NCBI RefSeq assembly: GCF_019059575.1
Contig: NW_024881969.1
Location: 434,001 to 498,000 of the forward strand
DNA length: 64,000 bases
Direction: 5' to 3'
DNA from: Amphibalanus amphitrite
Taxonomy: Eukaryota > Arthropoda > Thecostraca > Balanomorpha > Balanidae
In this document: positions 1-64,000 of the stretch, piece by piece
How positions within the stretch are numbered: the first letter of the stretch is position 1
How the letters are laid out: each line of letters begins with the position of its first letter
The notes under the pieces: model-generated
Seen by the model: only the letters and a program-made list of their open reading frames with translations
Told to the model about the DNA's origin: nothing
Databases searched by the model: none
Position numbers and translations under genes: made by a program

Positions 1-397
1 CACTATACGACTATGAAGCGTTGCTGTCCGCTATTCCCTCATGAAAATTTTATGAGCATAACGGCACACGTTCTCAAGATTCAAACCGACCCCAGTCACG
101 GTCCATCATTGCTCGCATGCAGCGGATAATCTTCCAAATCCGACCAGACTATCCACTCTTATAACACAAACTGGAACCCGCACCCTTCTTAAAACGTTTC
201 AAACGAGGCATGTGATGTAATGCATCCATGCATACTCTCGCTGGCAGGTGTGAATTGCACAAGACTGAACACACACAAGAGTTTAGCGAGAATCCCAAAC
301 AAAGCTGCGTCCTTGCGGGGTCACTGATTCCTCGGTGGAACGAAGCAACACGGCACAGGCACATACCACCGCTCCCTGGTGCTCCAAATGCACTTAC

Positions 398-448
398 CGT
401 TACCGCTGGGCCGACCGTCCCCTCTCTCGAACACGAGACGTAACTCAC
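398..448 (-). CDS. candidate 51-bp internal exon, RRM-like
   Basis: On the minus strand a pyrimidine-rich tract ends in TTTCAG just above base 448, and a strong donor ACG|GTAAGT follows base 398. One frame of the 51 bases reads ELRLVFERGDGRPSGN. This resembles the strand-turn before the RNP1-like segment of quasi-RRM proteins such as hnRNP H/F and ESRP, where G-R-P-S/T-G is common. The exon would take two bases from the previous codon and leave one. No neighbouring exon could be found, and the following one should lie beyond the left edge of the window. The acceptor AG is immediately followed by GTGAGT, so it could instead be the donor of an upstream exon. The family match rests on 16 residues only. 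Confidence 0.25.
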
Positions 449-3400
449 CTGAAACAGACAGAGCGGAATGTCAGTGGCATTTCCCGGCCGACCGGGACCG
501 ACCCCCCGCCCGGCCGGCGCCGCCGGACGCTCCCTGGCACAGACAGCTACGGGCAGGGCTGGAATACGTGGGTCGGGAATAGCCACCCGTCTTGGGGAAG
601 CGTGGGCCGATATCACTATAGGGAGTGCGATGGCGCTGTGGCAGGGTATCGCCCAGGAACTACAATGAAACGTTTGGTCGGCATTACCAGTAATCTGGCG
701 GTGCATCACGCCCTACAAGTCGTAATATGCAACAATATAACCTCACAAAAAACATCATCACATTCATTCATCAACATCCCCAGCTAACACTTTTGCATAG
801 TGACACAGCCTCGTGCCTCGGTCCCTCTCAGTCGAGAGGTTTAGCGGCAGATGGGCCGACCGATCGGTCAGGGGGGAGAAGGGGGGGGGGGGGGTGACTG
901 GCGCCGATCGATCGCGTGACCGATCACCCATATATAGGCCCGCTGTTGTCCGGGCCGGCCGCCGATCCGTCCCACACCTGGCTCCAGAAACGTGAGCTCC
1001 GGCCTCGCGAGGCCTCGGTCGGCTCGGAGCCGGGCATCCGCCGCGGTTACTGACGCGCCGAGACCAAGGTCCCAACTCCCAACTAAGCTCTCCAGGTACA
1101 GGTCAAGGCACTGGGATATGTGTTGGACCCGTGGTAACGATAGCACAGTAGTATATTCGGACAATAATTTAATAAATGTTGTATTATTATTAGCATAACT
1201 TGCTTTCTAGACGGCCACGGGCCAATGAGTATGCTAAAAATAAAAGCGCAAGCAAAATACCATTCCCATGGTGCAATTAGGTGCATTGCTTTTGGGCGTT
1301 GTGCATCAGAGCAGCAATGACCACAAGTGAGACAGGCTCACACACGAATGTTAATTTATATTTGTTCTAAATCATTCCGAGGAAAACCTGTCTGAATCCT
1401 GGATCACGGATTCAACGTGCATGCCTTACCACAACTTCGCCGACCACTTTTCCACTCGGAAGGCTTATTTACTCGAAGGCCATTTCCCGCTCGGTGTCAT
1501 TCAAGTCTCATGGGATCAGACAGATAAGGTAAATAAATTGACAGCCGCAGTACAAATACGTCGTCACGTAGGGTCTGCACCTGCCTGATGTCTCGTCACT
1601 GAATAATTATAAAGTGCCGGCTCTTATTTAGCGCCTGATCCGACTCTGACGCCGTGCGGTAGCCGGTTGGACAGGCAGCAGATCCTGTAGTGTCAAAACA
1701 CCAGCTCACGGCTGCACGTGGCGGATAGACGGGTCGAACAGAGACCACCATGATAGCTGACAGGCGTGAGAGGTCTTGTTAGTCGTCTATAGTGTCAACT
1801 ATATGTCTCCAATACAGAGCAGTTGAGTGGGTCCAGAGCAGTTGAGTGGGTCACTGGTCGTTTTGGACACACTTCTCGAGTGGAGGAACAGACCGGAAGG
1901 CGGCGAGCTCGCCGAGCGAATAATGAAAGGCGATTACCGATAAAACTGTCTGTCGGGTCACCGGTAAACGGGGCGACCCAGATCCAGAAGGGAATAATAC
2001 AGACGGATCAATTACCGAGCCTTGTGTGAATCAAAGCGTTTCAGAATTGTCAGCACCGGCAAGCCAAAGAAGAGGTCATCAAGGACTTCCGCCGAGAAGA
2101 AGCTGTCACAGCAGCTTTTGAAACCTAATGATGACACGCGTTCGCGGTGTTGCCCTAGTTGCCAGTCAGCCATAACACGATAAACGGTGAAGAAAGCGTG
2201 TGTCCCGTACAATACGCTCCAACCAGCGGGGCTTCGAAACGTCTTTATTATGACACGCGGAAAACGACCGACCACTTATGGAGACAGCACGACTGAAAGT
2301 GAAAATTGGCGTTCGGACATATGAACTTGACCGCGTTCTGGGCTCTACGGCTCCGGCAGACCGCGGTTTAAGTGGTCTGAACTCTCTAAAGGATCATTCA
2401 CCTGGTGCCTGCACGGGTGTGTCGGTGTTTTGATTGACCAACAATTGCCGCTGCCGGCTGTTCCGGCAATCAGCCAGAGTCAAGGCCGAGTAGCGCTCGT
2501 CATAGGACATGATTTGCCGAAACGGGTCCCGAGATGACGGCAGGCCGGCGAACAGAACACGACGAGCCGGCCCACACGACCAAAACCAGAGCGACGGCAC
2601 ATGCGGCAAAACGGACCCGTACGGAAAATGGAACCGTTTCCTGCAGTGTTTGCAGTTTTGTGGCCGTCAGGGAGTCGTGTTTAACAGCTAGATGCTCGTG
2701 TCTGCTCAAGGAGGCACTCCGTTGAAATGTGCCCCAATAATACCCGTTGCAAAACATTCCCACGCCCCTGACCGTGGTGGGTTCGATCGCCCTTAACTAG
2801 CCCACCTTCCATCGTGACTGCTCGCTGAACCCCCGGCTATCAATAGCGTTTACGACGCCCGGTCTCCCGCCGCGGCATCTCCAATCGTTCGGTCGCGCTC
2901 GCCGTCACAGGTGGGGAACAAAGCCGGTTGCAAAACGCCCTACCCATCGAGCAGCGGTCGGCATCTGGGGGTGACATTGTCCCGCACCACGGGGGATGGT
3001 CGCGTCTGGCGACAGCCCGTCCCATCCGGTCCCCGTTCCATCGCCATCACACGACTCTCCTCCTCGGCGGCACGGCGAGGCAATCACGTGACATGTGTCT
3101 GCCCCCAGCGGGACGGCTCTGGAACAGTCACATGACAGGAGTCTGCCCAGTAGCAGACGGGGTGATACAACCGATGGGCCCATGGAGACAGCCGGAGATC
3201 AGACTGATGTCTGCGGAGGCAGGCGGAGATGTAGGAGGGACGGCGCGGCCAGGGGCGGTAGAAGGCAGACAGAGCCAAGAGGGTCGCTGTGGCGGATGCT
3301 AGAGGGTTGCACTGCGCCAGTAAAAGCGATGATCCGATCGAAGGCGAATGGAAAAAGGGAAACAGGACTTAAGTATGAAAATAAGGAGCACAGAACGCTG

Positions 3401-6089
3401 GAACTAACGCCAAATGATCAACATTCTATGCAACTATCTAGGCAATTTTCACAAAAGATACACCAGTCGCAACCGTTGTCAAAAGCAAGTGTGAAATGCA
3501 CTCCGCAAGTCTCTGAGACACAGCCATGCTCCCGACGTCACGACATGACAAACGTGGCATTTACTCACGCAGCCAGACAGATTCCAGCACGGACCACGCG
3601 ATCAGAGAAAGTGATTAATATTCTGCGCCGTCACCACGTCAGCCCTGTAGCGTCTCAGACGCCTGACGGCAGCTCGTCTGGGGGCTCATGGCAAGAGCTC
3701 AGACGGTTCTGGCGTCAGCTGGAGCCAGGTAGATGCTGAGTGGCTGTGATGAGTCCATGTGAACGTGTTCGGCAACTGGCTCCCATTCACCGTCCTACCT
3801 TGGCTAGGCAGGAGCAAATCCATGCCCACAGCACAGGAATGTTCGGGATGCTGAGATGGCAACAGTGGCGGGCCAGGAAGACAGCCGTGGGTGTTACTAA
3901 CGACGGCTCAGGACCAGCACAATAGCGTTGTTGCCGATACAGTCCAACTGAGACTGGCCCACAGACGCGGCGCCACGCAAACATGTTGGGAGTGGGCGAT
4001 GGTTAGGACGATAGAGAAGGATCAGATCATCCGGTGATGACCATTCAGCAGACAGCCAAAGTCCTGAGTGGGCACATCTGCTGGCTGGTGTGGGAATACC
4101 AGATCGATACGGTGAGCCGAGCGAATCATAGCACACCTCAGCAGGCAGACAGGTAGGTCAGACTGAGACCATAGCCAGATGGAACTAGCGCATGATCTGG
4201 CTCCATCTTTGCAACGGAAGACGTAGAGCAAAGGACGTCATGAAGCACGGGCCGGCTGCGCAGGGTTCAGAAAACCAGCGGACCGACTTATCAGCTGACC
4301 GGCACGGGTTGTTCCTCCCATGTGCAATGTTAAGCACTGAAGGCGCAAACCCAGCATGCAGCAGCACACAACATCAACTAGCACCCAGCGCATCTGCATG
4401 ACTCATGGCTCTCAACAGTCAGCACCCATCGCCTGAGCCCTGAGGCAATGGCGGCAGCGGCCGGCGAGGGAGGGATGGCCGGAGAGATAGCACCGTCCGG
4501 CCAGCCGGCGCCGCGCTGCGTTCCCAGACCGTTACACGCGGTCGGAGGCGGCGGCGTCTCCCGCTGCCGGCCCAGCAGTCGCCAGCGGTGTTTGTTTTCT
4601 ACACCGACCCTCGGCCGAGACTGCAGAGGTCAGCGACAGGTGGGACGGGTTGGTTCAGGAGGGCCAGGGAAGAGCCGGCCGCGCGGTCCAGAGACAAGGG
4701 AAGGATACAAACTTTGACGGAGGAAGTAGGATAGAGATACGACAGGACTGATGAAGAAAGAAACCATCCTCACTAATAGCGATTCACGACTCAATTGCAT
4801 GTAAAATGGTGTCCCTGAACGCAGAGCGTCATGAGTAGGTATTGAGTATGGTATGAAATACATAATGTTTGCCTAAAAATATCTAGCCTTGAGGTACCAC
4901 TCAAGCGAAAAACAGCGTCGGACCTTTCAAGTTTTATCTACCTAATATTCATAAGAATGACGCAATGAAACCTAACACGCCAAATATATCAAGGCACAAA
5001 AAACTCACTAAGATAAATTGTTTTCAGCAGTTGGTATAGTCGTGCGCTGGTGCCCATGTTTTATTCATGAATCGCAACCAATTTCAAAGCAGCATCGGAG
5101 CCTGTTGTCGGGCGAATAAGAAGCTGACCAGTGACCAGCGGGAATGCACATAACTTTCGATTGAGCTCCTTTCTATTTTGGTATGAGGCAGAGGCTGGCG
5201 AATGCATAACGCGATGCCTCAGTCGGGAACGCTTGAGTTAGAGCGTTCAACTCTTCATGCGCGGGAATGCCTAGAGGGTGCTCGAAGAGTAAGTGCGTCA
5301 TTCGTGACAGATGCGAGTATGCGTTGGCGAGGATAGCTCTGTGTCCTAAGGTTCGCATCTAACCACCATCACGGTCAAGCCAGGCATCAGTCATCAGTCA
5401 GGCATCACTCAGCAGGCATTGGTGTACCGGAGGCTTCCAACATACTAGAAAGCAGCCAGCTGCCACCAGCGCCTTGGAGGGTGGCTACTTCTTCCACTCC
5501 TGACAGCGACCAGCGTCGACAGTCCCACTTTGGGCTGTCGTCCCACCTCCCGTCAAGGATTGTTGACCAGGGAAACCAGGTGTGCCTTCCCTGGCGGGCG
5601 AACGCTACCAAGTAACCAAGCTGTCCCGGCCTCACGACAGGACACGACATCCAGTCGCCGAGGCCACCCTAAAGAAGACAGGTGCATGTTCTGGTCACTC
5701 GTGTTCCACTGTTCACTGTACAGTGCACACTATGTGCGAGGGCATGGTCTGCAAGGAGAATGCACAGACAGACAAATGAGGTGTTGACACTGCAGACGCC
5801 AGACCTGTGATCTGTTCCAGTACACAGGCTACACGGGAGCACTGCAGATTATGTGCATGGCACTCAGAGTTTGACTAGCTGAACGATCACAGTCCCACTG
5901 GCTGCGGCGCCAGAGTCCGTTCGAACAATGCATCTGCGTTGTATCATTGTTCGTAGATTGCTGTCGAGCTTAGAAGCCAATTGCAGATGTAGTTACGTAC
6001 AGCCTCCCGTCATTGCCCGTTTCAGTTCATTGGCCTTAACAATGACCAGCCGCGTCAAACGATCCAAAGCTCTCCATACGTATCCCTAA
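449..6089. other. no gene recognised
   Basis: The stretch is mostly single-copy in appearance. It has GC-rich patches near 470-620, a G-run at 880-893, and a GC-rich block at 4450-4720. Open frames occur on both strands at once, have no splice-site support and read as low-complexity composition. I see no gene, RNA or recognisable element here. Confidence 0.5.
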
Positions 6090-6352
6090 AGGCCTGGCTA
6101 CACTATGCGTTTTCTTCGTGCGTTTTTTGCGTGTTTGCGTGTTTTGCGTGATATCGTTCTAGAAAAAGGAACGATATTACGTTTTTGTGATGTTTTTCAT
6201 CTTAAATTTTAGTTACATAAGAGTTATATTAGCTTTTGTATATAACCAAAGTAAAAATTATATTGTTTATAACTTTTTTCCTAGAACGATATTACGCAAA
6301 ACACGCAAACCTGCAAAAACGCACGCAGAAAACGCATAGTGTAGCCAGGCCT
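6090..6352. mobile_element. MITE with ~73-bp terminal inverted repeats, TAA target site
   Basis: The two ends are inverted copies over about 73 bases with a handful of mismatches, beginning AGGCCTGGCTACACTATG on each strand and including a shared ATATCGTTCTAG inner segment. TAA lies directly outside both ends (6087-6089 and 6353-6355). A 3-bp TWA target duplication is the habit of PIF/Harbinger elements, so this is probably a non-autonomous relative. The interior of about 115 bases is AT-rich with no coding capacity. Arms this well matched imply a fairly young insertion. Assignment to the superfamily rests on the TSD and the GGCC-type end only. Confidence 0.8.
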
Positions 6353-8548
6353 TAACGGCCTTCCATGAGCGTCCCACCAGTCGCACTACCGCCTGTTAGC
6401 ACCCACTAGTGATCAGTTCGATGGGCCGGGCACAGAACTAACTATACATCCACCCAGACCGTCCGACTGACAGTCCCAGCGCCCGGCGCCACCTCCGGGG
6501 ACGGCTTCCCGTGACGTGACATGAGCACGGCGGGTCGGCATGTGACGCTATCGGCACGCGGGCCTGTTTATTGGGCGGGCACGGCCCGCCGGAGGACCGC
6601 CGGCGACAGGTGATGTCTGAACGCCCCGGCGAGTCGACCATCCGCCCCGACAGGTGCAAAAGAATCAACTGGATTGGTGGTATACGGTCATGGGCACGGT
6701 GACGGTAAGTGCACCATCGATGGACGTGATTGCTATGGAGGGGCTGCTGTCAAAATAAAGTAAAGCTGAACGTTAGTTCCTGATGTAGACGATGCTGCTG
6801 TTATTTGTGGTGGTATTTGAACAGAAGGACAATCGTGGGATTATTGATTGATCAACGGTTGAGATTAGAGGAAGTCTGATGGAATCTGATTGATCCTCCA
6901 GGCAATACCGAGAAGCCTTGACGAGTGCCACCGGTGTTAAATCGCGCTGCAGCTTTTCTACATCGCTGAACGGATAATGTCAACATGCTGTCGGACGGCA
7001 GTTCGGCTTAAGGACAAACATTTAATCGGCTTCCGGCACCGGCTACTGGGTAGCGTTGCCAACTAGTTAGCCAGGCTCGTAAAGTGGCTCCAGATTGTCA
7101 CACCAGGGAAAGAAAACAGTTGAACAGCTACCCAGCTGGGGAATTATGGCAGCAGAGACCACTTGAAGCAGTTTCTTCGCAGAGTCACCGTCAAACGGTA
7201 CAATAACCGACCAAAACTCGAGCCAGAGTGCTTGTACACGAAGCAAATAACAACAGATTAGCCGACAAACCATGGACGCTTCAAGATGATCTCACAAACC
7301 TAGAATTGACAAGTTTGACACGATACAACGGTCTCCCAACACCTCCGACATATCAACACCGGACAGAACATGCCACCGCTCATCCCTTGCGACATGTCTC
7401 AAGCACACATCTGAAGGATAACAGGCATACGCAACAACCACTAGCCGGCATTCAGCAATAGCACCAAGTCACCCTGTAGCGGCTCAAATCCCAGCAATGG
7501 GTCGGCGCGATGCTCCAGCCGCTCAGCAGCTCCGGCCAATCTGCAGTAGCCCACGTCCCCGCGGAGGCGTCGGCCCGGTCGGCTAGCTCGGGGCTCTCGG
7601 TCCGTCGGGCGGCGCCCGTCTGCAGGGGCCTCTCTGCTGCAGCCCGCCGTCTGTGGGGTCATGGGCCCCGTGCAGCGGGACAGGCTGATCGGGACGAGTA
7701 GCGACTCCACCCGGCGCGGAGGTTGGCCAGTGCAGCGTGATGCGGCAACCAAGTGTTCGGAACTCCAGTAATCTGGGATCCCGTCACTTCAGCACTCAAA
7801 TACTCCGACAGCTGCCTCTCGGGCGGATCTCAGATAGCGTCACTGAAACGGTGGGGAGAAGGCCACTTGGGCTGGCTAGACGGCCAAGCTCGAACCAGCG
7901 CACTATGGTTGGAAACGGCCTCACGGATGGCCATGGGCAATTTCGGAATATATGCGTTTTTGGGGTGTCATTCTGTCGGAAATTGATGAAATGTTTTGAA
8001 TTGGGCAGAAAAAATATTTAGTTGCGCATTTAGTCTTCATTATCGTACGTGGAATCGGGAGTTTCTGATAGTGGCTTTTTTGGTACGCCGTCAAAGGTTT
8101 AAACAACCGCGCTGGTGATAGCATGTGGAGTACCTCAATGACGTTGTAAAACTGGGTTATTATATATCAAAATAATCCTTGTTATGTTGGCTATCGAGGG
8201 GAGTGACTCTTTTTCCCGTGCGTGTTCAAAATCAGGAACGGCATTGCATTCTGTTTGCAGTGTCACCACAGCAACATTTGCAAAATTAAGTTTATGTTTC
8301 ATTGGACATACAAAAAGTTCTCCATCGACCTCCATTGAGTTTTTCGGCAGAATAAATCTCTGTTCAATTCTGCGTAAGGGGAACCTAAAAGCAAACTGCG
8401 CACTTGTGCGCAAAATCTTCTGTGAAGCTTCATCTCCCGAGGCGTACCCACCCGTCGCTTCGTTAGCAGCAGGTCGGCTCGTCAGTCGCGCAATGGCTTA
8501 TCCTAATAAATGATGGTAAGAAGCCGGGTTGCGGAGTCGTGGTGGCGC
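6353..8548. other. no gene recognised
   Basis: GC-rich sequence occurs at 6420-6660 and 7500-7760, and AT-richer sequence at 7960-8400. A minus-strand frame around 7475-7540 ends in CTACAG|GTGACT, a donor-like context, but the acceptor side has no pyrimidine tract. It is not called as an exon. Confidence 0.45.
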
Positions 8549-8803
8549 CAAATCCGACTCCTACTCCGACTCCGACTCCTGGCTCGTTGCCATGACTCCG
8601 GGCGACTCCGTCTCCGACTCCGGACCCCTGCCAGTGTTTCGGAGTCGTGATGGAGCTGTTCCGATTCCGACCGACTCCGACTTCCACTGCGGGCTCCTGA
8701 CCGACTCCGACTCCGACTCCGACTCCTGGCTCGTTGCCACGACTCTAGGCGACTCTGACTCTGACTCCGACTCTGACTCCGACTCTGACCTCGACTCCGC
8801 ACC
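8549..8803. repeat. GACTCC/GACTCT hexanucleotide-type array
   Basis: This is a variable array built on GACTCC and GACTCT with spacers such as TGGCTCGTTGCC. Because the unit is six bases, both strands stay open: the plus strand reads Asp-Ser repeats and the minus strand reads Ser-Arg repeats. No splice sites, start context or flanking coding sequence support a gene. The Asp-Ser and Ser-Arg strings are treated as a by-product of the repeat. Confidence 0.85.
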
Positions 8804-9099
8804 CCTCGTAAGAAGTAACTGCTCGCCTCTGCACTAGGAGTATGGATATCGTGCAAACGTGTATGGATATCCTTGAGTATGGATATGGATATCCACTGAC
8901 AGAACAGACATACAGACATGCTGTAAACGCCATTTACACTGCCAATACCATGGCAAATCCAATGGCTATCTATGATTTTTGATCATCGTTCTACATTTTC
9001 CAAAATCTTGAACTGAATATTGGCAACTTCTCGTGACTACCTCACAACCATGATGCATGCATAGTAACCACGTACTCGTATGATAAAATGAATGTCACC

Positions 9100-9557
9100 A
9101 TCGTGTTCTACGCCCAAAAGTACCCATAAAACATGTGTCGTGGGCTGCGAATAGGTACTAGTTTTAATTTTCGGGGTTATATGCTTACCTGATTGACCTG
9201 ACTTTGACCCTGGCCTATGTTTGACTGACCCCTACATGGATCTGACACTCTTTTAGCACTTATATGAAGGGTTGTGCACAGTTGTGACAGAGTTTATGAC
9301 GAGAGGCACCGATTGCGAGGTTCTAAAGTCCATGCTATTGAAAGCCTGATTTCAAGTGTTTGACCTGACCTTGACCCAACCATTGACCTCGGAATTCAAC
9401 TTTCAAGTATTTATCTGAATTGTCTCGTCGCGTTCTTTCGTTTGCCGCCTCGTGCGTTTCGCTGCGCCTATTGGTTCTCGAGTTATCGGCTGGGGGCGTT
9501 GAACGCCCCCCCCGGCAAATGGCGGGTGGGGAAATACCCCAGCAACTGCCGGGTTAA
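9100..9557 (+). mobile_element. TTAA piggyBac-like non-autonomous element, right-end fragment
   Basis: The right end is intact. TTAA at 9554-9557 is preceded by a GC-rich terminus with a tandem partial copy of itself (GGCGGG, then CTGCCGGG). Inside that is a hairpin with arms GGGGGCGTT and AACGCCCCC around one base, at about 9492-9510. Upstream are AGGTCA-type half-sites, including TGACCTTGA at 9366-9374, and the family motif ATAAAACATGTGTC near 9127. The left end is not visible, so the start is approximate and the copy is 5'-truncated. It is in the same orientation as the copies at 53941 and 58497. Confidence 0.7.
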
Positions 9558-9716
9558 TCAGACGCATTTTTTGTCGTTTTGATCGTCATTTTATTTCTTA
9601 CTTTTTTGCCCAAACTAAAAAAAAATCATTAATACTTTTTCTCCAAATTTTTTGTACCCTTTATGACAAATAGTAGGACACTGTGCGTCACTACGTTGAT
9701 ATTTCTCGCCCTAAAG
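9558..9716. other. AT-rich sequence beside the TTAA element
   Basis: AT-rich DNA with an A-run at about 9618-9626. No coding or repeat structure is recognised. Confidence 0.4.
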
Positions 9717-9751
9717 CATAACAACAATATCCAATGGATATTGTTGTTATG
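9717..9751. repeat. 17-bp-arm near-perfect palindrome
   Basis: The left arm CATAACAACAATATCCA (9717-9733) is followed by one base and then its exact reverse complement (9735-9751). It is AT-rich and could form a cruciform. It lies between two repeat-derived segments and has no visible gene context. Confidence 0.8.
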
Positions 9752-11980
9752 TTAATTCAGTATAGCAGTATTCAAAACATGTTCAAGATACCTCGCGATA
9801 TCGATAACATTACGGAAGACATAGGCGACTTATAACATGCTTGCAATGATGACGTCAGACACGCGTGACGTGACGTGACCTCGTCGTTTCTGAGTTACTG
9901 TATAATGCACGAAGGACACTGGTATACCTATGCAAAGTTTCATCACAGTCCACGCATTAACAAGTTATGGGCAAAACATTTTTTCGCGTTGACCCCCGGC
10001 CATCCGTAAAGCCGTTTCCAACCATAGTGCAGCGCCTACTAAAATATAAACGGGACAACTTCAAACTGTGAAGAGATCACTGAAATGACCACTGCTCCAT
10101 GGGTTCACGGCCCAGCTTACGATCCGCTTGGCCGTGACCTTTCGTAGCTCCGCGCCTCCTCGACATTTGTTCCGAGTTGCACTGCGCCTAATGCTTTGGA
10201 AATGCATCTCTTACCACGTTAAACCACATGACATCTAGTGACACGCCGGCTCGGTACATCAAAGCGTTGCTGGATGGCCCCATCCCCGACACCCGATCCC
10301 ACCTCTCCAGGATTCCTAAAACCCCGACGCAGCCAAGCGTGCCCCTCGGCGCCAAAGCTCGCGTCTCACGGAGTACGATCGCCTGTCGATCAGCAGACAC
10401 TCAAAGGGGTCCGTCAAATCCGCTACCACAACACTCTCGGGCGCCATTCATCTCTGCCAAGCCAAGCCTGGCGTTTGACAGGTGACCTTGGTTACGCGTC
10501 GGCTCCCACGGTCCGACCCCTCGTGACACGCCGCGTGGGGACGTGGCCGCACGAGTTGGCACGTGGTAGCTCACGGCGGCAGCCGGCACGTCTCCGTGAC
10601 CGTCACGAAATCCAACTGGCATGGCAACACCGCGCAGCACGCACGAGACGTTACATCATGGGGAACAGCGCTGCCTCCACTGTCGTCTATATTCTTTTTT
10701 GTCGCTGGTCGCCTTTCTGGTTCACGACTCTGATCATACGTCGGCATATTGTTGTTTGTTCCTCTTCCCACTGCACCCACTGACTTGCTCCTCCGCTCTG
10801 CACCGCTCTGCTCCCTATCCCACGGCGTGACGCCTCTCCCTCCTGCCGTCGTCGCTGGTGCTGGCGCCGGTACCTGAAGCGCCGGAGGCGGCGGCAGGCT
10901 GCCGGGAAAGAGGAACGGAGAGGGACGGAGAGAGGGCAGGGCCGGTCGTGTTTTCGGGTCGTTCGCACGGCGATAGCATCACGATGTGTTGATGAATTGT
11001 CAAAACGGCCGGCGTCGGCGGCCACCGGGCCATGGACAGAGGGAGGCGGTGTGGTGGGATGGGTCGGTCGGCGCCATCCGGCCCTGGCGCCAGCGAGCCG
11101 GGGAGACACGGCCAGGTCAGGGCAGTTAAAAGGGACATGTGGAGAGGGCCGCGAAAGCAAACGGTGCAAGTCCAGTTTCTAAAATACTTCTCAGCCACTG
11201 GCCGCGACGATGCTTCCATTTCGATCAATATCCCAAGCCACTCGAACCTGTTCACTCCATACAATGAATCGCCAAAGTTTGATGGAGTCACGGAGCCACG
11301 ACCGAAGTCGATCGAGTCACCATGTGCCCGTCTTGAGCCCTGCACGTGCCAATTCGCGTGCTACCATTAGTGCCACGTTCGTATTGTTCGTAATGTGCCT
11401 GTGGAAGTGGACCCTAATGGCCAATTACGTCCGAGAAGTACCAGCTGCTCACTTGACATCTTAATATAGTGCTGGAGGTCAGGGTATTGCTGGTGCAGGC
11501 ATTGTTCCCGTACAATTTCACGCAATAATTACTGGCAGCGAGTGTTGCTATCTTGCTAATATGCTAAGAGTCACAATGATTTCATCATCAAGTCTCCTCA
11601 GCTTATACTTTCATTAAAATGAAGAGTGACTGTGAATAAAGATTGCACGCAAAAAAATATATGCATGTGAATCAGAAACTGCACGTGCACACTGCATAGC
11701 ATAAAACCAGGGACCGTTCTGTTCTGCGAGCTCCAATCCACTGCGGCAGCCAACAGGTGTTCAATTAAGCCACAGTGAACCGTAAATAGGGATCACCGCT
11801 GCAAGCTCGTATTACTCTTTACGACTTTGGGGAACACGACCGATAAGCGATGGACCCAATTACCCCGGTCATTACTGAACCGTCTCTACAGTCGGCAACT
11901 TCGTCTGGTCGGCAGCGTGACCACGGTAGAGACTCATCACCCGACTGCCCTAGACTGGTCACTTGGTCAGTGGTCACTGA
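9752..11980. other. no gene recognised
   Basis: At 9930-9970 there is a diverged copy of the AAGTTTCA...AAGTTATGGG module seen in the TTAA elements, suggesting further decayed element sequence up to about 10030. GC-rich DNA at 10800-11110 carries open frames on both strands with no splice support. Nothing else is recognised. Confidence 0.4.
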
Positions 11981-12073
11981 TCACTGCTCACTTAGCGGTC
12001 AGTGACCGGTGTCACTGCTCACTTAGCGGTCAGTGACCGGTGTCACTGCTCACTTAGAGGTCACTGGCCAGTG
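11981..12073. repeat. 31-bp minisatellite, three units
   Basis: Units start at 11981, 12012 and 12043. The first two are identical and the third is degenerate. Each contains CTCACTTAGC and the palindrome GGTCAGTGACC. The preceding 11950-11980 is rich in related GGTCACT strings, so the array probably grew from that sequence. Confidence 0.85.
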
Positions 12074-13494
12074 ACGGGACGTCTGACCCTATAGTCCGAC
12101 CATCAGAGGTGAAATAAAGTGCCGTCACGGCGACGCACGGCGGTGGAAAATCGAACAAGCCAGCGATCCTCGATGGTGGAAAAAATGCCGCCACCGATGC
12201 TCTGCCTGGTTAACCCGATGCGACTTTCTGATGTCTAAGGAAAACAACTAAAATTAAAAAAGGAATGTTTTTATCAAAACTAATACTTTTTATCTCTTTT
12301 TTTCCTGAATTTCACCAGAATTATGAAGACTTTTAAAACCCTAGAGAAATATTCAGGTGTTTAGCAGATTTCTTGGAAATTCCCTATATCCACTGACTTT
12401 TCGCCGGAAGTTCTGGTTGGTGGAAGATGGTGGAAGACGAAAATAAAGCAAACTGCTGCGTTAAATGCGTCAATACTGCCACCAAATATAGATGGGATTT
12501 TTTAGATCTCGATGACCTCTTTTACTTTGTTCATAACTCATTATTTCTTTAGTTTGAGGCCTTATTGAAAAAAGCTAGTGATGAAATGCTGCCGACGGCC
12601 AGCGACGGCGCGCCGACGATGGTGGAAGAGCAATACTGAAAAGACTAGGAAATTCTGACATTCGATAATTTCCTCAAAATCTTTGTTTATACCACACCAT
12701 TCTAAAGTATTAAATTTGTATGTATTTTTATGCTGTTTAATAAAATAACATTTATTTCATGCATAAGCGCTCAACAGTTGAACAGCACTAGGAGCTCCAC
12801 TGGTTTCCGCGTTGTTCAAGGCCGCGTTCGAGGCGCGGAGTGTTATTAGTGAGTTGCGGTGTGGTGGGAAAGGTTGGCGGATAAATTGAAGCGAAGAAGT
12901 GGATAAGTGCAGGTACTCAGTGTTCTACTACTTGCCCTGGATCTGAATTGAAGTCACCATAACTGTGAGTAAACTGATCTGGATATTATTCCCCGTTTAA
13001 AATTTCGGTACCCGTCGCCCGTGCTGCTGTCGTGAAGCCATCAGAAAATTCATTGTGGAGATGTATTCATTGCCAAGTAAAGATTTGTGTATTTTTGAAA
13101 GACGCATCCAACGGTGTTATTTTCATTCGTCTATCTGCTCTCGCTTGCAAGAAAATCGTCAATATCTGTAGGACTATTTTCTTTCCCGATGCGGATGCTT
13201 TCAGCTACTACTTCTCCCCCTGCCAACCGCCTCGGTTGTCATGGTGACCAACCCCTACCGGGGCCGGCCGGCGCCTGAGACGCCGGTAGCCGGCTAAACC
13301 AACAATGCCGGCCGACCCTTCCCCCTGCCCCGGCGGCCCGCTTGGCGCGGCCGTCGCGCGGGCTGTCGCGCTCGGCGTGCGAGGGGACATGGCAGCCGAC
13401 AGCTCACTGCTTCCGGCACTGGGGCGGGCCCCGGACGGGTCTCGCCGTGTAGTAGAGTACTAAGCACCGGACAACGATCACCGACGGGACGACC
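12074..13494. other. no gene recognised; scattered GGTGGAAG repeats
   Basis: Short strings of the type GATGGTGGAAG recur near 12171, 12417 and 12618, and again near 14432, suggesting pieces of one old dispersed repeat. A donor-like ACT|GTGAGTAAAC occurs at about 12964. GC-rich sequence at 13240-13480 runs into the LINE fragment and may be its 5' region. Confidence 0.35.
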
Positions 13495-14010
13495 ACACTG
13501 CTGCATCTGCCAGACGTGCATACGACCTGGCACATCTGATGGCGGTGGCCGTGGGCGACCGACTAAGCAACGACACGCGGGAAGTAGCCGAGACTCTCCG
13601 GCGCAGTCTTCCCGCCCATCTCCTCCGCCGTCATAATCGGTCACGCCCCCTCATCCCAGCAGAAACGGCTTGTGGACCCCGGCCCGCACGGCGGACTCCC
13701 CAGTCCAGTCGGCCGATTGACCCACTCAAATTACTAATCGGCGCCCTAAACATCCAAAGTATCAAGAGCAAAACTTCAAGTCTGAAGTGTGAACTCTATC
13801 GCCTCAGCTACGACGCAATGCTGCTTTCCGACTTCCGAGACCTGGGCTACGCCCGCCTACCCCGAAACGCCTCCTGGTTATTCCTGGCTACTCGCTCAGT
13901 CGTGTGGACAGTCCAGATGGCTGCGGTTATGGCGGTGTCGCCATCATCACTAAAAACACAACGACGCTAAAGATACCTCCTGAAGTGTTTGCGGCTACTT
14001 CGAATGAGAC
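13495..14010 (+). mobile_element. LINE fragment: AP-endonuclease N-terminus
   Basis: The plus strand encodes IGALNIQSIKSKTSSL near 13738-13786, the usual opening strand of a LINE apurinic-type endonuclease. It continues to LSYDAMLLS near 13803-13830. Further on, in a different frame, it reads LVIPGYSLSRVDSPDG and then CGYGGVAIITKN (to about 13960), matching the family's PGY...R.D...GYGGVAI block. The expected S-E-T-W motif appears only in a third frame, so the copy carries at least one and probably two frameshifts between 13830 and 13880. Homology stops near 14010 and no reverse transcriptase follows, so this is a dead, 3'-truncated copy. The GYGGVAI signature fits I/Jockey-type clades, but the clade is not certain. 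Confidence 0.75.
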
Positions 14011-14504
14011 AAAATGACGTGCCGAGCACCTAACTGACAAGTAGGTCAGTGAACGTTCAGCTTCTTAAGTCACCATCGCCGAGAAACGTTTTTGTCATTA
14101 AATCATTTTTAGATTGGTGATAATGTCGATAAAGCATAATAAGTGGTATATCGTTCAAGTATCGCCATATTATCCAGTAGCGGCAGAACACCTTCAGTTA
14201 AGGGGGGGGGGGGGCACTGACGACTTTTGGTCCCATGCTTTCTATGCAACGTCCATAGGGCTTATGTTAAAATGCCAAAATCAAAGGGGGGCACGGTGCC
14301 CCTGTGCCCTTCCAGTTTCGCCGCCTATGATATTTTCAAATGGACGAAATAGTTTTTTTTTACATTCGCGGTAGTAAGAAACAGCTCACTTTATATTTAC
14401 CTATTATGGTGGGAACTTGGTGGAAATCTAGTGGTGGAAGAAATGCTGTCGGTGGAAGATTCGGCCTTTGTTTCACCTCTGCCGACCATCGCCGGCGGCC
14501 CGAG

Positions 14505-14640
14505 TGCCCGTACAGTATATCTAAAAAGTATGTCCCCTGGATTGGCTCTCCCACAGGAGGCGAATCGGTAACTTGGCTGAATCCCAGTTGCGGCACCCGG
14601 CCGCCAGGGACGCTGCTGCGCGAGCGGCCTTGACCGCTCG
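14505..14640 (+). repeat. dispersed repeat, copy 1 (inverse of 17865-18010)
   Basis: GTACAGTATATCTAAAAAG opens a block that continues with GGCGAATCGGTAACTTGGCT and a GC-rich tail. The reverse complement of 17865-18010 carries the same order: GTACAGTATGTCTAAAAAG, then GTAGTTGGCTGAATCC, then a GC-rich tail. The sharp AT-rich edge suggests a transposon end or SINE-like end, but no target duplication was identified. Confidence 0.6.
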
Positions 14641-15346
14641 CATGTCATTGGCAGTTCGGTCCCTCCCCATCTATACCGAGGTGGGGAGGGGAGAAGAGGG
14701 GAAGAGAGGGGAGGGAGCGGCATCCGCTCGGCACTGGGCGATACCTGGCTGACCCCGCGCTCCCTCGATGACCTTTGTCCTGCCCCCAGGCGAAGACCGA
14801 CTTCCTGGCCTGTAGCGGCCCAGCGGAAAACCGAGCTCGCGGGGCGCGACTCCATTGGCCCAATCTTATAAATGGAATGCTGTCGTATTCACGGCATTGG
14901 ATAATATTAATATAGTGATACCAGCAGTGGATGTGGTAAAATACAGTCCAAAACAAACGAAAGCACACGATTCGTGCATAATGCGCCCTCCCATTCAAAT
15001 AAGCCCGCCCACTTCGATAGATGGTGTAGTTTCTTAGGGCGTAAAAGATGCAAAACACTACCGATTTTTTTTCAGCTCGGCCACTGGGACCGACAATACA
15101 CAATTGACTGAAATGCATGAAAACCATTTTGCATTTAGGTAATAGCCGTTTTCTGCACCCAAACTTTAGCCAGTGACGCCCTGTCCATTCTAAAGCGTTT
15201 ATAAGATTGGTCCCAGCACCCGATTTTATATGAGGAAGTCGTTTAAAAAGCATCTTATTTCTAACGAATTTATTATTATGGCCACTTTTACAGGACGTCT
15301 ATAGAGCTTTGACTTTTACATTTCTTCCTCGTCCAGGAGCAGCGTT
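14641..15346. other. no gene recognised
   Basis: GC-rich sequence to about 14860 gives way to AT-rich DNA. Open frames are unsupported by splice sites or similarity. Confidence 0.4.
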
Positions 15347-15675
15347 TTAACCCTCACCGGACCTTCAGGTTTTCTGAATACCGAGGGGGCGTTGGGGGTT
15401 GGAAGTGAGGAAACAACCCCCTTCGCCGATTCGCCCCTAATTGAGCTAGAGCCTCACGAAAGAAACGATCGTGCGCGTCGTTACGAAATGCAGCGATTGG
15501 TCTCCGATTTAAGGACCAGGGTCAGCCGATGACTTCGGAGGTTAGGTCAAGTGGCCCAAGGCACAGGTTCGGTTAACTTCGCTAAAAATGATCGCAGATC
15601 CGCGATTTTAGCAGCATCGTGTTTGTCTAGCTCAGGCATGTCGAATGGTATACTTTTTCTTCGGGTGAGATCAAC
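15347..15675 (-). mobile_element. older TTAA-family element, left part (interrupted)
   Basis: TTAA at 15347-15350 is followed by CCCTCACCGG and then a G-run and a later C-run (15379-15425) that form a longer imperfect hairpin. The next segment, CGCCCCTAATTGAGCTAGAG, is the reverse complement of sequence near the right end of the 15676-16554 element (GCTCTAGCTCGATCAGGGGC). This is therefore a related element in the opposite orientation, cut by that insertion. AGGTCA-rich sequence resumes at 16565-16625 and again near 17125. The far end of this copy could not be fixed. Confidence 0.5.
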
Positions 15676-16554
15676 TTAACCCTCGCCCGTATAGGGGGGG
15701 GGGGGTCGAACGGACCCCCTCCCTCGGTTTTTCACGAATAACTCGCGTAAAAAGCGGCTGATCGCGACGAAACTTTCAGTTCCCTCACGTTAATCAATTT
15801 TACACCCACCCTGAAATTGTCATGACCCTGACCTTAATGACCTTTGACCTGTGACCTACTTTTCGAGACCATGTTTGGCCGGAATCGCGTTTCGGCGTAT
15901 GTCGGCTCGCATTAGCGGCGCGTTTGCAGTCTTTTCGTGGTTTTAAGCGTTCAAACATGGGATATGATGTTGCTTCCACGCATTAGGGTGGGTGTCAAGG
16001 TCACCGGAAAGTCAGGTCAGGTCATTGACCTTTGATGACCTCGGTTCACTTTTTCGAGTTTTACATGTTTCTAGGCCAGTTTTAGGAGCTGAATTCGAAT
16101 TTAGCAGCCATATGAACATTTACGAAGTAGTTTTGGTGCCCTCGTAACACGTTGCGAAGCTGTCAGAGGCGGTTGCCACCTACTACGAATACCCTTACTG
16201 GTTGACCTGACCTGACCTGACCCGACCTGGCCTAAATGGATGAAGACATCATCTGTGATCAAAACTAACATGATATTCGTGATCAGCACCCCGAAAACCC
16301 CATAGCAGCCACGCTTTACGACTTCTAACAGGTCCCGATTTTCCCGGCTTTTGGGTCATTGACCTGACCTGGAAGGTCAACCGATGACCTATGAAAATTG
16401 GGTATCATCGGCTTCCTCTCGTCACGGCCAACACGCTCGTTTTTTCCGCGAAGCTCTAGCTCGATCAGGGGCGAAACGGCAAGGGGGGGGGGGTCCAACG
16501 GACCCCCCTTTATACGTTTGCGGCTGGAAAAACACCAATACGGGCGAGAGTTAA
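15676..16554 (+). mobile_element. TTAA piggyBac-like non-autonomous element (879 bp)
   Basis: TTAA lies at both ends (15676-15679 and 16551-16554). The inverted termini read CCCTCGCCCGTAT and, from the right end, CTCTCGCCCGTAT. Just inside each end is a hairpin of the form GGGGGTC-loop-GACCCCC. The right end has extra sequence with a partial second copy of the terminus (TATACG). The left interior carries the family block AAACTTTCAGTTCC...TCAATTTTACACC. Half-sites are dense, including a perfect direct repeat TGACCTTTGACCT (15838-15850), TCAAGGTCA (15995-16003) and a TGACC run at 16200-16230. There is no coding capacity. It is inserted in the older relative that starts at 15347. Confidence 0.85.
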
Positions 16555-17387
16555 GGTGTTAACCTCGGGCCAAGGTCAGGTCACAGCACGTCAGGTCACG
16601 AAGCTGGTCAAAGGAGGTCATATTGCATATCAATCGATTCGGCAGGTCTTTTCATGTCCATTAGTGGCTTTATCGACTCGGTAGCTTTAGTTGATCGGGA
16701 GTTATTGACGAAAAACTGTTACGTGATAAATGACGTCACGCAAGATCAACAAAGCAAAATTGAAGCATCAGACCTTGCAAGGAGCGCATGAAATCACGAT
16801 TCCGTGTGCTTGAGAATTTGAGATAGTTGTATATCATTTCCGGATCAAACTAGCAATTTCCATATTCCACCTGACTTTTAATGGTGAGAGACCGACCTGA
16901 TCTCAGGCGACCCTTCAGAAAATCCGAGATATACATTTATACAAGTTGTGAGACCTCTCGACCATACTATAAGATCCTGTAAGTTTTATCTCCCTATGAA
17001 AGCTCTGCACTGAGGGTGTTGCGAAGTTGGAACATTTTAGGACTGTGCACACAGTCCTAAAATGCTCATTTTAGGACAGTTTTGGACAGTTTCACATAGT
17101 TCATTTTAGGACTGCTCATTTATGACGTCATAGATCAGTGACCTGACTTAACAATGCGGTTGGCGTAAAAAAATCCGTATCAAATCCCGACTAAAAAAAA
17201 TCGACTTATTATCCGGTTAATCAAATCCCGACCATGTTTTTACCTGGCCATTAATGTTCTAGCCTTACAGGCGATTGTTTGAACGCGGAAGATGCTGAAT
17301 CTTGGTTAACCCCATACTTATCGTATGATAAAGAACGTCAGTGTTAGAAAGTTAATTAACAATTTTATTTAGGATAGTTTAATTCAA
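16555..17387. other. probable continuation of the older TTAA-family element, then AT-rich DNA
   Basis: AGGTCA half-sites cluster at 16565-16625, and a CRE-like TGACGTCA lies at 17123-17130 beside TGACCTGAC. TTAA at 17217-17220 is preceded by CCGG, but the expected inverted terminus is not convincing. No gene is seen. Confidence 0.35.
17033..17064. repeat. 15-bp-arm palindrome with flanking half copies
   Basis: CATTTTAGGACTGTG (17033-17047) and its exact reverse complement (17050-17064) flank two bases. Further direct copies of CATTTTAGGAC follow near 17066 and 17101, with partial TTTGGACAG copies between. The block looks like a decayed tandem of one short sequence in both orientations. Confidence 0.8.
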
Positions 17388-17864
17388 GTGGGTATAATCC
17401 GACTTGCCAATTTACTAGGAGGGTTTTGCAGCGCTATCAGTTCGGCATGTAATTATAAATCATTGCTAATTTCGATCCGGATATCGTTATTCAATGCTGG
17501 CCTTTGCGTCCTCAAAAAGTTGTTTATAGTCATGAAGGCTTGCATTGACCCATACTTTCCACTTTTCAGCACCATTATTCGCCGTAGTTGACCAGGTGTT
17601 TTTCTTCAGCTCTCCCCTGAATCCTTGGGCTTAGACCTGGCGTATCACCCGTGCATCGCAAGACGCACCTACCACACACAAGTTCATGATCCCCACGAAC
17701 CCACATCAGCGTCCGTTCGCTTGGTGTGTGACCCCTTGGCCCTTGACCTTTGGCCGCGACAACTGCCAGCTTGCCGGAGCACCCCTCCCTACACGCGCTG
17801 CCCCACCCGCTCCCCTCCCCCCCCCCCCCGGGGTCGTGTCACGAAGGTTCGGGCTTACGCTACT

Positions 17865-18010
17865 ACCGGCCGCTGCGCAGCTGTCACCTAGCGCTTGGGA
17901 ATGTGTGGTCTGGTGCGGATTCAGCCAACTACCGGCTCGCGACACCAGCGCCACGTAGTGGCGACGGTACATTCTTTTTAGACATACTGTACAGGGTGTG
18001 TGAAGAGCCC
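17865..18010 (-). repeat. dispersed repeat, copy 2
   Basis: Read on the minus strand this matches 14505-14640: CTGTACAGTATGTCTAAAAAG at its outer edge, then GTAGTTGGCTGAATCC and a GC-rich tail. The two copies are about 3.4 kb apart in inverted orientation. Confidence 0.6.
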
Positions 18011-18172
18011 GGCCGAGGGTAGTGCAGCCCACTCGGCAGCTGGCTCCGGCCCGATCCGTCCGGAGCGCAGGGAGGAGATAAAGGGGATGGGGCACCGGCA
18101 CGGTCACCCCAGAGGTGAATGAAGGGCATGAGTGGGAGGATCGGGATGTGGTGGTGTCGCCAGAGAGGAGAT

Positions 18173-23563
<5,391 letters not shown>

Positions 23564-23920
23564 CTGGTTGCGTCCGGCGGCGCGTCCCACAGTGACACTC
23601 TGCTGCTCCCGGCGGTCTCTGCGGTCCGTCGCCGCCCCCTTGGGCCGGCCAGAAGCCTGGCCCGTCACCCCATCGTAGAAGCTGTCCAGATAGATTCGGC
23701 GCTCGGGCGCGCTGCCCTTGCGCCGCTGCTGGTGAGCCGGCGTGAAGTCGCACTCGGGGTCCGACTGGACCTCCCGAAACTCCTCGCGGCGTTGTTTCAG
23801 CCGGGCCGGCGCCCGACGGAAGGGGAACCGGCGCCGCGGCTTTGGCGACGAGTTCGGACTGTTCACTGGGCTGGCCACCGGGCTGAGCGACTGCAGCTTC
23901 TGCTTCAGACTGCCGAACAT
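23564..23920 (-). CDS. first coding exon, Ser-Pro/Arg-rich protein, function unknown
   Basis: The ATG at 23918-23920 opens MFGSLKQKLQSLSP and runs 119 codons to a donor CAG|GTAACG at 23564, ending in phase 0. The first 30 residues hold four Ser-Pro pairs, typical of proline-directed kinase sites. RRRFPFRR near residue 29 and a Glu/Arg-rich stretch around residues 40-50 follow, then ERRIYLDSFYDG near residue 73. The composition and lack of signal peptide suggest an intracellular, partly disordered protein. The exon sits in a CpG-dense patch (about 23560-23990), consistent with a promoter-proximal exon. The frame stays open upstream of this ATG to 24046, and TTCTCACGTAG at about 24034 is a possible acceptor, so the exon may start further upstream. 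An alternative donor could precede GTGACG near residue 84. I do not recognise the family, and downstream exons were not found. Confidence 0.55.
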
Positions 23921-26450
23921 GACGGCAATGGTCCGGGTGCTGTCCGCGGTGCACCGCCTACACTGCCATGGCCCACGCACCGGCCGATCGGTCCCACTGT
24001 GCAGAGTCCCACAGCCACTCCAGTCAGTCGAGCTACGTGAGAACAACAGTCACTCTGTCACTGCAATCACCGGGTCACAGGTAAACACAAACTCGCCGCG
24101 TGGGTATGTGTATCGTCGACGTTTCGCCCACCGACACGTAACCCGTCGCGCGTCAAACGAAAACTGGTGCGGCGACTTCAATGCCCGCCCGCAAACACCA
24201 GCCGGCCGGCGCTCAGTGCAGCAGACGGCGGTCGGACGGATTCAGTGCAGACCTAGCGCGGCCGGGCTGGATGGAACATTTTATCAGGTGAGGCCTGTGT
24301 TTAATCAGTTTGTTGGCCCAGCAGATGGCCGGCCCGGTTCCCTGGCCTCCCCAATGTCGGAGAACTGGTGCGACCGGCATATGAGAAGGCCGATACTATC
24401 AAAAGGTTAAGTGCCAGCCCGTAAGTCAAGGTAAACGTTGTTGCATATAAGGTGCATCTTGAATTCTCGGAACAAAAAAAAAATGTGTGGGGTGCAGGTG
24501 CATGGAAACTGCGGAAGGTAGCCATGGCCGTAGGTAGGATATTGTGCGTTTATTAACAAGAAGTAATCAGTTAAAAATAAATTTCCAACCTGTGTGATGC
24601 TTTCCGATGCACAACAAAAAAGGTAATCACGACAGTTACCACCAAGACAAACGTTTCAGTGTAAGTTTCTACTAATTCAGAATGTTATCAGTATTAAGTT
24701 ACGAACGCGTCAGTATAAGTATCTACTCAGCAATGCAAACTACAATGCGGTTCTTTTATCATAACATCTCCTAAATTGTCAGCACTTAGACATTGGAATG
24801 TGATTTAATCATCATATGAATATTCTGAAAAAGGCTAAATTGATTTCATTACCAGTTATAATAACGTTTATAAGACCTAATGCCATAACAGGTGACTGGT
24901 TTCCGAGAAAAACACAACAGAAACTAGACACGGGAAGCAATAAGAAGCCAATCCATTGAATGGATGTTGACGAAAAAGCGACGGCAGAGCCCGATAGGGA
25001 CGGTAGGTAATAGACCTTCACCTCCGACCACCCACCATCGTACACAGACACCGACGCAGGCGGCAGACGACCGTCGTGACCCGTAATCAAAGATCATCGG
25101 CGACCTTGGGTCGTTCACGGCATCGGCCCCGTCCGCACCGGTCGCCTTCTGAGGCGCCATTCGTAATTGAAAGCAACGCCCACCGTCCAATCACAGGAAA
25201 TTAATGACGTCAGGAGACCAAAACCGTTGATTATGCGTAGCTACACGTATTTGTTGGAAGGGCTCGATACGGAAACACGCAGTTTTCTTTGCGTAGGAGG
25301 CAGGGACAAGGTATGTGGGAGGCGCGCGATGCGTGGTTATCTCAGCTGAAGCGGATCCCATAATGGCAGCGGACCGTTCCATGATAACTATACCTATTGG
25401 TATGGTAATTTTGAAACCATATTTGGAGTATACATTGACATTACATCCGACTAGTTGACAAAAACCTGTAGGAATAAGCCCTAAAGAATGTGTTCTCTTT
25501 TCTAATGTAGCCTAACACAAGCTGTGATGAAAACTGAAAAAAGTTTCGAGACCATGAGCACTGAACCGACTGAACCGTGAGCTTTTCGAGAAAAAAAGAC
25601 AGTTAAAAACCGTTACATAATATTTAATGTTCTCCCGCAGCGAAGAAGCAAAGGCAAAGAATTATCCGTCCAAACAGATTATGCGGGTATGGTCCAGTTT
25701 TGTAAGCATCCATGTCCCGCTGCGGATCTGCGGCTGGCAGCCACCTTCAGACGAAGGTATCCTGTTCGTGTCGGACCCTCAGACTCTGTATAAAATGGCC
25801 GGTGGAGCGCCGGGCAACACTGTCCAGACTGCATGCACGTGTGTAGGACGACGGGACGGCCACCGCACGCCATTGCCGCCGGCGCCGCGGCTGAGCAGTG
25901 AGCAGTCCGAACCGAACCGAATGACTTCTAGGAAAAACGGACAGCCCGTGCCGTCCGTAATTAGGTTTAGGCGTTTATCGGCGGAAAAAAGTTAATATAA
26001 CAGAAGCGCGCTGATAATATTGAATGTTGATGACCAATGCATATGTGACATAGGTATATTTTCAATATGAAAGTCTTGGCGCTAGTAGGGCTAATTGCTA
26101 AAAGCGCAACTGTGTTAACTCACTACAAGATTTTTATCTTAAAAATTTGATCTGAATGACGCCAAATAGCTCGATCACTGATCTGCACGTTAACATGACA
26201 AATTAGACCAATTAAATGACGTCTATTGATCGCTATCAAAACTGAGTATGCAGCTCACGCTGGGTGTTCTCTAGCCAATCACTCAGACCGGCTGGTTAGC
26301 CGCTGCCCCCGCCCGGCGGACTACTGATCGGTCACGAGCGAACTACAAAGGTGCCGCTAACTTCAGTCACACAGACACTCGCACGGAGAGGCCATTCATC
26401 CGGCCAATCATTCACTCATTCATACTTCATCTTTGAGGGCCTTACTTCAT
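23921..26450. other. no confident gene; possible promoter-like cluster at 25187-25212
   Basis: On the minus strand a CCAAT-type TGATTGG (25187-25193) and a CRE, TGACGTCA (25205-25212), lie just upstream of an ATG at 25158-25160 that opens MAPQKATGADGADAV. This could be a 5' exon of the gene at 23.9 kb, but no unique donor decides its end. The rest is AT-rich unique DNA. Confidence 0.25.
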
Positions 26451-26584
26451 CCATTCATTCACTCATTCATTCATTCATTCATTCATTCATTCATTCATTC
26501 ATTCATTCATTCATTCATTCATTCATTCATTCATTCATTCATTCATTCATTCATTCATTCATTCATTCATTCGTTCGTTCGTTC
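26451..26584. repeat. ATTC tetranucleotide microsatellite
   Basis: A nearly perfect run of about 33 ATTC/CATT units, ending with three GTTC variants. A short cluster of the same unit lies just upstream at 26407-26425. Confidence 0.97.
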
Positions 26585-26732
26585 AACCTTTTCAAAAGTA
26601 TAAAAATGTCACTTCAGATTTCTGACGTTACAGTAGAATTGACAGCCTGTTATGGGATGCTCTACGAGAGCTTTGGTTTTCCCCATTTAACGCCACATTT
26701 GGCGGCTCTAAACCAGAAAATTCAAAGATTTT

Positions 26733-26765
26733 AATTTACGTCATCAAAAATTGATGACGTAAATT
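26733..26765. repeat. 15-bp-arm palindrome with CRE-like arms
   Basis: AATTTACGTCATCAA (26733-26747) and its exact reverse complement (26751-26765) flank AAA. Each arm holds a TGACGTAA half palindrome, close to the CREB/ATF site. Confidence 0.85.
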
Positions 26766-27076
26766 TTTTCAATGCTATTTGATGTAATGAGTGCACTGAC
26801 AAATTTAGAGCCTCATCGGAAGTGATGCCCTAAATTTTTTTGGGCCATCATTATAATTTCTAACAATTTCTAACACTCTGACGAAACTCCATTTTAAAAT
26901 CGATGGCAGCCTGCCACATGTCAAGTAAATCTTTGAAAACCTCTTTTAGCGCAACAAGATATGGCAGCATTGCCTTCATGCAAAGAACTTCCCTTGACTC
27001 GGCCGCAATTATTTGACTTTCTGCGCAGGCTCCTCTGGATGTTACGAATATACTATCCTTTGAATAAAAAGTTTAA

Positions 27077-27370
27077 ATGACGTCACATGTACCATTGGCG
27101 CGGGAACCGGGGGGGGGGGCAGTGGGGACAGCTTGCCCTCCCCCTAACTCTGGGGCCGTGGGGGCCCCCACAACTTTGAGACGGAAAACCGCACTTTTTT
27201 GCAAATGTTTTCTTTTTTTGTTGAAAAAGCCAAGGATGAAAAATAAGTGGCCTAAAACCGGTGAGAAAACTAGATTTGGGGGTACCCCAGGTTGATCTCT
27301 ATTATGGTGTGCCCCCCCCCCCCCCCCACCAGTCTGAAAGTAGTTCCCGCGCCCCTGTATGTGACGTCAT
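27077..27370. repeat. ~294-bp inverted-repeat element with G-run/C-run arms
   Basis: The left end begins ATGACGTCACATGTAC and continues to GGCGCGGGAACC and a G-run (27109-27119). The right end read inward on the other strand begins ATGACGTCACATAC and continues to GCGCGGGAACTAC and the complement of a long C-run (27312-27328). The ends therefore form an imperfect terminal inverted repeat with a perfect CRE (TGACGTCA) at each tip. No coding capacity is seen. It may be a small foldback element or MITE. A few dozen bases further right, GACGCGGGTTAA (to 27449) looks like an isolated terminus of the TTAA family. Confidence 0.55.
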
Positions 27371-29884
27371 GTTGCATATCAGTGGATCGCGGAAAACCGC
27401 AGGGGATGTTCAACCCCCCTCCCCCGTCCCCCAGCAGGACGCGGGTTAATGAAAAAGCGGACAGGATTCGGACGCGTCTGCCCCCGTGCCGCTACAAACC
27501 AAGGCCCTACAAAGTAATCGTGTCGCGGGGCTCCGTCCAGGAGCTTGGTTGTCATGGAAACGACGCTTTGTATAAAGTCCTTCATCGCCGTAAAGTTTTC
27601 TTTTGTGATGCCCTAAACGCAAAATTCAAAATCTCGTGGAGGTGTGGCCCTAAAAAATGCGGCCCTAAAGTTGTGGGGCTAAATTAAAACAGCTCGAGCG
27701 ATGATGGTCTAAACTTCTAAAACGGGTATGTATGATCAGTAATGTAACAGCGTGTTGCATCTCCTTCAGACTATGTCCGAACTCCCCAGCCCGACACCCT
27801 CCAACCGAGCTGATTTGACGGGTCCAGCGCGGTGGGCCGGCCGGTCCGCCGGAAACCGGGGGGCGTCCCGATGGTATCACGAGCCGGGACTGGTCGGACC
27901 GCCCTCCAACACCTCCGCCGGGCCGCCCCGCCGAGACGCGGCATGCAAAGGCAGCTGGGAGCCGCGGGAGGTCGCGCTTTGGCAGCGGCTGCCCACCACT
28001 CGGCAGGGCTCCGACGGTGGCCGCCCGACAGACCGACACCCTCCTCCCACAGTTCCCCGAGAGTCATCTCGCCACTCTCTGGTCATCTCACTGAGTCATT
28101 CAACTCGTGTGATGATCACTGGGCGGCTCACTAGAGAAAGACACGACTTGTGTAAAGTTCACTGACATCGTCATCCACCTCAAGGTCGACAAAGCTAAAT
28201 CTCGCTAGCCATATCTGAAGACGTTATGGGCTACAGCGATAGAAAATAGCATATCGCATACACATGCAATCATCCAATAAATAAAAAATTTCATAGAACA
28301 CGGTACATGCTGAGAATGTAGCATGCGGCGGAAGACGCCTCATGTAAACTTATAAAAAATCCTGAAGAGCCCTGTTAGCATGACGAACTGACACAGCTGA
28401 TTTGCGTGTTACCGCCATACGGGTGTGATTGTATTTTCAGAAAGGGGGACACCCTGGACTGGATGCTTTGCTGCATATAGTCTTACAGAACAGTAGATGC
28501 TTCGGAGTCGTGATGGATATTTTCGCGGAATTAAATAAAATAAAAACTTTAAAGATGACACTGTTGATTTTTTTTATATCCATTATCTAATTGCATGATG
28601 GCATGTTTCATTTGTTCAAGCCAGCAAGCACTTCACAAGTCGCCTGTAACAATCGGCCGTGCAATTTGCAGCGGTACCACACAATCGATCAATGCCAAGC
28701 GGCACGCCTTTTTCTGACGCTGGCGACGCGTACCCGAGTCAAAAATGTCCACCGCGACCACGAGCGTTTGTAGGAGGCCCCAGTGGCGGTAACCCCACCT
28801 GCTCACCTGTGTGCGCACAAACCGCCATCCATCTGTCATCCGTCACCGCCCGTCATCCGTCATCACCGACACGTCATCCCGTCACCGCCAACAATGGAAT
28901 AAAGACCGGCCGCGCCGCGATGGGCGCCACATTCCGCGGTGCTTCTAACAAGAAACACGCCCTAACGAGGCGCTGCGTATCGTCGCACTGGGCACTGCTG
29001 TTATGGACTGGGCGATCCCATGAGCGAAGACACATGACGGTGGTGTGGAAGGCCCTGGGGCGGAGGTAGACAGGTAGCCCACGGTGTCATTACTCGACAG
29101 AGGTGAAACGGTCGTGAAACGCAGCTGATGTATGTGCGAAAATCTGCGAGACGTAATGCGGTGATATCAGCGTCCAAAGAGTGACAGGCGTTATCTCAAA
29201 GAACACGAAACTCTTTCTGTGCAGAGCACTTGGCGTAAGTGACGCTCGTTTGTGGGGAGACACCGGCCAGATGCGTGGGAACTTCGACAACGACGGACAA
29301 CGTAGAGCGACTTCGACTCGCGTGGAAACCAGTGCGTCTCACCGTCTCACCATCAGCTTGAGCCGCTTCCGACTACCGGAGAAACCGGCAGATTCTCGGT
29401 GCACCAGATTCGGCACCGATTACTGAAATGGCCCCGTGCGCGCCGGCGGCCAAACGCGTGCAATGTGATTGTCGTTTGAGCATCGTGCAGCTGGCGGTCC
29501 GTGAGAGGTTCTCAGGCGGTCTGCGGCCGCCCGGCGCGCGCCCTGCCTGGACCGTGTGCAGAACAATCACTGCGGTTGGAAAGTAGAGGCAGATGGGCCG
29601 TCGTCGCCGTGAGTCGCTTGATTTGACATGGGAACAGGCCCGGACACAGGCTGGCGACACGACAGCTGGCCACCCGCCGCGGAAGTGATCGGACGGTGAT
29701 GCCGCCCGATGACGGCGCTCACCGTCGGAAGTGGGTTCATCGGCACTGTGAAGACGCCGTTTGGACGCCACTGACGGAGTTGTAACAGCCGGGCCGACCT
29801 TTAAAGAGCGCTCGTTCGATCGAGCGATAGAAATGTAACGGTTCGTGAGCGGTTCATTCAGCCGCTGAGCCCGCCCGATATGGG
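27371..29884. other. no gene recognised; CpG-dense patch at 27820-28040
   Basis: GC-rich, CpG-dense DNA at 27820-28040 is open in several frames on both strands, as expected by chance. A tract at 28830-28890 is rich in CGTCATCCGTCA strings. No splice-supported exon is visible. Confidence 0.4.
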
Positions 29885-31061
29885 TTAACCCGCGCCCCGT
29901 AGGGCTACCGGCGGACCCTACCACCCGTAGGGGGGGGGGGCCGTTTCGGCCCCCCCCTAAGATCTCGGAAAGTTACCGGCCGATTTTCAAAATTCAAACG
30001 GCGTTCGATAGCCCCACCCGGGAACTACCTTGTGACCAAATTTCATTGACCTAGGTCAAACCGATGACGTCACAGGTCAGGTCAAAGGTCAGATTTTCAC
30101 CGTTCACAGGCAATTCAAGAAATGTGCTGTGAAAGCGAGTAAATTGGTAATTTATTGAAAACCATCGATGGTACATTGTTCGTCAAACACATACTTTGCT
30201 ATCTGAGGTCACTGATACCAGGTCAGGTCACAGCGAGGTCAGGTCACCGGGGGTCACAATATGAATGTGTCGTGTGATACATGTTTTATGGTCCATTTTA
30301 CATGACAAATGCGATTATGTGGGTTAGGCAGCCTTTGGGGCCAGCCTAGGTCACGTTTTGGTGAAGGTCAGGTCAAGGTCAGGTCAAATTAGGTCAAATT
30401 TCAAAGTTGATATTTTTGCATAAAATGGGTATCGATTCGATGCAGCTCGTCACGGGGAGTCTAATGGTGGTCTTCGTTTTGCTCTACGAGTTCTAGAATT
30501 GCCAAAAATTGAGTTTGAAAATTTGACGTCATCATTTTTGAACAGTTTTTTCGCTATAACTTGGCCAAAAAACGAGGTATCGATCTGAAATTTGGTATGT
30601 AGATAGAAGACGGTAGGCACTATCACATATATTCCGGTTTTTTCGAAACTCAAAAAACTTTTTGGATTTTTTGGCGAATATATCCAAAAAAATGCTTTTT
30701 TGATTTTTGGGGGTCAAAACTCAAAAATTTCAAAAATTCGAGATAGCAGTTTTGTAGCCCTGTCAATTCTACACCTTTTATGTCTTGATCATTTTTCTGT
30801 ATCTTCAAAGCTGTAGTCCTGACAGGTCTTCTCGCAAAGGTCTTTTTTCGGTCGAAAATGACAGAACATGACGTCACTCTGACGTCATTTGTGGCCAACC
30901 TATCATAGCCTCTGGAAAAATTTTTGGTCACAATGTGTAAAATTGATGCCCGGAGGGGTCCTGAAAGTTTGGTGGCGATATCTCCAGCCGTTTAGGAGAT
31001 ATCGACCGAAAAGGACAGGGGGGGGCCGTTTCGGCCCCCCCCCCTACGGGGCGCGGGTTAA
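29885..31061 (-). mobile_element. TTAA piggyBac-like non-autonomous element (1177 bp)
   Basis: TTAA at 29885-29888 and 31058-31061 bounds a perfect 16-bp inverted repeat, CCCGCGCCCCGTAGGG. A hairpin of G-run, CCGTTTCGG and C-run lies at both ends (29930-29958 and about 31013-31045). The left end has a second partial copy of the terminus, marking it as the equivalent of the right end in the 53941 and 58497 copies; hence minus orientation. The interior holds many AGGTCA half-sites, including AGGTCAAAGGTCA (30079-30091) and TCAAGGTCA (30373-30381). Family motifs ACATGTTTTAT (about 30280) and CATATATTCCGG (about 30626) are also present. No transposase is encoded. Perfect termini imply recent mobility. 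Confidence 0.92.
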
Positions 31062-31780
31062 GCTGATTAATACGATCTGGATAGATCAGGTGATAAGCAT
31101 GCATCATAAATCGCTCATGAATCCGATTAGTGTAAACTCTCGCTTCAATGTCCTCGTGGGTGGATGGAAATGGAAACTCGTCCAACAGAAAACAATTTCT
31201 ATTCATCCGTGCAACATATCAAAGGAGCGCCAACGACCAGCATGAACATTTCCCACCATCCACACCATAAGCTCACCACCAAAAGAGCAGGCGCATCCAC
31301 AAGCATCACCGAACAACCTGCCTCCATCGCATTTCTTCCCGCCCATTTCGAACCTCAACGGTCCGTAAGCCGCTGCATACAATATCACGCGGCACTCCTC
31401 ATTCCAACCGCCACTGGATGCAAACAGACGGCCCACCACACGGGTCTGGCGTCACTCCCGCATCCCTCAGCCACCACCGCAGAGGTTAGACACACATGTG
31501 CCGTACCACGGCTGAGAGTCGAGCTATATGACCCCAGTGGGCTGTACAGCAGCTCAGAGGGACATGGGAGACATGAGGGTGGCATCCAGGACCGGGGCCT
31601 CCTGTAGAAGGCGCGTATTTACAATTTGTTAGGACTGCTGACAGCAGCCACCAATGGAGCCCAGGGACCGGTTTGAATTCGAATGGGAGGTGGTGTGGGG
31701 ACGAGAGGCGGCGGAGTGTTAGAGGCGGGGTGGGATGAGGGTGGAAGAAGAGCAGTGGATGGACGAAGGATGCACTTGGA

Positions 31781-31783
31781 CGG

Positions 31784-31840
<57 letters not shown>
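31781..31840. repeat. GA microsatellite
   Basis: A GA dinucleotide run followed by two GAGCCAGAGG units. Confidence 0.97.
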
Positions 31841-31842
<2 letters not shown>

Positions 31843-31953
31843 AGAGGGAGAGCCAGAGGGAGAGTGAATAAAGCAAAGATGAGTCTTTAGCATGCTGCGA
31901 AGCCAGCTGATGTCAGCGGCGGCAAAAAATAAGAAAAGCTAACGTATAAAAGT

Positions 31954-31986
<33 letters not shown>
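31954..31986. repeat. CA microsatellite
   Basis: About 16 CA units without interruption. Confidence 0.97.
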
Positions 31987-31988
<2 letters not shown>

Positions 31989-34900
31989 ACCTTCCCTGGC
32001 CCTGGCCTCCACAATGTCACAAAACAAAAGCGCGAGCACGCACACCGATTACCCAGTACCCCAGTTTGTGTCGAGGGTGTGCCCGGTGACAGGAATGCAG
32101 CGCAGTCGCATGCAAACAGTACTAGCACCGTTATGCAAAATGCATAACTACTTTCCGTTTCTTGTTTGTACTATTTTCAGACGGCCAAGAATGGTAACCA
32201 GTACCTACAGATACGCTGATTAAACACGCATTCTTTAGTTCACCATACCAAGGGGCACGGCGACTCATTCTGGAGAAAATAAGGCAAACTGCACCTAACT
32301 ACTAAGAATTAACGGAGTAGCAGGTGGGTACGTCCTTAGTGTACGGCTCATTTTAATAACATTATATGTTCGAGCCTACGTCACACATTCCGGTGGCGTA
32401 TCAGCTGGTTGTACTGTGACGTCACATCCACAGGTGGCCGTAGGACTGGCTGTAAACACTAAACTGTATAGTGTATGTTAACCGACTTCAGACCCGCCCA
32501 CCAAACCCTTGTTGGTTCGACGGGAACAGTCGACAACAACTACTGGGTTTGTTCGTCACAGAACGTGCCAGTCGGTAGGCTGCGGTATCTGCCGCCAGAG
32601 TGCTACCCAGTCTAGAAGATGAGCGAGATGAGAGCCGAAACAGCCTCAGCCTGGCAGGCGTAGCAGACTAGCAGTTAGCGGAACATTTGAAGGAGATGTC
32701 GGGTCTACGCAGGAGCTGACTTCCCGGAATTGCAAAATTAGGCAGACGTGAAGTAAATGTAGGTTTAGCACAAGAGTTTCGTTGGAACGGAGAGATAAAG
32801 AATGCACTTAGCATGGACCCAATGCACATGCAATCAGACAGGAGTTGTGCAAAGAGTATTCGGTCACGCATGAAAGGTAAGACTACTCGCTGGCGGTTAG
32901 TCGTGCTCCACGCCGGAAACGCAGTACTTAAGTTCTCCTACAGAGAACAGCCGCCTTCATCGCAAAACTGCGCAGACCGGTTTAAAAGTAGGCGCCATTG
33001 TAATGAACACTATACAACGTGCGCCTCCGTGTCTAGAGGTGCAGCACCTCACGGCTCACACCATACGGGTGGAGCAGCGAGCCAACATCTGCCACTTTAT
33101 ACACACTATGGCTGTGCAGTAACTACAAGGTGTTGATGTTTCCCATTATCGCGAGTCTTCCCTCATTTATACGAGTCTGGCTGAGGCGGAAGGCGGTGGG
33201 GTTCCGCGTGTCTGTCGCCGAATACAGAATGTCAATTGGCGGCGGACGGGGCGCGTCACCCGGTCGTCTGTCGGTCACCGTGGTCCTGTGAGCGGTCCGT
33301 CGTGCCACGGATCCAGCCAAGGACGACCGGCCAGCGGGTCCGGTGGTCGCGGGCGGTCGCGTGCACGGCACACCTCCGACGACGGAAACGACGCCCACAA
33401 AACCAGACTTCATCATGCCAGAAAACTACCTACACACTTATCAGCAGCACTGACATTCAGCAGATGCCAGAAAGGAGAACAAAAGGTATTTGAAATGTAA
33501 GCGGCTTTAAGAAAGGCTTCGTTTCATCACTTCCACGGTTGCTGCTTGGAATGTTAATTGCATTGTTCTCGGTGGTCTGATAACCACCAGACACCTTCAA
33601 CTAACCGAGCAGGCGCCTGAAAACAATTAGTTTTGACGCCAGACAACCGAGTAATAACCATGCTACATGTCCAGTGTCTTTGCTTCTAGTCTCCTTAACA
33701 ATGCAAAGACTCCGCCCACCACCCCAAGCTCAGACCCAAGGTTTTCTCTCGACTCATGGCCACCTGCAACTCCTACCAGCCATCGTATCCAATTGTAAAT
33801 ACGTCCGGCCGACCCAGGACCCGCCCTCGGCCCACACTCAAACTACCGCATAGCCCGGTCAAATAGGTTAATGGGCGCGCTCGGACCACTAGGATCCCGA
33901 TTGGGCTGCCGGAACGCCCAGTGCGTTGGCCGAGTCGGGCCGGCCGCGGAGCTATCTGGCGCGGCGGCTGCGCCCTGGCCCGGCTCAGGTGCGCAGCCGC
34001 AGGCCGGGAGGTAATCACTATTTGCACTGCAGACTCGCGCTGGGCCGGCCTGCACGACTGCAGGCGCTACCTCGGGGGCTCTGCCACTAGCCTCAGGCGC
34101 CCTGACACTCGCCTCAGACGCTCAACATCAGCCTCCCGGCGCTACATAGCAGCGCCAGGGCGTCTCGGCAGTCACAACGGCGCCTAGGTCGTGTTAGGAT
34201 GTCCCATCCCAGCAGCCTCACCAACACGTGTCGGTAGGCATGCCCAAAGAGCTGGTGAATGCCAGGTGATAGCCAGTCAGAGCCAGTCGAGGCGGATACT
34301 CAGATTCCGAGACACCTGACCCACCGGTCTGGTCATTGGTTGGCCTGGGCTGCAGCCAGGCGCATAAGCAATAAGCATGATGCTTTGTTAATCTCTAACA
34401 CCATAGGCGTGGAAAACAATGCAACGAATCCGACATCTTCCTACTTCTTCATATTCACAGATTTTCAATGATATATAAATTTTTCTAGCTCACTTCAAGG
34501 TAGAATCCCCACTGATAACCTTATATGATATACTCGTAACCGTAGGTTGTTTAAAATAGACAAACACTTTTCGTTAGATACCGATGTATGGAGCAGTTCG
34601 CCAGTCTCGGCCCACACCGGAGTACCCAGCCGTCATCAGCGAGAGGCTCCTTTCTGGACCGTCTCTGTGAAAACTGCGGTTCCGCCGCCGGCCTCACATT
34701 CAATTAAGGTCGGCAGATCGATCGGCGCTCACTGCGCTCCGCCCCGCGGGCCGCACCCGTGACCGCTCCGTGACCCGCCGTGACCTGACGTGACCGCACA
34801 GTGCGTGTCGGCTCCCGTGCTCAATGATACCTCCCAACAGTTCCAACCACGCGTGCTACCAGGGTTCTGTTCGGACGCTGCCAGTGAACGAGCAGAAGCA

Positions 34901-37900
34901 GTTTGGCCTCGACCCTTTGGGAGCAGGTCGCCGAAGCGGGTGAGCTAGGGGTGCCTGGTGAGGGGCAAAACCACTTGCGGTTGGGGAAGACGAGCTAGCA
35001 ATTTGTTTTACGAGTTACGCGTTGCACTATATGGGAGTCTAAATTCTCAGGCATGATATATGAGCTGAGGGTACAGCACTAAATTAGGGTACATTAGCAT
35101 GGCGCAATATATGTATACTTGTAGGCGTAGAAACAGTGCTTTTCAGGATGTGATCGATGCGTATTCAAATATCTGCATGACGTTTCAAGTCCATTCAATA
35201 CTTCTGAAAAGTCTCGTTGAGCCATGGCGAAGCCCAGCCAGTGTGTTGACTTTCCGCTGGCCTGGTCCACCTCTCTCTCCGGAGCGATTCTCAGTACCAT
35301 AACGGAGAGAAAGCGAGCAGCGTGATGCGAACAACACCAGTAAACAGTGCGTGAGGAGCGACCACAGAGGGTAACGGGCACGGTCTCTCCGTGAGAGAGA
35401 GAGGGACAGAACGCGTGAGAATACGGGACGAGAGGAGAGCGCAGACAAGGTCAGGGCCGGCGCGGCGATGGAGAGCTTTGTACGGGGGCCGTACAGGAAT
35501 GTCGATACCATCGGTACAAGGTGGACGCTGATGGAACGTGTGTGCGGTAAAAACACACATCAGACACGCTGACTAGGTGGGTTTTTATATATGTAAATCG
35601 GCACGTGAGTTAACGCCACTGGTAATCAATTACGAGTTGACATCATGTTTCAAACTGACATTAATAATATGATACACTGCCTACTGATTTACATGTTAAA
35701 TATTCAGTACCTAAAGAGGCATATATCATCTACAAATAATCGCCTGTAGATAGATCGGGTACCAGTTCAAAATTGCATCAGCGTTGCATCAACAAAAGTG
35801 ACAGATGAAGGCATCAAGGATGCCAGCATTTCGTCCTTGAAGTTTTGAAACCATCAACGATCACATGAACAACTTTCATGAGGCTCGTGTGTCTTGGTAG
35901 AATCGAATGCATTTAACATATTGGCTCATGTGATCTTAAGTATGCTATAAGTGTGTGAGTCGAAGCACAGTATGAGCACATGCCAGTTCAATGCATCTTG
36001 CTTCTAAATCTAAGCCATATTAAGCAGTGAGTGGACTCGAAAGGACCAGTTGGTCCTCTGGTGCCTGTGTCAGCAGCTATTCCCGCTCCTACCGACCACG
36101 ACCGGACCTGCTGAAGTTGGCGCGGCGCTCACCACTCCAGCACCCTACCACTCGGTCAGGTCCTGCGACCACAGGCCGACCGACCCAGACAAGTAGGCAG
36201 GTATCCCACTATCCCAGTATCTAGACCACCGGCCTCCGCCGCCGCCGCTGCCGCCGGGGTAGTCCGTCCAAGGCTGACCGCGCCTGCAGGTCATCACCAC
36301 GTGCACGGTGGCGGGCCGTGCACAGCTGTGTGTGCACCGTGCACCGAGCAGGGACCCTCGGACCGGTTGGTGAGCCGGTCGGAGGAGGAGGCTATCCATG
36401 TCCGGCTATCGGCCGGGTGGAGCCCTGGAGCCCCCACGCGGAGGCACGGACGCTCTCCAGCGAATATACACTCCCGACAGCATCGACGGCCGTGCATGGA
36501 TTAGAGAGCGGCGGCTCGGCGACGTCAGCGACCCGACCGAGGTGCGCCGGCGAGGAGCAATGGCGCATGGTTCTCGGAATAAATCAGCCATGGGAACACC
36601 GAGCCAATGTTCGAGACGGGTGGATCATGAGACGTGAGATATTATCACATGTCTACAATCATTGGCGTAGTATGCCGGGTAGGAAACAAATGTGAGCAGG
36701 CAAAACATTCAATTATAATTGCAGGAAATCGATGATTAATAGCAAATCCATCAGGATCAGTCAAGGCATGACGTAGGACAGCGAAGTTCACTTCACTTCG
36801 AATTATTCATGTATTATCAATGTTTGTTTTCATAATAAATACAATTGCATTATTTTATTAATATACAAGAAATTAACGCGCAGTAGCTTATAAAATAAAT
36901 CATAGCTTCGATACCACTTTAACGTCGCAAAACGCACAGCACTTGATTCATTTTATCTGCGTCGATTGAACCATCAGCTACTGAACCAAGACATCTAATG
37001 CAATCAACTGCACAATCATAGCAGGGGAGAAATTCGTTTTGATCCCACTATTTACCGCGATGGCCCCGGCACATCCGTCCATTATCCGAGGTCAAAGCTC
37101 AGAACATTCATTGCCTTATCCTTTCAAGCATCGTCAGCATTGTACTGGCAATAACGCTGTTTCACCTCACATCTAAATCGCCGGCCAGAGCATGTTTGAC
37201 AGCATCAGTTGTGATGTCAGGATATCACCGTCGCTGGATATCTGAAGACCGGGTTCACAAAAGCCGGAACGTGTGGTCTAGATCTGTCAGCTATGCTAGG
37301 CTTGAGCAGTTTATTGAGACAATTTTCGCCGCAACTTATCATTACGAGGCTGGTGATAAATTCCAACGGATCCGGCCGCTTTCGAAACGATCTAATGACT
37401 GCCTTGGTGCCCTGTCGAACAAAAACCGGCAGCACCTCTTGGTGCTGCTCGTTTTCGCTGCCCACCGGGACTGCAATGGACGGTTGGAAACATCGAGATT
37501 CTTCAAGCAATGCATACTCGTAGAGAAGAGAGACAGGCATTCCGGTGCTTAGTTGCTATGGGCACTATTGATATACACGTGATATGCAGACAAATTTGAG
37601 AATAAATATATGACCCTTCTGTCGAAACAAATATCCGTGCTAGCAAAACAAAGTAGGCAGGCACATCCTACAAGCGGCTACGGAAAATGGATGCATGCAT
37701 CTGTTATAAATTTCACAAGTAAACAACCTTGAGTGAATGCGCGCTTGAAGACAACAGACGATCAAAAGTGTGACATCATTTACCCCGAAAACTATCTATT
37801 ACCGAGCCATCAGTTAAGGCACTGTAAGCTGACAAATACTAGCAAAGAAGATAAGGTCATGCCCCCACCTCATAAAAGACAAAACGTGTTGAAGGAAGGA

Positions 37901-38192
37901 AGGCGCACGCACTCAAGTCCATTCAACTGAGCATGTCGATTCTAAGAAGCCGAAAGTATTATTGCAGCCGCCCGGGCCGCATCGGCCATACGGAAGGCCA
38001 TTGTCGACAGTTCACACGAGAACGTACCCACAACTGGCCCGGAAGACGACCAGCATTGCCTTTGATCCTATTTCCCTTAACTTTAACCCTATATGTATTT
38101 CAACCGAACCGGGTACCACACTTTTGATGATGTTTATTATTTATGCATAACGAAACGACATCCATTTGGTATGTGTTATTTACAAAAAGTAT

Positions 38193-38316
38193 ATTTTTTA
38201 CATTGTTAGCGAAATATATCCTTAGTAGGTAATGCAGCAAAACGGTTAATGCTTTCAGATTAACCGTGCATTTTTTACATTGTTAGCGAAATATATCCTT
38301 AGTAGGTAATGCAACA
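38193..38316. repeat. 47-bp direct duplication flanking a small hairpin
   Basis: The sequence starting ATTTTTTACATTG and ending GGTAATGCARCA occurs at 38193-38239 and 38270-38316, with one difference. Between the copies ACGGTTAAT and ATTAACCGT form a 9-bp-arm hairpin (38242-38250 and 38259-38267). Confidence 0.85.
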
Positions 38317-39090
38317 TACCCTTCTCTGATGTAACCATCAGTTTACGATTTTACAAAAGTAACTGAACGAGTGCCTGTGGTTGAGATGCATCAACAGTTG
38401 TAGACGAAACAAAAGCAGTAAAGCGATAAATGGAGTCAAAATGATAATCATAGGGGAAATAGGAGCATGCAATTTCAACACAAAACTTTCCGCGAAGAAC
38501 TTTTCAGTTTGCTGCACAACACATAGGGAGGTATTGTCAGTCATTTATAGGGAGATCAATGGCAGTAGGTATAACGATAAGGAATCGCAATGTCAACTTT
38601 GTCAAACCACATTCTCTAATGACGGTTTCAAAAGACCTTGCCACAGCATTCAAATATCTTTTTAGTTTTTGTCAAGATGTAAAAAGAAAACTATGCAGGG
38701 AGACCTGCATCATGATCATGGTTCCATTCCCCAGAAATTGTCCGTCTGGTGATGTCCTATTAACCACGAATATTTGAAGGCTACGGGCCATCATGGAGCC
38801 CGTTCGTGAGAACAATCATCATCCATGTGAAGAAAATAAAATACGGCCGATTACCTGAGCGCCTGTACCACGGACGTGCTGAATAAGCCCTAATAACGTG
38901 CGATATAGTCAGCGGCGCTCCTGCCGCGGTGGGCTGGCGTGCGCGAGCCACAGCGCTCCGGTCATGATGCCCCGCTCAACTGGGACTACAATCAGTATCG
39001 GGCTGGATCTGCTAACTGGGGTGCACCAAGTACGGAGCACGACAGGACGCTGCTGAGAGTGTGCTTGTTTGTAAAATGTGTGGTCTGTAA
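38317..39090. other. no gene recognised
   Basis: AT-rich DNA to about 38850, then mixed composition. No supported gene or repeat. Confidence 0.4.
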
Positions 39091-39311
39091 ATGCCAGTTA
39101 ATGGTAACGCCGCATCCTTGCTCAAACGCGTATCCGCGGTTGGCCTCTAGAGCCGCGCCGGCCGGCACTGTCGAGCGGTGTTCCGACCTGACCTCGCCGG
39201 AGGGTTCGTGACGTCACCAGCGGGCCGCCGTGAGCGGGACGGCTGAGGTCCACTCAACGCGGCCCGGGCGAGTGAAGCGGACCAGCAGCGGTCGCTGCCG
39301 AGCACGTTTTC
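39091..39311. repeat. 221-bp exact repeat, copy R1
   Basis: This segment is identical, as far as I can read, to 45161-45381, exactly 6070 bases away in the same orientation. It starts ATGCCAGTTAATGGTAACGC and ends CGAGCACGTTTTC. It is GC-rich and contains a CRE (GTGACGTCAC). The two copies flank the minisatellite domain. Confidence 0.95.
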
Positions 39312-39730
39312 TTGCAGTGCAGTGATTATCAACGCCGGAGGTGACGGGACGATGGATAGAATCTGCTGCCGTCACAGGTATCGTGCGTGCTTCACCTATC
39401 GCACCGCTACGGGTGTCTGGAGCGAGGAAACGGCTGATGGACTCTGCTGCCATAAAGGTACCGTCCCCGGCTGGCCGATCCGCCGGCCCGACCGTTAGTG
39501 TTGCTATGCTGTGAGTCAACCTGGCGACCCGGTTGACTGCAGCGTGTTGAACAGCTGCAGATGCTACGATCGAGCATGAGGTACTCATATGTATCGTGGG
39601 ATGCCCCTTAACGCACCGACTTGCGAACCGTACGAACGCTGCTACACGATGACTACACGATCAGGATGGTACCGCCTTTAGGCAGCGCCAAGGGTCCAGC
39701 GCACCGCGGTGGCAAGCGTCATCCTTTATT

Positions 39731-40257
39731 ACGAGCGAGCGCGAAACGAGTCTTTCAACATGACGGAATTCTCAGTATGAGCGATCCGGCTGGCCCGGCC
39801 CGGCCTGTAACGATTCTGAGAGGCCTATCTCGGCAGCCGCTGGGGCGATTGACATGCGGTAATTCTGTCAGGAAGTTCCGTACTTTCTGCCAAAGATCGG
39901 ACACTCTCGATGCGTGTGGGTCCCCCCTGCACGTGCAAAATGCAAAGAACAAGTGTCAGATTTGTTCCCATTACAATAACTCGGAATCACCGGCGCGGTC
40001 TCGCTTAAACTTGGCATGTAGGTAGGCAGTAGGCACCCACCAGGCAATGTTTTCCCATGGGTTCCGGACCGGTCGGTAGGGTGCCGCTTCCAGATCTCTA
40101 GAACACGGCTGAGCTGATTGCCAACAAATTTGGCACACTGCTAGTGACTGGTTAGTAGGGTGCAGTGCACAAGCCAGTTAGAAGTACCCGCTCGCCATTC
40201 CGCACGTGCAGGGCTCACTCTCTCATACGCTCGTTATTCGCCCAAAAAGGCGTTTTG
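39731..40257 (-). mobile_element. CACGTG-repeat element, copy 1 (shorter)
   Basis: Read on the minus strand this matches 61312-62186 end to end with internal losses. The right edge carries the complement of AAAACGCCTTTTGGGCG, and the left edge carries ACGAGCGAGCG, the terminal sequence of copy 2. TGCACGTGCAG occurs near 39929 and 40202, and a GGCCCGGCCCGGCC tract at about 39793 matches copy 2. It is inserted in the degenerate minisatellite domain and has no coding capacity. Confidence 0.75.
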
Positions 40258-41639
40258 GTGATAATGGGCTAAGTTGTACCTATCTCGGCCGGCACTTTGT
40301 CTGCCGTATCACTAATGATCACACTGTATTCACAGCAGCAATCGTCTATCTCGATAGTTCGGTTGCTGAATCGGTGCGTGTTTCAGTAAGTGACGGTGGT
40401 TCCTTACTCGTCGGTAATGCCGCTCGGGAGACCTTTAGTCCGTAACTGATCCCATGTGCATGATCCTGCTGTCGGGCAGCTTTTGGACGGCGAACGCGAT
40501 CGCGACTACCCGGACAGCAGAGGCGATGCTGGAAGTTGGATCCATTTTCCAGTTCGGCGTCTTAGATGGCTAGGCCAACGCGTCTTAGCTGCTTGAACGC
40601 TTAGGCCGAGTGTCGCCCACACGGGTCAGTCGGATGCCTCGCATCGTACTTTCGCGCGTGTAGGGCTTAATGTACGTTCGCTCGTTGTCATTCAAATCGG
40701 CTGTTTACTGGCCTGGTATCTTGCGCTTCTAAGAGTACATGAAAGGAATGCCGTAATGATGTCAAGTCTCATTCTCGTCAACGCGGATATCCGGCTGAAT
40801 GCGGCCTGGCCACCCAACCGCTGCCGTTCCAAATCGCCGTCCGTATTGTGACTGCTATACTAACGTTTCCATCACCGTCCGGGTGTCCAGTCTGGCTCCC
40901 GACCCATGCCGTTTAGCGACAAGACTATGATCGTTTCACCGTCTGGGTGAGCTCAATCGTTGTCGTCTCATCAGGCTATGCCACGGGGTGCAGTCTTGCG
41001 ACGCGGCCGCTTACGTTTCCGATCGACCGCTTCGACGTGTTTAATGTAGTCTAGTTTAGTTTATTGATAAAACATCTACGGGCATGGTCACACAATGACG
41101 GACACAGTCTTAATTAAAGATGGTAGGCATGGTACGGATGAAATCATGGGCTAAGGCAAACCAAGGTTTATAAGTACAATAAAGGTGACACAGATATGGT
41201 TATATGTGTTGTGACACAGGTATAAAAAGGAAGATTTAATTATACGACGGACCAAGTGACGTTCGAGTGGATATACGCAGCTACCCGGTTTCGTCAATCT
41301 GCACAGCAACTGAGGCGGTCTGCTAGCCCCACTGCTAAGTTTCTAGCGCCCGCAAAAACGCTTATCGTTTAGTCAGTCTGGCTGTTCGACTGGTAAACTC
41401 TGTCCATCCGATTGTTAGCGTTTTCGACCACTGCCTCTGGCTGCGTCTCATTGTCCTCGGTAGTCCAGCTATGCCACGGGATGGCCGAACCAGCGCGGGC
41501 TGGCGGCTCGGCGGCGCTGCCGGAAGCGGGTTTTGTCTGAGTGCGTGGACGGAGGTGACAACAATGGATTCAGCAGCAATCCCCATGCTGCCATAACAGG
41601 TGCCGTTTCCGTCAGGGTATTCCGGACGTACCGTGAGTA

Positions 41640-42960
41640 TCAGACTGGCTACTCCGCTTCGCAGTCCTGGCGAACCGGCTGTCGACGTTTCTAACCGACC
41701 AGAATGTATATCCGACCGACAGCACTGCGCCCCAATCGTGAGTCTTGTCAGACCGGCTACTCAGCCTTGCAGTCCTAGCGAACCGGCTGCCGACGTTTCT
41801 TACAGACCACACTGTTTATCCGACAGACAGAACTGTCTCAATCGTGAGTCTATCAGACTGGCTACCCAGCATTGCAGTCCTGGCGAACCGGCTGCCGACG
41901 TTTCTTACCGACCACATTGTATATCCGACCGACAGCACTGCGCCTCAATCGCAATTATCAGACCGGCTACTCAGCATTGCAGTCCTAGCGAACCGGCTGC
42001 CGACGTTTCTTACAGACCACACTGGTTCCGACCGACAGAACTGCGCCTCAATCATGAGTATCAGACTGGCTACCCAGCATTGCAGTCCTGGCGAACCGGC
42101 TGCCGACGTTTCTTACCGACCACATTGTATATCCGACCGACAGAACTGTGCCTCAATCATGAGTATCAGACTGGCTACCCAGCATTGCAGTCCTGGCGAC
42201 CCGGCTGCCGACGTTTCTTACCGACCACATTGTATATCCGACCGACAGAACTGCGCCTCAATCGTGAGTATCAGACTGGCTACTCAGTATTGCAGTCCTG
42301 GCGACCCGGCTGCCGACGTTTTTACCGACCACACTGTTTATCCGACCGACAGAACTGCGCCTCAATCATGAGCATCAGACTGGCTACCCAGCATTGCAGT
42401 CTTGGCGAACCGGCTGCCGACGTTTCTTACCGACCACATTGTATATCCGACCGACAGAACTGTGCCTCAATCATGAGTATCAGACTGGCTACCCAGCATT
42501 GCAGTCCTGGCGACCCGGCTGCCGACGTTTCTTACCGACCACATTGTATATCCGACCGACAGAACTGCGCCTCAATCGTGAGTATCAGACTGGCTACTCG
42601 GTATTGCAGTCCTGGCGATCCGGCCGCCGACGTTTTTACCGACCACACTGTTTATCCGACCGACAGAACTGCGCCTCAATCATGAGCATCAGACTGGCTA
42701 CCCAGCATTGCAGTCTTGGCGAACCGGCTGCCGACGTTTCTTACCGACCACATTGTATATCCGACCGACAGAACTGCGCCTCAATCGTGAGTCGATCAGA
42801 CTGGCTACTCAGTATTGCAGTCCTGGCGAACCGGATGCCGACGTTTCTTACCGACCACATGTGTATCCGACCGACAGAACTGCGCCTCAGTCGTGAGTCT
42901 ATCAGAATGGCTACCCAGCATTGGGTCGTGGCGAACCGGCTGCTGATGTTTCCGATCGAA
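41640..42960. repeat. ~105-bp minisatellite, homogeneous core, ~12 units
   Basis: Units of about 100-107 bp each contain CAGACTGGCTAC, GCATTGCAGTCCTGGCGA, CCGGCTGCCGACGTTT, TACCGACCAC and CCGACCGACAGAACTG. Adjacent units in 42050-42800 are nearly identical, and two-unit blocks recur (for example 42160-42390 against 42470-42700), indicating higher-order duplication. Units toward either end are more diverged. Because lengths are often multiples of three, frames stay open for hundreds of codons on the plus strand. These are repeat artefacts. Confidence 0.95.
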
Positions 42961-45032
42961 CCCATTGCGTACGACCGGCCGCACTGTGTGTCAACTAGTA
43001 CGGTCAGCCGTTGGGGTGGTGGCTGTCTTGTAAGCCGTTATGACCGATCGTAGACGGTCACGTGCTCGTTCCTGTAACCGCATTTGGCTCAGACCTCCAT
43101 CGTTCATCTTCCCAATGGACCGGCAGCACCAGACTGCCATTTCCATGATGCTGGTCGAACAGAGTGGTCCAGTCAGCTGCGCTGCAGTGACTGGCGATAG
43201 ATCGTGGCCCGTCCCTACAGGCGTTTATCAGTAGAGCCGGTGGTGGCGACATCTCGTTCTCTACGATGCGTTCCGACCGCCTACCCTTCACATACTTAAT
43301 CGCTCCGTTAGTCTGGCTATGTGGCTGATTACGCTCTCGGATGACCTGACTGCACGTTCCCGGAGCGTACATGCATGTTTTCTGGGTGTTTACAATGTAT
43401 GTGCAGGTGTCCCGACGCATACGCAACAATGTGATCCAGCTGTCGCGTCCACAAATGCGTGGCTGCTGTTTTGATAGTGCCTAATAGTTTTACCACCCAA
43501 ATACTAGCATTTTGTCTCGACCGCCCGTGCTGGTAGTTGGATGCTCCGACGACTAATATTATGGACCGACCGCCGAGTCCGACCGATAATCCGGCCTTCG
43601 CATGACCACTACCTATCGTTATATACAGCTTACGATACCTGTGTGCAACTGCGCGGGGGATGTTTAACCATCCAATGCAGTCCAGATCTCTTACTGACTA
43701 CCGTTTCTTTAGTCGCTGTTGTCAGTCCGGCTCCAACTAGCCCAGTCCGGCACCGAGACCTGGCTACTCTTCCGACCACTCCCATGGAGTGTTTCACAGA
43801 CTGTTTCATCGGTCTCGACAGGCGGAATCTTCGACTCAACAGTTTGGCTATTTGACTGCTAATGTTGGCCCGACCGACGTGTTTACTCGCCCAGTATTTT
43901 AGCCTTCCCGCTGCTATACGATCCCCGCCGACCGCTGAGTGCGTCAAACTGTCCCCCCTGGCTCTCCGTGTGGTCGCAGCCTGGTTTGCCCACTTCTGTT
44001 CTGTTTCCAACAGACCAGAACAAATATGCATTAATCGTTCATGCAGTCTGGCTCTGCTACTATCACGTGTAGGCCGCCCACATTGTGCGTTTCATTGGTT
44101 TCAGACGTTTGAGAACAACGACTGACGACGCCGTCGATCGACTACGGTGTGATCAACTGTATCATTGTCCGGCTCGCAGCGGCTTGTGCTTCCCCCTATG
44201 ATTATTTTACGATCGATCGTGGTGGATTCACAGTTGCCGGCACCCTGCATCCATCTCACTGCAGTCTGGCTCATCATCGACCACTGATGCCGGTGTACCT
44301 TAACCGGTCTTCAACGCCTGAACCTCAGACTGTCCACAGTTTTGCGTTTGTCTGCTCGTGCCTGACACCTGCATGGCTTCGAATTGTCGGCTCGTCTGTC
44401 TGCAATCTACATAGTAACCCACTGCACCGTTATTGACCGATCGTTGTGTGTTGCACCGTTCTCGGCAAGCTGGTTTCGACCGATCGCAGTATAGCCAGCC
44501 GACTTCTAGGCCGGCCGACCGTAACTGGTGTTAATTCAGTCTATGCAGTTGTATGCTCTTGACTGACGAACAGTCTGCTCTCCGGCTGCTAACGTTCCCG
44601 ACTAACCACAATGGGTGGTGACCGTTCCCGGCCGCCCAGCTCTTCAACTTAAAACAGTCTGACCATCCCACAGCCACCGCAGCGGAGTAACACAAATCGA
44701 CGCGCCACTACGACGCCATCTGCTTGTACCCGCGCGGCAATGTGACATGCGTATCTATGACAGAAATGTTCCCGACTTCGTCACGCGGCGACTCGCGTTG
44801 GTTCCACCTCCTGCAACTGAGCACTCAGGTCTGATGGCCAATATCCGGCGTGGTTTCTTCTACCATGTTTCGTCGTGAAACAGGCGGCCCCAATCGGGTC
44901 CGAAGAAGAATGTGGAACGGACGAAATGGCTTATACGGTACGTACCATTGGCTTATAACATACGCGTTTATATGCCTACATATATACCCGCGCACAGTCT
45001 CGCAAACATTCTGTCCTGTCGGGTGTCATTGG

Positions 45033-45160
45033 CGCCTGGAAGGTGAATAGGATATAAGGGAGAGAGAGACGGCCGGCCGATAAACAGCCAACACATGAGT
45101 ATGCTATGGAGCATACGATGCCGAAGCGTTACGGGATTAACTAAAGATAACGCCAGTTAT
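45033..45160. repeat. 128-bp exact repeat, copy X1
   Basis: Identical to 45467-45594, 434 bases away in the same orientation. It begins CGCCTGGAAGGTGAATAG and ends GATAACGCCAGTTAT. Read on the minus strand, the copy ends in a good splice-acceptor context (CCTATTCACCTTCCAG), so an acceptor has been duplicated too. Confidence 0.95.
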
Positions 45161-45381
45161 ATGCCAGTTAATGGTAACGCCGCATCCTTGCTCAAACGCG
45201 TATCCGCGGTTGGCCTCTAGAGCCGCGCCGGCCGGCACTGTCGAGCGGTGTTCCGACCTGACCTCGCCGGAGGGTTCGTGACGTCACCAGCGGGCCGCCG
45301 TGAGCGGGACGGCTGAGGTCCACTCAACGCGGCCCGGGCGAGTGAAGCGGACCAGCAGCGGTCGCTGCCGAGCACGTTTTC
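45161..45381. repeat. 221-bp exact repeat, copy R2
   Basis: Identical to 39091-39311. It abuts copy X1 directly and is followed by 85 bases of pyrimidine-rich unique DNA before copy X2. Confidence 0.95.
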
Positions 45382-45466
45382 CTCCACCCACCCCTCCAAC
45401 CATCTGCGTTGGTTTTACTTACCTTCATTTCCTTACCTCGTCGACCGTCTCCTCTCTCTTAACGAT

Positions 45467-45594
45467 CGCCTGGAAGGTGAATAGGATATAAGGGAGAGAG
45501 AGACGGCCGGCCGATAAACAGCCAACACATGAGTATGCTATGGAGCATACGATGCCGAAGCGTTACGGGATTAACTAAAGATAACGCCAGTTAT
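45467..45594. repeat. 128-bp exact repeat, copy X2
   Basis: Second copy of X1. It lies about 170 bases past the donor of the fourth RhoGEF exon in the direction of transcription, so this duplication sits in the following intron. Confidence 0.95.
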
Positions 45595-45766
45595 TTGGGG
45601 ATTTTAGGGGCCAGGCCAGCTGCCATGCAGACTAGTACTACGTCATCGACTTGGCATCACGTGCGGATAAATAAAATAGTTGTTGCAATTGTTCAAAGCA
45701 TGACGCCATTGCGGACACACAGGATTTGCGTGGGTACAAAGCAGAGAGGGTGGAGCAAGGACTGAC

Positions 45767-45869
45767 CGGTAAGAGCAGAAGAGCATCCAGCGTGTGTTTG
45801 GCAGCTCCTCTCCTCAGCCTGCAGAACTCTACAAACTCCTCGTCTGTCGCCTGCTTCTGCCGATAAAGC
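45767..45869 (-). CDS. RhoGEF gene, DH-domain exon 4
   Basis: The acceptor TTCACAG precedes base 45869 and the donor CCG|GTCAGT follows base 45767. The 103 bases give one base completing an Arg codon plus 34 codons. The peptide starts LYRQKQATDEEFVEFC and ends HTLDALLLLP. In Dbl-homology domains this is the start of conserved region 3, where L-x-x-L-L-L-x-P is followed by V-Q-R. The exon ends precisely before that V-Q-R, so the next exon should begin with it in phase 0. No such exon was found downstream, where the X and R duplications and the minisatellite lie. Confidence 0.85.
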
Positions 45870-45964
45870 CTGTGAACCGGACACACATCGTTAACTTAAC
45901 AGGGCAAAAGTTTTTTTATACGGCACATATGGATCAGATAGCCATGATCAACTGCAGCCTTATA

Positions 45965-45977
45965 TGACCTTTGACCA
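45965..45977 (-). promoter_or_regulatory. DR1 nuclear-receptor-type site in intron
   Basis: TGACCTTTGACCA is, on the other strand, TGGTCAAAGGTCA: two half-sites in direct repeat with one-base spacing, the preferred form for HNF4 and RXR partners. It lies about 95 bases upstream of exon 4 of the RhoGEF gene. A second cluster, AGGTCAAAGTTAAAGGTCA, lies at about 46722 in the preceding intron. Function is inferred from sequence only. Confidence 0.35.
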
Positions 45978-46516
45978 CCGAACACGAAATCGACGCCCCT
46001 GAGTGTGAACGAGCCGTGACTCTACGTTTGGGAAGTTCCAGGCTGTGCCGCACTGTATGTATTCTGGACCCCGATCAAAGGCGTGTAGACAAACCCAACG
46101 AACGACATCAGCTCAAGGGAACACTCTCAAACACGAGCGGTGATTAAACAGCGCTAACAGCGCTCAAACGACAATCTAGGGGCAAAAGTTCAAGGTGAGC
46201 GTTTTAGCATAGTTTGACGCCGCTTCAAGGTGTGATTACCGAAAATAAAGGGAGGCTTTGTAGAGAGAGAGTGCGAAAGTTGAGATTGTAAAACAGCTGC
46301 AGAAAACGTGGCATGCAAGAACATTGCATGGACAGTTATCGTTCGTGGACGGGAAGAAACCAGCGGTTTCCTAAAAACAGCCGAAGGCGCAAATGGCTCA
46401 AAACGAATGCCTATGCACCATTGCCTAAAATTGGCAGAATTGCGATTTACGAGGCAACCAACCAACAAGCTTTAGTAACAACCGATCCAACTAATCCAAT
46501 GTTTGTAAGTCCTTAC

Positions 46517-46586
46517 CGTCTGGCGGTTTGGTGGAACTTGAGGTATTCTTCGTACTGGTGGATAAGCTGCTTCGAAAACAAACCAC
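46517..46586 (-). CDS. RhoGEF gene, DH-domain exon 3
   Basis: The acceptor CCTATTACAG precedes base 46586 and the donor ACG|GTAAGG follows base 46517. The 70 bases take one base from exon 2 (Gly codon) and pass two bases to exon 4 (Arg codon), agreeing with both neighbours. The peptide reads GLFSKQLIHQYEEYLKFH, matching the G-x-x-F-x-K...Y-x-x-Y helix in the middle of Dbl-homology domains. It is too short to stand alone, but phase agreement on both sides and its place in the domain make it secure. Confidence 0.85.
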
Positions 46587-46825
46587 CTGTAATAGGTAAT
46601 GACAGTTCAGAGAAAGGAACGGTCACTGCAGCACTCCGATGTATACAAATATCAAGAATGCGTAAGTTTTAGCGTTTCCAGGATCAGTCTTAGATAAAAT
46701 CTCGCCTGGTAGTGGCTACAAGGTCAAAGTTAAAGGTCAAAGGCATCGACACTTTTGAGCGCCACCTTCTGTCGTCCACTGATACACATTTTCGCCTGCA
46801 CCATTTATTTATCAAGTCAATAATA

Positions 46826-46862
46826 TGTTGTGATGCCATATCAATAATATGGCATCACAACA
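46826..46862. repeat. 16-bp-arm palindrome
   Basis: TGTTGTGATGCCATAT (46826-46841) and its exact reverse complement (46847-46862) flank CAATA. It lies in the intron between RhoGEF exons 2 and 3. Confidence 0.88.
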
Positions 46863-46937
46863 GTCAACTTAAAGAATATTGATTATAAGGTTGCATGCCA
46901 ATGACGCCTCTGACATCGTCTTGAAATCTGGCTAAAA

Positions 46938-46985
46938 TTATTGGTCATGTAGGCCGAGCTATAGCTCGGCCTACATGACCAATAA
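46938..46985. repeat. 48-bp perfect palindrome without spacer
   Basis: The two 24-base halves are exact reverse complements centred between 46961 and 46962, with AGCTATAGCT at the centre and TTATTGGTCATG at the outer end. A degraded direct copy of part of one arm (GTCATGTAGGTCGAG) follows near 47026. The palindrome could extrude as a cruciform or form a stable RNA hairpin in the intron transcript. Confidence 0.92.
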
Positions 46986-48181
46986 ACGAGTGTAGGTAGA
47001 CCAAAGGCCGAAGCAAGCATGTATGTCATGTAGGTCGAGATACATGGAATGTATGACTAAGCGGTGATATTTCTGACGAAACACGACCGCTCTAGCCATT
47101 CATTAGCGTTTTACAGCGCCAATAATTTGTCCTTCTGTAAAGGAGTGGTTCCGATTCGGCCCGCCCCTTTCCCATGCGATGTTTTGTGGGTTTGAGAGCG
47201 CTCCATCACTCTGGGGGCTCCGCCCGCTGTTTGGGTTATAAACTGGGAGTGGCAGCCGAGCGACCGCCCAGAATTAGACCCGACGACCACCAGCGGAACA
47301 GACACCTGCCCACAACAACCACCCGACGATACGGCAGTGATTGATTGTGATGGCTCGACCAGTATTTATGATCTATAATCAACGAACTTCCTCGGGACGG
47401 CCGGGTCTGTCGGTCCATCCGCGGTGCCCATCGGCTCATCTCCTGGCCGTCTAGAGGAGGTTCATTGTTATGCACGGGCGGTGGCCGGGCCACCGACAAA
47501 GGTAACACCTGAAGGCCGCTCCGGACCGGGGCCATCGGCCGACAAACAAAGACGGCACGCGGTCGACCGGTCAGAGTCGGCCCTCGCCGGACGGTGCTCA
47601 TCTCGTGACATACCGAGAACCGTGATGGTACCGGACGGACGCTTCTCGCCCTGGGCAGAATAATTGACTCAGGCGACCCCGAACGTCTTTGATTGGTCTG
47701 ATAAACGGACCAATCAGCGACACTGTCGGATATCGGACTGATTTTACATTCAAAACGATGCAAAATGACGACGAAAAAGGATTTGGTATAGTTTTTGACA
47801 TCTCAGGTTCAATATCCGAATTTTGCTATTCTACAATTCCACCAAGGACAGTTAAGAAAAAAATGTACAATGGATAGTGCACCGGAAAACATGTATACCT
47901 TGGCCATAGAAATGAAGTTTAGTTGTAGATACGCATTATGCAAACAACAAAAAATATCATGTCAAATTTGGTATACTATTAAAACTTGTATTGTAACGGT
48001 GTAAGCAGTTCCTCGGAAGATCATAAATCATACTCATGAAGGTCAAACCGGCGCCATCACAAGTTCTCCATGAACGTGAACAAATCAACGCGATACATGC
48101 CTGTCTGAGAGCGGGTGTAACTAAATGGCGCCCCACTCTCAAAGCACAACATCCCGACTAGGGATTGTTTTTTGCACTTAC

Positions 48182-48227
48182 CGACTCGAGTTGTCTCGGA
48201 GTCCCACGTGTCCAAGGTACTCTCCAG
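48182..48227 (-). CDS. RhoGEF gene, DH-domain exon 2
   Basis: The acceptor AACCCATTTCAG precedes base 48227 and the donor TCG|GTAAGT follows base 48182. The 46 bases encode LESTLDTWDSETTRV plus the first base of a Gly codon. Dbl-homology domains have an L-x-x-x-L-x-x-W segment followed by I/V-G at this point, so the peptide continues exon 1 and leads into exon 3 in the expected order. The phase is 0 in and 1 out, agreeing with both neighbours. Confidence 0.87.
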
Positions 48228-48455
48228 CTGAAATGGGTTATGGTACTGAGTCAGATTCACACAGCACAGATATCCAAAGGTTAAATTTACACTTAACACA
48301 GACACAGCAGTCAGACGCTATACTTCACATATCACACAGACGGTATTCAAATTTACACATCGCATATCTGTTAGACAAGGTCCACTCCACACAGCGGTTC
48401 GTAGCTCGATACAGCGGTCACAGGTGCATTAATCAATACCCGGATGCCCGCTAAA

Positions 48456-48516
48456 AGAGAGGGAGGAGAGAGAGAGAGATAGAGATAGAGATAGAGATAG
48501 AGATAGAGATAGAGAT

Positions 48517-48555
<39 letters not shown>

Positions 48556-48570
48556 AAGAGCGAGAGAGAG
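48456..48570. repeat. GA / GAGATA microsatellite
   Basis: GA runs flank about eight GAGATA units. Purine-rich imperfect sequence continues to about 48690. Confidence 0.97.
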
Positions 48571-48980
48571 CGGAGAGAAAAGAAGAGGGAATGCGAGAAC
48601 GAATTGGGAAGAGGGTTGTGGGGAAGAAAGAAGGAAAAGAGAGAAGAATGAAAGGAGAGCGAGAGCGAGAACGACAGGAAGAGAGAAATAGACAGCTTCA
48701 TTTCAGTGACGTATGCATTAATTTTAAAAAATGGTTCAACTGGCTCAAGGAAGCAGAAATCAGCGTAAATTACACCCCAAGCGGTAAATGATCTTGCAAC
48801 ACAAAAGACGACTCCTTTTAATTTCTCGCCTAGTCCCCCAGATGGCGGTTGGGGTAATTAAACTGGGACAATGAGAATTGTAATTAGACGAAAATCTTGC
48901 CCGAGAGTTTACTGCAACGTTTCTATTTTCAGTACGAGATGTTTTGGAATGGCAGACCCGGATAACTAGTTATATGAAAA

Positions 48981-49385
48981 ATGACAAAATATACAGATGA
49001 GTACGCAACATTGACACAGGAAGAGAAGATTGAACATATAGGGAAATTTAACTGTGGTCTCCAAAGGCGAATATCTAACTACATAAATAACGGAGCGAGC
49101 ATCACGGTTTTTGAACGTATGCCTCCAAGTCTTTTATTATCGAAAATAATTGTTCACCGCTTTCCGGATGCAAGAGGCAAACTCGTCTCAGCCTTTTTAG
49201 ACATATTTCAACGTAAAAAAGTAACCGAGCTATATCTTTCAATTAAGGTGAAATTTACGTTGACCTAAAATTCAATGATGACCGAAAAATAATGACAAGA
49301 ATAAAAAGGTTATGCATAAATATGCATATAGTTCATGGAGAGTTGGCAACAGTGCTAGAGTGTTATGAAAACACAAGCACAGCAT
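48981..49385 (+). pseudogene. unrecognised coding fragment, apparently broken
   Basis: The ATG at 48981 opens MTKYTDEYATLTQEEKIEH and the frame continues about 90 codons with protein-like composition, including RFPDARGKLVSAFLDIF. Protein-like sequence then goes on in another frame to about 49385, so the copy looks broken about once. An acceptor-like TTTCTATTTTCAG lies at 48919-48931 just upstream. It sits inside, and opposite to, an intron of the RhoGEF gene. I do not recognise the family. A host retrocopy, an orphan gene fragment or a virus-derived fossil are all possible. Confidence 0.4.
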
Positions 49386-49744
49386 GATTTACCGTCTCTC
49401 TAATAAAAGCGGCAACGTTACGACGCGTTAACATGGAAGATACCACGCCCCTCCTATAACTATCCTAGCGCCACCCCACCTGTGGTGCTTTTGGAGCCAT
49501 TCCCGCATGCCTTTGTTCTCATCTTACGGCGGCGGTCCAATCGACAGAGTAACTGCCGCACAGCCACCGCACACCCTCTCGTTAACAGTGATTTTAGCAT
49601 GTCTCACTCGCGGGGCGCCCAGTGTTCCTCAGCCGAGTAATCGACTCGCAAAATTAAAAGCAGCACTGTAAAGCGCGCTTCATATCGCCGTAAATTGCGG
49701 CCGGATGGCTGATAATTTTCCCTCTGTCGTCATTACGCCTTAGT

Positions 49745-49990
49745 TGGAAATTCTGGCCGGCCGGATAAATGCTGGCCGGGCGTGTGCAGATCATGACTGC
49801 GCCGCCGCCCCCGGGGGTCGGTTGCTGGCCGGGGGGCGGCGGCGGCAGCGGCAGCGGCGGCGGAGGCAGCGGCGGGGCAGAGCCTTCTTCGAACGGCGCC
49901 CTGCAGCGGCCGGCAGAGGCGGCTGCTCCGGTTGGGACCAGGTGCGAGAGCAGGGCGGGACGGAGGTGGGGTCGAGGCATTGTAATGGTG
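49745..49990. promoter_or_regulatory. CpG-dense GGC-repeat patch
   Basis: GGCGGCGGCAGCGGCAGC-type triplet sequence with dense CpG, lying in an intron of the minus-strand RhoGEF gene. It could be an internal promoter or simply a triplet repeat. The proline- and glycine-rich frames in it are repeat artefacts. Confidence 0.3.
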
Positions 49991-50652
49991 GGGAGTTATT
50001 CGGCGGAAGCTCCAATGTCGGGCGGTGATAAATGAACGATTGTTTCCGTGAAGATGCAGAGCATAGACATTTATGCATTTTCAATAATGTCTAGCGATAG
50101 ATGTGTAATTTCAAAACCCCAACAGAGTTTCAAATGAAAAGTCTAGCCCAAGCTAGTCATTCACATTTTAGAAACAACCCCCTGAGTCGTTTTTTAGCAC
50201 CAGAGTTGCTAAAGGTCCGAAAGAATTGTAACGAGGCGTGTTCAGTGCTGGCAGAGGGAGGGGTCTGACCAGAGGCGGCTTAAAGAGTCAAGAGAGGCCT
50301 ATGACGTTTAGATTTGATAAAAGATCAGAGTTCAAAAATTAGCAGCCCAAAAAGAAGAAAAAAGCCTCTCTTCATCGTGGTCAGCACTCGGAACGCCCGT
50401 CGAGCATTTTAAGTTTTAACGGTGAGGAACGCTGACCAGGGCGACACCTGGGGTCACCGATAGTTGTTTCTGCTACCGCTAGGTGCACCATAACCATGCA
50501 GCTCAGCCCCGCAGGAGCTCAGCTCGGGACACTCAGACACCACCAATTAACTGAACAAACCCTTCACAGACACATCAGTTATCCCACACCACGACACCTG
50601 AGAGCTACCACAGGCCTCTCACAACACTCCCTCGACTAACTAACCCTCTCAC

Positions 50653-50846
50653 CTTGCTGATTAGCATGGCGCTGACGGAGCACACGGGCTGTATACCGGT
50701 GAAGAGTTGCCGGTGTTCCTCGGCGCTGATGGAGCTCAGTTTCCTCAGCGGGGTGCCGTATACGTGCTCTAGTGAGCGCACTGAGGCCAGGTAGCGCCGC
50801 TCACCGGCCAGAAGACACTCGGTCAGACGGTACCGAACGTCAGTCG
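50653..50846 (-). CDS. RhoGEF gene, DH-domain exon 1 (first exon found)
   Basis: The acceptor CTCTCTCTGTTCCAG precedes base 50846 and the donor AAG|GTGAGA follows base 50653. The 194 bases are two bases plus 64 codons. The peptide includes YRLTECLLAGERRYLASV, matching conserved region 1 of Dbl-homology domains (E-L-x-x-T-E-x-x-Y-V), followed by VYGTPLRK, AEEHRQLFTGIQPV and AMLISK. This is the catalytic module that exchanges GDP for GTP on Rho, Rac or Cdc42 at membranes. With the three exons downstream it gives about 138 residues of the usual 180-200. The subfamily is undecided: matches to Tuba, PIX, Tiam, FGD and ECT2 types are similar by eye. Upstream exons and the PH domain were not located. 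Confidence 0.88.
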
Positions 50847-52348
50847 CTGGAACAGAGAGAGGAACGGGAGTTAGACACTCACTACACTCGCTGCGACACA
50901 GGGGAACGGGGGTTACACAATCGGTAGACTCGCTGCAACACATGGTTAAACGGGAGCTAGCGCGGGAGGCGATGAGCGGTACTAACTCTGGAAGCAAAGC
51001 ATTGTGGGCCAACAGCAATACTTTCTAAGAGCAGGGCACAAGCAAAGAATCCACAAAGCGTATAGGATGGGACCATGGTGAGATCGACAATCCGAGTTCC
51101 TCATGACGAGGTCCCTAAGCCCAGCCTCAGACAAGGGCAGGGCCGATCATGTAGATGGCGCTGAGGCCACGGCTAAGCTCTTCGCACGAGCAGATGGCGC
51201 TACCGGCGTTTTGCTGGCTCATTGTGGTCTACGTGACCTGCGGGAAGTGGTCTAAGTGAGTTCGATGTTCGGACCAAACAAACGACCAAGGACAAAGGAG
51301 AGACGCAAAGCTTTACAAAAGCAACACACTTGCATCACCTCCCCCGTTCGCTTGTCGCCAGTGTCGCCAGTGTGTAGGTCTGCTTCGGTTGATCGTTGAA
51401 CCATTGATAGATCAGCTAAACATTTGTGATCGGGTTGCATCATGGATGCCTATTTATTTTGATAATCACTTGCCATCTACCATCCCCATGTCCTGGTGCT
51501 TGCATCAGTAACAGTGCTGTCTGTTAGTCACGTACATGAAATGATGGCATTGATTTAGAGAGAAACAAAACAGCAAACAGGTCTGCAATTGGCATCGAAT
51601 GTTCAACACATCAGCTCGGTGACTTATCAGATCGAATCGAATCGCATTCAATTATCTGCCAATCACTCAGCGAAAGATAGGAGGCTGCAGTTTTCATTCC
51701 CTGTTTTAATTGAGTGTCAAGTGGTTGGCAAACAACACTTGAGCGTGGGAAGGGAATTAAAATCGACAGATAATATCGGCATTTGTCAATCAGAAATCTG
51801 CGAGCATGAGAAGGTGATCGGGTTGATCGGGTTGCACCCATGCACTAGACGAAGCATCGATAGTTGACAGTACTTGACAATTTATCATGTTTCTCGTAAG
51901 TATGAAGCTATGGACTATTCAGCCATATAACCCGTCCCCAGGACGCGCCGTTAAGCTTATTTAGTTAGGTGGCCCAGTGCCGCTGGACTCATTAGTTAAG
52001 GTCTCATTTCACAGGTAATAGATAAAGTTAATGTGAACATTGCCTTGTACCTAACATGCTTGCACAGTATATACCCCTGGCACTAAGCCTAAAATAAAAA
52101 ATATGCTATCTAAATATGGTTCATCCATATCCGTTGTCACTAACAAATGTTTGAGTTAATTGAGTTAGGTACGTATCGCATGAAGTTGCGCCGAAAAGCA
52201 ACAAAAATGTCTGAAAAAGTCATTCATGAGCAATGAGCAATGATTACTTCCAACACCGCGACTAGCCCATTAGAAGTGGCCCCCATGTGTATGGATGAAG
52301 TATGTAGTATGTAGACACCTTTTCATGATGTTCCCTCCCTGTCTACAG
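50847..52348. other. no further gene recognised
   Basis: Sequence upstream of the first RhoGEF exon found. It should contain or precede the 5' exons of that gene, but no phase-1 donor with coding sequence was identified. AT-rich unique DNA dominates 51450-52320. Confidence 0.4.
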
Positions 52349-52429
52349 CAACCAGCAAGGTTCAGCGCTCCGAGACCACCATGGTGCGACCGCCCACCTG
52401 AATGTGTGACAGATGCCTGTCCCACTAAC
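52349..52429 (+). CDS. candidate 81-bp exon, cysteine-containing
   Basis: A strong acceptor (TTCCCTCCCTGTCTACAG) precedes base 52349, and AAC|GTGAGC gives a donor after base 52429. Frame 0 is open for 27 codons and includes PPWCDRPPECVTDACPTN, with three cysteines in a spacing seen in small secreted disulphide domains. The length is divisible by three and the phase is 0 in and out. In another frame the sequence reaches a stop after 17 codons (QRSETTMVRPPT), so a terminal exon is an alternative. No partner exon was found. Confidence 0.3.
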
Positions 52430-53112
52430 GTGAGCGAGCGTCCCATCCCGCCCTAAACCGGGCCATTCATCCAGCACCCCCGAGGCCAGGACCTTACAGC
52501 ACGGAGGGTAGGTACATTTGGCACATTGCATACGTCCGGCGATTTTTATGCACGGCTCACTTTCACTTCTAATAGCCCTCGGGCGCAAACTCAATTAGGG
52601 CGGCACGCAGCATCCCAGAGGTTGCAGAGCGACGATCAGCGTTGCACATCTGTCTCGTAGATAAAGTGGCACTACCTGCCTTGGTTTCAGCAGAAGGGAC
52701 AGGCGGAGTTATATTGTGAAAGTTTATCGTGATATAGGAAAAAGGGGGAATAAGCCATCGAAGCTACAGCAAAGGACGTATCTTGAAGGGGCAGTGATCC
52801 GAAACATATACTTTTATAGCTATCGCTGGATAAGGCAAGGCGGGAGACCACTCAGACCAGTCCTCTGTATAAAGTTCCTATCCCGATCGTACGTCACATC
52901 CCGTCGCCCGTCGGAATCTATCGATCATTTAAATATAACTGGCCTCCACCCGAAATCGTTCAAGTTTCCCGTCGACATCCTAGTAACAACCACTCCCGTA
53001 CCGCACCGGTAGCGGTTCAAGGGCGTCATTTCTCAAGGACCCGGCGCCCGACTACAATCCAAAAAGTCACGCATGTCGCTCGCGGCAGTCATGATTTGGA
53101 CATCACAGGAGT

Positions 53113-53469
53113 TTATTCGGGCACTTCCCGAAGTCCGGCCGCCCTCAGCTCGCTTGAGTGGAGGTCAGGTGCGCCGGTGTCGGTAGCTCGCCGATACATA
53201 TCTGGCGCACGGCGCACGTCATGATCGGACACAAAAACACCGACACCTATGTAAGCAGATCCCCACAGAAAGCAGATCCAGACTAGATCTTTGAGTACCG
53301 ACATTGTATACTCGTAAAATACATATAGTATGATGAAGCCGGCACTAAGTAGAATGAATAAGTCGACACGCAACAACTCAGACATGATGTCCATTTTCAC
53401 CCATAAAATAAGCAAACTTGAAACAAGTTCTGCTAAGCTATGCAAACGAACTTCGAGCAATGTCCTCAC
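53113..53469 (-). CDS. candidate small membrane protein ORF
   Basis: The 118-codon ORF starts at 53469, with a second in-frame ATG about 26 codons in (MDIMSELLR). Two hydrophobic stretches, VDLFILLSAGFIILYVFYEY and LVWICFLWGSAYIGVGVFV, have the length and composition of membrane helices. A polar, charged tail of about 40 residues follows. The stop codon TAA overlaps an AATAAA polyadenylation hexamer (GAATAAAC), which would suit a terminal exon. I do not recognise a family. AT-rich antisense frames often look hydrophobic, so chance is a real alternative. Confidence 0.3.
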   Translation of the reverse strand: MRTLLEVRLHSLAELVSSLLILWVKMDIMSELLRVDLFILLSAGFIILYVFYEYTMSVLKDLVWICFLWGSAYIGVGVFVSDHDVRRAPDMYRRATDTGAPDLHSSELRAAGLREVPE

Positions 53470-53512
53470 CGAATCATTATTTCTTTTTTTTTCGTTTCGT
53501 TTCCCTCGTTAG

Positions 53513-53781
53513 GCCTGCTGATCTAGCAGCCCTGGCCCGAGGGAACGAGAACTAAGACGTCATTGGATGTTGACATGCTGCGATTTGTTGCGAACAGTAG
53601 CAGCACTGTTCACGTTGGCAGTAGCAAGCCCAAAATCACGGATCCCGTACGGGAGACGCATCCTGACAATGCCATATACACCATTTCCTCCCGTCCCGTG
53701 TCCGAGTGAAGAGCGCTATGCGCCCGAGGCCGGCCGGCAGCTGGACGCCCGTCTGACGGATGAGCCATCCGTAATGACCAG
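53513..53781 (+). CDS. candidate first coding exon of a secreted peptide precursor
   Basis: The acceptor CGTTTCCCTCGTTAG precedes base 53513 and the donor ACCAG|GTGAGA follows base 53781. All three frames have stops before the ATG at 53567, consistent with 5'UTR. The 71 codons begin MLTCCDLLRTVAALFTLAVA, a signal-peptide-like start with an A-V-A cleavage site. Directly after it comes SPKSRIPYGRR. Gly-Arg-Arg is the standard signal for dibasic cleavage and C-terminal amidation, so the mature product would be SPKSRIPY-amide. The remainder (ILTMPYTPFPPVPCPSEE onward) would be a spacer. The exon leaves two bases. The next exon should lie beyond the TTAA element at 53941. The ATG context is weak and I do not recognise the peptide. 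Confidence 0.4.
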
Positions 53782-53799
53782 GTGAGACAGCCGGCGCCG

Positions 53800-53940
53800 A
53801 TATACCGGACCTCGCGGCACTGCCATTGACCCCAGAGATTTGACCCAGCGGCACTGCCGATCAGGCCAGAAGCACTGGCATTGACTCCAGGGACCGTAGT
53901 ACTGCTACTGAACCCGTGTCAGGCCTTGCGGCACTGCCAC
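53800..53940. repeat. ~29-bp minisatellite, left part (continues 55126-55250)
   Basis: Degenerate units of the form CGGCACTGCCACTGACCCC(A)GGGACCGTAG recur here and resume directly after the TTAA element at 55126. Joining the flanks at a single TTAA gives a plausible continuous array, so the element inserted into the array. Confidence 0.7.
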
Positions 53941-55125
53941 TTAACCCGCGCCCCACTGGGGGGGGGGGCTATTTATAGCCCCCCCCTTCCGTTTTTCTGC
54001 AATAACTTCCAAACGGCTTGACGTATCGACGCCAAACTTTCAGTACCTTCGGCTGCATCAATTTGACACCTTGTGATAAAATATGATTTTCGTAGCTACC
54101 ATAGGTCGGCCGGAAATGACGTCAGAGTGACGTCATGTTCGGCCGATTTCGAAGCAAAACATTGAACCACGGCAATCGCTCCCAAGAGCTCAGTTTTTAA
54201 GCTAGATCCAATTTCTTTGCATGAGAGGACTCAGAATAGACTGCGCTATCAAACTCCTATCTCAGATTTTCGAAATTTTGAAAATTTCGAAAATTTAATA
54301 TAATTAAATTCAAAATTTATATTTTTACATTTTTTTCAACAAGTTTTTGACTTTTCGAAAAAAACGGAATATATGTGATAGAACGCCTTATCATGAACAA
54401 CTCTAGCAAGTTTTAGCTAAATATCTTCCAAAATGGCCAAGTTATACGCATTATTGCAAAAAATCACAATTATTAATTTTTCAAATCAATTTTCCAGCAC
54501 GTATTTGTCATCGTACGCCAATATAAATAGCACCATCGTGATCCTGAGCTCAAACTGCATCCAATAGGTACCTTTTTTGTTGAAATATTAAACTTCAAAA
54601 TTTGACCTTTTTTGACCTGAAAGTGACCTGACCTAAGCTAAATTCGACTCAAAATGACCTCGAATGACACAAACGACATCAAATTCGAAATCTTTGGCCT
54701 AAATGGACCATAAAACATGTGTCACGTGACCGACGCATGATATAATATTTTCGTGACCTGTGATGACCTGACCTTGACCTGAAAATCAAAGTACAAGTTT
54801 GGTACCCTCAGGGTATCTAGAGCATCTGTTCACGAGTGTGTGAACCAAAAATGAGCCTGATCTGACTTGTAAGACGGCGACCAGAGCCCAAAACGTGAAC
54901 AAGCCAAAATGCTAATAATTTTTACTTTGACCTGACCTGTGACGTCATCGGTGACCTCGAGGTCAATGAAATTAGGTTTCGCTCGGCAGTTTTTCCGGGG
55001 CTATCAGACGCCGTTTGAATTTTGACGATCGGCCCAGTAGTTTCGGAGTTAGGAGGGGGGGCTATAAATAGCCCCCCCCCCCAGTAGGGCGTGTTATACG
55101 CAGACCCCAGTGGGGCGCGGGTTAA
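53941..55125 (+). mobile_element. TTAA piggyBac-like non-autonomous element (1185 bp)
   Basis: TTAA at 53941-53944 and 55122-55125 bounds a perfect 17-bp inverted repeat, CCCGCGCCCCACTGGGG. Hairpins with arms GGGGGCTAT and ATAGCCCCC lie inside both ends. The right end carries a second, diverged terminus (CCAGTAGGGCGTG). The left interior has AACGGCTTGACGTATCGACG and AAACTTTCAGTACC, the block shared with the other copies. Motifs GGAATATATG (about 54367) and ATAAAACATGTGTC (about 54711) and TGACCTTGA (54769-54777) are present among many TGACCT half-sites. There is no ORF of note. It is inserted in a short minisatellite. Confidence 0.92.
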
Positions 55126-58100
55126 TCCAGAGATCAGGCCCGGCGGCACTGCCACTGACACCAGGACCGTAGTGCCGCCATTGACCACATATCGGGCTCT
55201 AGGCACTGTTACTGATCCTAAACTAACTTGATCTGCCTGCCATCCACTCCAGAGACCTGCTCGAGCCACGGCCACCGACATCGGCCTGAGACAAGACCAC
55301 GCAATGCTTCACTAACAGACAATATTTTGTATGCGCGCTCCACGTGTACCTCGCACAAATAACATCCCGAGGATCCTGACCCCTGGGTCCTATCGCCTTA
55401 CCATCTTATCTCTTCGATCAGCGGGAGCATCGCGCCCCCAGAGAACGTGTAAAGGTGACGGGGCGAGCGTACCTATACCGGCGTGTGTGTGTGATCCAAG
55501 GTCCAAGGCTTGACAGCGAGCGGAGTCCATCATCCAAAGTGACAGTCCAGACCCGAGCGAAACGAATTGAACCGGACAGATACACTTAGTAAATACGCCA
55601 TCGGACCGACCCAAGATCGAGCCATGGCGACGATGACGACAGTGGTGTTATGGGGAGATGGCACAAAGGCCAACAGCCTATCACTGGCACCATCCCCCAC
55701 CCGGTTCGGTCGTGGCGTTCGGCTAGACGAGTGACACTATCGTGAGGCAGCCCACCCTCCGAAAACGAAGAGGCCGTTTTTGTGGTATGCTTTGGCGAAT
55801 TAAAGTTTGGCTTCTTTTCTATCAGAACTGAGTTGTAATGTTCGCGGTGAACAGCAGTAACCACAACTAGAAGGCTACAATCACGGTGCGATCCAAATTC
55901 ACGTCTGACAAATGTGAGCTGCTGATCACGTTATTAACCAGACTGGAGTCGACACCTCGCTGATCATGCTCCCGGCACCTTCTAACTAAATGTTTGCGAC
56001 TCTCACGCGCATCACGAGCTCGACCCGGTGGCTCACGGCGAGTCCGTGATGACAGATCAGCGGACGGCACACATCCGTGACCCGTGACCGGCCAAACGAC
56101 CCCACCATTCGTGACCACTGGCCGTGAGTACCGACCGTGGGTGCCGACCGTGTGTGCCCTAGAGACGAGCGAGCGGAGCCCTTGGTCAGCCATGCCAGCC
56201 ATGTGGTGAGAGGAGATCGAACACTGCCCTGCCGCTCTTCTATGACCTATACCATGCTTTGAAGCACCACCAGCTGCTGATCTACATCAGATACATCTGA
56301 CGGGGAATCTTCTGTAGCCTTCCAAGAGACACCCATAGCCGACGGTTCCCCTAAAGGATGGGGTGGCTGACAGACACGGGAGGTCACCGGGTCAGGTCGG
56401 ACGGGAGCCGTTTACCAAAGTGATGCAAAGACACGTGAGGTAACTTCGCGACCGGTTCAGAGTATGCTCTTGTACACAGAGCTCCATAGTTTGTTTGTAG
56501 AATGGAACGTTTGTCAGTGACAAAGATCTAACGTCGAGTTCCTTCGCACAGAACAAGCAAATGATGACAATGAAATAAATGCTTGTGCACAGTGACAGAA
56601 CAGAACAATGAATAACCCCTGACGCGGCCTAATAAACGAGACGGTTGAGCCCACAGACGTTCTAGAGAAGAAACGTTATAGTATCAGAACAGACACTTTC
56701 ACAGGGACTAAGCTACATTCAATTCAATTATAAAAGTAGAATAAAATTAAACTAACGACACTTTTCCAATTACAACAATTAAACTGCGGATTTCTAGAGC
56801 TGTGTTAGCGACATTGCAATTCTTATAAAAAATAAACAATGGTCATGGTCTTCGGAGTTGAAGAAGCGCACGAGAGAAACGAAAATCGTGCCTTTGCTAT
56901 AGCAACGTTGGCATTTCTAAGAAGCGCACGATATTCTTCATCATACCACCATCCAACGTTTCTATCTTTCATTCTCCAAACCACCCGCCACCATTTGCAC
57001 CGTCCAGTCCCACCACTTCCGAGCATCAGCGGTGGCCGCGGTGCGCCGATGTCGCAAGAACCACCGATAACCACCACCGTCCCCAGCCCACCCTGTGACG
57101 CGTCACGCGTGGCGCGTCGATCGTGACGCACGACACGCCTGTGCGTGCGGCTAACTAGTAGCCCTCTAACGACTCAGTTCAGGCCCGTCTCGCCGTGTGT
57201 GGAGGACCGGCGCCTTTCACCTCTCCCGGGCAAAACCGACCGAGGCGTGAGGTGCGTCCGAGGATTGGGGCGAGTACCTCCCGAACAGGAGCCACTGGGA
57301 AAGTGTACGGAAATCGGGAACGATCACGCCCGGGGGGTGGTCACCGGGGTGTGTGCGTGTCATACGTTTGACGTTTGTCTGAGAGGCTTTGCGGAAGAGA
57401 TAATGGCCGATGTCTGAATTTGCACATTTGTTATTGTTGTGTGCTCTAAAGGGAGACTGTGCGATGGTAACTTGAAGTGAAAACGAAAACTTTTCGTTTT
57501 CGTGTCAAGCTGATTGATCTTTCATCTGCTGGTGTCACCGGTTTAAGATGGACTGTAAGATTCTCCTCACCAATGACGTATTTGTTTGGTTTGGAAACGG
57601 CATGACTTCGTGCTATTTCACTTGCGACTTTCCTTATGGCCACAAGCACAAATATGATTCAATTAGAAGATTCATCCATTATTTGTTCGCAGATTAACGT
57701 CATTGTGGGTTTCTTTTAATGACCGATATCACCCGAATGACGCCGATTTCCCGTAATTTGCCGGACAGGCATCTGTCAGCTGAGCCACCAGCGCGGCGAT
57801 CCAAACGCGGCCCACTTCGGCCCGGCGCAAAAACAATTCCCTCCGATCTGACACAGTTTTCCCACTCCCCGCCAAACAAACAGCTGCGAGCCTCCAGCAC
57901 ATGCCATCCGTTTTCTTCTCCCCGACGCGCTAACGAGCCGGGCGAGCCACCCCGGCTCGGCAGCTCGCGGATTAGTGTCAGGCGCGCGACTCCTCCCCTG
58001 CAGCACGCACACATCACGCGCTGTGACCTCGACGAGGGCCGCCGGTTCCAGCGGGCGTACTCAGCACTCCCGGACCCCGGCCGGGCCCCGCCGCGACTCA

Positions 58101-58496
58101 ATACGGAAACGGGCCCGGCAACACGCAAACCAGACGAAATCGTGAGCGGCGTGCGGCTTAACGGCCATCGGTTCATTCTGGTGAGCCCGGCGGCGAAGGA
58201 ATCGGGGGCCGTACAGACAGGGGTGGCTTTGGGAGACACGGGGTTAGGCAGAGAGACACAGGGGTGGCGGAGGCCACGGATAGCCATGGACTACCACTGA
58301 GAGCCAATACCGACGGCGACACGGCGGCGTCAAAACCGGAAGAAAGCGTTGAGCAAAGGGTACCTGCTCAATCCAGTGGCCCTGTAGCCCGAGCCAAGAG
58401 GCAGCAGGCACGGTAGGCGAGAAAACATGCCAAACATGTCAAATACCCATTTATTTGCTGCAAGAAGCATATCGGTCTGTGGAAGGTCAACTGAAG
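55126..58496. other. no gene recognised; minisatellite remainder and CpG-dense patch
   Basis: The ~29-bp minisatellite continues to about 55250. The stretch 57770-58170 is GC-rich and CpG-dense, with long open frames on both strands. It may be a CpG-island promoter, but neither strand shows a supported exon. The rest is unique DNA. Confidence 0.4.
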
Positions 58497-59685
58497 TTAA
58501 CCCGCGCGGGGCTGGGGGGGGGGGTAAATTTTACCCCCCCTCGCGAATTTTTGCAATATCTCAAAAACGGCGGCGCGCAGCGCCGCCAAACTTTCAGTAC
58601 CTTTTCTTACATCAATTTGACACGTTCCCTGAAAATTTGAGCGAAATCCGTCAGAAAATTTTTGAGAAATTGACGTTTTAGTGACGTCATGTTCGCCATT
58701 TTCGCCTCAAAAACGGCAAAAGTTCAAACGCCGCTAACATCTTCATTTTTAAAGGAATCAAGACGTAACAAAAAAGGATATACGTAATTCTACTTTGTCT
58801 ATCAAATGGCTATCTCGGTTTTTTGAAAATTATGGATTTTGGCCCAAATTTTTTCAAAAAACTGACTTTTTTGGGAAAATAACTATAAAATCCAAAATTT
58901 TGAGTTTATCGAAAAAACCGGAATATATGTCAGAGAAGTGGTCTATGTGCACCTACATACCAAGTTTTAGAAGAATCGGTTCAAAAATGTGGGAGTTATT
59001 CAAAATTGTATGACGTCACGACACACAAAAAATTTGAAAAATGACTTTTTTGGAAGTTCTAGACCTCCTACGGAAACAAAAATAGCACCATTCGATTCGC
59101 CGTGAAAAACTGCATCAGATAGACACCTTTTTAGGCCCTAACAACCAACTTCAAAATTTGACCTCACTTGACCTGACCTTGACCTGACCTCGACCTGAAA
59201 TTCATCCAGAGGTGGTCCATATCACTTATTGAGTGTGCCTACTGAATTCTATAAGTAAAATGACCCATAAAACATGTGTCGCACATGCCATTTTCTATAT
59301 TTTGTTTTTGGTGACCTGACCTGACCTGACCTGACTTTGACCTTGACCTCTGAATGATATCGTATGCAACGAATATTGTCTTGGTAGCCTAAGAACACGT
59401 TTTGGGCGATCAGTCTCAGTCCATGACTCCATTCTTCGGCAACTACGGTGCAAGGCCGATACTGTAGGAACTTGCAATTTGTACCCTTGACCTGACCTTG
59501 ACCTTGACCTCAAACTTAAAATTAAGTACATGTTTTTAGTTGTGCGTGATGAGATCTTTCGATTGGCGTTTGAATTTTCCAAATCGGACCATTAGTTCGG
59601 GAGATAACAGGGGGGGGGGGGTAAAATTTACCCCCCCCCCCAGCCCCGCGCGTTCGGCTGGAGACCCCAGCCCCGCGCGGGTTAA
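58497..59685 (+). mobile_element. TTAA piggyBac-like non-autonomous element (1189 bp)
   Basis: TTAA at 58497-58500 and 59682-59685 bounds a perfect 17-bp inverted repeat, CCCGCGCGGGGCTGGGG. Hairpins with arms GGGGGTAAA and TTTACCCCC lie inside both ends. The right end has a tandem second terminus (CCCAGCCCCGCGCG, GTTCGGCTGGAGA, then the terminus again). The family blocks AAACTTTCAGTACC, GGAATATATG and ATAAAACATGTGTC occur in the same order as in the 53941 copy. Half-sites are dense at 59155-59210, 59310-59350 and 59485-59510, including TGACCTTGA at 59174-59182. No transposase is encoded. Confidence 0.92.
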
Positions 59686-60287
59686 TGGGTCCTAGCTTAT
59701 TTGATTTATGTATTGCCGGAAACACCAACGAACACAGAAAGGGGAAGCAGCGCAGATGTAACTGACGGAAAGTTGTAAGTTCATCGGTCGCATAAACACG
59801 CATTGTTATTTTAGCTGTTAGTATACTTATTACCCAAGAAAATATTTGTAAGAATATTGTGCTAAAGTAAAGCGCGTCACAGCAAGCAAACTTTGAAGAA
59901 AAAAAGTTTTGGGTTACATAAGAACACTTTCACTGAGCAAATTGGGCATGGGCATTCGGCATGCCTTTGAGGTCAATGGCATGGAAAATAACGCTACTCA
60001 ATGCATCGTAACCGTAGTCATTTGACGCAATTATGTATCAACTAATGCGATCTTCACACGATATTAAGGTTTCTTGAGTTGTCACGCGTGGCTAATATTG
60101 AAGCCGATTCATCAACCTTGTCCCACAAAATTTACATAGCGTCCCTGAGGACGGTCACTTTCTCCGTATGTCACTGTTTTGGTTCCAAAGACGGATCGGT
60201 CCAAACTAACAGCCTGTTTAACAGATATGTCACATCGGTCTCTGCGGGCAGCCACAGACGAACGACGACGGGGGCACGGCGTAAGGG
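59686..60287. other. no gene recognised
   Basis: AT-rich unique sequence. No supported exon or repeat. Confidence 0.4.
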
Positions 60288-60395
60288 GCGTCACACCCAG
60301 GCCAGGTGACGTCACAGACGTCACACCCAGACCACATAACGTCACAGGCGTTACACACAGACTGCGTGACGTTACACCCAGACTATGTAGGTGAC
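60288..60395. repeat. 30-bp minisatellite with CRE-like motifs
   Basis: About 3.5 units of the form GTCACAGACGTCACACCCAG plus ACCACATAAC. Each unit brings one or two TGACGT/ACGTCA motifs, giving a dense CREB/ATF-like cluster. Further TGACG strings extend to about 60440. Confidence 0.8.
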
Positions 60396-60878
60396 GGCAG
60401 ACCCATCACGCCTTGACCATGACGTACCGTCAATGACGTCTCACCCAGTCCACAGCCGCCACGGCCCGACCGGTTAGAGCGGTTAGGGTTCAGTCTTATA
60501 CGCCCGGGCCCCCAAATTACTCACGAAGTGAGCTAGAGTAACACCGATCGGGGTGTAGTGCCACCTACGCGCGGAGGAGGATCCAGACTATACAACGGAG
60601 TCGTCAGGTCGATCGGACCACCAATCGCCTCCCAAACGGAGCTCTGACCACGAGATGGAACGGATCAACTCACAGGCCCGTCAGATCGGTGGTGAGATCA
60701 ACACGAAGCGGGAAAAACGGCACGGGTTAAACGGCACGAGCGCCCACCTGTAAACACAGATGCCAGGATCGATCTACAGTCCCAAAATAGAAACATGGCT
60801 CCGAATACCACTGGCGAGCCAGCAGTCGGGATTCACTGGAGCGTGCCCTGAGATCGTCCGTCGATACAGATCGCTCAC
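60396..60878. other. no gene recognised
   Basis: Mixed unique DNA rich in GATCGG strings. No supported feature. Confidence 0.4.
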
Positions 60879-60946
60879 CTCAGAGGCCTGTCATCAGAGG
60901 GTGCCGGGAGCTCGCCGCTCCGCACGAGGCGGGCGCTCCAATTGAG
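60879..60946 (-). CDS. candidate 68-bp exon
   Basis: On the minus strand ATGACTCTCAG precedes base 60946 and the donor TGAG|GTGAGC follows base 60879. One frame is open throughout and reads LNWSARLVRSGELPAPSDD, leaving two bases. It could be a 5' exon of the RhoGEF gene 10 kb downstream, but its phase does not fit the first DH exon directly. The pyrimidine tract is weak. Confidence 0.18.
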
Positions 60947-61311
60947 CTGAGAGTCATTGCTTGATCGAGTCAAGACTCATCCCTCGATGTAGTCGAGCAT
61001 CGAATCGAAATTAAATCGCTCATAAATTTAAATGTAAAAGAGAGCTATAAAGAGTTAACCTGACCGACGTCCTTTATTACCAAAGTTGTTCTGTTCAGTG
61101 TAATCGGCGTTAATACTTGTTCTGTTCGTTGTGATCGGCATCAATACGATCAGTGTGAAGGAGAGACCATGCAGCGAAGGATGAAAAACAGGAACATAAC
61201 GGGACATGGGCAATACGCACGACGCAGATGTAATTTCATCAAATACGCAGCTATCTACTTATGTATTTACAAGGGAAACTGCTCAAGACGTCTTCCATAG
61301 TACATACCAGT

Positions 61312-62186
61312 AAAACGCCTTTTGGGCGAAGAACGAGCGAGCGAGATAGTGAGCCCTGCACGTGCAGAAGGGCGAGAGGGTACTTCCAACGGGCTTGTGC
61401 AAAGCACCCTTCTAACCGGTCGCTAGCGGTGTACCAAATTTGAACGCAATCGGCCCAGCCGTTCCTGAGATCTGGAAGCGGCATTCTGCACGTGCGCACG
61501 TGCAAACGGGGTCCAAAATGACTTTTGCACGGCACCCTACTAACCGGTCCCCAACCGTGTACCAAATTTGAGCGCAATCGGCCCAGCCGTTCTCGAGATC
61601 TGGAAACGCCCCCTGCACGTGCGCACGTGCAGTAGCAGTTAGCACCCTAACCGCAACACATGGGAATGCATTGCCTAGTGGGTGCCTACCTGTATGCCAA
61701 GTTTCAGCGAAATCGCCCGAGTACTTACCGAGTTACTGAAATGGGAGCAAATTTGGCACCTCTCATTGTTGTATTTTGCACGTGCAGTGGGGGTCACTCA
61801 CATACATGAAGAGTATACGACCTCTGGTAGAAGGGATGCAGCTACCCTATAAAAATGACCGCAAGACAATCGTTCATGCCGCTGCTGAGATATGGGCCTC
61901 TCAAAATCATTACTTTTGCAAAACTGCTTGAACACCCTTGACTTTTCACGTGGCACGTGCCACGGCGGTCGCTGAGATGTATCAAAAGTAGTCAATTACG
62001 GGGTAGAAGGGATGGGGCTACCCAGCAAAAAAGACCGCAGGCCATTCGGTCCAGCGGTTGCTGAGATATAAGCCTCTCAAAAGCGTTACAGGCCGGGCCG
62101 GGCCGGGCCAGGCCGGGCCGCTCATACTGAGATTTTCCCGTTATATTGAAAAGACTTCGCTTCGCTCGCTGCGCTCGCTCGCTCGT
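61312..62186 (+). mobile_element. CACGTG-repeat element, copy 2 (longer)
   Basis: The ends carry an inverted 13-mer, ACGAGCGAGCGAG (61333-61345) and its complement (62174-62186); similarity to copy 1 at 39731 extends left to 61312. Inside are tandem units of about 125-170 bases, each led by CACGTG. The palindrome TGCACGTGCGCACGTGCA occurs at 61487-61504 and 61614-61631, and single CACGTG sites lie near 61358, 61778 and 61952. Most units contain CCAAATTTGA and AATCGGCCCAGCCGTT followed by GAGATCT or GAGATAT, a module also found in the TTAA elements. A GGCCGGGCC tract lies at 62092-62118. No coding capacity. The class is not recognised. Confidence 0.75.
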
Positions 62187-64000
62187 AATCATCCCTACAA
62201 CAAGAATTGCTCTCGTGTTGCAATCATCCAAACATTGCATTATTCATCACATTGAAAAGAAACATTAAACCACTCATGTCACAATCCAACGCGATTGAAA
62301 CATTAGCAGAGTGAGAATTTGTTAATTGTTTGGCTAATGACGGGTTGTGCAGCGGTGCTGATTGCATGCAGATTCATGTGGTGAATGCCGCCACGGTAGG
62401 CGGTGCATCAGATAGAGGCACGCCCGAGCAGCTCCAGCATCTCGGCTGTGTTCGGCGCGGCTGGACCGGCCGGCGCACATCTACCAGGCCGTGACCTGCG
62501 CTCCCCGTCACGAGAGGCTGCGTGAATACTGAGTACTGACACAGACCTGGCTGGGAAGAGCAATTAAGTCGGGCGCCTTCACACATAAAGATGTGCGATG
62601 TGCAGCGTGCCTAACTATAACCTATGAATTGACTTCAGAAGTGTCGATTCATCGTAGCTTCATGTTCAACTAAGTTAAACCACTAACCATCATATAATTC
62701 ATTCATGGAACTTTAAAATCCTTGTAAACGAGCACGGCAACATTTCCTGATTGTTAGCTTCATAGTAGAAAATGCAGTTTACAAATCATGCAGTCGGTAA
62801 TAAGTGACCGCTATTATCCACTTGTGGTCTAGAGAACCTCTTTCCGCCTGGCCATTGAAATGACATGCACTAGCATTCGTGTGCCGGTATTCAGCAGAGG
62901 AGAAGTTTGATACTGATCCTAGTCGGCGGAGACGAGCGGAGATGAGCGATGCAGAGAGAAAAAGAGAGAGGGCGGAGAGGGAGAGAGTGAGAGAGAGAGA
63001 GAGGAGAGAGAGAGGGGGGGAGGGAGACAGGTGGGCGGAGGACGGAGGAGGCCGTCAGTGCCCCGTCGGTCGGCCTTGGCAGTGCTCTCGGAAGGATCAC
63101 GACTGGCGCCCAGTAATGACGGCCGCGGCCGGCCGCCGCCGCCGCCGAGCGGTTAAATCATCACCGGGCCTCTGCCAATTAACGCCGCTTCACCTCACGT
63201 GACCGCAGCCGGCGGCCCGCGCCCCATCCACGAAAAACGTGAGACCCGCCCGGCGCGCGCGCGCCGCTTCAAAACAGGAGCACCGGCCGCTGTCGAGTGG
63301 GCTCCGCTCAGAACAAACCCGGCTCTTCAAAACAGTCCATTATCATTCATTTACCCACCAAAGATAGCCAACAAGAGGCAATTCGTATTGTAATCGCCCG
63401 GTTTCGGTCCCATGAACACAGAAGTCAAGTGGGCACTTGACCAGAAAAGTCCAAATGTTCCCCTGCGCGTCGCCGGTTTAGGAAATAAGACAAGTTGTTG
63501 GTGTAGTACCAGGCGCTTTATTTGGCCTAATGCCTCGCCCATGGTCGGTAAATGGCACGCGTCGGGGTGGAATGCGCTCGTTTGTTGGAAGATCTCCAGC
63601 GATACATGGCGGAGCTAGTGCTTTGTGGAAATCTTGAGCGCCCGAGAAAAGCCCCTGCGCGTTTGACAGCAGGCACTTCATGCGTCATGTTTTTATCACG
63701 TTGTTTGTGCTTTCATTAAACCCTCATTACACATTCAGGTGCAGGAGACGTGAGCCAGCCAGCTCGGCTCGGTAAACAGCTCGAATGAAATGGTGCGTCT
63801 CACTCAGCGCGGCCAGACACGCGGCCTACAGCCGTAGCTGGGCTGGATAATTGGCTGACGAATGTGAACCATGCTGGTATCGGGCACGCCTCCAGACTCC
63901 AGCCTCCAGCCTCCAGACTCCAGCCTTCACGCCGGGCTTTGTTACAGAACTGGGAACAAAGCCGGCCCCGGCCGGTTCGAAACCGATACGAAAAGTCCAT
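62187..64000. other. no gene recognised; purine tract and CpG-dense patch
   Basis: A GA-rich tract lies at 62958-63030. CpG-dense DNA at 63030-63290 has no supported exon. A minus-strand frame near 62400-62510 ends TAEMLELLGRASI and a stop, but its acceptor is poor. A tandem of CTCCAGC/CTCCAGA heptamers lies at 63888-63924. Confidence 0.4.

Follow-up and report, generated by a model that had tools for sequence, protein, structure and literature searches.

The piggyBac transposon (Ifp2) of Trichoplusia ni contains a palindromic-like 19-bp repeat, which is bound by a CRD dimer, and the palindrome of its left end (LE) is located at bp 17-33. The right end (RE) has undergone an insertion and a duplication, so that bp 34-63 of the RE resemble bp 7-35 of the LE, and this asymmetric pair alone supported both excision and integration by the native enzyme in cells (available sections of PMC7351741). 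The palindrome is bound as bent duplex DNA (PMC7351741). The spacers of piggyBac are 3 and 31 nt long, while the inverted repeats of piggyBac-like elements are, depending on the species, identical or different between the ends, and the formation of a hairpin or cruciform from their subterminal repeats has been put forward as a theoretical possibility (available sections of PMC12324416). The presence of a palindrome at both ends is not superfamily-wide, because piggyBat of Myotis lucifugus, which has imperfect palindromes near its left end bound by the C-terminal domains, has no corresponding right-end palindrome, and its ends are unmatched (PMC11707139). The CMITE elements of Acropora corals are a non-autonomous case: they have TTAA sites and CCC tips, reside in genomes with piggyBac genes, and form families with differing tips around a common interior, which is more conserved than the tips (available sections of PMC2872659).

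Here, a 64,000-nt stretch of the genome of Amphibalanus amphitrite, further referred to as the window, was analyzed together with copies of its elements from elsewhere in the assembly. The data suggest that these elements are probably non-coding, non-autonomous piggyBac-type DNA transposons of about 0.9-1.2 kb, in which a palindrome close to each end is the putative site of a transposase dimer. They are similar to Ifp2 and to piggyBac-like elements with STIR/IIR in the TTAA site, the palindromic repeat at both ends, the LE/RE asymmetry, the repeated tip segment and the offset of ~28 bp, as far as these are described in the available parts of PMC7351741 and PMC12324416. They differ in that they have no coding sequence, that their palindrome is built on long G and C runs, and that many subfamilies with distinct cores occur in one genome. 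Unlike CMITEs, which are ~100 bp long and for which the accessible part of PMC2872659 does not mention a palindrome, the complete copies are 879-1224 bp long, and the 60-bp interior consensus printed there gave only chance-level matches to them, none beyond 12-15 bases.

Elements in the window

The window contains four complete elements (A-D) and one fragment (E) with a common layout, in which TTAA is followed by a GC-rich tip and then by a palindrome made of a G-run, a core and a C-run (Table 1). The original prediction had described four complete copies and a fragment with this architecture, and all five were found where it had placed them, the fragment consisting of one right end only. The window holds nine hairpins with at least five G, a core and at least five C, which are exactly the nine element ends, while 100 dinucleotide shuffles of the window gave on average 0.57 and at most 3.

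Table 1. Elements and associated features in the window
Feature	Position	Strand	Remarks
Element A	15676..16554	+	879 bp, TTAA to TTAA; most diverged of the four complete elements
A left palindrome	15694..15719		core TCGAACGGA
A right palindrome	16483..16508		core flipped, one base different
Element B	29885..31061	-	1177 bp; subfamily CCCCGTA; minus-strand reading puts left end at 31061
B right-end palindrome	29930..29957		core CCGTTTCGG
B left-end palindrome	31018..31044		core flipped relative to tip
Element C	53941..55125	+	1185 bp; subfamily CCCCACT
C left palindrome	53958..53986		core CTATTTATAG
C right palindrome	55055..55082		
Empty-site proxy for C: paralogous repeat unit	53810..53869	+	aligns ungapped to both flanks of C when these are connected through a single TTAA
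Element D	58497..59685	+	1189 bp; subfamily GGGGCT
D left palindrome	58514..58540		core TAAATTTTA
D right palindrome	59610..59641		
Fragment E	about 9089..9557	+	right part of element, single tip
E right palindrome	9492..9513		core CGTT..AACG
TGACCT (AGGTCA) arrays within D	59159..59510	+	comparable arrays also in A, B and C; E has four hexamers

In B, C and D, the LE and RE of an element have the same core, and in A a single base distinguishes the two. The cores of an element are inverted copies of each other in C and D, as expected for inverted repeats, while those of A and B have the direct orientation, so that the core is flipped with respect to the tip. The ends of A-D are asymmetric: the G-run starts at position 17-18 at the LE and 43-46 at the RE, so that the RE hairpin lies 26-28 bp deeper, and the tip tag was seen by eye to be duplicated on the RE side. 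Both tips of B, C and D and the single tip of E have CCC, while A has CCC on the left and CTC on the right (TTAACTC instead of TTAACCC); for this feature the window is a less biased sample than the fetched copies described below, whose left-tip search pattern contained CCC. B, C and D have homologous interiors (66-76% identity in BLAST pieces of 86-886 bp), and A is similar to them mainly in ~130 bp at its left end (68-70%).

No open frame of at least 150 aa is contained in any window element; a frame at 29373-29924 extends 40 bases into the end of B. When 30 open frames of the window (28 of its 54 frames of at least 130 codons and two shorter ones) were compared to Pfam, no family was above the cut-off, and the one weak match was to Slu7 (E = 0.094). 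The IMG/VR scan gave two matches. The G/C hairpin was absent from the DNA of either one, and on reading they were judged to be phage-like coding DNA and chance and were set aside.

The hexamer TGACCT/AGGTCA, the consensus half-site of nuclear receptors, is concentrated in the elements, because 64 of the 108 occurrences in the window fall within their 4.9 kb, and each of the 53 complete copies analyzed contains at least six. AGGTCA repeats are also present beside element A, at 16570-16640 and 15540, which suggests that A sits in or adjoins another element of the same kind. Two other regions were noted in the window. A possible degenerate relative at 27100-27449 has a right-type tip (TTAACCCGCGTCCTGCTGGGGG, minus strand) and G and C runs, with no left TTAA noticed, and a tandem array of ~105-bp units in roughly a dozen copies is located at 41600-43000.

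Abundance and subfamilies

The assembly containing the window comprises 807.5 Mb. The pattern of the commonest left tip (TTAACCCGCG, 3-14 bases, G7) had 9837 forward and 40,759 reverse matches genome-wide, with one match per end among the listed forward and several per end among the listed reverse matches, while the reversed-pattern control had 0 and 1. We infer about 20,000 left ends with the commonest tip, which, if the copies were complete at ~1.2 kb, would be near 3% of the genome. Sixty regions were fetched around the first listed places, all on contig 1 and up to position 2.64 Mb (seven listed places beyond it were left out), and the same pattern defined 66 distinct left ends in them.

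Together with the four window elements, the 49 complete fetched copies gave a set of 53. These have 16 tip tags, some of which are one-letter variants of another, and most of the tags have their own core. The copies with the same tag are 96-98% identical inside (medians for the five tags with at least three copies), so each of these five tags looks like a burst.

The TTAA target site

Tag sites were also searched for without TTAA in the query, and 116 of the 123 sites found were preceded by TTAA, which supports the target site originally proposed. When the two flanks of C were rejoined at one TTAA, they aligned to the paralogous repeat unit over 60 bp with no gap, as expected for a TTAA duplication.

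Position and pairing of the palindromes

An asymmetrically placed subterminal palindromic repeat, as known from the described parts of piggyBac systems (PMC7351741, PMC12324416), was found at both ends of the sampled copies. By our count, the first base of the G-run is at position 17-18 in 50 of the 52 left ends that could be parsed, and at 43-47 in 49 of the 53 right ends. The palindrome centers are 28-37.5 bases from the first T in 45 left ends and 53.5-63.5 bases in 37 right ends, which corresponds to about bp 25-35 and 50-61 when counted from the first C. The left ends were selected without requiring a C-run or palindrome, and at least eight uninterrupted pairs were present in 45 of the 66, and at least four in 57; among the 46 right ends, which were those found within 1260 bp, the corresponding numbers were 37 and 42. 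The stems of the listed paired ends have 8-16 pairs, eight being the threshold. About half of the 21 left ends below eight pairs have a broken or short run, as judged by eye; four of the 21 belong to the CCCTGGT/ACCTGGT group, and the remainder have a mutated or lost core. Run lengths also differ among copies within one subfamily.

The paired change of the hairpin arms, which the original prediction had noted, was supported. Among 17 hand-listed cores (one for each tag, taken from the left end if visible there, three outer pairs each, with variants of listed cores and ends without a core omitted), 44 of the 51 pairs were standard, while in 20,000 shuffles the average was 18.9 and the highest value 34, although this test overstates independence, as some of the 17 cores may be related.

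Such co-variation could reflect selection for the folded DNA as such, in the form of a hairpin or cruciform, if an extruded G/C stem were recognized, or if folding aided transposition or replication, so that any pairing core would suffice. This explanation is in agreement with the small conservation of the core sequence compared to its pairing, with the flipped cores of the CCCCGTA and CCCCGCT subfamilies and element A, and with the stem lengths, and hairpins or cruciforms of subterminal repeats have been proposed on theoretical grounds for piggyBac-like elements (available part of PMC12324416). On the other hand, the two complete copies of subfamily CCCTGGT retain the core CTATTTTTTG at both ends with only the outermost letters paired, eight of its ten letters being unpaired. 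The near-fixed position relative to the tip and the identical letters at both ends also point to a reader of sequence, and the T. ni palindrome is bound as a bent duplex in the available description (PMC7351741). Hence, selection on the folded structure as the main explanation seems rather unlikely.

Matching of the two ends

The cores of the two ends could be compared in 52 of the 53 complete copies. They were identical in 28 copies and identical save one base in five; in the flipped orientation one copy matched exactly and two save one base. Four copies, all of subfamily ACCGAC, had two differences, and 12 were in other relations, several of them because parsing failed at broken runs, while two belong to subfamily TCCTGGC, in which the cores of the two ends, CCTCAGGAG and CCGATTCGG, are unrelated. 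Thus 36 of 52 copies have cores that are the same or flipped within one base, compared to 60 of 2296 LE/RE combinations across tags, and 56 of these 60 pair CCCTGCT with CCGGGCC, which have a common core. When one copy per tag was used, eight of 15 matched, and 20,000 re-pairings never reached eight (maximum five).

The earlier claim that both ends of one copy carry the same core therefore holds for B, C, D and most sampled copies, while the cores of A differ by one base and those of TCCTGGC are unrelated. Elements whose two hairpins are unrelated or unpaired, which had been named as the refuting case, do occur, as a minority: the cores are unrelated in TCCTGGC, and the same at both ends but unpaired in CCCTGGT.

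Tag and core are linked, as judged from the 66 left ends and one genome-wide count. A listed core or a part of it is present in 61 of the 66 left ends, and no tag has two different listed cores beyond one-letter variants. One core is common to the tags CCCTGCT, CCGGGCC, CCCGGCC and CTGGGCC. A CCCTGCT-tagged left end without a listed core (contig 1, 1729057) has CTATTT instead, which resembles part of the core of another subfamily. Genome-wide, CCCTGCT with its own core (TGTTTGAACA) occurs at 1873 + 1962 exact places, and the controls gave 0.

The matching of arms and ends could also arise without selection, if template switching matched the arms of a near-palindrome and conversion matched the ends of one copy. 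Flipped cores are an expected by-product of such a process, and the variable run lengths within subfamilies fit it as well. However, the differences between LE and RE cores are fixed in ACCGAC (six of six copies) and present in three of the four CCCCACT copies, which argues against continuing conversion between the ends. In addition, three autonomous piggyBac families of this genome center their palindromes on the same base with other letters (see below), and a neutral process is not expected to hold this position. A neutral origin of the pattern is therefore improbable, and gene conversion between the ends of single copies, which had been offered earlier as an alternative, is rejected as the main cause. 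Structure-based selection and neutral palindrome repair may still contribute.

Shared interiors with different ends

The interior tree grouped subfamily CCCCGCT beside GGGGCT despite their different tags and cores at both ends. The CCCCGCT copy L055 is 89-96% identical to ten GGGGCT copies from position 100 to 950, but only 64% identical in bases 28-100 and 64-69% beyond 950. Hence, one and the same interior occurs together with different pairs of matched ends. The GGGGCT copies among themselves are 94-98% identical in the interior and 94-97% at the ends. A second CCCCGCT copy, L031, has the same mosaic pattern, which is less sharp (interior 81-95%), and in a third, L011, only the first part of the interior is shared with GGGGCT. 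Subfamilies CCCTGAT and CCCCGTA form a similar, less sharp mosaic, with 87% identity inside and 68% at the left end. For these two pairs of subfamilies the interior is thus more conserved than the ends, as in CMITEs. The mosaics could be explained by exchange of interiors between lineages through recombination.

piggyBac transposase genes in the same genome

For PF13843, the family of piggyBac transposases, 116 matches were listed in the genome. By our count, 65 of them have an open frame of at least 550 aa, four of the 65 containing one stop. PF13843 was confirmed at eight loci, one of which adds the zinc-finger family PF13842 just above the cut-off. At 14 of the 116 loci (eight as about 4 kb and six as 701-bp upstream windows), no transposase was located inside or beside elements with CCCGCG/G-run ends; a left end was recognized at six of these 14, and none was of this type. 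The search for an autonomous copy, which had been suggested as a check, thus found piggyBac genes in the genome, and at these 14 loci none with the ends described here.

Three autonomous piggyBac families (L071, L074 and L075) have clear LE palindromes, all centered 27.5 bases from the first T, with the arms GTGTCCTCAT/ATGAGGACAC in L071, CGTATCAT/ATGATACG in L075, and TGGACA/TGTCCA in L074, the last also present in L084. L071 and L075 repeat their inner arms at the RE (at 144.5 and 141.5, respectively), so that the RE palindromes of these two are 141-145 bases from the tip, compared to 53-64 in the non-coding elements. In L074 and L075, the inner arms are also repeated farther inside the left part of the element. 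No LE palindrome was found in L077, and L072 has an AT run only. Together with the palindromic subterminal repeats published for both ends of piggyBac elements (available parts of PMC7351741 and PMC12324416), these families do not support the original view that end hairpins are foreign to piggyBac, which was rejected on the basis of the published repeats.

Just outside the TTAA ends of L072 and L077, matches to window-type elements were observed, and these two autonomous copies seem to be nested within elements of this group. Longer copies were considered as autonomous candidates and rejected: L067 (3292 bp), a GGGGCT element, holds an inserted reverse transcriptase frame of 413 codons (L067:3287-4525; PF00078, 1.9e-24), and seven frames from L059 (3331 bp), L058 and L055 plus a second L067 frame matched no Pfam family at 0.01.

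Kolobok and Sola3 are also TTAA-targeting superfamilies, and TTAA targeting alone cannot separate superfamilies. One of these two could move the elements, in agreement with the lack of a partner transposase at the 14 of 116 PF13843 loci. However, the elements conform to piggyBac in their CCC tips, in having a palindrome at about bp 25-35 and in the offset between LE and RE, and the search, which covered PF13843, detected piggyBac genes with long open frames in the assembly. Movement by another superfamily is therefore very improbable.

Discussion

The identification of these elements as probable non-autonomous piggyBac-type transposons is supported by the TTAA sites, the mostly matched ends, the co-variation of the arms, the piggyBac-like offset and the mosaics of interiors and ends, as well as by the piggyBac genes of this genome, of which three families have palindromes themselves. 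Several observations speak against it: none of the 14 transposase loci (of 116) had ends of this type, L077 has no LE palindrome and L072 an AT run only, the RE palindromes of L071 and L075 are farther from the tip, the cores of TCCTGGC are unrelated and those of CCCTGGT unpaired, and 21 of the 66 left ends have fewer than eight uninterrupted pairs. The elements would be mobilized in trans by a piggyBac transposase, and the G-run/core/C-run palindrome would be the counterpart of the piggyBac subterminal palindromic repeat, a putative site for a dimer of the C-terminal zinc-finger (CRD) domain. The joint change of the arms, the near-fixed position with changing letters and the tolerance of a flipped core could all be explained by a dyad-symmetric protein site. 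Since one enzyme would have to read both ends, a lineage would keep a matched pair, and each such pair could have founded a burst of copies, which is seen as a subfamily. The interiors, being less constrained, would be exchanged through recombination, so that lineages with different site pairs coexist and trade interiors. A further, tentative possibility is that the tip tag and palindrome together act as an exchangeable matched key, with more than a dozen such keys coexisting, each of them recognized by the C-terminal domain of a different transposase, and the shared interior being passed on among them.

Palindromes at both ends are already known in the piggyBac superfamily, and coral CMITEs are a known case of a common interior with differing tips (PMC2872659). 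In open-licence PMC papers, our search returned no description of palindromes made of a G-run and a C-run, nor of a single genome with many types of matched ends. To our knowledge, long G and C runs are part of no known piggyBac site, which also counts against the proposed identification.

piggyBac is a widely used genome-engineering tool, and in our judgement little is known about how its subterminal palindrome evolves in step with the enzyme. The thousands of copies in this genome, which form subfamilies with different palindromes at a near-fixed position, would allow a direct test of this question, and the mosaics, in which one interior is combined with different ends on both sides, indicate that end identity and interior can evolve separately. 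If the proposed matched keys are real, this genome would amount to a naturally occurring collection of piggyBac CRD specificities in pairs, with the long G and C runs as a CRD site of a new kind.
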